Source: Candidatus Magasanikiibacteriota bacterium (GTDB taxonomy: Bacteria > Patescibacteriota > Patescibacteriia > Magasanikbacterales > UBA922). Taken from it: 40,751 bases of DNA. The notes under the pieces were generated by a model. That model saw only the letters and a program-made list of their open reading frames with translations, was not told the origin of the DNA and did not search any database. A program made the position numbers and the translations under genes. The stretch lies in the NCBI GenBank assembly GCA_018651085.1, contig JABIEQ010000008.1, positions 1 through 40,751 of the forward strand. Reading direction: 5' to 3'. Positions 1 to 40,751 of the stretch are shown here, in pieces (the stretch's first letter is position 1; each line of letters opens with the position of its first letter).

Positions 1-285
1 TCGATATTTTTTCACACCATCTTGTCCTGTCCAATCACGTGTTTGAATTCTTCCTTCAGCGTAGAGACGTTTTCCTTTTGTAAGATATTGTCCAGCGACA
101 TCAGCAAGTTTTCCCCACACTACACAATTATGAAACTCTGACTGATCTTGTTTTTCACCTTGAGCATTTTTCCATACTCTATTTGTGGCAATAGCAAAAC
201 TTGTTACCGTTTTACCGGTTGTTGTCGTTTTTACTTCAGGGTCTCTTGTGAGTCTTCCAAGAAGTGTTGCGCGGTTAAGATCCAT
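1..285 (-). CDS. ssb: Single-stranded DNA-binding protein (partial, 3' end outside window)
   Basis: Binds single-stranded DNA in replication, repair and recombination. The 95 visible residues begin MDLNRATLLGRLTRDPEVK and contain FHNCVVWGKLADVAGQYL and the RLYAEGRIQ strand, which together form the bacterial SSB OB-fold. The C-terminal tail lies beyond base 1, so the entry is truncated by the window, not by mutation. It follows rpsF by 21 bases on the same strand, the usual rpsF-ssb order in which rpsR often comes next. The start is the first ATG after rpsF; no Shine-Dalgarno sequence precedes it, as for other AT-rich genes here. Confidence 0.95.
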   Translation of the reverse strand, partial: MDLNRATLLGRLTRDPEVKTTTTGKTVTSFAIATNRVWKNAQGEKQDQSEFHNCVVWGKLADVAGQYLTKGKRLYAEGRIQTRDWTGQDGVKKYR

Positions 286-306
286 ATGACGTGTATCTAA
301 AAGGGA

Positions 307-870
307 TTAAACTTTAGCAATATCACTTTCGAGGATTTCGTCGAGTTTTTTATCAATATCCTCCATACTGATACTTGGGGCTTTGGTATTTTTTTCTTCT
401 TTTGGTTTTTCGACAGTTTCTTTTTTCTCTTCTTTTTTCTCTTCTACCTTTTCTTTAGCAACTGCTTTCGCTGGTGCTGTTTCTTTTCTTTCTTCCTTTC
501 GTCTTCCTTGTCCTGTCTTTTTTGTTGTATCAATTTCGTCAATTGTACAAAAAGCTTCTTTACTACTACCTTCTTCTCTTTTTGATGGATCAAACACCGT
601 AATAAGTGCTCGCATCAATTCACCAACAAGACGTAGTTTTTCTTGAATAACTGGCATCTTTCCTGGTTCTACTTTAAATGTACATAGCCGAAAATACCCA
701 TATCGGATATGTTTCATTGGATATGCCATACGACTTTTTCCTCGATCTTCAATAACAATCTCAGTTGCTTCTTGTTTTTCAAGGATGTCTTGGACTTTTT
801 GCATTACTGGAGCCACTTCATCTTCTGAGAGTGTTCCTGGTAATACACACAATAGTTCGTAATGTTTCAT
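307..870 (-). CDS. rpsF: 30S ribosomal protein S6 with long acidic/lysine-rich tail
   Basis: Small-subunit protein that pairs with S18. Residues 1-100 carry the S6 fold (MKHYELLCVLPG start, RMAYPMKHIRYGYFRLCTF strand). The remaining ~85 residues are a low-complexity Lys/Glu/Ala/Pro extension ending in a short helix-like segment, making it 187 residues against roughly 95-135 in most bacteria. It is the first gene of the rpsF-ssb operon. A TATAAT box lies only 8 bases before the ATG, which would give a nearly leaderless mRNA. A second promoter upstream gives a leader of about 85 bases that could fold. No SD sequence is visible. Confidence 0.95.
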   Translation of the reverse strand: MKHYELLCVLPGTLSEDEVAPVMQKVQDILEKQEATEIVIEDRGKSRMAYPMKHIRYGYFRLCTFKVEPGKMPVIQEKLRLVGELMRALITVFDPSKREEGSSKEAFCTIDEIDTTKKTGQGRRKEERKETAPAKAVAKEKVEEKKEEKKETVEKPKEEKNTKAPSISMEDIDKKLDEILESDIAKV

Positions 871-960
871 ACCGTTATATTATATCATCCTTTATAATGG
901 GTGTGGTTCGACCTCACAGACCCAGATGAGTGCGCTGATACATCGGTGTTTAGCGTTCAT

Positions 961-988
961 ATCTTACCAAAATATGCGATTTTGTCAA
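961..988 (-). promoter_or_regulatory. Promoter of rpsF-ssb with ~85-base leader
   Basis: On the minus strand TTGACA (988-983) and TAAGAT (966-961) are separated by 16 bases. The predicted leader (about 955-871) contains a small hairpin with ACA/TGT arms and loop CCGA inside CGCT/AGCG arms. S6:S18 autoregulatory leaders use a CCG-containing bulge, so autoregulation is possible but unproven. Confidence 0.55.
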
Positions 989-1095
989 GATAATCCTGGT
1001 TTTAAGCCAAAAAATAACCGTTTTGTTGATTTTTTAGTATTTTCTCCTTATATAAGGGTTATTACGAATTATGCTATACTATGTATCATATATCT

Positions 1096-1365
1096 ATGAT
1101 TACTATACCTTTTTACATATTTCTTCTCTTATACCTTCTTTTTGTGGGTGCCTTTGCTATTTTCTTGTTTATCAACCTTTTTCATATCTTTGATAGTGCA
1201 TCTCTTACCTTAGCAAGTTTCATCTTTACTTTTTTTATTTTTGCACTTACTATCCTTGTTCTCTTTTTTACCTGGGAACTTGTCAGCGCTATCTCCCTTA
1301 CCGAACCTGTAACCATTTTTGATTCCACTTGGATCTCTCGTGTATTTACTATAGGCTCTTCTTAG
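1096..1365 (+). CDS. Small membrane protein, unknown function
   Basis: 89 residues, almost entirely hydrophobic, with about three predicted membrane segments (ITIPFYIFLLLYLLFVG onward; FIFTFFIFALTILVLFF). I do not recognise the family. An upstream in-frame ATG at 1081 directly abuts a TATACT -10 box (1075-1080) and would not be in the transcript, so ATG 1096 is preferred, with a leader of about ten bases and no SD. It is 12 bases before the PH-domain gene and is probably the first gene of a four-gene unit ending at the terminator near 2412. Confidence 0.6.
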   Translation: MITIPFYIFLLLYLLFVGAFAIFLFINLFHIFDSASLTLASFIFTFFIFALTILVLFFTWELVSAISLTEPVTIFDSTWISRVFTIGSS

Positions 1366-1377
1366 GTTGATTTTTTT

Positions 1378-1929
1378 ATGAATATTCATCGCTTAATTAA
1401 GCAAAAATCATACGAGCGCATTGTGTACGTTCTTCGACGGCACCCTATTACATTTTTTCCAAATATTTTGTTATTTGTATTTCTTCTGATTATTCCGACA
1501 GCACTTGTACTTCTTGTGATTAATCTTTTTCCAGATGTTATTGGTACTGAAGTAGGCACCGCTATTGTAACGCTCATTGCAAGCGCGTTTTATCTGATGA
1601 TCCTTGTTGTATTTTATACTCAGTTTACTGAATTTTATCTTGATATGTGGGTCGTAACGAATGATAGAATTATTGATGTTGAACAACTTGGTTTATTTGC
1701 ACGAACTATTTCTGAAGTTGATCTCTTTCGGATTCAAGATGTTACCACAGACGTACATGGCGTGTTTCCTACAATCTTTAAGTACGGTGTTGTGAGTGTG
1801 AAGACTGCATCAAACAACCGAAATATCGTATTTTACAACGTCTATAAACCAAATGTTATTAGAGAGCATCTTATTCAACTTGCTCACGAGGACCGGAAAT
1901 TTCATTATCACAAACCTGCTGAACAATAA
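1378..1929 (+). CDS. Membrane protein with bacterial PH domain (bPH2/YdbS-like)
   Basis: 183 residues. Two membrane segments (residues ~25-50 and ~60-85) are followed by a bacterial pleckstrin-homology domain: the pattern WVVTNDRIIDVEQLGLFARTI, then IQDVTTDVHGVFPTIFKYGVVSVKTA is typical of the bPH2 (former DUF304) family. These proteins sit in the cytoplasmic membrane; their biochemical role is not established. No SD precedes the ATG, only a T-rich stretch. It lies 12 bases after the previous gene and 5 bases before the DUF1294 gene, suggesting co-transcription. Confidence 0.8.
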   Translation: MNIHRLIKQKSYERIVYVLRRHPITFFPNILLFVFLLIIPTALVLLVINLFPDVIGTEVGTAIVTLIASAFYLMILVVFYTQFTEFYLDMWVVTNDRIIDVEQLGLFARTISEVDLFRIQDVTTDVHGVFPTIFKYGVVSVKTASNNRNIVFYNVYKPNVIREHLIQLAHEDRKFHYHKPAEQ

Positions 1930-1934
1930 ACTCT

Positions 1935-2237
1935 ATGCCAGCCCCTTTTTCTTGGTTTTTATCTCTTCCTTTTTTTACCCAACTACTGCTGGTGTATATT
2001 ATTTGTATTACCTTTGTCACTTTTTTTTGTTTTGGCATTGATAAATTAAAAGCACAATTGTCTTCACGACGAATCTCTGAAAAAACGCTGTGGGCATTAT
2101 CTTTACTAGGTGGTTCTCTTGGCGCAATTCTAGGCATGTCTTTTTTTCGTCATAAAACAAAAAAAGTTTCTTTTCAATTTGGATTTGCTCTTATTTTACT
2201 CGTTCAAATTCTTCTTTTGATACTTCTTGTTCAATAA
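1935..2237 (+). CDS. DUF1294 family membrane protein
   Basis: 100 residues with three hydrophobic segments. The central motif FGIDKLKAQLSSRRISEKTL followed by LLGGSLGAILGM and FRHKTKKVSF is the DUF1294 signature (D-K-x2-A, R-I-[PS]-E, L-G-G-x2-G, R-H-K-T-x-K). Function unknown; a small integral membrane protein. It sits between the PH-domain gene (5 bases) and a truncated flavoprotein fragment (3 bases). Confidence 0.85.
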   Translation: MPAPFSWFLSLPFFTQLLLVYIICITFVTFFCFGIDKLKAQLSSRRISEKTLWALSLLGGSLGAILGMSFFRHKTKKVSFQFGFALILLVQILLLILLVQ

Positions 2238-2240
2238 TAT

Positions 2241-2411
2241 ATGTACGACATTATTATAGGGCCAGGTTCAGGTGGCCTTGGTCTTTCTTCGTTTATGAAT
2301 AAGGCTGGATTTACGGTTCTTCTTGATGATCGTGCTGATCATCACATTGGTGGAGACTGTTTAAACTCTGGCTGTACCCCAAGTAAAACGCTTAAATGGT
2401 TATATCACTAA
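2241..2411 (+). pseudogene. Truncated N-terminus of a pyridine nucleotide-disulfide oxidoreductase
   Basis: 56 residues starting MYDIIIGPGSGGLGLSSF, an FAD-binding Rossmann start, and reaching GGDCLNSGCTPSKTL, the redox-active C-x4-C disulfide of class I flavoprotein reductases. It stops at TAA (2409-2411), three residues into the helix after the disulfide. Functional members run ~450 residues and need NAD-binding and dimerisation domains, so this is a remnant or decayed gene. A strong terminator begins immediately at the stop. The complete paralogue-like enzyme is at 10256-11650. No downstream remainder was found in either direction. Confidence 0.75.
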
Positions 2412-2441
2412 AAAAAGAACGACACATTGTCGTTCTTTTTT
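2412..2441. terminator. Bidirectional intrinsic terminator
   Basis: GAACGACA (2417-2424) and TGTCGTTC (2428-2435) pair around a 3-base loop, with A-runs before and T-runs after, so it works on both strands. It ends the 1096-2411 unit and the convergent gene at 2538-2924. Confidence 0.9.
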
Positions 2442-2537
2442 ATTGCGATACTAAGAAGGGGTGATGGTGTGACTATGTGCTCAGCGTGAGCTCCCCCCCC
2501 AGGTCTTCTGACCCTATTTGGCCTTGCGAGCCTCGTC

Positions 2538-2924
2538 CTATGGCATCCGCCAAGAAAGCTCTTGGCGGATGTACGTGACCACTTGACCGTCGATGACGAC
2601 AAAGTGATACTCCCCACCGAACGTTCTCTGAAGAAACCGGAGGATGGCCCCCGACATAAGGGCCTCCCGATGCTGTCCCATGCCCGTTTCCGTGGGAACA
2701 GCATTTTCTTCGTCCCCCTCGAGTACGGCCCTGTGAAACAGGTCCGCAACGAGAGCAACGTTCATTCCCGTTTTTTGAGCAAGACTACTGAGTAGAGCTG
2801 TATGCTCGTCTCCGAACTCAGCGTTTCTCCTCAAAAACGTAAAGTTCTCCCTCATTTGCCGTAGAATGGATTCGAGCAGCATGCTCGAAAACTGATCCAC
2901 CGGCACGAGATTGTCATCGTCCAT
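2538..2924 (-). CDS. GC-rich islet gene 1: soluble ORFan, 128 residues
   Basis: No family recognised. The protein begins MDDDNLVPVDQFSSMLLESIL and is predicted mostly helical, with an Arg-rich C-terminus (TYIRQELSWRMP). A longer reading frame starts at GTG 2942, but ATG 2924 is preceded by AAGGAAGGTG, a strong SD, so I chose it. GC content and codon choice (CTC, GTC, GCC) differ sharply from neighbours. The last codons overlap a perfect 12-bp hairpin (2547-2574). One base run of eight C at 2493-2500 lies downstream. It has its own promoter and reads toward the 2412 terminator, so it is a self-contained unit. Confidence 0.65.
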   Translation of the reverse strand: MDDDNLVPVDQFSSMLLESILRQMRENFTFLRRNAEFGDEHTALLSSLAQKTGMNVALVADLFHRAVLEGDEENAVPTETGMGQHREALMSGAILRFLQRTFGGEYHFVVIDGQVVTYIRQELSWRMP

Positions 2925-2978
2925 ATTCACCTTCCTTGTCACACCACCTTCTTAATATCTCAATTGTAAAGACATTAG

Positions 2979-3007
2979 AATATACATTATTCATACTACT
3001 TTGTCAA
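2979..3007 (-). promoter_or_regulatory. Promoter of islet gene 1
   Basis: TTGACA (3007-3002), 17-base spacer, TATATT (2984-2979) on the minus strand. Transcription would begin near 2972, giving a leader of about 48 bases with the SD. Confidence 0.75.
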
Positions 3008-3069
3008 GGTGTACTACCTATTTTTTGCCTCTATTGAGCTTTTTTTCTTTTTTCCACTCTTTTTAACCC

Positions 3070-3098
3070 TTGTCAACTACCGACATTTCACCTATACT
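3070..3098 (+). promoter_or_regulatory. Promoter of the 3135 flavo-iron-sulfur gene
   Basis: TTGTCA (3070-3075), 17 bases, TATACT (3093-3098). The leader is about 30 bases, T-rich and SD-free. It diverges from the islet 1 promoter. Confidence 0.7.
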
Positions 3099-3134
3099 GA
3101 CTGTTAGCTTTCTTTTCTCAATATATATATTTTT

Positions 3135-5519
3135 ATGTCTTTTCCCCCATTTTTTCAGAAATTTTTTAGTCCATTTACTAAATGGTTTGCTTGGCTTCAA
3201 CAAGATAACCCTGTTGGTGATGTTGTGCTTTACCCAGAACTTAATACAGATGGAGAAACTAGTGTTAAAGGAGTATATATTGTTGGAGATCTTACTGGGC
3301 TTCCATTATTAAAATTTGCGACAACCAAAGCCAAAACACTTGTAGAAAAATTTGGTCCATCTTCTTCTTGGGGAGAAGTAAGTGCTTCATTTCTTTCTTT
3401 TTCTGATAATAAAGACACTTCTTTTTCTAACAAAATAAAAGCGCAATATGATCTTGTGATTATTGGTGCCGGCCCTGCTGGAGCCGCTGCTGCTATTGAA
3501 GCGAAACGCTTAGGCCTCACGTATGTTGTGTTAGAAGCAAGCGATCGTCCATTTGATACACTTCAAAATTTTCCAAAAGGAAAACCAATGTTTTATGAGC
3601 CAGATGATTTAGTGGAACTTAGTCCGCTTACAATGGAAGGGAAAACAAAAGAAGAACTTCTCACTCACCTTTGTGGTATTTTTGACCAACATGATCTTCA
3701 TGTTGAATATACTCAGAAAGTTGATGCTATTTATACCCTTTCTGGTCGCGGGGAAAATATTATTGTGACAAACACACACGCGTATGCAGCAAGAAAAACT
3801 ATTTTAGCCATTGGTAAAAGTGGTAATGCGCGGCGCCTTGAGGTACCCGGAGAAGATTTAGCTCATGTGTATAATAAACTCTATGATCCGGCTGAGTTTA
3901 AAGGCAACAACATTTTGGTTGTCGGTGGAGGTGACACAGCACTTGAATCGGCAATTTTACTTGCAAAAGCTGGAAACAAGGTGACGATTAGTTATAGAAA
4001 ACATTCGTTCACAAGACCAAAACCTGGAAACATTAACATGGTGAACACCCTTGTTAAAAGTGGTCAGATTACTCTTTTAATGAATTCACTTGTTCGTGAA
4101 ATCCGTGAACGTGACGTCACCCTTCATGTGGGTGAAGAAGCACAAACACAGGCATTTCATGCTGTATTTTCTATGATTGGAACACAACTCCCGTATGAAT
4201 TTTTTAAAAAAAGTGGCATAAAAATTGCAAATGCAAAAACACGGATCACCTGGTGGTGGCTTGCGTTTAGTATTGCATTTATGAACATTGTGTACTTTGG
4301 GAAATCATCATATGGCCTTGAAACAGACAATGGTTTTATCCAAGCACTTGGTTCTATTTTTTCTGGAGACTGGGTGAGCGTCAGTACCAAACTTATTGCG
4401 TGGCTTAGTGTGCTTACTCTTTTTATTACCGGTGCTGTAGTGCTTCGTGATCTTATTTCTAAATGGTCTTATTATTTTCAGACAAAATGGGCATACATTA
4501 AACATGGATACTTCTTTTTTGTTGTGGTCTTTTACTTTTTCATCTTTTTAGGAAGTAAATACTTTCATGTTGATTTGGGTGGACAAGATCCCTTTTTCTG
4601 GTATGGGCTTTTATATACAGTGACGATTGGTCTGTTTGGTATTCGCCGCATTACCGTCAGTAAAAAACGATATGTAACAATACAAACACTTACCATCTTT
4701 CTTATTCAAGCACTTCCACTCTTTTTTATCCCAAACTATGTCCTTCCATGGTTTAACGATCTTGGTCTTATTACCCCTTGGATTACCGAGCATGTCTTTT
4801 TAGGTGGTGAATGGTGGCGATTTGTTGGGTTTATCCTTGCGTGGCCATTATTTTTCTGGAATGTTTTCACAAGTGAACCAAGTGTCTTTTGGCTTATTGT
4901 AAGTTTAATCCAAACGTTTGTTATTATTCCATTTATTGTTATTAAATGGGGAAAAGGAGCCTATTGTTCTTGGATTTGTTCATGTGGTGCGATGGCTGAA
5001 ACCTTGGGAGACGAATACCGCACACTGGCCCCTCATGGTGAACGCGCAAAAAAATGGGATAACGCCGGACAAATTGTACTTCTTGCTATTTTTATTACCA
5101 CCATCCTTCATATGCTCGGTTGGATTCCAAGTTTATCTGAAGCCCTTCGTGGCGTGAATGAACTTCTTTTGGGTGGATACAAAGTTATTGTTGACACCTT
5201 ACTTGCAGGTACCATTGGTATTGGTTTGTATTTCTTTTTTAGTGGAAGAGTGTGGTGTCGATTTTATTGTCCGCTTGCAGCACTCATGCATATTTACAAT
5301 AAGTTTTCTACATGGGGAATTTTGGCTGATAAAAAGAAGTGTATTAGTTGTGGATTATGTACAAAAAGTTGTCACATGGGAATTGATGTTATGGGATTTG
5401 CACAACAAGGAAAAACTGTTAACGACGTTGAGTGTGTAAACTGTAGTGCGTGTGTAAATGTATGTCCAACGGGTGTTCTTTCTTTTGGAAAATACAAACG
5501 TCTGTGGGGGAAAAAATAA
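3135..5519 (+). CDS. Membrane FAD/NAD(P) oxidoreductase fused to NapH-type 4Fe-4S protein
   Basis: 794 residues. Residues ~100-350 are a thioredoxin-reductase-like flavoprotein with FAD motif GAGPAG (~110) and NAD(P) motif GGGDTA (~262). About seven to nine membrane segments follow (~370-600 and ~645-700), with CSWICSCG (~610) and CRFYCP (~707), the paired cysteine motifs of NapH/CcoG-type membrane ferredoxins. The C-terminus has two 4Fe-4S motifs, C-x2-C-x2-C-x3-C (~735) and a second (~767-780). The arrangement suggests electrons pass from NAD(P)H via FAD to the membrane and iron-sulfur clusters; the acceptor is unknown. It is monocistronic, with its own promoter and terminator. Confidence 0.85.
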   Translation: MSFPPFFQKFFSPFTKWFAWLQQDNPVGDVVLYPELNTDGETSVKGVYIVGDLTGLPLLKFATTKAKTLVEKFGPSSSWGEVSASFLSFSDNKDTSFSNKIKAQYDLVIIGAGPAGAAAAIEAKRLGLTYVVLEASDRPFDTLQNFPKGKPMFYEPDDLVELSPLTMEGKTKEELLTHLCGIFDQHDLHVEYTQKVDAIYTLSGRGENIIVTNTHAYAARKTILAIGKSGNARRLEVPGEDLAHVYNKLYDPAEFKGNNILVVGGGDTALESAILLAKAGNKVTISYRKHSFTRPKPGNINMVNTLVKSGQITLLMNSLVREIRERDVTLHVGEEAQTQAFHAVFSMIGTQLPYEFFKKSGIKIANAKTRITWWWLAFSIAFMNIVYFGKSSYGLETDNGFIQALGSIFSGDWVSVSTKLIAWLSVLTLFITGAVVLRDLISKWSYYFQTKWAYIKHGYFFFVVVFYFFIFLGSKYFHVDLGGQDPFFWYGLLYTVTIGLFGIRRITVSKKRYVTIQTLTIFLIQALPLFFIPNYVLPWFNDLGLITPWITEHVFLGGEWWRFVGFILAWPLFFWNVFTSEPSVFWLIVSLIQTFVIIPFIVIKWGKGAYCSWICSCGAMAETLGDEYRTLAPHGERAKKWDNAGQIVLLAIFITTILHMLGWIPSLSEALRGVNELLLGGYKVIVDTLLAGTIGIGLYFFFSGRVWCRFYCPLAALMHIYNKFSTWGILADKKKCISCGLCTKSCHMGIDVMGFAQQGKTVNDVECVNCSACVNVCPTGVLSFGKYKRLWGKK

Positions 5520-5524
5520 CAAAA

Positions 5525-5555
5525 CAAAAGTAGTCTAACATATAGACTACTTTTG
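5525..5555. terminator. Intrinsic terminator after the 3135 gene
   Basis: CAAAAGTAGTCTA and TAGACTACTTTTG form a 13-bp stem with a 5-base loop ending in T's; the flanking A/T runs let it act on both strands. Confidence 0.9.
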
Positions 5556-5557
5556 TA

Positions 5558-5591
5558 ATGCCCCGACCGTCCTCCTGCGGGTCTGGGGCAT
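5558..5591 (-). other. GC-rich hairpin after islet gene 2
   Basis: ATGCCCC/GGGGCAT plus GACC/GGTC form an 11-bp stem with one bulged base. The loop (minus strand CGCAGGAGGAC) contains AGGAGG. No U-run follows, so it is not a classic terminator alone. Confidence 0.6.
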
Positions 5592-5596
5592 CTCCT

Positions 5597-5893
5597 TTAG
5601 CGAAGTGTTGGGTATTTTGAAGATCGTTCCTCATGGCGCTTATGCGCTTGAAGTACGATGAACCCTGAAGCAATCGCTGCGACGAAGGCAACGCCCAGAG
5701 ACTCTTCAAAACCGTTCTTATAGTACAGCTCAACTCCAAGAACGAAGATCCAGACCACCCAAGCCGGCACCAATGTGCACAGCAGTATGGCTCTTTTTCT
5801 TGAGTCAAGAAGTTGCGCCACCAGAGGGATGCACTTCGGGAAGACTCCCGTAAGCATAATCATCCAAACAATGAACCAAACAAGAGCTTTCAC
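5597..5893 (-). CDS. GC-rich islet gene 2: small membrane ORFan, 98 residues
   Basis: Not recognised. The sequence begins MKALVWFIVWMIMLTGVFP and shows three to four hydrophobic segments, with a charged C-terminal tail (QAHKRHEERSSKYP). The start is GTG (5893-5891), chosen because AGGAGGG lies 4-5 bases upstream. Base composition and codon use are GC-rich compared with flanking genes. It is convergent with the 3135 gene and divergent from the Nudix gene, filling the gap between them. Expected location: cytoplasmic membrane. Confidence 0.65.
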   Translation of the reverse strand: MKALVWFIVWMIMLTGVFPKCIPLVAQLLDSRKRAILLCTLVPAWVVWIFVLGVELYYKNGFEESLGVAFVAAIASGFIVLQAHKRHEERSSKYPTLR

Positions 5894-5921
5894 ACTCCCT
5901 CCTTTCTTGTTTTACTCTCTG

Positions 5922-5951
5922 CTTGTACCATATTTATTCCCATAATGTCAA
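5922..5951 (-). promoter_or_regulatory. Promoter of islet gene 2
   Basis: TTGACA (5951-5946) and TACAAG (5927-5922) with an 18-base spacer and an upstream TG, i.e. a partly extended -10. It overlaps the start region of the divergent Nudix operon. Confidence 0.6.
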
Positions 5952-5957
5952 GATGCT

Positions 5958-6392
5958 ATGACCATTCCTCAACACTCTTTTGGTATCGTGCCTATCTATA
6001 AAAAAGAAAATGAACTTTTTTTTCTTTTAGTACAACACAAACATGCTCAGCACTGGTCATTTCCAAAAGGACGCCCTGAACATGATGAAACTCCAGAGGA
6101 GAGTGCTACAAGAGAATTTCATGAAGAAACCGGTATTAAAACTGTTGACCTCGTTCCATCACCAACGTTTATTGAACACTATGACTTTCATACACCTGAA
6201 GGAACTCATATACAAAAAACAGTCACCTACTTTCTTGGGTTTGTTGATACTATGGATGTTTCTATTCAAGAAGAAGAGATTCGTGGTGCTGTCTGGGGAA
6301 ATGCAAAAGACACCATGAGCACTCTCACTCACAAAAACACTAAAGATCTATTTACAAAAGTTATAACTCATATTGATACGACGCATGCGTAA
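5958..6392 (+). CDS. Nudix hydrolase (diadenosine/nucleotide pyrophosphatase type)
   Basis: 144 residues. The Nudix box G-x5-E-x7-REx2EE-x-G is present as GRPEHDETPEESATREFHEE (starting near residue 39), preceded by WSFPKG, which is typical of the Ap4A/mutT group. It hydrolyses nucleoside diphosphates linked to another moiety; exact substrate unknown. It overlaps the next gene by 8 bases and heads a four-gene operon. The ATG at 5958 has no SD. Confidence 0.85.
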   Translation: MTIPQHSFGIVPIYKKENELFFLLVQHKHAQHWSFPKGRPEHDETPEESATREFHEETGIKTVDLVPSPTFIEHYDFHTPEGTHIQKTVTYFLGFVDTMDVSIQEEEIRGAVWGNAKDTMSTLTHKNTKDLFTKVITHIDTTHA

Positions 6393-7806
6393 CTTTTTTT
6401 TAACAAATAATACGCCCATCTTTTTAGGAACACTTTTTGTTGGACTGTTTTTTTGTTTATCTCTTTTATCTTCTCCGCTTGATCATAGTTGTCTTTTAGT
6501 GTGCACACTATTTTTTCTTTTTGTTATTTATAGTGTGTGGATGTATGCATTAAAAAAACAAGCTCCTCTTTTTAAGCATCTTCTTTTTATTATTATTGTG
6601 AGTCTTTCTTCTCAACTTATTCTTTTTTTTCAAGCACCTTATTTTAATGATTTTTTCCGTTACCTTTGGGATGGACACGTCACCTTACAAGGGTTTAATC
6701 CATATATCACGACCCCTCTTCAGTTTTTTGTAGACTCTAGCATCATGAACCTTACAGAAGTATGGTATTGGGATCAGCTATATTTTCGCTGGATTTCTGG
6801 TGTCTATGGTCCAACAGCACAAATTTTCTTTTTCTTAAGTGCCTTATTTTCTTCATATAGCGCTATAGCTTTAAAATTTCTTTTCTTTCTTTTAAATGTT
6901 GGGAGTCTTTACCTTGGTGTTCGTATTCTTGATACACTTTCTAAACCTCGTTTTTTAATTGCTTTTTTTGCACTGAACCCTCTTTGGATTTTTGAAACAA
7001 TGTCTAGTGGCCACCTTGAAAGTATGATTATCTTCTTTTTGTTTGCTGCTACGTACGCATATCTTCGCTTTCGACCAATCCTTACTGGTGCATTTTTTTC
7101 TGCTCTTGTACTCATTAAATTTTTCCCTCTTATTCTTCTCCCCGCTATATTGGTTTCCCGCAGAAGATGGTTTATGATTCTTTTATCTTTTATCCTTTTT
7201 TCTGTTCTTTTATATTTTCCTTTTGTATTTGATGCTCACTCTTTTTTTGATGTATTCGCTTCCCTTTCTGCTTTTTCTGAGTCTTGGATATTTACTCCAG
7301 GACTGTTTGATGTTTTGTTTTCTTTTCTTACATGGATTTCTTTACCTAAAACTCTTTTGGTTACAAAAATATTATCTACAGTACTCCTTATGTTAAGTGT
7401 TTTTATACTGTATTTTTGGCACACAACACCATATAGATCACAATCTCGCTTTTTCATACGTTTGTTTCCTTTTTCTCGTACATGGAAAACACCCTCTTCA
7501 TTGTTTTCTTTTATCTACGCGACATTCCTTGTCCTTCTTCTTACCTCTTCAGTCGTGTTTTCTTGGTATGCCCTATGGCTTGTGTGTCTACTTCCCTTCA
7601 TTAAACATAAAACAACGGGTATTGTGTTTTCTTTTGTGAGTATATTCCAATATCTTCTTATTTTTTTCGATGGAGAAACCTACAGATATATGTATGATGG
7701 ACGTATCTTGTGGTTTCAGCTTCTGTTTTATATCCCAGTGTTTATTGCCCTCTTTTATGATCTTCGAGCACACGCGCTATCTATAAAACATCCTTATTCT
7801 TCTTAA
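6385..7806 (+). CDS. Integral-membrane glycosyltransferase (GT-C, DUF2029/GT87-like)
   Basis: 473 residues with about ten membrane segments. The motif FNDFFRYLWDGHVTLQGFNPY in the first periplasmic loop contains the acidic residues and the WDGH..G.NPY pattern seen in polyprenol-phosphate-mannose dependent GT-C enzymes. It probably transfers a sugar from a lipid-linked donor on the outer face of the membrane. ATG 6385 overlaps the Nudix stop; a TTG 12 bases earlier is less likely. It is followed one base later by the fused transferase gene, so it belongs to the same operon. Confidence 0.75.
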   Translation: MRNFFLTNNTPIFLGTLFVGLFFCLSLLSSPLDHSCLLVCTLFFLFVIYSVWMYALKKQAPLFKHLLFIIIVSLSSQLILFFQAPYFNDFFRYLWDGHVTLQGFNPYITTPLQFFVDSSIMNLTEVWYWDQLYFRWISGVYGPTAQIFFFLSALFSSYSAIALKFLFFLLNVGSLYLGVRILDTLSKPRFLIAFFALNPLWIFETMSSGHLESMIIFFLFAATYAYLRFRPILTGAFFSALVLIKFFPLILLPAILVSRRRWFMILLSFILFSVLLYFPFVFDAHSFFDVFASLSAFSESWIFTPGLFDVLFSFLTWISLPKTLLVTKILSTVLLMLSVFILYFWHTTPYRSQSRFFIRLFPFSRTWKTPSSLFSFIYATFLVLLLTSSVVFSWYALWLVCLLPFIKHKTTGIVFSFVSIFQYLLIFFDGETYRYMYDGRILWFQLLFYIPVFIALFYDLRAHALSIKHPYSS

Positions 7807-7807
7807 T

Positions 7808-9217
7808 ATGACCTCTTCACGCGTCCTTGTTTTCTATTCTCGTCTTCCAACCCCTGATATGATAGGAAAGACACGTATTGGAAAACAAATTCATGATCAA
7901 TCAATTGCAAACACGCTTGGAAAAAGCCTTATTTTTGATATGGCTAAAGAATATATGCCATATAATGAAACAGACTATGATGTTGTCTGGTATTACCGAG
8001 GTGATTTATCTTTATTTTCAAAAACCTCTACGCTCCCTGTTACTACTTATATTGAACAAATAGAAGGAGAATTATCTATTGAATATATCCACAAAAAACT
8101 TTCAAATACCTACACACAAGTTATTATTGTTGGAAGTGATCTTCCTTTTATTTCTAAAAAAGATATTTATACATCGTTTGCAATTCTTGACACGCATGAC
8201 GGTGTTATCGTTCCGACGCTTGATGGTGGGTACGGACTTATTGGTATGAATGGGTTTACTGATGTGTATTTACCAATTACAAACTGGACCTCTCACTCAG
8301 AAGGCTACCAATTACTTCAAGAAACCATGCAGATTGTAAAAGAAAAGCAATTATCGTTTTGCATTCTTCCCACGGTATTTGATATAGACTTTTTAAGTGA
8401 TGTGTATCGCTTAAAAGATACTATTTCAGAACAAGACACACTCCTTGCTTCATACCAGCACCTTACCAATACATTTTCTACTCTTTCTACTCACTGGTCA
8501 TCGTTTCGACCAAAATTATCTATCATTATTCCAACCCTTAATGAGGGGAATCAAATTGTTTCAACGCTTCGTTGCTTTACCCATGTTTTACAATCGATTG
8601 AAATTTTACTGGTTGATGCATCAAGTACAGACGACACGGTTCGTCTTGCCCGGCAAACTGCTGACACCCTTTCCGTTCCCGTTCGTATTATTACTCAAAC
8701 ACCAAAAGGACGAGCAACACAAATGAATACCGGGGCCCACCATGCGGCGGGCGACACGCTTCTTTTCTTACACGCCGATACGCATATATCACCTGACTCT
8801 ATTCATGATCTTATACAATCTCTTACTGATTCTCTTCTTATTGGCGGCGCCTTTCAAATCCGTTTTAGAGAATCGCGCCTGGTATATCGTCTTATTAACT
8901 TATATTCAAATGTCCGTGCAAAAATCTTTTGTGTGTTTCACGGTGATCAGGCAATTTTTATACGAAAATCAGTTTTTATGCGTCTTGGTATGTATCCAAA
9001 GGTTCCCTTGATGGAAGACGTGATGCTTTCTCACAAAATGTGTGATTCAGGACACGTTCGTCTGCTTTCAAGCACCGTAGATGGATCAGCTCGACGTATT
9101 TCTGAAACAGGCATCTTGAAAAGTATCGGTATTTACTTTATGATTAAGATTCTGTACGCCTTTGGTGTACACCCTACTCGTTTAGCCCGCATTTATCAGA
9201 AGACTAAACAATCATAG
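7808..9217 (+). CDS. Fused DUF2064 (TIGR04282) and TIGR04283 glycosyltransferase
   Basis: 469 residues. Residues 1-~220 match the TIGR04282/DUF2064 nucleotidyltransferase-like family (VLVFYSRLPTPDMIGKTRIG; GSDLPFI; PTLDGGYGLIG). Residues ~235-469 are a TIGR04283 family-2 glycosyltransferase (LSIIIPTLNEGN, VDASSTDDT, LFLHADTHI, MEDVMLSHK). The two are usually separate neighbouring genes linked to arsenosugar biosynthesis with the radical SAM enzyme ArsS; here they are one chain. Neither ArsS nor ArsM is in the window. It starts 1 base after the GT-C gene and ends 2 bases before the DUF547 gene. Confidence 0.85.
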   Translation: MTSSRVLVFYSRLPTPDMIGKTRIGKQIHDQSIANTLGKSLIFDMAKEYMPYNETDYDVVWYYRGDLSLFSKTSTLPVTTYIEQIEGELSIEYIHKKLSNTYTQVIIVGSDLPFISKKDIYTSFAILDTHDGVIVPTLDGGYGLIGMNGFTDVYLPITNWTSHSEGYQLLQETMQIVKEKQLSFCILPTVFDIDFLSDVYRLKDTISEQDTLLASYQHLTNTFSTLSTHWSSFRPKLSIIIPTLNEGNQIVSTLRCFTHVLQSIEILLVDASSTDDTVRLARQTADTLSVPVRIITQTPKGRATQMNTGAHHAAGDTLLFLHADTHISPDSIHDLIQSLTDSLLIGGAFQIRFRESRLVYRLINLYSNVRAKIFCVFHGDQAIFIRKSVFMRLGMYPKVPLMEDVMLSHKMCDSGHVRLLSSTVDGSARRISETGILKSIGIYFMIKILYAFGVHPTRLARIYQKTKQS

Positions 9218-9219
9218 CT

Positions 9220-10146
9220 ATGTCATTTCCTACTCCCTCAACAAACAATCTTGATCGCATCGTTATTTCAATTATTGGAGCTTGTCTAGGAATTATTTTA
9301 CTCGTCATTTTTTTTGATATTCTCCCTGACTCAGACACCCCTCCTCCATTTGTCCCTATTGATTTTTCTCTTACTGGTGAAGACTCTTTTAATCATGATG
9401 CCTGGCAAGATATTTTAAACGAGTACATCGTTGTTACTGACATTGCTCGCATTGATTACACGCGTTTACGAGATCATCATCGCGATCTCAATGATTACCT
9501 TACAACGCTTGATGATGCTGATCTATCTATTCTTTCTCGAGAAGAACAACTTGCTTTTCTTATTAATGCATATAATGCTTACACACTTGACCTTGTGGTT
9601 GATCATTACCCTACAAAAAGCATCCGTGACATTGGTGGTGGTATTTCTGGTCCATGGGACATGCCACAAGCTAAAATTGCTGGCAATATCTATTCCTTAA
9701 ACCAACTAGAGCACGAACTATTACGACGTGAATTTAAAGATCCACGCATTCATTTTTCAGTAAACTGTGCATCATATGGATGTCCAGATATTGGTGGCAC
9801 TGCATTTACATCAATGAATATTGAAGATTTATTAAATGATGGTGCGCGACGATTTTTATCTCACCCACGTGGCTTTATGTATAATAGAGCTGACAATACC
9901 ATTCGCTTATCTTCTATTTTCAAATGGTTTGCTGATGATTTTTCTTCTCAGGCAACTTTTGAAAACCAACCTGGTGTTACTGATTTATTTAGTGATGAAG
10001 AAAAAGAACAAGAGGTCCTTACATTTATTTCAATACACCTTGATGGTGGTGCATTCCTTGATACGTTTACTGGTGACATTACCTATGACTATGATTGGTC
10101 CCTAAACGATACGGCAACATCTTCTATCATTCCTTCCCCTAAGTAA
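9220..10146 (+). CDS. DUF547 protein with N-terminal membrane anchor
   Basis: 308 residues. One membrane segment (~residues 12-32: IVISIIGACLGIILLVIFFDI) is followed by a DUF547 domain: FLINAYNAYTLDLV, IHFSVNCASYGCPDI and SSIFKWFADDF are the family hallmarks, including the conserved NCAS-x2-CP element. Predicted to face outside. DUF547 genes commonly sit beside TIGR04282/TIGR04283 genes, as here. Last gene of the operon beginning at 5958; a terminator follows at 10167. Confidence 0.85.
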   Translation: MSFPTPSTNNLDRIVISIIGACLGIILLVIFFDILPDSDTPPPFVPIDFSLTGEDSFNHDAWQDILNEYIVVTDIARIDYTRLRDHHRDLNDYLTTLDDADLSILSREEQLAFLINAYNAYTLDLVVDHYPTKSIRDIGGGISGPWDMPQAKIAGNIYSLNQLEHELLRREFKDPRIHFSVNCASYGCPDIGGTAFTSMNIEDLLNDGARRFLSHPRGFMYNRADNTIRLSSIFKWFADDFSSQATFENQPGVTDLFSDEEKEQEVLTFISIHLDGGAFLDTFTGDITYDYDWSLNDTATSSIIPSPK

Positions 10147-10164
10147 TACAGTTTTATTCCCTTT

Positions 10165-10197
10165 AAACATACCGACACCTTCACGGTATGTTTTTTT
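10165..10197 (+). terminator. Intrinsic terminator of the 5958-10146 operon
   Basis: ACATACCG (10167-10174) pairs with CGGTATGT (10184-10191), followed by seven T's. Confidence 0.9.
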
Positions 10198-10255
10198 CTC
10201 TAGGAAAACTTTCATTATTCTTTTATACTATAGGCACTAACTTTTTTATTTTTAT

Positions 10256-11650
10256 ATGAAGCATTACGACATTATTGTTATTGGTGGTGGTGGTGGAACT
10301 AAACTTGTTTCCCCTCCTGCTCGAGCTGGCCTTAAAGTTGCCGTTATTGAAAAAGAAGCACTTGGAGGAACGTGTTTAAATCGTGGTTGTATCCCGTCAA
10401 AGATGCTTATTCATCCAGCTGATGTTGCGCACGAAATTGATAATGCTCATTTGTATAATATTACCGTAAAAAAACCATACAAAGTAAACTTTTCTAAACT
10501 GGTTAACTCTGTATCCACTCAAGTTGACGGCACATCAGATCGTATTGGTGTGGCATATAAGAAAAACAAAAATATTGATTATTACCATGGAACAGCAACC
10601 TTTATTTCTAACGATGTTGTTGATGTAAATGGAAAAAAACTCACGGCTGATAAGATTATTGTGGCCGTGGGGTCTCGCGCTCGTGTTCCTGATATTGAAG
10701 GATTGTCTTCCACTCCTTTTATGACAAGTCGCGAAGCTCTTCGACAAAAAAAACAACCCAAAAAACTTATTATCATTGGTGGTGGATACATTGGAGTAGA
10801 ACTTGGTCATTTTTATGGTGGTATTGGAACGAAAATTGAATTTGTTGTACGAAGTGGATTTGTTGGAAAAGAAGATAAAGATGTGCGAAAAGAATTTACT
10901 CGTGTATTTAGTGAAAGACACAAGACTCACTTTAATGTTACGACGAGAAAAGTATCGTATAAAAATGGTATGTTTACCGTCACTATTGAAAACCGTGATA
11001 CTGGAGAAAAAAAACGTCTTCGTGCTGACGCGCTTCTTGTTGCGGTGGGTATTGTTCCAAACACAAACACCCTTCACTTAGAAAACACAAAGATTAAAAC
11101 AGATAAACGTGGATTTGTTGTGACGGACAAACGTCTTCAAACAACAGTCAAAAATATTTATGCGATTGGAGATTGTAATGGCCGTTTCTTTTTTCGCCAC
11201 AGTGTGAATTTTGAAGGCGAATGGTTATATAAGGCTTTATTTTCTCATCCACATAATAAACCTATTTCTTACCCACCGATGCCTCACGCCATATTTTCTA
11301 ATCCACAAATTGGTGGTGTTGGAGTAACAGAAGATGAATTAGAAAAACAAGGTAAAAAAATAGACAAAGATTATATCGTTGGCATGAATCATTACAAAGA
11401 TAGTGCTATGGGAGATGCCCTTCGATCTGATCACGGATTTGTAAAACTTCTGTTTGATAAAAAAACGCAAAAACTTATTGGTGCTCACATTATTGGTCCT
11501 GAAGCCTCTGATATGATTCACATGTGTATTGCCTTTATTACTATGAAAGCTACACTCACTCATATGCTCGATATGATCTATGTCCACCCAGCATTACCAG
11601 AAAATGTGAGAAATGCTTGTAGAGATGCTCGTATGAAATACCCCTCATAG
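10256..11650 (+). CDS. Dihydrolipoyl dehydrogenase/mercuric reductase-like flavoprotein
   Basis: 464 residues, full length for class I disulfide reductases. FAD motif GGGGGTKLVSP, redox-active disulfide GGTCLNRGCIPSK (Cys ~40 and 45), NAD motif IIGGGYIGVELG (~175), second FAD motif YAIGDCNG and the catalytic HPALPE near the C-terminus are all present. No pyruvate or 2-oxoacid dehydrogenase E1/E2 genes are in the window, so the disulfide substrate is uncertain; mycothione/CoA-disulfide-like or lipoyl substrates are possible. A TATACT box at ~10226 gives a short SD-free leader. Own terminator at 11672. Confidence 0.85.
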   Translation: MKHYDIIVIGGGGGTKLVSPPARAGLKVAVIEKEALGGTCLNRGCIPSKMLIHPADVAHEIDNAHLYNITVKKPYKVNFSKLVNSVSTQVDGTSDRIGVAYKKNKNIDYYHGTATFISNDVVDVNGKKLTADKIIVAVGSRARVPDIEGLSSTPFMTSREALRQKKQPKKLIIIGGGYIGVELGHFYGGIGTKIEFVVRSGFVGKEDKDVRKEFTRVFSERHKTHFNVTTRKVSYKNGMFTVTIENRDTGEKKRLRADALLVAVGIVPNTNTLHLENTKIKTDKRGFVVTDKRLQTTVKNIYAIGDCNGRFFFRHSVNFEGEWLYKALFSHPHNKPISYPPMPHAIFSNPQIGGVGVTEDELEKQGKKIDKDYIVGMNHYKDSAMGDALRSDHGFVKLLFDKKTQKLIGAHIIGPEASDMIHMCIAFITMKATLTHMLDMIYVHPALPENVRNACRDARMKYPS

Positions 11651-11671
11651 CCCATTTATTCCTCTTTTTTC

Positions 11672-11699
11672 AGAAAACCACCCAATTGGGTGGTTTTCT
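11672..11699 (+). terminator. Intrinsic terminator after the 10256 gene
   Basis: AGAAAACCACCC and GGGTGGTTTTCT form a 12-bp stem around AATT. Confidence 0.9.
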
Positions 11700-11700
11700 A

Positions 11701-11962
11701 TTGACAATATCACCTTTATTTGATACGGTTGGTTTGAGCTCGCTTATCAGGCCCGCTCAAATCGGTGGAAGAACCGCCAAGATATTGCGACCTTCGGGTC
11801 ACGACGCCTTGGTCAACGACCACCACCCCTGTCCCGGGACGCCTGTTTCTATACCGGTCTCCGTTGTACCCCTCTTCGCCCGCTTGTGTAGGTGGCAGCG
11901 TGTTCCGGGACAGGGAACACCATTACTTTTATAAAGAGCACTCAATGTGAGTGCTCTTTTTG
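11701..11962 (+). ncRNA. GC-rich structured non-coding islet (candidate RNA)
   Basis: This 260-base stretch has no ATG on the plus strand and no credible frame on the minus strand. TTGACA (11701-11706) lies at its left edge, though the -10 (TACGGT, 17 bases on) is weak. Inside are TTTGAGC/GCTCAAA, CGGT/ACCG, GACC-TTCG-GGTC and TGGTC/GACCA hairpins, then a perfect 11-bp pairing of 11827-11837 with 11905-11915. A strong terminator closes it (AAAGAGCACTC 11933-11943 with GAGTGCTCTTT 11949-11959). It looks like a discrete RNA gene of unknown class; it is not 6S, RNase P or tmRNA that I can recognise. Confidence 0.45.
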
Positions 11963-11963
11963 T

Positions 11964-11990
11964 TTGACAAATTCCTAGATGAGCTATACT
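11964..11990 (+). promoter_or_regulatory. Promoter of islet gene 4
   Basis: TTGACA (11964-11969) and TATACT (11985-11990), 15-base spacer. The -35 box begins within the T-tail of the preceding terminator. Confidence 0.7.
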
Positions 11991-12045
11991 GTTTATGATA
12001 ATGAGAGCCCGATTGAGAGGCTTTCTACAGACAAAGGGGTCCATA

Positions 12046-12444
12046 ATGAGCAGAGAACAAGTCGCGAATGCTTGCTTGATGGCTGTAGCTCAGCTTCAGG
12101 GGCTGATTGAAGAGCAAGACAGGCTGGTGCGTGAGTTCATCGATCCAGACTCGTTCATGAACGATGGAAGCCTCAAGTTTCGCTTCCCTGGAGCAAACCC
12201 TGGCAACCAGGATAACATCGCCTACTTCAAGAAGCAGGCGACGGAAACAATGGAGGCTCTGACTACGTGGCTATGGATGCATGCAGACATCGAAACACAA
12301 CAAGCGATGCGAGCAAAATACGAAGGCAATGAAGAAGAGAGGGCCACCCACCAACAACAGGCAGACACCTTTAACAGTCGAGCAACCGTCGCATTTCGGC
12401 GAGCAAAGGAGGGCAACTTTGGTGCCTACCCCCCGACGATGTGA
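12046..12444 (+). CDS. GC-rich islet gene 4: soluble helical ORFan, 132 residues
   Basis: Not recognised. A soluble, Gln/Glu/Ala-rich, probably helical protein beginning MSREQVANACLMAVAQLQG, with a C-terminal half (ADIETQQAMRAKYEGNEEE) suited to a helical hairpin. The frame is open back to 11995, but that ATG is at the start of the transcript while ATG 12046 has AAAGGGG 7-8 bases upstream, so the shorter form is preferred. It ends in TGA, a stop not used by the AT-rich genes here. A large nested hairpin follows. Confidence 0.65.
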   Translation: MSREQVANACLMAVAQLQGLIEEQDRLVREFIDPDSFMNDGSLKFRFPGANPGNQDNIAYFKKQATETMEALTTWLWMHADIETQQAMRAKYEGNEEERATHQQQADTFNSRATVAFRRAKEGNFGAYPPTM

Positions 12445-12473
12445 TTCCCACCACAATCCCCACTATCTCTCCA

Positions 12474-12556
12474 ACCAAAACCACCCCGTTTCCCCTTCCT
12501 CTGTTTCTTAACTTTATAGGAAACAATGGAAGGAGTACCTTGAGGTGGTTTTTGTA
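12474..12556 (+). terminator. Large nested terminator hairpin after islet gene 4
   Basis: Outer arms AAAACCACC (12478-12486) and GGTGGTTTT (about 12544-12552) precede a short T-rich run. Inside, CCTTCC/GGAAGG and GTTTC/GAAAC pair in nested fashion. It ends the islet before the tal promoter. Confidence 0.6.
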
Positions 12557-12595
12557 TATATAAATGTGTGAGAATAGAGTGCCTCCATGTTCCCT

Positions 12596-12624
12596 TTGCG
12601 AGAGCAACCAAGACCGGGTATAAT
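12596..12624 (+). promoter_or_regulatory. Promoter of tal
   Basis: TTGCGA, 17 bases, TATAAT. The leader to ATG 12651 is about 20 bases, T-rich, without SD. Confidence 0.7.
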
Positions 12625-12650
12625 GGAGACAATCACTTTTATCTTTTTTT

Positions 12651-13508
12651 ATGCCTAGACCAACAACACTTACTACCCGTATTTTTCTTGATAGTGGAAG
12701 TCCTGACGACACGCGCTCTACCCTTGATCTCCTTGGGTTTCTCGATGGACAAACCACCAATCCTTCTCTTGTTGCCAAAGCGTTACGTGCAGACAATCCT
12801 GATATTGCCCTAAAGCAACAGGAACTTATGGATGCATATAAAGGAATTGTGCAAAATATTTCTCAAATGATCCCACACGGATCTGTCTCAATTGAAGTCT
12901 ATGGAGATAAAGATACTGTAGCTGAAACCATGATTACCCAAGGACGAGAGATGAATACATGGATCCCTAATGCACATATTAAACTTCCAACAACAAAAGC
13001 TGGGCTTGAAGCCGCAAACGTACTTACAGGTGAAGGTGTTCGTGTAAACATGACGCTTATTTTTTCTCAGGCACAAGCTGCTGCTGTTCACGCGGCAACT
13101 TTTGGAGCAAAAAAAGGTGATGTGTTTTTATCTCCTTTTGTCGGACGACTTGATGATCGTGGAGAAAATGGCATTGATCTTATTTCTCGCATTTCTGACA
13201 TGTATAAAAAAGAAGAAAGTCATGTAGAAATATTAACGGCAAGTGTCCGAAATATTGACCACTTTTTAGCATCAATTGCAGCGGGGACAGATATTATTAC
13301 GTGCCCGAAAAAGATTCTTGATGAATGGGCAGCCAGTAACTTTATTACTCCTGAGGCAACGTACTCATATACAAGAGATGATCTTTCTTCTATACCTGAT
13401 GCCTCTGTTTCACTTACCCAATCGTGGCAAGAATATAATATCCAACATGATTTAACAGATGCTGGTCTTCAAAAATTTGCTGATGATTGGAATGCTCTTA
13501 TTGCTTAA
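12651..13508 (+). CDS. tal: Transaldolase
   Basis: 285 residues. Interconverts sedoheptulose-7-P plus glyceraldehyde-3-P with erythrose-4-P plus fructose-6-P. Seen: GFLDGQTTNPSLVAKAL near the N-terminus, VSIEVYGD, the Schiff-base lysine in AHIKLPTT (K near residue 111), NMTLIFSQAQAAAV and FLSPFVGRLDDRG, all typical of the long transaldolase family. First gene of the sugar-phosphate block; pgi follows after 9 bases. No SD. Confidence 0.93.
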   Translation: MPRPTTLTTRIFLDSGSPDDTRSTLDLLGFLDGQTTNPSLVAKALRADNPDIALKQQELMDAYKGIVQNISQMIPHGSVSIEVYGDKDTVAETMITQGREMNTWIPNAHIKLPTTKAGLEAANVLTGEGVRVNMTLIFSQAQAAAVHAATFGAKKGDVFLSPFVGRLDDRGENGIDLISRISDMYKKEESHVEILTASVRNIDHFLASIAAGTDIITCPKKILDEWAASNFITPEATYSYTRDDLSSIPDASVSLTQSWQEYNIQHDLTDAGLQKFADDWNALIA

Positions 13509-13517
13509 CTATTTTTT

Positions 13518-14816
13518 ATGCTTACACTTGACCTTACAAACTTATTTACCGTATCACCTGACCACGGTATATCTCAAGAAGATATTACAAAAGAAGAAAC
13601 ACGTATTACACCCTACATTGAAAACATCCATGCTCGTAACCAAGGATTTTATACGGTGATTGATGATACGGATACCGTAACGAAAATAGAATCATTTGCT
13701 AAAGAGCGAAAAGGAAAACACAAACACCTTGTTATTCTTGCTATTGGAGGATCTTCATTAGGTACAATTTGTTTAAAGCAATCATTGACCCATCTTTTTT
13801 CTCATGAGATTTCTTCTCAAGAACATCCGACGCTCCATATTCTTGATAATATTGATCCAACACTTATCCGTGAAGTACAAGATGTCATTGATTTATCGTC
13901 AACCTTATTTATTGTTGTTACAAAATCTGGTGGTACCCCAGAAATATTATCTCAATATTTCTATTTTAGATCACTTTGCGACAAGGCATCTCTTAATGCT
14001 ACTGATCATTTTGTTTTTGTTACTGACCCTAAAAAAGGATTACTTCGAAAGATTGGTAACGAAGAATCTATCCCAATGTTTGATGTGCCACCAACAGTTG
14101 GTGGTCGATTTTCTGTTCAGACACCAGTTGGACTTCTCCCTGCGGCACTTATTGGTATTGATATACGAGACCTTCTTAAAGGATTCCAATCTATGCGTGA
14201 AGCCTTTTTATCAACTGAGATTGAGAAAAACCTTCCGTTTCAAATTGCTACGATCCAATATCTTCTTCGAGATAAAGGGAAGGTCATGAATGTTATGATG
14301 CCATACGCTCAAAAACTTATCCGCTTTTCTGATTGGTATCGTCAACTGCTTGCTGAAAGTATTGGAAAAGCAAAAAATGAAAAAGGAGAACTTGTGCATA
14401 CAGGCATTACCCCTATTAATGCGCTTGGTGTGACTGATCAACACTCTCAAAGTCAATTATATAATGAAGGACCGAATGACAAACTTTTCTTTTTTCTTCA
14501 TGTTGAAAAGTTTGGTGTAGATATATCTATTCCCAACCCTTCTTCAATAGAAGAGGTCTCTTTTCTTGATAATACAACATTTTCTCAACTGCTTCATGCT
14601 GAAGAAAGTGCTACAGCAATGTCGTGTACAAAAAATGACAGACCAAATATGACTATTCGTATTTCTTCTGTTGACGAAGAACATCTTGGACAACTATTTA
14701 TGTTGTTTGAGGGAGCTACGGCATTTTTAGGAGAATTTTATGGAATTAATGCCTTTAATCAACCCGGCGTCGAATTATCTAAGGTGCTTACAAGAGAAGC
14801 TCTACTCAATCGATAA
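13518..14816 (+). CDS. pgi: Glucose-6-phosphate isomerase
   Basis: 432 residues. Interconverts glucose-6-P and fructose-6-P. Seen: AIGGSSLG (phosphate binding), VTKSGGTPEILSQY, VGGRFSVQTPVGLLPAAL, an HTGITPINALGVTDQHSQSQ segment and the C-terminal helix GINAFNQPGVELSK with its conserved Gln-Pro-Gly-Val-Glu. Length matches the short bacterial/archaeal-like PGI group rather than the 550-residue form. It is 9 bases after tal and is followed by a terminator at 14834, so tal-pgi form one operon. Confidence 0.93.
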   Translation: MLTLDLTNLFTVSPDHGISQEDITKEETRITPYIENIHARNQGFYTVIDDTDTVTKIESFAKERKGKHKHLVILAIGGSSLGTICLKQSLTHLFSHEISSQEHPTLHILDNIDPTLIREVQDVIDLSSTLFIVVTKSGGTPEILSQYFYFRSLCDKASLNATDHFVFVTDPKKGLLRKIGNEESIPMFDVPPTVGGRFSVQTPVGLLPAALIGIDIRDLLKGFQSMREAFLSTEIEKNLPFQIATIQYLLRDKGKVMNVMMPYAQKLIRFSDWYRQLLAESIGKAKNEKGELVHTGITPINALGVTDQHSQSQLYNEGPNDKLFFFLHVEKFGVDISIPNPSSIEEVSFLDNTTFSQLLHAEESATAMSCTKNDRPNMTIRISSVDEEHLGQLFMLFEGATAFLGEFYGINAFNQPGVELSKVLTREALLNR

Positions 14817-14833
14817 TCTCTTTTACATATACT

Positions 14834-14867
14834 AAAACACAACCCATAAAAAGGGTTGTGTTTTTTT
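14834..14867. terminator. Intrinsic terminator of tal-pgi
   Basis: AAAACACAACCC and GGGTTGTGTTTT pair around a 7-base loop with a T-run; the A-run on the other side makes it usable by the convergent islet gene 5. Confidence 0.9.
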
Positions 14868-14972
14868 ATAAAGATATATTATATATACCCTTATTGTTGG
14901 GAGCGCTGGGTGTGACGATACTTTGCGCTCCGTATGATTGTTTTGGTGTTAGTCTTTGTCACACCACACCTC

Positions 14973-15404
14973 CTATGAGGAGCTTCTTTGTCCTTTTGAC
15001 CATACAAGTAGTACGGCGTACACGACCCCTTCTAGCATGGCAATGACGAAAACCCCGAGGTAGAACCTCACTTGATACATCGTAGGTTTTTGTCCTGCTC
15101 GCCCCATTGCGGCCACTTCTTCTTGTATGCGCCATCCCTGAGTCGGGTAGCTTATGAGCCAATCGAAGTGGACCCATACCATACAGACGATGAAGAGTAG
15201 AAATGCTATCCCGGCAAACCACTCCTGAATGGTGATCTCCTGGTTGCTTTTCTTTGGCAAAAATGTACTGATAGAGACAAGCAGCATGACTACTGCAATG
15301 TCCCACATGCTCACGACGAAAGGTCCGAAGTCAATTTTCCCTATGAAAAAGGGAATGACGAAACAAAGTGCTCCCACCATTGCGGTAACGATACCTAGAC
15401 GCAT
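14973..15404 (-). CDS. GC-rich islet gene 5: membrane ORFan, 143 residues
   Basis: Not recognised. Four or five membrane segments (MRLGIVTAMVGALCFVIPFF; VSMWDIAVVMLLVSIST; WFAGIAFLLFIVCMVW; FYLGVFVIAMLEGVVYAVLL) with short polar loops. ATG 15404 is preceded by TGGAGGAAAA, a clear SD. Codon use is GC-rich against the tkt and pgi neighbours. The stop codon lies in a small CTCCT/AGGAG hairpin. A further GGAGCGC/GCGCTCC pairing lies downstream at 14899-14933. Convergent with pgi, divergent from tkt. Confidence 0.65.
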   Translation of the reverse strand: MRLGIVTAMVGALCFVIPFFIGKIDFGPFVVSMWDIAVVMLLVSISTFLPKKSNQEITIQEWFAGIAFLLFIVCMVWVHFDWLISYPTQGWRIQEEVAAMGRAGQKPTMYQVRFYLGVFVIAMLEGVVYAVLLVWSKGQRSSS

Positions 15405-15442
15405 TTTTCCTCCATGATTATGCGTGATGGTGTTGATTGCAT

Positions 15443-15471
15443 AGTGTACTCCTGGTTTTTTCTTCTGTCAA
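15443..15471 (-). promoter_or_regulatory. Promoter of islet gene 5
   Basis: TTGACA (15471-15466), 17 bases, TACACT (15448-15443) on the minus strand. Confidence 0.75.
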
Positions 15472-15534
15472 TTTTACGGTGAGTGTTTTTCTATCCATGG
15501 TATACTGCATATTATAGTTATCATTATTTTTTCT

Positions 15535-17451
15535 ATGATTATTCCTTCTATTAAAGACAATCTTACAAAAGATCACGTACATTTTTTAGATACATTTTCT
15601 CAATCTTGTCGTCACTCTATTATTTCAATGCTTAAGCAATCTCAAAGTGGTCATCCTGGAGGATCCCTTAGTTGTATTGATTATCTTTCTCTTTTATATT
15701 GTTTTATCTTAAGCCAGACAAACGAAAAAATTGTGATTTCTAATGGACACATATCCCCTGCGGTTTATGCTGTCCTTTCTGAACTTGGGTTTGTGTCTAA
15801 AAAGAACGTGATTGATACTTTTCGTAAGCATGGTTCTATTTTTGAAGGACATGTGTCTCGACACGTTCCTGGTGTCTGGTATGGAACTGGCCCGCTTGGC
15901 ACTGGTGTATCAGCAGCAAGTGGTTTTGCTCTTGGAGAAAAACTCAAGCAAAGTGGTGAAACCGTATATGCTCTTATTGGGGATGGTGAATCTCAAGAAG
16001 GGCAAGTATATGAAATGATGAACTTTTCTAAAAAATATAATCTTTCTAACTTAGTTGTTTTCATGGATTATAATCAAGTGCAACTGACTGACAGTCTTAA
16101 AAAGATTATGCCTGTTGATTTTTCTTCTGTATTTAAAGCTGGTGGTTGGCACGTAATAGAAACTGATGGTCACGATGTTCGCGCTTTGTGGAAAGCACTT
16201 CGCCAAGCACATAAACAAACAAAACGCCCAACTATTATTTTAGGACACACTATTATGGGGAAAGGTATCCCCGTCATGGAAAAAACAGGGAAAAAATATC
16301 AAGCGGATTGGCATGGAAAAGCTCCAAGCCCTGAATTGGCTGACACGATACTGTCGGCTCTTACTCTTACAAAAGAACAACAGATCCTTCTTGATTCTTT
16401 TCGTGCATGCATTACAACTAAGCCTGAAAAACCTCAATTCCCTACACTTTTATCTTCTGTTCGTGTAAAGCAAGGTGTTCCTCGTGTATACAAAGTAGAT
16501 GAGCTTACTGATTGTAGATCTGCTTACGGACACGCGTTACTTGATCTTGCAAAGAAAAATACCTCTGTTGTTGCCCTTACCGCTGATTTATCTGGATCTG
16601 TAAAAACAGCAGGAGTTAAAAAGGCATTACCAAACCAACATATCGAATGTGGTGTTGCAGAACAACAAATGGTGTCTCTTTCTGGCGGCCTTAGTTTAGA
16701 TGGGTTTATTCCGTATTGCTCTACATTTGGGGCCTTTATGACAAGTCGCGCAAAAGATCAAGCAAGAGTGAATGACCTTAATATGTGTAATGTAAAAATG
16801 GTTGCAACGCATTGCGGACTATCAGTTGGAAAAGATGGACCAACACACCAAGCGATCGATGACGCTGGCTCAATGCTTGGTTTATTTAACACCATGCCAA
16901 TTGAACCTGCTGATCCAAATCATTGTGACCGCATGATTAGATATATTGCTAGTCATTATGGAAATTTTTATGTCCGTATGGGAAGACACAAAATTCCTGT
17001 ACTTACAAAAGTAAATGGCACTCCCTTTTTTCCTAAAGACTATACGTATGTATACGGAAAAATGGAAACACTCAGAAAAGGGACTGATGTTACTATTGTT
17101 GCTATTGGAGCCACAGTTATTGAAGCCTACCGTGCCTGGGCAGAGCTTAAAAAGAAAAAAATCTCTGCTGACATTATTATTGCAAGTTCTATTAAAAAGT
17201 TTGATCAGATTGTTCTTCGATCAATTAAAAAAACCCAGAAACTTATTACTGTTGAAGACCATAATACATTTTCTGGTCTTGGTGGACAGCTGGCTCGCCA
17301 TCTTCAACAAAAAGGTGTGCCCCCTCAGAGCCACATTATGCTCGGCGTCGATTCTTACCAACTGTCAGGAACAGCGGCAAACCTTTATCGAGCAGCAGGG
17401 ATTGATACCACTGCTATTACGCGTGCTGCCATTCGTATACTCAATAAATAA
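15535..17451 (+). CDS. tkt: Transketolase
   Basis: 638 residues, a complete single-chain transketolase (thiamine diphosphate dependent two-carbon transfer). Seen: SGHPGGSLSCIDYL, GTGPLGTGVSAASGFALG, the ThDP/metal motif GDGESQEGQVYEMM...N, AEQQMVSLSGGL in the pyrimidine domain and the C-terminal domain after ~residue 510. It has an A/T-rich start with TATACT near 15500 and no SD. gnd starts 5 bases after its stop, so tkt-gnd are co-transcribed. Confidence 0.93.
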   Translation: MIIPSIKDNLTKDHVHFLDTFSQSCRHSIISMLKQSQSGHPGGSLSCIDYLSLLYCFILSQTNEKIVISNGHISPAVYAVLSELGFVSKKNVIDTFRKHGSIFEGHVSRHVPGVWYGTGPLGTGVSAASGFALGEKLKQSGETVYALIGDGESQEGQVYEMMNFSKKYNLSNLVVFMDYNQVQLTDSLKKIMPVDFSSVFKAGGWHVIETDGHDVRALWKALRQAHKQTKRPTIILGHTIMGKGIPVMEKTGKKYQADWHGKAPSPELADTILSALTLTKEQQILLDSFRACITTKPEKPQFPTLLSSVRVKQGVPRVYKVDELTDCRSAYGHALLDLAKKNTSVVALTADLSGSVKTAGVKKALPNQHIECGVAEQQMVSLSGGLSLDGFIPYCSTFGAFMTSRAKDQARVNDLNMCNVKMVATHCGLSVGKDGPTHQAIDDAGSMLGLFNTMPIEPADPNHCDRMIRYIASHYGNFYVRMGRHKIPVLTKVNGTPFFPKDYTYVYGKMETLRKGTDVTIVAIGATVIEAYRAWAELKKKKISADIIIASSIKKFDQIVLRSIKKTQKLITVEDHNTFSGLGGQLARHLQQKGVPPQSHIMLGVDSYQLSGTAANLYRAAGIDTTAITRAAIRILNK

Positions 17452-17456
17452 ATTAT

Positions 17457-18869
17457 ATGGAACTTACTGATTTTGGTCTTATTGGTCTTGGTGTTATGGG
17501 GTCAGCTCTGTCACGTAATGTTGAGAGTCGTGGTTACAAGGTTTCTGTCTATAATCGTAATTACAAAAAAACAGAGGCATTTTTAAAAGAATATGCTCAT
17601 GAACAATTTGTAGGGGCAAAGGACTACAAGACCTTTGTTCGCTCCATTGCTCGTCCTCGAAAAATTATGATTATGGTAAAAGCAGGTGCACCTGTTGATG
17701 CTGTTATTACCGATCTTGTTCCTCACCTTCAAAAAGGAGATATTATTATTGATGGAGGAAACTCTCACTATACTGATACTGATCGACGAGTAGCAGCATT
17801 GAAAGAAAAAGGCCTACTCTTTCTTGGTTGTGGCGTATCGGGAGGCGAAGAAGGAGCTCTTCGAGGGCCAAGCCTTATGCCAGGTGGAAGTAAACTTGCC
17901 TATAAATCAATGAAAAAAATCTTCACTGCTATCGCTGCGGCTGATTTTTCTACTGGTAAATGTGTGAGTTACATTGGTGACGGTGGTGCAGGACATTATG
18001 TCAAAATGGTCCATAATGGTATTGAGTATGGTGTCATGCAACTTTTGGCTGAAGCATATGATATGTACACGCATATTTATAAATTAAAGGCCCCACACAT
18101 AGGAGAAATCTTTTCTCAATTTCAAAAAGGAAAACTTCGATCGTTTCTTCTTCAGATTAGTATTGATGTTTTATTAAAAAAAGATGAATTTACTAAAAAA
18201 CCACTTATTGATAATATTTTAGATAAAGCAGCACAAAAAGGAACTGGAAAATGGACAAGTACTGACACCCTTTCTCGAGGACTTCCTCTCCCTACAATTA
18301 CTGAAGCCGTATTTGCGCGCTACGCTTCTGGGGAAAAAGATCGTCGTGTTGTTCTTTCTACACTCTACAAAAAACAACAAAATGCTCCGCTTATGCCTCT
18401 TGAAGAGTTTACAGATTTTATGGCTGACGCCCTTTATGCCGCAATTGTGAGTACATATATTCAAGGGTATGATTTAATTGCAAGAACAAGTAAAGAAGAA
18501 AAATGGAATGTGAATCTTTCTGAAGTTAGTCGTATTTGGCAAGGAGGATGCATTATCCGCGCTAAACTTCTCCAAGTATTTTTTGATATGTATAAAGGTT
18601 CTTCTAAAAAACTGGTTCATCCCTTTGCTGCACCGAGCATTCAACGGATTATGAAAAAAAACACCCTAGCACTCCGACAGATTGCTGCGTTTGCTAGTGA
18701 AGCAGGTATTCCGGCAGCTGCATTTAGTACATCTCTTTCTTATTTTGATGCAATGACACGAAAAAGACTCCCTGCAAACTTTATTCAAGGACTTCGTGAT
18801 TATTTTGGAGCACATACATACGAGAGAATTGATAAAAAAGGATCATTTCATAGTGATTGGACAACATAA
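17457..18869 (+). CDS. gnd: 6-phosphogluconate dehydrogenase (decarboxylating)
   Basis: 470 residues, the long dimeric form. Oxidises 6-phosphogluconate to ribulose-5-P with NADP. Seen: GLGVMGSALSRNVESRGY (dinucleotide fold), VYNRN, DGGNSHYTDTDRR, GCGVSGGEEGALRGPSLMPGG (substrate binding) and HYVKMVHNGIEYG with the catalytic Lys-x2-His-Asn-Gly. Second gene of tkt-gnd. No U-rich terminator of its own; the GC hairpin at 18897 followed by TTTGT may serve. Confidence 0.94.
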   Translation: MELTDFGLIGLGVMGSALSRNVESRGYKVSVYNRNYKKTEAFLKEYAHEQFVGAKDYKTFVRSIARPRKIMIMVKAGAPVDAVITDLVPHLQKGDIIIDGGNSHYTDTDRRVAALKEKGLLFLGCGVSGGEEGALRGPSLMPGGSKLAYKSMKKIFTAIAAADFSTGKCVSYIGDGGAGHYVKMVHNGIEYGVMQLLAEAYDMYTHIYKLKAPHIGEIFSQFQKGKLRSFLLQISIDVLLKKDEFTKKPLIDNILDKAAQKGTGKWTSTDTLSRGLPLPTITEAVFARYASGEKDRRVVLSTLYKKQQNAPLMPLEEFTDFMADALYAAIVSTYIQGYDLIARTSKEEKWNVNLSEVSRIWQGGCIIRAKLLQVFFDMYKGSSKKLVHPFAAPSIQRIMKKNTLALRQIAAFASEAGIPAAAFSTSLSYFDAMTRKRLPANFIQGLRDYFGAHTYERIDKKGSFHSDWTT

Positions 18870-18925
18870 AAATCTCCCTGGTGGAAGATTTGGTTGCCGG
18901 CGCGCCCTCCTGAGGTACGCGCCGG
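18869..18925. terminator. Paired hairpins between gnd and islet gene 6
   Basis: AAATCT (18869-18874) and AGATTT (18886-18891) form a stem followed on the minus strand by T's, ending the islet gene. CCGGCGCG (18897-18904) and CGCGCCGG (18918-18925) form a second GC-only 8-bp stem whose inner part is CCTC/GAGG. Confidence 0.7.
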
Positions 18926-18968
18926 TTTGTGTTGGTGAATGGCTGTGAACGGCTCCCTTCGCCTACGA

Positions 18969-19256
18969 CTAGGCCTTCTTGAAGGTGCAGTCTACCATCT
19001 CTTCTCCCATCCTTCGGAAGGTCATGTGGATATACCCCTCAAGAACAAAACAGGAATAGATGTCCTCCAGGTCTACCTTGAAATCCTTACGGCCACTGAC
19101 AGCACAGTCATCGAAGATGCTCCACCTGAAGTGTTTTTCCCCGGCACACTGGAGTGTGATGGACCCCTCGATGGGCGAACCTCCGTCTTCACTAGGGTAG
19201 GAACAAGTCCAGCCCCGGTTGATCATCGCCAAAGCGCCTCGAAATACCTCTTTCAT
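18969..19256 (-). CDS. GC-rich islet gene 6: small soluble ORFan, 95 residues
   Basis: Not recognised. Begins MKEVFRGALAMINRGWTCSY and alternates beta-like segments with four cysteines (WTCSY, LQCAG, DDCAV, YSCFV, plus VDCTF near the end), suggesting a compact domain. ATG 19256 has GAGGAG 3-4 bases upstream. Composition is GC-rich compared with gnd and zwf. It fills the gap between them, on the opposite strand, with its own promoter and terminating hairpins. Confidence 0.6.
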   Translation of the reverse strand: MKEVFRGALAMINRGWTCSYPSEDGGSPIEGSITLQCAGEKHFRWSIFDDCAVSGRKDFKVDLEDIYSCFVLEGYIHMTFRRMGEEMVDCTFKKA

Positions 19257-19316
19257 GACTCCTCTGTAGTTTCCGTTTATGTATAGCCACCTGTTCTTCG
19301 CCTGAAGAGCCTATTC

Positions 19317-19345
19317 ATGCTACTATACACGTGTTTTCATGTCAA
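19317..19345 (-). promoter_or_regulatory. Promoter of islet gene 6
   Basis: TTGACA (19345-19340), 17 bases, TAGCAT (19322-19317) on the minus strand; the leader is ~55 bases. It overlaps the divergent zwf promoter (TATACA at 19324-19329). Confidence 0.65.
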
Positions 19346-19354
19346 TAATTTTAT

Positions 19355-20773
19355 ATGCTTTTTTCTATTACAAATCCATTTGTTTTTACAGTCTTTGGTG
19401 CGTCGGGAGATCTTGCTAAACTTAAGATATTTCCAACACTTTATGAGTTAATGCTTCAAAATAGATTTCCTAAAGAATTTTATATTGTTGGTTTTTCTCG
19501 CACAAAACTTACGCAATCAGCATTTCGGAAAATATTTAAAGAAAGTGTAGAAAAAAAATTCGGGAAAGATGTAAATACAAAAGTGCTTAACGCTCTTATA
19601 AAACATGTCTACTATTTTTCTGGTCAATACACTCAGATAGAAGACTTTATTGCGTTCCGTTTATTTCTTGAAAAGACCACAAAAAAACGAAAGATTGAAC
19701 ACATTGCTTATTTTTCTGTTCCTCCCGTAGTCTTTAAAGATATTGTTAGGAATTTAGGTGAGACGAGACGAAGTAAAAAAGATGATATTCGTCTTATTAT
19801 TGAAAAACCTTTTGGGGAAGATAAAAAATCAGCGGAAGAATTGTATCACTTTGTTTCTCAATACTTTACGGAAAAACAAGTATACCTTCTTGATCATTAC
19901 CTTGGTAAAACTTCTGTCCAAAGTATCTTACATCTTCGACGATCAAATAGAATCTTGTCACACATGCTTCATGGAAGTGAAATTGCAAATATTCAGATCA
20001 CTGCCTTTGAAGATATTGGTGTAGGAGACCGCATTGGCTACTTTGAACAAGTTGGTACGGTTCGTGACATGATTCAGTCTCACTTACTACAAATTCTTGC
20101 GCTTATTACGATGAACATTCCAAATCATCTTGATGCTGAAAGTGTCCAACGAGAAAAACATGCTGTCCTTTCGGCTATTGATTGCCCGTGTGATTCTGAA
20201 AATATTGTCCTTGGACAATACAAACATTATAGTGACAAAAAAGGTGTTTCTAAAACAACACGGACGGAAACATTTGCTGCGGTGCGATTATTTCTTGACC
20301 AAGAAGACTGGTATAAAGTACCGATTTATCTTCGTACAGGTAAAAAACTTCATGAAAAACATACATACGTTGTGGTTGAATTAAAAAAGTTTCCTTTTCA
20401 ACCAAAGCATGAAGAACCTAACAGACTTATTATTGAACTGCAACCTGATGAGCGTATTCATATTACGCTTGTTAATCTTCATGAAGATGTGCAACAACAA
20501 CAAGAAATTACTACCACTGATTCAATTGCTTGTAGTATTGAAGGATGTCTCCCAGACCATGGAACACTTCTTCTTGAAGTTATTAAAGGAGAACGCCTCC
20601 ACTTTTTAAGCTTTCACGAAATAATTTCGGCATGGACTGTTGTTGATCAAATCACTTCTTTATCTCAAAAAAATAAACTCCGTCTTCATCGCTATGAACA
20701 CGGCTCTATGGGTCCAAAAGCACAACATACACTCCCTAAAAAAGATGGCTTTTCTTGGTACGATATCCACTAG
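19355..20773 (+). CDS. zwf: Glucose-6-phosphate 1-dehydrogenase
   Basis: 472 residues. Oxidises glucose-6-P to 6-phosphogluconolactone with NADP. Seen: FGASGDLAKLKIFPTLYEL (dinucleotide fold), IIEKPFGEDKKSAEEL and LLDHYLGKTSVQ, which holds the substrate-binding Asp-His-Tyr-Leu-Gly-Lys. The residue after DHYLGK is Thr where most enzymes have Glu, a small deviation. C-terminus YRTGK-like segment (YLRTGKKLHEKHTYVVVE) present. Own terminator at 20793. Confidence 0.93.
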   Translation: MLFSITNPFVFTVFGASGDLAKLKIFPTLYELMLQNRFPKEFYIVGFSRTKLTQSAFRKIFKESVEKKFGKDVNTKVLNALIKHVYYFSGQYTQIEDFIAFRLFLEKTTKKRKIEHIAYFSVPPVVFKDIVRNLGETRRSKKDDIRLIIEKPFGEDKKSAEELYHFVSQYFTEKQVYLLDHYLGKTSVQSILHLRRSNRILSHMLHGSEIANIQITAFEDIGVGDRIGYFEQVGTVRDMIQSHLLQILALITMNIPNHLDAESVQREKHAVLSAIDCPCDSENIVLGQYKHYSDKKGVSKTTRTETFAAVRLFLDQEDWYKVPIYLRTGKKLHEKHTYVVVELKKFPFQPKHEEPNRLIIELQPDERIHITLVNLHEDVQQQQEITTTDSIACSIEGCLPDHGTLLLEVIKGERLHFLSFHEIISAWTVVDQITSLSQKNKLRLHRYEHGSMGPKAQHTLPKKDGFSWYDIH

Positions 20774-20791
20774 GATTTTTATATATTCATC

Positions 20792-20826
20792 AAGAAACAC
20801 AACCTATCCAGGTTGTGTTTCTTTTT
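20792..20826 (+). terminator. Intrinsic terminator of zwf
   Basis: AAGAAACACAACCT and AGGTTGTGTTTCTT form a 14-bp stem around ATCC, followed by T's. Confidence 0.9.
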
Positions 20827-20829
20827 GTA

Positions 20830-21078
20830 TATGCTAGACTATATACATGTTTGGTTCCACTACTCCTTGCATTCAGAGATGATGCGAGTTGAAGTTCTAC
20901 CGTGGATCCCGCCCCTCCTTATGGGAGGTGGCATCAAAACCAGAGAGTGCTCAGAGCACCACCATTCTAGGTTTTGAAAACACCTGATCAGGGGTAGACA
21001 CCGGCCAGCCTCCACCCTGGAGCTGATCAAGATTTCGTTTTAACCGGCGTCTACCCCTGGTCGCCCCCTTCCTTTTTT
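20830..21078 (+). ncRNA. GC-rich structured islet 7 (candidate RNA or leader)
   Basis: The 361 bases between zwf and pgl contain no recognised gene. A possible start box TAGACT lies near 20835. Structured parts: CCCTCC-TTAT-GGGAGG (about 20914-20929), GTGCTC/GAGCAC (20948-20960) and a long stem joining GATCAGGGGTAGAC (about 20985-20998) to GTCTACCCCTGGTC (about 21049-21062), with CTCCA-CCC-TGGAG inside. T's follow at about 21073. A 32-codon frame (20879-20977, starting MMRVEVLPWIPPLLMGGG) lies inside but lacks a clear SD, so coding is doubtful. Confidence 0.35.
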
Positions 21079-21100
21079 GGAACATGTCCTTGTTATCTTG

Positions 21101-21106
21101 TATACT
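21101..21106 (+). promoter_or_regulatory. -10 box of pgl
   Basis: TATACT, with a TTGGAA element 18 bases upstream. It lies after an upstream in-frame ATG (21084) and therefore decides the pgl start at 21135. Confidence 0.55.
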
Positions 21107-21134
21107 ATATACCGTATTTAACCGGTATTTTTTT

Positions 21135-21794
21135 ATGCATATAAAAACTTTTTCTTCTGAAACTTTGTGGGTAGAAGCTACAACAACCTTGATTACTTCT
21201 TGTTTGAATACGTCTACAAATACCCATATTGCTCTAAGTGGTGGATCTACTCCTCTTCCTATATATACCTCCCTTAGAAAAGGTACATACCCCTTTGACA
21301 ACCTTCACCTATACCTTGTTGATGAACGATATACTTCACTTGAAAGCACTGATTCTAACTATCGATCTATTTTTGATATATTTGTCTCTCGTGTGAAAGG
21401 TTTATCTTCTCGATTTCATTTTTTTGACACTAGCATCCCTATAAAAGAAGCTATTACGCAGTATACAAAAATACTTCCCGAGCAATTTGACCTTACTGTT
21501 CTTGGCATTGGCCCTGATGGTCACACTGCTTCACTTTTTCCTCACAGTCCTGCATTGTCTGAAATGTCTACTTCTGTTACGCACACAACGACAGATGTTT
21601 TTTCTATTCACGACAGATTGACGTTGACTTTTCCCCCTATCCTTAAAAGTAAAAAACTTCTTGTGCTTCTTAGAGGTGAAAATAAAAAAGCCATTTTCGA
21701 AAAGCTCGCGGATGATACTATTTCTTCTGATGAGTTTCCAGCAAAGTACCTTCTTACTCACCCTGAGCTTACCATTTATTATTGTTCTTGTTAG
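21135..21794 (+). CDS. pgl: 6-phosphogluconolactonase
   Basis: 219 residues, SugarP isomerase-like fold. Hydrolyses 6-phosphogluconolactone. Seen: IALSGGSTPLPIYTSL (phosphate loop), LYLVDERYTSLESTDSNYR and LGIGPDGHTASLFPHSP, three signatures of the NagB/PGL type lactonase. The frame extends to 21084, but the promoter -10 sits downstream of that ATG and an SD-free T-tract precedes ATG 21135. With zwf and gnd it completes the oxidative pentose-phosphate branch. The HAD gene follows 6 bases later. Confidence 0.9.
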   Translation: MHIKTFSSETLWVEATTTLITSCLNTSTNTHIALSGGSTPLPIYTSLRKGTYPFDNLHLYLVDERYTSLESTDSNYRSIFDIFVSRVKGLSSRFHFFDTSIPIKEAITQYTKILPEQFDLTVLGIGPDGHTASLFPHSPALSEMSTSVTHTTTDVFSIHDRLTLTFPPILKSKKLLVLLRGENKKAIFEKLADDTISSDEFPAKYLLTHPELTIYYCSC

Positions 21795-21800
21795 TGTCTT

Positions 21801-22427
21801 ATGGATAAACAACACGACAACCTTCTTGTTCTTGACTTTGATCACACCATTTTTAACACAACGAAACTCGTTCATGCATTAAAAAAGAAATTTTTAGAAG
21901 AATTTAATATTAATGAAGAGACATTCACCCGTCACAGAAATAAAATAAAAGAATACAACACAGTTATTGATATTAAACATTTTGTTTCGAGCTTTGAAGA
22001 ACAAGACCCAGCACTTTTATTTTCTACCATGCATGCTATCTTTAAAAAATGTAATGAGGGTTACTTATTTAGCGATGTGCTTCCTTTTCTTGAACGACAT
22101 AAAAATAATTTTGATATTCTTATCTCTACACATGGGGACTCTGAACTTCAGACAGAAAAAATTATACACTCAAACCTTCCTTCTTACGTACAACATATTA
22201 TTTCTACAAAAAGTAAGGCTGAAGTACTTGCTCCTTTTGTTGATATGTACACCCATATTTATCTTATAGAAGATAAGGCAAAAAACATTGATGATGTAAA
22301 ACAAAAACATCCAAATGTGATGACTTACTTTCTGAAACGCCCTGAAGACATGCCCTATGGTAATATTGACTCTGTTTGTAAGTGCAATGACCACACGGTT
22401 GAAAACCTGTCTTTTACTATTACATAA
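21801..22427 (+). CDS. HAD-superfamily hydrolase
   Basis: 208 residues. Motif I is DFDHT (LLVLDFDHTIFNTTKL), with both aspartates; motif II is the Ser/Thr in ILISTHGD; motif IV is LIEDKAKNIDD. The cap is helical (~residues 25-100). Likely a phosphatase; substrate unknown. Its position 6 bases after pgl suggests co-transcription, and a sugar phosphate substrate is an inference only. I saw no terminator directly after it. Confidence 0.75.
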   Translation: MDKQHDNLLVLDFDHTIFNTTKLVHALKKKFLEEFNINEETFTRHRNKIKEYNTVIDIKHFVSSFEEQDPALLFSTMHAIFKKCNEGYLFSDVLPFLERHKNNFDILISTHGDSELQTEKIIHSNLPSYVQHIISTKSKAEVLAPFVDMYTHIYLIEDKAKNIDDVKQKHPNVMTYFLKRPEDMPYGNIDSVCKCNDHTVENLSFTIT

Positions 22428-22448
22428 TTTTATATTCCCCTCTTCTTC

Positions 22449-22477
22449 TTGATTTTTCTCTTCCTTTCCTATAAGGT
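22449..22477 (+). promoter_or_regulatory. Promoter and hairpin leader of islet gene 8
   Basis: TTGATT (22449-22454), 17 bases, TAAGGT (22472-22477); TATAAG two bases earlier is an alternative. The leader contains CCCTCA-CGC-TGAGGG (about 22490-22504). Confidence 0.5.
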
Positions 22478-22527
22478 GTTTTTATCTACCCCTCACGCTG
22501 AGGGACACAGACACCAGGGAGAAGTCC

Positions 22528-23130
22528 ATGTTTTGGTATATTGTCATGTTTATCGTCGGTGTTCTGGTGGCAGTCCTCTGCCCCCATGAGACCATCGAAG
22601 AGTACAGCCTCCTCATGTCGGGGCTGGTGGCCACGGCTCTTATCGCCTCGATGCTTGTGCCCTTTGCGGGCTTCACCAAGAAGGAGAAGGCGCTCAAGTG
22701 GTGCGTGCAGAACGGGGTCATCCCGATCTTCGGCGTTCTTGCTGTCTACCTCTTTCCCGAGAGCATCACAGCGGAAGAGATTGCGAAGGCAGCTCTCGGC
22801 TACATGATCCTCATCGCGTCGATCTCCGTGCACATGGGGTACTGGATGAGCTCGATCCATTCGAGGGCCTACCGGCTCAAGCAGTTCCTGCTGATGATGG
22901 AAGGTACAGAGATCCCGAAGACACGAAGGACCATAGCCAGGTGGAACATCGCGGGCCAACAAGACCTGACCGATGGTTTGGTGACGGCTGTCATCGAAGG
23001 CCGAGTGGCGGACCTTCAATCTCTTCTCACTCAGGACCGTACGGATCTTGCGGAGGGTGTGATCAAGGAGATGAATCCCTACCGCTGCCGAGAGGAACAA
23101 TCGAACAGCTACCCGATCGAAAAGCTCTGA
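22528..23130 (+). CDS. GC-rich islet gene 8: membrane ORFan, 200 residues
   Basis: Not recognised. Four membrane segments (MFWYIVMFIVGVLVAVLC; LLMSGLVATALIASMLVPF; NGVIPIFGVLAVYLF; ALGYMILIASISVHMGYW) are followed by a ~90-residue charged cytoplasmic tail (TRRTIARWNIAGQQDLTDG onward). ATG 22528 is preceded by GGGAGAAG, an SD. It ends in TGA. Strongly GC-rich: several alternative frames also stay open, a composition effect. The 11-bp GC hairpin at 23151 follows its stop. Confidence 0.7.
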   Translation: MFWYIVMFIVGVLVAVLCPHETIEEYSLLMSGLVATALIASMLVPFAGFTKKEKALKWCVQNGVIPIFGVLAVYLFPESITAEEIAKAALGYMILIASISVHMGYWMSSIHSRAYRLKQFLLMMEGTEIPKTRRTIARWNIAGQQDLTDGLVTAVIEGRVADLQSLLTQDRTDLAEGVIKEMNPYRCREEQSNSYPIEKL

Positions 23131-23150
23131 CGGCTACGAACATGGACTGC

Positions 23151-23176
23151 CTACGCCGACCTCCTGGTCGGCGTAG
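23151..23176 (+). other. Perfect GC hairpin after islet gene 8
   Basis: CTACGCCGACC and GGTCGGCGTAG form 11 bp around TCCT, with no U-run directly after it. Confidence 0.7.
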
Positions 23177-23189
23177 ATCATGTCCAAAC

Positions 23190-23220
23190 AAAAAAACCCC
23201 TGCTGGGGAATTTTTTTTGC
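23190..23220. terminator. Bidirectional terminator between islet gene 8 and efp
   Basis: CCCC-TGCT-GGGG with T8 on the plus strand side and an A7 run on the other, so both convergent genes can end here. Confidence 0.8.
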
Positions 23221-23227
23221 TTTATTT

Positions 23228-23797
23228 TTAATTGTCAGTACTTCTTCCACCGTATTCTCCTGTTTCTGTATTTACGATAATTTGATCACCTTCTTTTACA
23301 AAAATTGGTGCATGGATACTTAGTCCATTATCTAATTCTATTTCTTTTGTTACATTTCCACTTGCGGTATCTCCCTTTACTGCTGGAGGAGCAACCTTTA
23401 CGGCATAAATAACTTTTTTTGGAAGCTGAATTGCTACCGGATTTTCTTCATGTGTTGATACAATGACATCGAGCCCTTCTTTTAGATACTTTCCTTCATC
23501 TGCTATTACATCTTCACTTATTTCTACCGTTTCATATGTTTCTTTATCCATAAAAGAATACGTACCGATACCTTTATATAGATATTGCATGGTTTTTTTA
23601 TATACCTCGACGATATCTACGTTTTCTCCACTTTTGTAAGTAATTTCAATCGTTTTTCCAGCAGCGATATCCTTCATTTTTGTTTTAGTGAAAGCAACAC
23701 CTTTTCCTGGATTTACAAATTTAAAATCTTTTACAACGTAGAGATGATTACTGTGTCTAATCACAGCACCTTTTTTTATTTCTGCTGTTTCTGCCAT
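23228..23797 (-). CDS. efp: Elongation factor P
   Basis: 189 residues, three OB-like domains. Relieves ribosome stalling at proline stretches by binding between the P and E sites. The modification loop reads NPGKGVAF, with the target Lys at residue 32 retained. Domain II (YKSGENVDIVEV, TYEFMD-like SFMDKETYE) and domain III (APIFVKEGDQIIVNTETGEY) are complete. The epmA-like gene lies 7 bases upstream and is probably co-transcribed, consistent with lysylation of Lys32. No SD. Confidence 0.93.
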   Translation of the reverse strand: MAETAEIKKGAVIRHSNHLYVVKDFKFVNPGKGVAFTKTKMKDIAAGKTIEITYKSGENVDIVEVYKKTMQYLYKGIGTYSFMDKETYETVEISEDVIADEGKYLKEGLDVIVSTHEENPVAIQLPKKVIYAVKVAPPAVKGDTASGNVTKEIELDNGLSIHAPIFVKEGDQIIVNTETGEYGGRSTDN

Positions 23798-23804
23798 ATG
23801 ATGC

Positions 23805-24797
23805 TTAGTTAAATATTTTTGACATAGGTAACACTAACACGTCATCGATGTTTTTACAACTAGTATAGTGTTGTACTAATCGATCTACTCCCAGTGCAAT
23901 CCCTGCACAAGCTGGTAATTGCCCAACTGCATCTATAAAATCATTATCTACCTCGTAGGTCTCTTTTTGTTCTTCTTTTCGTTGTTGCTGCTCTTTTTTT
24001 AATCGCTGTTTTTGTTCTTCCTTATCAGTCAATTCACTAAAGGCATTCGCAATCTCCACTCCATCAATATATAATTCAAATCGTTCTGCATATAATGGAT
24101 CCTCTTTTGATATCCTTGCAAGTGATGCCATCTGTTTTGGGTAATGATGGATAATAAGAAAGGGTGTCTCTCTTATCTTTGGCTCTATTTCATTTAAAAA
24201 AATTCTATAAAACATCGCCTCGTATGTTTCTTTTTCATCTACAGTATACCCTTTTTGCTTACACAGTGCGAAGATTGCTTCTGTCGTTTGATACATATCA
24301 AGATTCACTCCTATGTACTGTTTCCAAAGATCCCTCATGTGCAATCTCTTCCAAGATACCTCTTTTATTTTTTTATGTACTTTTTTTTCTATATGTATAT
24401 ACATTTTTTCACAATCATCCATTAGAGCATGAAAGTCCACCTCTTTTCTATACCACTCAAGCATGGTGAATTCTGGATTATGATCACCACCAAAACTTTC
24501 GTTATTTCTAAAACATTTTCCAAGAGAAAATACATTAGTGTACCCTGCAGCAAGAACCTTTTTTAAGGCATATTCTGGTGATGTGTGTAAATACCCTTGA
24601 TACTCTTTATTTCGTTCATCTTTAACAATGACTTCCATTGGAGAAAGATTTGGTTCTTGGCCAGGATGACGGACAATAAGCGGTACCTCCACTTCAAGAA
24701 ATCCCTTTTCCCAAAAGAATTCACGAATTGCTCGCACGATATCGGCTCGTAAGGATAAAATGTTCTTTTGTTTTTGTATATGAAATATTTGAGACAT
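23805..24797 (-). CDS. epmA: EF-P lysine ligase (EpmA/GenX-like, class II LysRS core)
   Basis: 330 residues, about the length of EpmA and lacking the N-terminal anticodon-binding domain of LysRS. Seen: motif 1 region GFLEVEVPLIVRHPGQEPNL, motif 2 LGKCFRNNESFGGDHNPEFTMLEWY and motif 3 ACAGIALGVDRLVQHY. In known systems EpmA attaches beta-lysine to EF-P, with EpmB making the beta-lysine. No epmB is in the window. It precedes efp on the same strand, with no SD at ATG 24797. Confidence 0.85.
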   Translation of the reverse strand: MSQIFHIQKQKNILSLRADIVRAIREFFWEKGFLEVEVPLIVRHPGQEPNLSPMEVIVKDERNKEYQGYLHTSPEYALKKVLAAGYTNVFSLGKCFRNNESFGGDHNPEFTMLEWYRKEVDFHALMDDCEKMYIHIEKKVHKKIKEVSWKRLHMRDLWKQYIGVNLDMYQTTEAIFALCKQKGYTVDEKETYEAMFYRIFLNEIEPKIRETPFLIIHHYPKQMASLARISKEDPLYAERFELYIDGVEIANAFSELTDKEEQKQRLKKEQQQRKEEQKETYEVDNDFIDAVGQLPACAGIALGVDRLVQHYTSCKNIDDVLVLPMSKIFN

Positions 24798-24879
24798 ATG
24801 GAGTTGTTACCCTAGCAAAATTGTGCTATTATGGCAACACGCTTTTGACCTAGAAAAAGGCTTTATACAGGTCCTTTGG

Positions 24880-24908
24880 TTGACAAAAGCCTGTATTTTC
24901 TTTACACT
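24880..24908 (+). promoter_or_regulatory. Promoter of the Gly-fMet-Gly tRNA operon
   Basis: TTGACA (24880-24885), 17 bases, TACACT (24903-24908), 15 bases before the first tRNA. Confidence 0.8.
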
Positions 24909-24922
24909 ACTGGAGATTCAAT

Positions 24923-24994
24923 GCGGATGTCGTATAATGGTTATTATCTCGGCCTTCCAAGCCGATGATGCCGGTTCGATTCCGGTCATCCGCT
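24923..24994 (+). tRNA. tRNA-Gly (anticodon TCC)
   Basis: Acceptor GCGGATG/CATCCGC, anticodon stem TCGGC/GCCGA with loop CTTCCAA, T-loop TTCGATT. Discriminator U; CCA not encoded. Confidence 0.95.
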
Positions 24995-25029
24995 CTAGAG
25001 GAACATGTTCTCATTATATTAGTAGATAT

Positions 25030-25103
25030 TGCGGGGTGGAGCAGTCAGGCAGCTCGTTGGGCTCATAACCCAAAGGTCGTGGGTTCGAATCCCGCCCCCG
25101 CTA
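25030..25103 (+). tRNA. Initiator tRNA-fMet (anticodon CAT)
   Basis: Loop CTCATAA on a stem with three consecutive G-C pairs (TTGGG/CCCAA), the initiator hallmark. Position 1 is T opposite T72, leaving the end unpaired as in initiators (C1-A72 in E. coli). T-loop TTCGAAT. CCA not encoded. Confidence 0.93.
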
Positions 25104-25119
25104 CAGTAGTTCTTTATAA

Positions 25120-25192
25120 GCGGTAGTAGCTCAGTTGGTAGAGCGCGTCCTTGCCAAGGATGAGGTCGCCAGTTCAAATCTGGTCTACCGCT
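25120..25192 (+). tRNA. tRNA-Gly (anticodon GCC)
   Basis: Acceptor GCGGTAG/CTACCGC, anticodon loop TTGCCAA on CGTCC/GGATG, T-loop TTCAAAT. CCA not encoded. Confidence 0.95.
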
Positions 25193-25278
25193 CTGGAATA
25201 TGATATACTTTGTGTATCACTTTCCATTAAGTGGTCTATTGGGTGTACACACCCATTTATGACTCTCTGTATGGCTAC

Positions 25279-25313
25279 ACAAAAACCACCTTCTTAACCA
25301 GGGTGGTTTTTGT
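25279..25313 (+). terminator. Terminator of the tRNA operon
   Basis: ACAAAAACCACC pairs with GGTGGTTTTTGT. The ~85 bases before it contain only a small GATATAC/GTATATC-like hairpin and no gene. Confidence 0.85.
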
Positions 25314-25343
25314 ATACCTTGAAATGTGGATAATTTGTACACA

Positions 25344-25377
25344 AAAAGCAGCTAGATAAACTAGCTGCTTTTATTTT
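25344..25377 (-). terminator. Terminator of the esterase gene
   Basis: AAAAGCAGCTAG and CTAGCTGCTTTT around a 5-base loop, with T's on both strands. Confidence 0.9.
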
Positions 25378-25396
25378 TACACTATTTGTTTTTTTC

Positions 25397-27265
25397 TTAC
25401 TCGGTAACTTGATACGTTTTCTCCACACCGACTACTTCGCCGGATAATGGATTTATTGTTATAACTTTTGATATACCAAGATATTCATGTACTGTTAATA
25501 TTCTTATTTGATCAAACATATCTGTTTCTATCTCCACTCCTTGAAATCTGTTTGGTACATCCACACCAAAGTCACTCATAATTTCTCCGCTTGTTGGATG
25601 TACTCTCCAGATACGCGCATCTCCTGATTCATGTACCCAGAATATTCTATTAAGTACATCACCATTGTTCCATCCGATTTCTAAATCCTTTGCAACAAAT
25701 CCTTCTGGAGAATTATATGTGTATTGGTTTGCAATGGCATTTCCTACCACGTGCCATACCTCTATATCTCCATTTTCTAACTGCCAGAGAACACGCCACG
25801 TATTTTTTTCGTCAGAAACAAAACTTATTACTTCTGCATTTTCACTTGGTGGAGATAATGTATTTACCTTTCTTACGCGACCACTTTTTCTTAATTGTTG
25901 AATTTCGAGTGTTCCATCATTATGCTGCCAAGCAACAACTGGTCGTCCTCTAAAATCAAGAGCAAGATCTTTTGCTACCCGATCAGGAGTTGTTTGTAAT
26001 CGTACAAATCGTTGTTTGTTACCGTCTGATCGTTGGCGCCATAACCCAGTACTTCCGTCTTCATGTTTCCACATTGTCCACCAAAAATAGTCTGGTTCCA
26101 TCCAATCTACTTCAACATCTATTGCAGTAAATCCAGCAAATGGCCCATAACGCATGTCTATGAGTTGTTCAACCTCATCAATATCGTAATCAAATAACAT
26201 TGTCCACAATGATTCTGTAGCATGCTCGAAAAGAATGCTGTTAAATGGACCAAGGACAGTGAAAATTGATGGTGCCCATGTTGGTGGTGTTCTTTCTGGA
26301 AGTGGTCCAGCTTGTTCTACTAAAAATTGCCACTGTGCATCATTTTCTCTTTTATCCCACCCATGACCAAAGGCATCTGGGTTAGTGGTAAATAGCACAG
26401 GAGCCCCTACTCGTTCTAAATCTGCTTGTAATAATACACTTCGATCATAACTCACTACTTGATCGACTCTTGAATGTAAAATGGCCGCCGGAATATCTCT
26501 ATCCACTAATACAGGGATTGGATACATAAGTTCTTCTTGTGGAATACCCATGATTGATTCAAATAATGCACTTGGAAATGTTTTTACAAGGTCTATAAGA
26601 TCCCGTAACTCTGTACTTATTGATCCTAAAACTTGCTGGTCGTTTAAGATGTCAACTAATCCTCCTGATTGAGACCAAAATCCAGTAATATCTTCTGAAC
26701 ACATTGCCACATAATAGGCAAAGACAGCCCCTTGAGAGTGCCCTGCAGCAAAAATATGTGAATTTACGATGTTATGCTCTTGTTTTAGTGTATTTACTAT
26801 TCCTTCAACCAAATTAATGTCCCCTGATGTACACCTATTTATTAACGGTTGTTGCATTTCGGCAATCTCCCATCTTTTTCCAGTGAGATCATAATTTTGA
26901 AATACGGTTTGTTGTCCAACAAAAGGGATATCTACCACAAAATCATGTGAGGGTGGGGTGAGAGAGTCTGGCGCTATTACAATAAATCCTTCTTGATCTG
27001 CTAATTGTTGTAGATCGTAATTATTCATTGCACCTCGTGCATTTCCACGATGACCATGAAAAATGAATAGTACTGGGTATGCTTGATTTTCATCATACCC
27101 ATCTGGTTGATACTCAATAAAATCTCGGTTTACCCCATCAACGACAATGCTTCGTTCTGTCTCTATACCTGCAGCACCAACGGGTATTGTATATAAAATT
27201 AGTACTGCGATGACACTCAATACTATCCACCTCCAAGAGGTTATTACACTGTTTATCCTTTCCAT
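25397..27265 (-). CDS. Secreted esterase (PHB-depolymerase/LpqC-like) with C-terminal repeats
   Basis: 622 residues. A signal peptide (WIVLSVIAVLILYTIPVGAAG, cleavage near AAG) targets it outside the cell. Residues ~35-340 form an alpha/beta hydrolase of the feruloyl esterase/PHB depolymerase group: oxyanion loop FIFHGHRGNA, nucleophile elbow AGHSQGA, and a likely catalytic His in DAFGHGW. Residues ~370-620 contain repeated W/D-rich strands (FWWTMWKHEDGSTGLWRQR; WRVLWQLENGDIEVW; NRIFWVHESGDARIW) suggestive of a beta-propeller-like module. It likely cleaves ester bonds in external polymers; substrate unknown. Own terminator; no SD. Confidence 0.8.
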   Translation of the reverse strand: MERINSVITSWRWIVLSVIAVLILYTIPVGAAGIETERSIVVDGVNRDFIEYQPDGYDENQAYPVLFIFHGHRGNARGAMNNYDLQQLADQEGFIVIAPDSLTPPSHDFVVDIPFVGQQTVFQNYDLTGKRWEIAEMQQPLINRCTSGDINLVEGIVNTLKQEHNIVNSHIFAAGHSQGAVFAYYVAMCSEDITGFWSQSGGLVDILNDQQVLGSISTELRDLIDLVKTFPSALFESIMGIPQEELMYPIPVLVDRDIPAAILHSRVDQVVSYDRSVLLQADLERVGAPVLFTTNPDAFGHGWDKRENDAQWQFLVEQAGPLPERTPPTWAPSIFTVLGPFNSILFEHATESLWTMLFDYDIDEVEQLIDMRYGPFAGFTAIDVEVDWMEPDYFWWTMWKHEDGSTGLWRQRSDGNKQRFVRLQTTPDRVAKDLALDFRGRPVVAWQHNDGTLEIQQLRKSGRVRKVNTLSPPSENAEVISFVSDEKNTWRVLWQLENGDIEVWHVVGNAIANQYTYNSPEGFVAKDLEIGWNNGDVLNRIFWVHESGDARIWRVHPTSGEIMSDFGVDVPNRFQGVEIETDMFDQIRILTVHEYLGISKVITINPLSGEVVGVEKTYQVTE

Positions 27266-27341
27266 AGGGTTGTATCTATTATTTTTTTACGTTGTCAGTA
27301 TATCACATCTGTTTTTTGTTAAAAATATTGGGTACATAAAA

Positions 27342-27370
27342 AAATACGACTCCGGTATTACCGAAGTCGT
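27342..27370 (-). terminator. Terminator downstream of the hammerhead
   Basis: On the minus strand ACGACT-x-CGGTA and TACCG-x-AGTCGT pair, followed by A then seven T's. It would end the islet gene 9 transcript after the ribozyme. Confidence 0.75.
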
Positions 27371-27386
27371 TGTGTTTGTTATGCGT

Positions 27387-27450
27387 GACGTTTCGTCCTA
27401 TCAGAATCAATCGTAAGGACTCATCAGTCCCGATTTAATCGGGAGACGTC
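27387..27450 (-). ncRNA. Hammerhead ribozyme (type III) in the 3' UTR of islet gene 9
   Basis: Minus-strand reading: stem III GACGU (27450-27446) with ACGUC (27391-27387); cleavage triplet GUC ending at C27445; stem I UCCCGAU (27444-27438) with AUCGGGA (27434-27428), triloop UAA; core CUGAUGA (27427-27421); stem II GUCCU (27420-27416) with AGGAC (27399-27395), 16-base loop; GAA (27394-27392). All invariant core bases are present and all 17 stem pairs are canonical. Cleavage is predicted between C27445 and U27444. It lies between a hairpin array and a terminator. Confidence 0.93.
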
Positions 27451-27590
27451 GGCGGAACACTGGGGAAGTGTTCCGCGAACTCCTTGTCCTGCTTGGGAAG
27501 CAGGGTTCTCTGCCTTCTCGAGCGTTGCGCTCGAACGGGATGCAGAGAAGACCGGTCAGAAGTAGCGCCCCCACCTTATCAGGAGGTGGG
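27451..27590 (-). other. Hairpin array between islet gene 9 stop and the hammerhead
   Basis: Four to five strong GC stems in ~140 bases: CCCACCT/AGGTGGG overlapping the stop; TTCTCTGC/GCAGAGAA enclosing TCGAGCG-TTG-CGCTCGA; CCTGCTT-GGG-AAGCAGG (27488-27504); and the perfect 10-bp GCGGAACACT/AGTGTTCCGC (27452-27476). Too dense for chance in a 3' UTR; likely a structured RNA domain. Confidence 0.7.
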
Positions 27591-28778
27591 ATCTTCCAGC
27601 ACCAACGGCGCATCAGTGGGCTTCAGGTTCCGTCGGTACCAATCCGCAATGGCGTAGACTACGGGGCAACTGTCCGGCAGCCCCCAAACATTCATACCCG
27701 AGCTGGATGCACGTTGCCGCTCACGCTCACGGACAAGAGCCAACCGCAAGGTGGCAACATCCGCATAGTACGTGGGGAAGGAATGCATGCTCCAGTTGTG
27801 ACTGGTATCCTCACCATACTGAACCTGAACCCTCAGTAGTGAATCTATCGGCCCCGTCGCAGCCAAATAGCCATTAGGGGCTTCACCACCAGGCAGGAAA
27901 ACCTCGTGAGCAAGCTCGGGGATGTTCTCCAGGGACACTCGATGAAGCTCTGCGTGATGCTCATCGAGCCATTCGATGGCACAAGTCGGAGTGCAGAAAA
28001 TCCGCTCCCGCTTACCATGTCCGTCAAGAGTCCTGTGCAAGTGGTCCGTCGGGATATCGTCGTCTTCGAAGTACCAGTGGGCATCGAAGGCCAAAGGTTG
28101 CCCGGATGGCGCGTTCCCAAGCTCGTACCACTCCATCGCACGATGCAGCAAGCCACATTGCTCGCAACGCTCGTGACCATTGGGCTTAACCCAGTACCCC
28201 TTCGCATCGAAGTTGATGGGGTACCACGGAAACCCTGGGGGGGTCTGCCGTACGAGGTGCACCAGAAAGCAGTTATTACTGCAGGCGATGCCACCGAACG
28301 GAAGGTCGACATCAGAGATATCGCACTCAACGCAGGCTTCCGGTCCCTCGGGGGTATAACCCCAAAACACCGGGTCACGCTGATCAACATTGGAGGCCTT
28401 GATGCAGGCGACCGAGCAGAAGTGCATGACCGGCTTACGGTCCTCTCCCAAGATTGGAAGAAACTCTCGGTCGACCAGCGGATTCATCGTGACACCACAG
28501 TGGACACAGGTGTTGCACCCAATGGACTCTCCATTGGTGGCGAAGAGCATGCCCCAAGGAGCCGTACCCGGCACCTTGGTCATGTAATGCTCAAGGGGCC
28601 ACCGAGCCAATTCATCGCGGAGCCCGGTGTTATCCCGGATCCACAAGAGCTCGGCTACCGTGAAGGTGGTCAGTAAGTCAACCAGATTAGCCCAACTGAG
28701 GGGCCACGCCCCCGTCGCGGGGTCACAATTCTTCCAGTACTCGATAAGGGCGACGATGGGGGCGGTGTTGATGATCAT
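27579..28778 (-). CDS. GC-rich islet gene 9: Cys-pair (zinc-finger-like) ORFan, 399 residues
   Basis: Not recognised as a family. Repeated Cys clusters suggest structural zinc sites: CNTCVHCG ... FCSVACIKA (~110-155), ACVECDISD ... CSNNCF (~172-192), RCEQCG (~220) and IFCTPTCAIEWL (~270). The [FI]C-x3-C halves resemble TRASH/MYM-type fingers. The rest is aromatic-rich and soluble. ATG 28778 has AAGGAGAG 7 bases upstream; it ends in TGA within a hairpin. It is the largest of the GC-rich islet genes, with a 130-base structured leader and a ribozyme-bearing 3' UTR. Possible roles in nucleic-acid binding are inference. Confidence 0.7.
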   Translation of the reverse strand: MIINTAPIVALIEYWKNCDPATGAWPLSWANLVDLLTTFTVAELLWIRDNTGLRDELARWPLEHYMTKVPGTAPWGMLFATNGESIGCNTCVHCGVTMNPLVDREFLPILGEDRKPVMHFCSVACIKASNVDQRDPVFWGYTPEGPEACVECDISDVDLPFGGIACSNNCFLVHLVRQTPPGFPWYPINFDAKGYWVKPNGHERCEQCGLLHRAMEWYELGNAPSGQPLAFDAHWYFEDDDIPTDHLHRTLDGHGKRERIFCTPTCAIEWLDEHHAELHRVSLENIPELAHEVFLPGGEAPNGYLAATGPIDSLLRVQVQYGEDTSHNWSMHSFPTYYADVATLRLALVRERERQRASSSGMNVWGLPDSCPVVYAIADWYRRNLKPTDAPLVLEDPTS

Positions 28779-28945
28779 TATATCTCTCCTTGGCGCCTAA
28801 GATAGGGGCCTGTTGTAGTTTTCATGGATAACAACTGCGGGGAGAGGGTCTCCCGGCATGCAGTTACCCATGAGAATCAATGAAAAGAGGTTTCCCTTTT
28901 AAAGAACGAACGATGAAATATAACATAAAAACATGGTTTTGTCAA
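28779..28945 (-). promoter_or_regulatory. Promoter and structured leader of islet gene 9
   Basis: TTGACA (28945-28940), 17 bases, TATATT (28922-28917). The ~130-base leader holds a long stem: CATGGGTAAC-TGC near 28875 pairs with GCA-GTTATCCATG near 28830, enclosing GGGAGA-CCC-TCTCCC. Riboswitch-like in layout, but I match it to no known class. Confidence 0.6.
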
Positions 28946-29167
28946 TAAGAGTACACTTACCAGACGGCTAACAGATTGTGTATGAAAAAATGGTCTCTAC
29001 TAATGCAACTGAGAGAGGTTAGAGTCCTTTAATGCGAAGTAAAGGGAATGGCTTAAATAAGCCCTTTTTATTTCAAAAATTTGGTACCAAAATACAACCT
29101 GTAGAACCCAAAAGCAGCGCTAAATTTAGCGCTGCTTTTTGTGTTAAGGACTTTCTGTCCTTTAATG
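28946..29167. other. Gene-free spacer with two terminators
   Basis: No gene seen. GGCTTA-AA-TAAGCC plus CTTTTT (about 29051-29072) is a plus-strand terminator without an obvious upstream gene. AAAAGCAGCGCTAAA/TTTAGCGCTGCTTTT (about 29110-29140) is a perfect 15-bp palindromic terminator that ends the minus-strand tRNA-Phe/Pro transcript. Confidence 0.7.
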
Positions 29168-29241
29168 TCGGAGTGAAAGGACTCGAACCTTCGACCCCTG
29201 CGTCCCAAACGCAGTGCTCTAGCCAACTGAGCTACACTCCG
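29168..29241 (-). tRNA. tRNA-Pro (anticodon TGG)
   Basis: Acceptor CGGAGTG/CACTCCG, anticodon stem CTGCG/CGCAG with loop TTTGGGA, T-loop TTCGAGT. Eight bases downstream of the split tRNA-Phe on the same strand. CCA not encoded. Confidence 0.95.
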
Positions 29242-29248
29242 ATACCTG

Positions 29249-29553
29249 TGCCGGGGGGCAGAATTGAACTGCCGACACGAGGATTTTCCACTTTGGCTTA
29301 GATTTCTCTAAGGATTGGACTATCTCATCACCCTTTAGATTAAAGGGGCTGGGCGCTATTGTGGAATTATTGTTGGGACTCATCCACTAGTCTCTACACC
29401 TTCCTTGACACTTAAACCCATCAAGGCTCGGCTCGGGATTACCATGGTCAAAAGACTTTAGACTTCCCCGAATTCACCCAGTTTTTCTCATTCCGATTTA
29501 CATCGAAAGGGACCGAAAATCAGTCCACTGCTCTACCACTGAGCTACCCCGGC
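29249..29553 (-). tRNA. tRNA-Phe (GAA) split by a group I intron
   Basis: Exon 1 is 29553-29522 (32 bases, ending ...GTGGACU33) and exon 2 is 29288-29249 (40 bases, starting G34AAAAUCC). Joined they give a 72-base tRNA with acceptor GCCGGGG/CCCCGGC, D-arm GCTC/GAGC, anticodon GAA and T-loop TTCAATT. The anticodon stem GTGGA/TCCTC has a U-U mismatch at the second pair. CCA not encoded. The body closely resembles bacterial tRNA-Phe. Confidence 0.9.
29289..29521 (-). other. Group I intron (IC3-like) inside tRNA-Phe
   Basis: 233 bases, no ORF. P1 forms between exon GGACU and intron GGUCC with the required U-G wobble at the 5' splice site. The intron ends in G (29289). P7 strands AGACUA (29403-29398) and UAGUCC (29322-29317) and the P4-P6 signature AAUCCCGAGCC (29440-29430) are present, matching the tRNA-Leu type (IC3) pattern. 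Self-splicing is expected. Confidence 0.9.
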
Positions 29554-29899
29554 TTTTTCAGTTTCAAGTCTAAACTTCTACTTAACTGAAGCTTATCTTA
29601 AACTGTACATTCCACATCATACCTAATTTATTTATGAATGTCAACATATATAGCATAAAGTGGCCAGCAAAAATTTACATACAAAAAATCATTATCACAT
29701 CATCATACAATGTCCATATGATAACTACAAACTACTTTAAGCAAAATTGTAAACTACGCTAAAAACAACTATACTGCAAAAAGAACGGTTAGCTTCTGAT
29801 CGTGTATAAAATATGGAAATTAAGTGGTATAAAGACTTTAAACCTGTTGATACCTTAAAGACGGACACTAGGCACTAACAATTCTATAATTCCACTTAC
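29554..29899. promoter_or_regulatory. Intergenic region: promoter of the tRNA-Phe/Pro operon and of ispA-like gene
   Basis: Minus strand: TTGACA (29644-29639), 17 bases, TATGAT (29621-29616). Plus strand: TATAAA boxes at about 29805 and 29829 could start the prenyl synthase transcript. A 21-codon frame (29813-29878) lies between but its ATG is too close to the -10 to be convincing. Otherwise nothing seen. Confidence 0.7.
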
Positions 29900-30754
29900 A
29901 TGAATATAGAAATGAAAAAATTTATTGATCAGCAAGCACTATATATAACCAAAATAATGTATAAATACCTTGGAGAAGATAATACAGAATATGACTTTTA
30001 CAAAGCTAGTCATTATAGCATTGGTCCAGAAGGACACAGATACCGAAGTATTGTAAGTCTGGAAATTTATAAATTACTTGGTGGTGATCCAGAAAAATAC
30101 GAAAAGACTATAGCTGGCCTAGAATATATTCATCATTCGTCTCTTATCCTTGATGATCTTCCGTGTATGGATGATTCTCAAATGCGAAAAAGTAAACAGA
30201 CTACCCACTTAGCCTTTGGTGAATCAACTGCTGTTTTATCGGCTCTTCACCTCTACGAGCGAGGTCGCATGATGTTGTGTGAAAATGCTAAGGAACACTT
30301 AGCTGATAAAGATTTTATCAAATTCCAACAATTTTTAAGCAAAAATCTTATTAAGCTATTTGCTGGACAAGAACTTGATTTAAAAAAAAATACAAAAAAA
30401 ATACAATTGGAGCAAATGATGGAAAACAAAAACCGAATATTTCACCTGGCGTGTACGATTCCATCCTTTTTATTAGACAAAAAATATTTTCAGAAATTTA
30501 GCTATATCGGTCAACAGCTGTCTATTGGCTACCAATACTTTGATGACTTAAGAGATCTTCAACCTAGCTTCATTACTGGGAAGCCCCCCAAACAAGATCT
30601 GGGAAAGTATACATCTTTGTATCAATACGGAGAAAAAAATCTCTACAAAAAATTAGAAACTACCAAAAAAAATGTTTTGGAAACACTCTTATCCATTCAT
30701 ATGAAAAATGATATAATACCCTTAATTAATCATATTCTCACCCAACCTTCTTAG
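29900..30754 (+). CDS. Polyprenyl (farnesyl/geranylgeranyl) diphosphate synthase
   Basis: 284 residues. Condenses isopentenyl diphosphate with an allylic diphosphate in isoprenoid synthesis. First Asp-rich motif DDLPCMDD (DDx4D, bacterial FPP/GGPP type), second motif FDDLRD, and a lysine in GKYTSLYQYG near the third region. The chain-length-determining residues before the first motif (EYIHHSSLIL) suggest a short-chain product, but I cannot fix C15 or C20. VTT-domain gene follows after 3 bases. Confidence 0.85.
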   Translation: MNIEMKKFIDQQALYITKIMYKYLGEDNTEYDFYKASHYSIGPEGHRYRSIVSLEIYKLLGGDPEKYEKTIAGLEYIHHSSLILDDLPCMDDSQMRKSKQTTHLAFGESTAVLSALHLYERGRMMLCENAKEHLADKDFIKFQQFLSKNLIKLFAGQELDLKKNTKKIQLEQMMENKNRIFHLACTIPSFLLDKKYFQKFSYIGQQLSIGYQYFDDLRDLQPSFITGKPPKQDLGKYTSLYQYGEKNLYKKLETTKKNVLETLLSIHMKNDIIPLINHILTQPS

Positions 30755-30757
30755 TCT

Positions 30758-31453
30758 ATGTATATAATAAATTCGAAGGATAAAAGAAAAAAAATTAAGA
30801 GTTCTATAGCTATTGCCTTATATGTCGCATTCATGGTAATAGCAGCTATTCTATTTCATAAATTTGTTGATAGGGATAGTCTGCAAATGATTACCGAAAA
30901 TAGTGGCTACCTGGGTTTGGTCATATATTTTTTGATTGAAGTTGTATATGTCACATTTACACCACTGCTTAACTCAGCTATTTTAATTATCTCTGGATAT
31001 CTCTTTGGTGGACATACAGGCTTTATCATAAATTTTACAGCAACAACATTCGGGTTGTTCCTAATTGTATTTTTGGTAAAAAAATATGGACGCCCAATGC
31101 TGAAACGCTTAGTATCAGAAAGATTTTATAACAAATTTGACCATATAGTCCAAAAAGTGGGGCCGATCACACTACTCATTGTATATGTTTTACCCCTCAC
31201 CCCTGATGATGAACTCACGTATATTATCGCTGCCGGACCAATTGGGATTAAGAGATTTATTCTACCAATTATACTAGGTACACTCGCGAAAGCAGCGTAT
31301 AGTTATATTGGGGACAAAGGAACCGAAGGAATTCTGATCGCTACTTATGCCCGGATAATTCTCCTCATTATAGGTGTAGTGATGATTGGTACCCAAGAAT
31401 ATATTCTCCTTAGAATAAAACGACGCGAAACATATATAACACCCGTAGAATAG
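30758..31453 (+). CDS. VTT-domain (TVP38/TMEM64, DedA-like) membrane protein
   Basis: 231 residues, six or so membrane segments. The VTT core reads LLNSAILIISGYLFGGHTGFI, then a re-entrant region with F-x3-[KR]-Y-G-R-P and LPLTPDDELTYIIAAG. The family moves lipids across membranes or maintains them; role here unknown. Co-transcribed with the prenyl synthase and ended by the 31484 terminator. No SD. Confidence 0.8.
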   Translation: MYIINSKDKRKKIKSSIAIALYVAFMVIAAILFHKFVDRDSLQMITENSGYLGLVIYFLIEVVYVTFTPLLNSAILIISGYLFGGHTGFIINFTATTFGLFLIVFLVKKYGRPMLKRLVSERFYNKFDHIVQKVGPITLLIVYVLPLTPDDELTYIIAAGPIGIKRFILPIILGTLAKAAYSYIGDKGTEGILIATYARIILLIIGVVMIGTQEYILLRIKRRETYITPVE

Positions 31454-31483
31454 CCCACTTACGCCTCAAATTTATCTGTAAAC

Positions 31484-31519
31484 AAAAAAGAACTCGTATA
31501 ATTACTACGGTTCTTTTTT
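31484..31519 (+). terminator. Terminator of the 29900-31453 operon
   Basis: AAAAAAGAAC and GTTCTTTTTT enclose CGTA/TACG with one bulged T. Confidence 0.85.
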
Positions 31520-31536
31520 TGTTTTTTCAAAATTTG

Positions 31537-31609
31537 TGGACTCGAGGAGAGTCGAACTCCTGACCTCCGCAGTGCAAATGCGGCGCTCTACCAACTAAGC
31601 TACGAGCCC
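31537..31609 (-). tRNA. tRNA-Ala (anticodon TGC)
   Basis: Acceptor GGGCTCG/CGAGTCC, loop TTTGCAC on CCGCA/TGCGG, T-loop TTCGACT. CCA not encoded. Confidence 0.95.
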
Positions 31610-31658
31610 ATAACATGCGAAAAAAAGTATATCAATTCTACCATCTTTTGTCAACATA

Positions 31659-33356
31659 CTACTTATTTTGTTGCGTAGAGAATCTTAAGGTCATTTCCTT
31701 TTTTTGTTCGCGCTTTAGAGTACCAAAAGTCCGCTTTGTCCATGGTTTTTTTGTAACAATGTCTGCAATCCAATGCCCACCTAAAAGATGCGGCATCATA
31801 ACGTAATCTGCCCCAGCTGCGTATAAATCTTCTACTTGCGCACTATGGAATAGATTTCCAATAATATATGGTTTTTGTTTATTTTCTTTTCTTATATGCC
31901 TTATGAGTGTTATTTGATCATCTGCTTCCGGAATAGTAGAAATAATAAGCTTTGCCTTTTTTAATGGCAATTCATTTAAAAACTCTACATCAGCAACATC
32001 ACCAAAGTAAGCATGGATACCTCTTCCCTTTAAACTCTTAATTACCTCTGGATTATAATCAACCACGGCAAATGTTTTTTTACTGTTTACCAATGTTTCA
32101 CATATCTTCCACCCAATTCTATGATACCCAATGACGATAACGTCGTATGTCTTTTCTTTATCTTCTTTTTGTTGCCTACTGTCTTTTCCAAAAATAGATA
32201 ATATTGGTTTTAATACTTTATATAGCTTTTCATTATACGAGATGGTGTATGAAGAAATGAAAATGGTAATCAAAGCTACCATTGTAAAAATGGTAATGTC
32301 ATTTGTGCTTACAATGCCAGCTTGCTGCCCGGTAAATAATAATATGAATCCAAATTCACTTACTTGCGCAGCTGTTGATCCAATGAGTAAACTATTTCTT
32401 CTTGTAAATTTTGTAAGCCTAAACAAAATATATAAAATGAGTGGATTTCCAATTAAAATAAATGCAGAAAGAATCAATCCAGGTACAATAATGTCCGGAA
32501 TATTCGCAACACCCAATTGACTCCCCAAAATAATGAAAAAGATTACGATAAAAAAATCTCGTAGTGGTTTGATTCGACTACTAATCTCTAAACTATATGG
32601 CGAAGAACCTAGAGATATACCAGCAATAACAGCCCCTATCTCTAAACCAAACCCAAACCAGTGTACCAAACTTGCAATACCAAAACACCAAGCGACGGTA
32701 AACAAAAATAAAAATTCTGCAGATTTGGCTACTCTATTTAAGAGTGGTGGCAATACTACTTTTGCTAAGAAGTAGACAATAGACGCAACAATTACTCCTT
32801 TTATAAATAATGAACTAATTGAAGTAACTAATGAATCCCCTAACCCTGTTGTTTTTATCATTATCATGATAAAAATTGCAATCAAATCTTGCACTAAAAG
32901 GAGTCCAATCGTGTACCGCCCGTATACGGTTTCTAAATCCTTTTTATCTGAAAGGAGTTTTATAATGATGATTGTACTTGAAAAAGTCATTGCAACGGCC
33001 AAATACAGGGAATGTATACCACTGAATCCCAATGCATTTAAAATTAGCCACCCAAATGTTGCCGTAAATAAAACCTGCCCCACCCCCGCAATCATGGCAA
33101 CTCGTCCAACTTTTTTTATATAACTAAAGTTGAGACTAAGTCCCACTACAAATAACAGTAGTACCACTCCTAACTCTGCGAAGGCATCAAAGGATCCATG
33201 TCCACTACTAATTACATTTAAAAATAATGGTCCGGCAATAATACCGGCAATGATATACGCAATCATTAACGGTTGACGCAACAATCGGATAACGAAGGCA
33301 ATACTTACTGTTAAACCAAGAAGGACACTTATTTGTAAAAATATATTATCAACCAC
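31659..33356 (-). CDS. CPA2-family cation:proton antiporter with RCK (TrkA-N) domain
   Basis: 565 residues, KefB/KefC-like. Residues 1-~385 hold about twelve membrane segments with the family pattern IAGIIAGP, FVVGLSLNF and AGISLGSSPYS. Residues ~405-525 are a TrkA-N domain: VIVIGYHRIGWKICETL replaces the usual GxGxxG with G-Y-H-R-I-G, then VVDYNPEVIKSLKGRG and GDVADVEFL. It exchanges K+ or Na+ for H+. The start is GTG (33356-33354) shortly after a TATACA box. No SD. Confidence 0.85.
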   Translation of the reverse strand: MVDNIFLQISVLLGLTVSIAFVIRLLRQPLMIAYIIAGIIAGPLFLNVISSGHGSFDAFAELGVVLLLFVVGLSLNFSYIKKVGRVAMIAGVGQVLFTATFGWLILNALGFSGIHSLYLAVAMTFSSTIIIIKLLSDKKDLETVYGRYTIGLLLVQDLIAIFIMIMIKTTGLGDSLVTSISSLFIKGVIVASIVYFLAKVVLPPLLNRVAKSAEFLFLFTVAWCFGIASLVHWFGFGLEIGAVIAGISLGSSPYSLEISSRIKPLRDFFIVIFFIILGSQLGVANIPDIIVPGLILSAFILIGNPLILYILFRLTKFTRRNSLLIGSTAAQVSEFGFILLFTGQQAGIVSTNDITIFTMVALITIFISSYTISYNEKLYKVLKPILSIFGKDSRQQKEDKEKTYDVIVIGYHRIGWKICETLVNSKKTFAVVDYNPEVIKSLKGRGIHAYFGDVADVEFLNELPLKKAKLIISTIPEADDQITLIRHIRKENKQKPYIIGNLFHSAQVEDLYAAGADYVMMPHLLGGHWIADIVTKKPWTKRTFGTLKREQKKEMTLRFSTQQNK

Positions 33357-33421
33357 AGGTTCGTGTATTTATGTATAGTAAAATTATTTACAGTATACCA
33401 AATAATACGCGACCATCCCAA

Positions 33422-35563
33422 TTATATTTTATCTTTATACTTCTTTTTTATATACCATCCGGCACCAATAATGAGTATGAGCACGATTACAGGTTTTGTG
33501 TACTTACTTTCTTGTTGTTTTGTTCCTTTTAATCCTGGCACTGTTGATGTTGATGTTGATGTTTGTCTTTTATTCTCTTTTATAACGATGTCTTCTACAA
33601 CCCTTGGTACAATCTGGAAATCATCTTTATACTTTTGTACAATCCCGATAACTTCTATCTTGTCTCCTTTTGAAACTTTTACATTTTTATGCCTTTTTAA
33701 GGATACGGCTATTTCTGCTTTACCACTTGCTACATATATAAAACTACTTTGTGTTTCTATTACCTCTCCTTCTAACCGTACTAACTTACCACTATATTCT
33801 TTGTCTAGAAGGATGTCATTAATATCCTCTGGTGCTTGGTAATTTCCTGACTCTACTATTTGAATGTCTTCTTTTATTTTTGTTTTTATTCTTTTTTCTG
33901 TCTGTATCTCTGACAATTCTCCCTTTACGTTGATAATATCCCCTAAAGATATTTCTGGAAAATCTTTGGCATGCATATATACTTGCAAGGCTCCTGAATC
34001 ATCTTGGATATAGAAATATTGTGCACTTAGAACTCCTGGTAGAACGGTAACAATCCCATTCGTTTTTACAAAAGTTCCTTTCTTTTCTTTTTTTATGTCA
34101 TCTATTACTCCTTGTTTCTCCTTTGTTTTTATAACTAGTTCTTTTTCTTTGCTAACTAAAGCCACTTTTAATGAATTCTTTTCTCCTGGTGTAGGCGTTT
34201 CTGTCGAGGTCCATTCTTCATTCCACCATATATGAGATACCCCTTCAGCAACATCGTGATATGAGACTTCTTTTAGAATGTTCCCTTTTTTATCCAAAAG
34301 ACGAACCTTATCACTCGTATTGTTAAGAGCAATACCCGTTTCCTTTTGATAAAATACGAGATACTCTCTTATACCAAGTATGGTTCCTTCTTTCACTGAA
34401 TATGGAAATGATCCACCGTCAGCATCATCAAGTTGCAAATAAGAGATATCAATTTCTTCATCTGTTGGATTATAAATTTCAATGAACTCCCTATCATCCT
34501 TTCCTATAGGATTAGGGATGAACTCAGATATGTGCACTTCTTCTATTTTTTCGTCTTTTTCTTCTATTTGGACTTCTTCTTTTACAATTATTTCTTTCTT
34601 TATGTCTTTTACTCTTATATCTACATAAGCTTTTGATATTCCAAAGTGTTTATCGGTAACCTTTAGCTCAACAGTGTATAATCCTTCTGTTTCAAAACTG
34701 TACGTTAACTTGTTTCCTTCTCCAATTCTTTTTTTCTCTATGTACCAATGAAATAACATGGTATCACCATCAAAATCTATTGTTTGACTTGCATCGAATG
34801 TTAGAGCTTCCTTTATTTCCACTTCTCCTTTGTATTCAACATTTATTTCAGGAGGAGTGTTAATAAAAATCTTCTCTTTTATTTTTACCTCTTTTATAAT
34901 TACTTGTACTTCTTGTTTTTCTTCTACTTTATCTTCTAAAATTGGTATTTGTTTTGGTGTTTCTACTACTTCTTCTTGTATAACTTGTTCTGTATTTTCT
35001 TCTATGGTTTTTTCTATTGGTATTTGTGTACTATTTATTTTTCCAACACTATTTCCTGACTCATGTTGGTGCCAATTTTCTGTTGTATAGTCTGTCCAGA
35101 AGATATCACTTCTTTCAAGTGATGTATCTGGTGCAGGAATGTATGTAAAAACTTCTACAAATTCACCTGTGTCATCTTTTAATCCAATTTCCTCCCCTTT
35201 CTCATTTAATGTACTCCAGGCACTATCAAATAAAGTGGTTTGTTCTAATGGATATACGGACTCGAAGGTGTCGTTATTTTGAGTAATTACAGCATATTCC
35301 CCAGATTCTAAAATGGAATCTTCCCCATGTATTAATGATATTTTATGGTTGGTTTTATTTTCCCAAAATGACCACCCTCCAATATCAATACTGGTACCAG
35401 TGACGTTCACAACTTCTATCCATTCTTGCCCTGATTTTTCATATGCACCAATTTCACTTATAACAACACTTAACGTCTCCTCCCCGTGAAGTGGTTGATG
35501 ATCTACCACCACTCCAAGTATGATCACGACACATATTACCAATGCGCGATATTTGTTGTTCAT
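33422..35563 (-). CDS. Secreted lamin-tail/PKD/OB-fold surface protein
   Basis: 713 residues from ATG 35563; the open frame runs on to 35632 but a promoter box (TATGGT near 35600) lies between, so the shorter form with a signal peptide (YRALVICVVIILGVVVDHQ) is chosen. Order: lamin-tail domain (~28-150, SEIGAYEKSGQEWIEVVN), charged K/E linker, PKD-like domain (~255-325, SQTIDFDGDTMLFHWYIE), second lamin-tail (~345-470, HISEFIPNPIGKDDREFIEIYN), OB-fold (~500-670, YIQDDSGALQVY), and a C-terminal membrane segment (VIVLILIIGAGWYIKKKYK). Likely a membrane-anchored extracellular protein; function unknown. Confidence 0.75.
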   Translation of the reverse strand: MNNKYRALVICVVIILGVVVDHQPLHGEETLSVVISEIGAYEKSGQEWIEVVNVTGTSIDIGGWSFWENKTNHKISLIHGEDSILESGEYAVITQNNDTFESVYPLEQTTLFDSAWSTLNEKGEEIGLKDDTGEFVEVFTYIPAPDTSLERSDIFWTDYTTENWHQHESGNSVGKINSTQIPIEKTIEENTEQVIQEEVVETPKQIPILEDKVEEKQEVQVIIKEVKIKEKIFINTPPEINVEYKGEVEIKEALTFDASQTIDFDGDTMLFHWYIEKKRIGEGNKLTYSFETEGLYTVELKVTDKHFGISKAYVDIRVKDIKKEIIVKEEVQIEEKDEKIEEVHISEFIPNPIGKDDREFIEIYNPTDEEIDISYLQLDDADGGSFPYSVKEGTILGIREYLVFYQKETGIALNNTSDKVRLLDKKGNILKEVSYHDVAEGVSHIWWNEEWTSTETPTPGEKNSLKVALVSKEKELVIKTKEKQGVIDDIKKEKKGTFVKTNGIVTVLPGVLSAQYFYIQDDSGALQVYMHAKDFPEISLGDIINVKGELSEIQTEKRIKTKIKEDIQIVESGNYQAPEDINDILLDKEYSGKLVRLEGEVIETQSSFIYVASGKAEIAVSLKRHKNVKVSKGDKIEVIGIVQKYKDDFQIVPRVVEDIVIKENKRQTSTSTSTVPGLKGTKQQESKYTKPVIVLILIIGAGWYIKKKYKDKI

Positions 35564-35670
35564 ATTTGTATTTATTTTTTTGTGTTTATTTTTCTTTTCT
35601 TGACCATACCATGCATGTTTTTTTATGCGCAACTAAATCGCTGTTTTTGGTATGTTTTTAAACAAAAGTT

Positions 35671-35701
35671 AAAAAAACACCCATTTTTTGGGTGTTTTTT
35701 T
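35671..35701 (-). terminator. Terminator of ychF
   Basis: AAAAAACACCC and GGGTGTTTTTT with a 7-base loop; T-run on either strand. Confidence 0.9.
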
Positions 35702-35716
35702 CTTCTTTTTTTATTG

Positions 35717-36796
35717 TTATGTACTTACATGAAAATACATTACGTCACCATCTTTTACAATGTAATCTTTTCCAACAAGTTGCATTTGTCCTTTTTCTCT
35801 TACTCCATTCCATCCACCATTTTCAACAAATTTTTCACAATTTGCAACGTCTGCTTTTATGAACCCTTTTATAAAGTCAGTGTGAATCACACCAGCAGCA
35901 TCTGGGGCAAACGTATTTTTCTCTACAGTCCAAGCTCTTGTTTCTTGTTCTCCTGAAGTAAAATATGTAACAAGATCTAGCAGCTTATACCCAGCAACAA
36001 TCATTTTGTCTAGACCAGTCTCTAACACTCCTAACTCTTGAAGGTATTCTTTTGCTTCTTCATCAGATAGTGATACCAATTCAGCTTCTAATCGACCACA
36101 AACATAAATGTGTGGCACACCTTCTTCTACAATTGTTGCTTCTCCTTCTTCTTTTCCACCTGGCTCATCAATATTTATCACATACATCATCGGCTTCATA
36201 GTGAGAAGATGTAAGTCTCTTACTATTTTCTGTTCTTCCTCGGTATATTCTAATGTTCTGGCCATGTTTCCAGCATCAAGGTGCTTGTTAAGCTTTTCAA
36301 GAACAGCTACTTCTAGCTCAACTTCTTTTACCTTTGCTCCTTTTGTCTGTTTTTTCGTTTTTTCTAATCGCTTTGATACTGTTTGCCAATCAGCAAGTAC
36401 TAATTCAAGATTAATAATAGCAGCATCATCTTTTGGATCAACTCTGTCGTGTACATGCGTAATGTTTTTGTCTTTAAACGATCGGGCTACGTGTGCTATA
36501 GCATCTACTTCACGAATATGAGAGAGGAATTTATTTCCAAGCCCCTCACCTTCTGACGCTCCTTTTACAAGCCCTGCAATATCTACAAATTCAATCGCTG
36601 TTGGGATAAGTTTTTTTGATTTTGTTACCTCTGAAAGATCTTGTACTCGTTTATCTGGAACTTCAACAATTCCAACGTTTGGTTCGATGGTACAAAATGG
36701 ATAATTTTGTGCATCGGCTTGCTTACTCTTAGTAAGAGCATTAAACAATGTTGACTTTCCAACATTTGGCAACCCAACGATTCCAATTGAAAGCAT
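35717..36796 (-). CDS. ychF: Redox-/ribosome-associated ATPase YchF (OBG family)
   Basis: 359 residues. P-loop GLPNVGKSTLFNALT, switch II DIAGLVKGASEGEGLGNKFL, G4 position NIDEPG (Asn-x2-Glu instead of NKxD, the feature that gives ATP preference), a central coiled coil (~135-170) and a C-terminal TGS domain (DAAGVIHTDFIKGFIKADV). Conserved translation-associated ATPase. TATAAT lies 18 bases before the ATG; no SD. Confidence 0.95.
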   Translation of the reverse strand: MLSIGIVGLPNVGKSTLFNALTKSKQADAQNYPFCTIEPNVGIVEVPDKRVQDLSEVTKSKKLIPTAIEFVDIAGLVKGASEGEGLGNKFLSHIREVDAIAHVARSFKDKNITHVHDRVDPKDDAAIINLELVLADWQTVSKRLEKTKKQTKGAKVKEVELEVAVLEKLNKHLDAGNMARTLEYTEEEQKIVRDLHLLTMKPMMYVINIDEPGGKEEGEATIVEEGVPHIYVCGRLEAELVSLSDEEAKEYLQELGVLETGLDKMIVAGYKLLDLVTYFTSGEQETRAWTVEKNTFAPDAAGVIHTDFIKGFIKADVANCEKFVENGGWNGVREKGQMQLVGKDYIVKDGDVMYFHVST

Positions 36797-36999
36797 ATAT
36801 TATGGCCAATAAGTATTATATGGTTCTCTTATAAATATTTTTATACGTTGGGGACATTACTTTATCGGTATAGGCCGCTAAATGTAGCATATGTTAGCCT
36901 CTTTTACAAGAACAACGGCCATCTATAAAGAGTTGTTAGGCCCTTTAGCAAAAAGTTTCATATATATAAAATTTGTCCTACTAAATATACTGTGTATAA
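36797..36999. other. Gene-free spacer upstream of ychF
   Basis: Contains the ychF promoter (TATAAT on the minus strand near 36815). Otherwise AT-rich; no gene or RNA recognised. Confidence 0.6.
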
Positions 37000-37023
37000 A
37001 AAGATAGGGGTAAGCCTATCTTT
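37000..37023 (-). terminator. Terminator of the A/P/E-repeat microprotein
   Basis: AAAGATAGG (37000-37008) and CCTATCTTT (37015-37023), T-run on the minus strand. Confidence 0.8.
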
Positions 37024-37054
37024 ATTATACAATATGTAGCTAATGTAATTAGCT

Positions 37055-37192
37055 TTATTCAGCAGGAGTAGCTTCTGGAGCAGCTTCTGGAGCAGCTTCT
37101 GGAGTAGCTTCTGGTGTAGCTTCTGTAGCAGGCGCTTCTGGAGCAGCAGGTGCTTCTGGTGTAGCGTCGCCCATTGGTGTAGTATCTTCCAT
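37055..37192 (-). CDS. 45-residue Ala/Pro/Glu-repeat microprotein
   Basis: Reads MEDTTPMGDATPEAPAAPEA and continues as repeats of (A/T)PEA(A/T) to ...ATPAE-stop. Acidic, low-complexity, disordered; it would have no fold of its own. The repeated 15-18 base units (GCTTCTGGAGCAGCT-like on the plus strand) could vary in number by slippage. It has its own terminator at 37000 and a possible promoter (TTGACG near 37250). No family recognised; similar tails occur on ribosomal proteins and secreted proteins, but this one stands alone. Confidence 0.55.
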   Translation of the reverse strand: MEDTTPMGDATPEAPAAPEAPATEATPEATPEAAPEAAPEATPAE

Positions 37193-37311
37193 AGAATAGT
37201 ATTAGTGAATTAATATGGAACCTGTATACAGTATCATAGGACTTTTCTCTGCGTCAATAAGGTAAATTTTTTTTCTGTGTACAATATGTGGAAAGATAGT
37301 GTGTACATATG

Positions 37312-37385
37312 TGGACTCTACGGGATTCGAACCCATGATCTCCGCCATGCCATGGCGGCGCGTTAACCAACTACGCTAAGAGCCC
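37312..37385 (-). tRNA. tRNA-Ala (anticodon GGC)
   Basis: Acceptor GGGCTCT/AGAGTCC, anticodon stem CCGCC/GGCGG with loop ATGGCAT, T-loop TTCGAAT. CCA not encoded. Confidence 0.95.
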
Positions 37386-37445
37386 TTCATAAGGAATGCC
37401 TATTTATTGTACGACACAATTTTAGTTTACTTTTTAGGCCTTCTA

Positions 37446-37499
37446 GTTTAAACAAAATGTTTAAACGGCACCAATCCCCCCTCAACAAGTAAAGGGGGA
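37446..37499. repeat. Two hairpins upstream of the rod RNA
   Basis: GTTTAAAC-AAAAT-GTTTAAAC (37446-37466) and TCCCCC/GGGGGA (about 37475-37499). Another GTTTAAAC is at about 39699 in CTAG-flanked inverted orientation. Role unknown. Confidence 0.4.
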
Positions 37500-37523
37500 C
37501 TAAACAGACCACTAGCATAACCC

Positions 37524-37683
37524 TTGAGCTAAACAAATAAACAGGGTAGACTATAGGCGACTACCCAAAATCCACATGTTACGAAGACGCACCCCCAGTC
37601 TTATGTTTAAGGATGGGTAGCTCTTCCATAAGCAAAGTCTTCGTACTTTGTGGATAATGGGTAGTCAAGGGCTACCTTTTTTT
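37524..37683 (+). ncRNA. Rod-shaped small RNA candidate (6S-like)
   Basis: TTGAGC (37524-37529), 17 bases, TAGACT (37547-37552) places the start near 37558. The transcript folds on itself: GACTACCC (37559-37566) pairs with GGGTAGTC (37659-37666), then 2x2 and 3x3 internal loops, then TACGAAGAC with GTCTTCGTA, and an inner CTTATG/CATAAG. The end is a terminator (GGTAG/CTACC, T7 at 37677-37683). Long rod with internal bubbles and tight promoter-terminator limits resembles 6S RNA, but I cannot confirm the 6S bubble. Confidence 0.5.
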
Positions 37684-37699
37684 ATTTGTCTAAAAATAT

Positions 37700-37798
37700 A
37701 TGGAAGAAAAGAAGAAGTGGGGGAATCAAGACAGCTTTCTCGTTGGATATCTTGTTGGAGCCGTACAAGTCTTTCTGACTATATGGTGGCTTTCTTAA
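37700..37798 (+). CDS. Possible 32-residue single-span membrane microprotein
   Basis: MEEKKKWGNQDSFLVGYLVG continues to a hydrophobic segment ending TIWWLS: a charged N-terminus then one membrane span. It begins 17 bases after the rod RNA terminator, with no SD (as for other AT-rich genes). A 64-codon frame in another phase overlaps but looks random. Unproven. Confidence 0.35.
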   Translation: MEEKKKWGNQDSFLVGYLVGAVQVFLTIWWLS

Positions 37799-37870
37799 AT
37801 ATATTTATCCTCTTCCTTAATTTAAATAGTGTTGTATACTAGTTATATAGCTATTTTATAAATATTAAAA

Positions 37871-37894
37871 AACCAGTTTAAATTAAATTAAACT
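37871..37894. repeat. Palindromic hairpin
   Basis: CCAGTTTAA-ATTAAA-TTAAACTGG, a 9-bp stem in a gene-free AT-rich stretch (37799-37955). A TTGACT-17-TAAGAT promoter-like pair follows at about 37902-37930 with no clear product. Confidence 0.4.
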
Positions 37895-37955
37895 GGAATT
37901 AGTTGACTTTTGTTTGTTTTTTGGGTAAGATCTACACCCTTTTTACAAAGTGTTT

Positions 37956-38077
37956 TTTCTCATCTAATAGTGCCACCGATCAGACTTGAACTGATATCAA
38001 TGCCTTCGTGTGGCGTGACGATTTACTAGATCGTTGCTTTATCCAGTTAAGCTACGGTGACACGATTAGATGAGAAA
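37956..38077. repeat. Perfect 13-bp inverted repeat enclosing a tRNA
   Basis: TTTCTCATCTAAT (37956-37968) and ATTAGATGAGAAA (38065-38077), two and three bases from the tRNA ends. Confidence 0.85.
37971..38061 (-). tRNA. Unusual class II-shaped tRNA, anticodon AGT
   Basis: 91 bases. Acceptor GTCACCG/CGGTGGC (one G-U), D-stem GCTT/AAGC with loop containing GG, anticodon stem ACGAT/ATCGT with loop CTAGTAA, 22-base variable region with GCC/GGC stem, T-arm ATCAG/CTGAT with loop TTCAAGT, discriminator A. Anticodon AGT would read Thr ACU, but tRNA-Thr has no long variable arm. The 5' half resembles tRNA-Arg. Structure is sound; identity is unclear. Confidence 0.75.
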
Positions 38078-38113
38078 GTATACTTATGAAAAAAACAGAT
38101 ACTAAAAATGAGA

Positions 38114-38425
38114 TTAAAGATTTGGAATATGTTGATCCTTATCTTCTTGAAGGTCCCGGAACCCAAATTCGCGACTTGTTTGCTTTATTCCCTGTACCTC
38201 GGGGAGCGACGTTTTTAACTCTCCGTGAATCTTTTCATAATCTTCAATCTTCTTCTGCAAAAGCAGAAAAAAACGTTTCGCATGTTTAGGTGATAATACA
38301 TACCTACGAGCTATTGTATTACTCATTGTATTAAACACAAACTGTTCTTCATCAAACTCTACATTCGCTCCTGTAAGATAGTACAAAATTTGATCGATTT
38401 GCATATTTGGTTTCTCTTGAACCAT
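38114..38425 (-). CDS. DUF3467 family protein
   Basis: 103 residues. The pattern NVEFDEEQFVFNTMSNTIARR followed by VLSPKHAKRFFLLLQKKIEDYE matches DUF3467, a small soluble family of unknown function. A 67-codon frame on the opposite strand (38086-38289) overlaps it fully and lacks a usable promoter, so I take this strand as coding. Its leader contains a strong hairpin with a U-run (38434-38556). No SD. Confidence 0.7.
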   Translation of the reverse strand: MVQEKPNMQIDQILYYLTGANVEFDEEQFVFNTMSNTIARRYVLSPKHAKRFFLLLQKKIEDYEKIHGELKTSLPEVQGIKQTSREFGFRDLQEDKDQHIPNL

Positions 38426-38433
38426 ATTTTTTT

Positions 38434-38556
38434 ACTAAAAATAAAAAACGCTTTTTAGGGAAACTAATCGAGAAGGAGAGAAATAATCTCTGCTTCCCCT
38501 AAACTAATAGAGAAATCACCAACTGACTTCTCGAAGAGCTTTCCTAAAAAGCGTTT
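38434..38556 (-). terminator. Long hairpin with U-run in the DUF3467 leader
   Basis: AAACGCTTTTTAGG (38446-38459) pairs perfectly with CCTAAAAAGCGTTT (38543-38556); further in, TCGAGAAG (38468-38475) pairs with CTTCTCGA (38527-38534), and AGAGA/TCTCT sits at the tip. On the minus strand the stem is followed by TTTTATTTTT. Terminator, attenuator or short RNA are all possible. Confidence 0.6.
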
Positions 38557-38715
38557 AAATACTTGTATTGTTTTATTATTTTGTTGTATTAAAACTCATT
38601 TTCAGTTTCCCACTTATCCCCCACACAGGATTCAGCTATGTAAGTTTACCATATTTTTTTCTCTGCAACTACAAACAATGGCCGATTCTGTGGATAACTG
38701 CTATACTCTTCTTAT

Positions 38716-38766
38716 ATGGATCAAAGAAAACAATTCCACAACCTTCTACACAAAGCTATCTTGTCA
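38716..38766 (+). pseudogene. Possible 5' fragment of a gene cut by the IS1595-type element
   Basis: Starts MDQRKQFHNLLHKAILS after TATACT (38702-38707) with the SD-free short leader typical of this genome, then runs into the transposon end at about 38767. No matching remainder was found beyond the other end. Weak evidence. Confidence 0.25.
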
Positions 38767-39637
38767 GGCGTTGAAGAATCAGATGAAAGATCGGAACATC
38801 CGAGTTCCGAGCATTGTAAAAGAAAACCCTCTCGTCTACGTAGGCTTGTAGATACTTTTTCGAGACAACGCGATGCGTAGAACGTATCGCGTTTTTTAGA
38901 AAGCTCCAGAAGCCTTCTAATCTATTCGTTGTTACAGATCCTCGAACATATTCTCTGTTGCTGTGGTTCACGGTATGATGAACGTATCGTTGGTCTAGAT
39001 TATTATAGACACCAGCCTCATCTGTACAGACTTCTGATCCTCTAGCGATTATCTTCCAGATATACGCACCTAATGTATATCTCTGTGTATTAGGAACAAC
39101 CACTGCAAACACATCTCCCTCCCTTTTCAAGATACCAAATACTGGTATTTTTTTCTTTGGATTCTTTTTGTTTCTACTTATATATCGTCGCTGCTTCCCT
39201 CCAACATAGGTCTCATCTAGTTCAAACACCCCTTCAGATTTTTCCATGTTCTGTTTCATAAGATCTCGTATCTTATGCCCTATTCTCCATGCTGTCTTAT
39301 AGGTTACCCCTAACTGACGCTGTAACTCGGCTGCCGGCACTCCATGCCTAGATTGACTGAAAAGATACATCGCAAAAAACCACAGCCTTAGGGATGTGGT
39401 AGAATTCTTGAAAATTGTCTTTGAAAGTGGGTTCACCTGATGTCCGCATGAACAGGCATAGGATTTACGTCCTTTTACCCTGTAAAACGTCTTTTTGGCA
39501 CAGAGTGGACACACATAGTCACGATAACGTACATTAAATATATAATCGAGACAGACATCATCATCAGGGAATTCCCTTTCAAAGTCGATTATGCTGTATT
39601 TCATAGCACCCAGATATTGATCAATATCTAGGTTCAT
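38756..39637 (-). CDS. IS1595-family (ISXO2-like) transposase
   Basis: 293 residues, full length. N-terminal zinc ribbon (VCPLCAKKTFYRV ... CSCGHQ), helix-turn-helix region (AAELQRQLGVTYKTAWRIGHKI), then the catalytic core: first Asp in FELDETYVGGKQ, second in VCTDEAGVY, and NRLEGFWSFLKNAIRSTH with the family's Asn and Glu/His region. Complete, so possibly active. Candidate ends: 38767-38786 and inverted 39653-39634 agree at 13 of 20 bases; TCTTGTCA occurs on both sides (38759-38766, 39657-39664). Confidence 0.9.
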   Translation of the reverse strand: MNLDIDQYLGAMKYSIIDFEREFPDDDVCLDYIFNVRYRDYVCPLCAKKTFYRVKGRKSYACSCGHQVNPLSKTIFKNSTTSLRLWFFAMYLFSQSRHGVPAAELQRQLGVTYKTAWRIGHKIRDLMKQNMEKSEGVFELDETYVGGKQRRYISRNKKNPKKKIPVFGILKREGDVFAVVVPNTQRYTLGAYIWKIIARGSEVCTDEAGVYNNLDQRYVHHTVNHSNREYVRGSVTTNRLEGFWSFLKNAIRSTHRVVSKKYLQAYVDERVFFYNARNSDVPIFHLILQRLTR

Positions 39638-39726
39638 TATATTGTACGACGCTATTTCTTGTCAAATCGTGGTATACTTGTCTCTAAGGGATAGGTCTGG
39701 TTTAAACTAGAATATTTCTATTAATA

Positions 39727-39752
39727 AAAGTGTAGACTAGTCTACACTTTTA
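39727..39752. terminator. 26-base perfect palindrome terminator
   Basis: AAAAGTGTAGACT joined to AGTCTACACTTTT without loop. It lies just after tRNA-Arg on the minus strand and probably ends that transcript. Confidence 0.75.
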
Positions 39753-39759
39753 TGTTTAG

Positions 39760-39831
39760 TGTCCCCACTACGAGTCGAACGTAGATCTAGAACTTAGGAG
39801 GTTCTTGTTCTATCCATTGAACTACGGGGAC
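39760..39831 (-). tRNA. tRNA-Arg (anticodon CCT)
   Basis: Acceptor GTCCCCG/TGGGGAC (one mismatch-like G-T end pair), anticodon stem AGAAC/GTTCT with loop CTCCTAA, T-loop TTCGACT. CCA not encoded. Confidence 0.93.
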
Positions 39832-39859
39832 ATTACTACAAAAGAAAATTTTCACTGTT

Positions 39860-40657
39860 TTATACTTGATGAAGAGGAGGAACTCCAATTGATCGCCCAA
39901 CATCCCAAGCTAAATCAAAAAGTCCTTTTAACAGTGTTGTAAGAATTGTACTCTCTATTATCATCCCGGCTTGTCCTGGTCGAGGGATGATAGTGACCAT
40001 GGCTTTATCCTCAAACACACTAAGCATTCCACCAAACCCGACAATCCCAGGAAGTTTACTTGGATCAATCCAACGGCATTGTGCAAATTGTTCCTCGTGA
40101 AACATTTCTTTAAACCGTTCTCTTGCTATGGGGGTGTCGAGAACTAGGGAACGTTCCTTTATTTGTTTTTTCTTTCTTATCCTTGCACATCCTGAAACAA
40201 AATCTTTTATCTCTCCTATTTCAAAACTATCCAAATCAAGTATTGAAATAACCTCTGTTGTTGACTCAAGGGATTGAAGATACAGTGTTTTTATACCTTC
40301 GACTCCTTCTTGATACTGTACAACCGGTTTGTCAGCAATCTTATACAAAGAAAGGAGATTTGGCAAGCGCTGCTCAGCCTCTTTTAGTTTTCTTTCCCAG
40401 TTTTCTTTTCTTTCTTCTACAAACCGTACGACATTGCTGGGGTGTTCTGCGACATATTGTTTCTTTTTTGTTCCTTGTGAAACATTTTTTACTAGTCCAT
40501 AGGTACAAAGCTTTTCTAACACGTGATACCCGAGTGTTCTTGTTATATCTGCTTTGTTTGTAATCTCCGTTACGCTAGATGGTCCCAAATGCAATAGAGC
40601 GAGGTATATTTTTGCCTCGCTTTCGTCTAGTCCAAATTGTTCTAGTTCTTGTTCCAT
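39860..40657 (-). CDS. TrmB-family transcriptional regulator
   Basis: 265 residues. Winged helix at residues ~1-75 (MEQELEQFGLDESEAKIYLALLHLGPSSVTEI and DITRTLGYHVLEKLCTYGLV), a coiled-coil linker (~80-105) and a C-terminal effector domain of the phospholipase-D-like TrmB type (GVEGIKTLYLQSLESTTEVISIL). TrmB proteins mostly sense sugars, but the ligand and targets here are unknown. Promoter TTGTAA-18-TATAAA lies upstream at about 40680-40710; no SD. tRNA-Arg follows downstream. Confidence 0.85.
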   Translation of the reverse strand: MEQELEQFGLDESEAKIYLALLHLGPSSVTEITNKADITRTLGYHVLEKLCTYGLVKNVSQGTKKKQYVAEHPSNVVRFVEERKENWERKLKEAEQRLPNLLSLYKIADKPVVQYQEGVEGIKTLYLQSLESTTEVISILDLDSFEIGEIKDFVSGCARIRKKKQIKERSLVLDTPIARERFKEMFHEEQFAQCRWIDPSKLPGIVGFGGMLSVFEDKAMVTIIPRPGQAGMIIESTILTTLLKGLFDLAWDVGRSIGVPPLHQV

Positions 40658-40751
40658 ATGGGTATGAGTAGGGTAGCCCGTTTTATACTATTTGTCAATC
40701 TTAATTTACAATATTTTTTCTTTTCTTTTTTTATGCTTATTTTAGATTAAA

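Follow-up and report, generated by a model that had tools for sequence, protein, structure and literature searches.

On the minus strand of the 40,751-nt stretch of DNA analysed here (the window), a hammerhead ribozyme lies at the end of a GC-rich orphan gene of a tiny symbiont-like bacterium of Patescibacteria. Core parse and covariation confirm the element as a canonical type III hammerhead, for which self-cleavage at C27445 is predicted. Judged by sequence comparison, it is one instance of a 3′ module that recurs in Patescibacteria, passes horizontally and is attached to many unrelated genes.

The ribozyme and its transcription unit

Read on the minus strand from 27450 to 27387, the element parses as GACGU-C^UCCCGAU-UAA-AUCGGGA-CUGAUGA-GUCCU..AGGAC-GAAA-CGUC. 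Stems III, I and II have 5, 7 and 5 bp, stem III is open, and loop II measures ~18 nt, a length that varies between units. The core is CUGAUGA plus GAAA, the triplet is GUC and H17 is C27445; the invariant CUGANGA and GAA, an NUH triplet and three stems around the core, as expected of a type III member, are present. The initial annotation had thus been right about the coordinates, strand, topology, core bases, cleavage triplet and stem lengths. The covariance-model search that it had proposed gives a match of RF00008 (Hammerhead_3) to 27385-27452 with 40.5 bits and E 1.1e-7 (relaxed Rfam cmscan, 301 nt), or E 8.5e-8 genome-wide. The default Rfam scan of the window reported no hammerhead, because Rfam's curated gathering score is 48.5 bits, above the 40.5 bits of the match. 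That value is a reporting threshold and no biochemical criterion; with this model, scores of 53.4 and 49 bits are seen among homologues of that set. In the MFE fold of the stretch alone the hammerhead stems form at an ordinary energy (z −1.2), and the case is therefore built on core and covariation, not on energy.

Covariation was assessed in an alignment of 29 homologous sequences from Patescibacteria. Pairing is found in 97.6% of cells, versus 29–48% with the partners slid, while both sides have changed at 12 of the 16 pairs (121 cells). The core bases are kept, H17 being C in 93 of 106 hammerhead loci, and the catalytic core is intact in all aligned homologues, single units included. Loop II is conserved only as a loose GAUU-type stretch, and its size is associated with that of loop I (Fisher p 4e-7), as would be expected if both loops touch to speed cleavage.

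The hammerhead belongs to one self-contained unit of promoter, 5′ hairpin, ORF, 3′ hairpins, ribozyme and terminator (Table 1). Its predicted place, downstream of the ORF, after the 3′ hairpins and before the terminator, was borne out, every one of these parts having been located.

Table 1. Parts of the hammerhead unit in the window, by descending coordinate
Feature	Position	Strand	Basis
Promoter-like TTGACA-17-TATATT	28917-28945	-	consensus match only, 11/12, TG before second hexamer
boxA-like GTTCTTTAAAA	28897-28907	-	at presumed transcript start; putative function
Strong 5′ UTR hairpin	28822-28873	-	leader 28775-28900: −45.3 kcal/mol, z −4.1
Ribosome site AAGGAGAG + ATG	ATG at 28778	-	sequence
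399-aa ORFan, GC 0.58	27579-28778	-	zinc-finger-like repeats by eye; relatives not found
3′ UTR hairpin 1	27506-27549	-	fold
3′ UTR hairpin 2	27488-27504	-	fold
3′ UTR hairpin 3 (GCGGAACAC/GUGUUCCGC)	27452-27476	-	1 nt before stem III
Type III hammerhead ribozyme	27387-27450	-	Rfam match, core parse, covariation; predicted cleavage between 27445 and 27444
Intrinsic terminator stem, then T run	27346-27370	-	sequence

The gene had been described as a GC-rich singleton, and so it is: its GC content is 0.58, against 0.376 in the surroundings and about 0.38 in the genome, and no real relative of its product was found in Pfam, PHROGs, NCBIfam, PADLOC, PDB, GTDB contigs, viral contigs or 113 relatives. 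By eye, the protein contains three C-x2-C ... C-x3-C repeats resembling FCS/TRASH-type zinc fingers. Residues 90-127 give a weak Pfam match to DUF7576 (E 0.0024), and a single-sequence AlphaFold2 model is too low in confidence for use (pLDDT 34.6). About 20 ORFs with GC ≥ 0.48 occur in 200 kb of the host genome. After many of its GC-rich ORFs comes a strong hairpin and then a terminator apart from it, mostly with no hammerhead between the two. The ribozyme appears to be an optional insert between the hairpin and the terminator of GC-rich genes.

The window has just one hammerhead, and no phage genes are evident near it (neighbouring ORFs by eye, three proteins searched). Further GC-rich islands are seen at 2401-2950, 5551-5900, 11701-12550, 14901-15250, 18851-19300 and 22501-23200, several of which contain small ORFs that have a strong 3′ hairpin and, apart from it, a terminator, but no hammerhead. 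At 2451-2953 lies the GC-rich unit 2538-2942, whose two ends seem complementary (AAGAAGGTGGTGTGAC / GTCACACCATCACCCCTTCTT), as though the mRNA paired its 5′ end with its 3′ end. The boxA-like GTTCTTTA occurs at two sites, 28907 (-), where the hammerhead transcript is presumed to start, and 25109 (+), inside a tRNA cluster. We rejected boxA as a general part of the module: it was found within 40 nt downstream in just 7 of 106 loci (background 1.4%). Other elements of the window are a group I intron (RF00028, 74 bits) at 29296-29569 (-), which appears to split a tRNA gene just upstream of tRNA-Pro, and at 38756-39637 (-) an ORF which by eye is like IS1595/ISXO2-type transposases.

Recurrence and placement in Patescibacteria

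A search of related genomes for the same arrangement, also proposed at the outset, shows that it recurs, with about 100 related loci of shared anatomy. Beyond the window copy the host genome has two more hammerheads, of which that at C11:61545-61614 scores 24.8 bits with RF00008. R1, a covariance model built in this analysis, gives 69.7 bits for the window copy, 67.6 for the C11 copy and 59.5 for the third, at C13:115095-115162; the first two are in its training set and the third is not. RF00008 matches with E ≤ 0.01 were obtained in 21 of 144 relatives versus 1 of 14 control genomes (sub-threshold), and R1 matches in 44/381 genomes of the class and 44/380 of the phylum, that is, in roughly one genome in nine, the two samples sharing a few genomes. 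Most of the hosts are uncultivated MAGs. Across 84,980 GTDB species the exact core pattern occurs at 49 loci, 38 of them with Patescibacteria names, one more assigned there and 8 labelled as other phyla, an enrichment which is somewhat inflated since the pattern was drawn from Patescibacteria. Type I hammerheads were seen in 4 of the 144 relatives, none above the cut-off and two of the four at type III loci.

Placement was analysed in 77 parsed units. As type III models were used to find these loci, there is some selection for topology and core, but none for the hairpin, the GC step or the gene context. Directly 5′ of stem III, 45 nt have a mean folding z of −3.05, whereas a control stretch taken 300 nt upstream gives −0.54 (p 9e-10; relatedness makes the loci non-independent, so p-values are indicative). 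The upstream hairpin has its last paired base 0–3 nt from stem III in 64 of the 77 units. Comparing 500 nt before and after the site, GC content drops by >0.05 in 49 units, with the reverse in 3. In nearly all units an ORF on the same strand ends ≤400 nt upstream of the hammerhead. Within 100 nt downstream, 53 of 106 loci have a terminator-like hairpin (shuffled controls: 22), and close relatives show it most regularly.

The genes that carry the module are unrelated. That of the second unit of the host genome encodes an M32 carboxypeptidase; elsewhere we found cyclopropane synthase-like, adenylosuccinate synthetase-like, MoxR-like AAA and AAA_28 proteins, and many lipoprotein-like or membrane ORFans.

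Variable cargo and integron-like cassettes

Units with common ends and different cargo suggest how the module spreads. The unit of L041 (Magasanikbacteria) is 86.8% identical over 1020 nt to that of L060 (Peregrinibacteria), from the promoter region to a common tail, while L013 has both ends in common with these two and a different ORF. The gyrB locus (gyrB by eye) of the congeneric genomes G066, G083 and G085 can be aligned at about 71–85% in its flanks and in the 3′ modules with the hammerhead, and the ORFs between the conserved modules have no similarity to one another. Fast divergence of one ORF family could also have operated at this locus; the lengths of the ORFs differ widely. On these alignments we conclude that the hairpin-hammerhead-terminator module moves between Patescibacteria and is joined to unrelated GC-rich genes. 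The region beside gyrB in three congeneric genomes (L236, L089, L235) is hypervariable: small genes for membrane proteins or lipoproteins stand there in a row, and their UTRs are conserved. Hammerheads also form arrays of three to five copies in G555, G083 and G085, spaced by 570–1020 nt and in G085 by up to about 1.6 kb. In one row, five hammerhead-ended genes follow each other (L086, G555:C16, 2611-5841), with a nearly identical intergenic leader after two of them.

Some of these units resemble integron gene cassettes. The tails of the L041/L060/L013 subgroup run into attC-like palindromes; G125 has three attC-like copies with R′ GTTAGGC (single-strand fold z −7.4), and attC-like arrays holding hammerhead units are present in G755 and G026 as well. 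Beside the G026 array lies a 311-aa tyrosine recombinase that scores 259 bits with TIGR02249 (cut-off 265) and 256.6 bits with NF040815 (cut-off 220); as it is without the model stretch 183-235, we call it IntI/XerA-like and the arrays integron-like. Hammerhead units differ from integron gene cassettes in carrying a promoter, a ribozyme and a terminator, and in the G026 and G755 arrays the hammerhead gene runs antiparallel to its neighbours. Another integron-like array, with a recombinase near the TIGR02249 cut-off, was noticed in Magasanikbacteria (L248:5209-11900).

In the host genome a simple R″/R′ scan of the window and 160 kb more gave 0 attC sites, the scan being crude and also blind to the sites of G026 and G755. 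No clear integron integrase was found there, the weak two-piece match to TIGR02249 being read as Xer-type. Given these two results, it is anatomy that ties the window unit to the cassette units. We tentatively propose, as a possibility that we rate somewhat below even, that Patescibacteria share a mobile expression cassette made of promoter, leader hairpin, interchangeable GC-rich ORF, hairpin, type III hammerhead, terminator and, in some lineages, a terminal integron attC. Its constant 5′ and 3′ modules would let newly acquired foreign genes be expressed at once with a ribozyme-made mRNA end, with the window unit as a settled member.

Proposed role and relation to known hammerheads

What is directly at hand for the module is its sequence, covariation, placement, recurrence and common ends around different ORFs. 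From these we consider it probable that the hammerhead matures the 3′ end of the monocistronic ORFan mRNA by self-cleavage, as the same module would do on unrelated genes, some of them on integron-like cassettes; cleavage in the cell, protection of the 3′ end and a benefit to the gene are what we infer. Transcription would start at the promoter near 28945, cross the ORFan and stop at the terminator at 27370-27346, and the hammerhead would fold during transcription and cut after C27445. The upstream product, without the terminator hairpin and the U tail, would then end in the hairpin 27476-27452 followed by C-GACGUC with a 2′,3′-cyclic phosphate, an end that should withstand 3′ exonucleases dependent on a free 3′ OH. 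The same cut would turn the transcripts of multi-gene arrays into single-gene mRNAs. The fixed hairpin, the kept core, the association of loops I and II and the terminator 3′ of the ribozyme in single units all fit co-transcriptional cleavage. It should be noted, however, that the need for ribozyme cutting is not obvious, since a natural terminator already gives a hairpin end, and that units of the host genome without a hammerhead presumably work without one.

In cassette arrays elsewhere the main role of the hammerhead may be gene separation. Extended to all units, this would mean that the ribozyme separates the genes of polycistronic cassette arrays, and that single units are cassettes that left an array with the ribozyme as a passenger. 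The arrays of three to five hammerheads, the units within attC-like arrays in G026, G755 and G125, and the same role proposed for prophage hammerheads flanking single genes (PMC3088659) point this way. However, in the window unit, which has a promoter to itself, the ribozyme is followed by a terminator and there is nothing downstream to separate, and the catalytic core is kept in single units too; we regard this explanation as unlikely, though worth keeping in mind.

Regulation of the gene by ligand- or protein-controlled cleavage, as in an allosteric ribozyme, could be imagined from the long and variable loop II, but that loop has little conservation, the default Rfam scan gave 0 aptamer families in the window, and nearly the same module sits on unrelated genes, all of which makes such control very improbable. 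Viroid-like RNAs and retrozymes make use of type III hammerheads, and the unit might accordingly be seen as belonging to an element of circular-RNA or retrozyme-like type that replicates through RNA. We rejected this origin as barely conceivable: there is one ribozyme per unit, bounding direct repeats are absent, and the window unit is single-copy in the genome and has a promoter and a terminator. Least of all is the hammerhead a chance match or a decayed, inactive relic, a thought that its Rfam score under the gathering value may raise, given the genome-wide E, the intact core in every aligned homologue and a module that recurs with compensatory changes in 29 sequences, which excludes chance.

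The hammerhead ribozyme class and bacterial hammerheads near genes are already known. The Patescibacteria members share the topology, invariant core, NUH triplet and closed stems I and II of RF00008, but many have a longer loop II, most score under the gathering value, and they are tied to a hairpin 0–3 nt upstream and in many units to a terminator downstream. For the clustered hammerheads of prophages, which flank single genes, a part in cutting up long transcripts has been proposed (Perreault et al. 2011, PMC3088659). Both groups have a ribozyme at the end of individual genes, vary in the gene concerned and form arrays; in contrast, the Patescibacteria copies are type III, chromosomal and often single, with their own promoter and terminator. 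Of 65 classified cases on IMG/VR contigs with the same core, 64 are type I, and the prophage arrangement of several ribozymes between phage genes does not occur in the window. Among openly licensed papers, which are weak evidence on this point, we found no report of hammerheads in Patescibacteria, of a fixed hairpin-hammerhead-terminator order or of hammerheads in integron-like cassettes.

A large and uniform set of hammerheads in one phylum, whose position with respect to gene, hairpin and terminator is fixed, gives this ribozyme a testable role, the making of mRNA 3′ ends. The units link a ribozyme to integron-like cassettes, and they offer a handle on how the reduced Patescibacteria gain and express foreign orphan genes.
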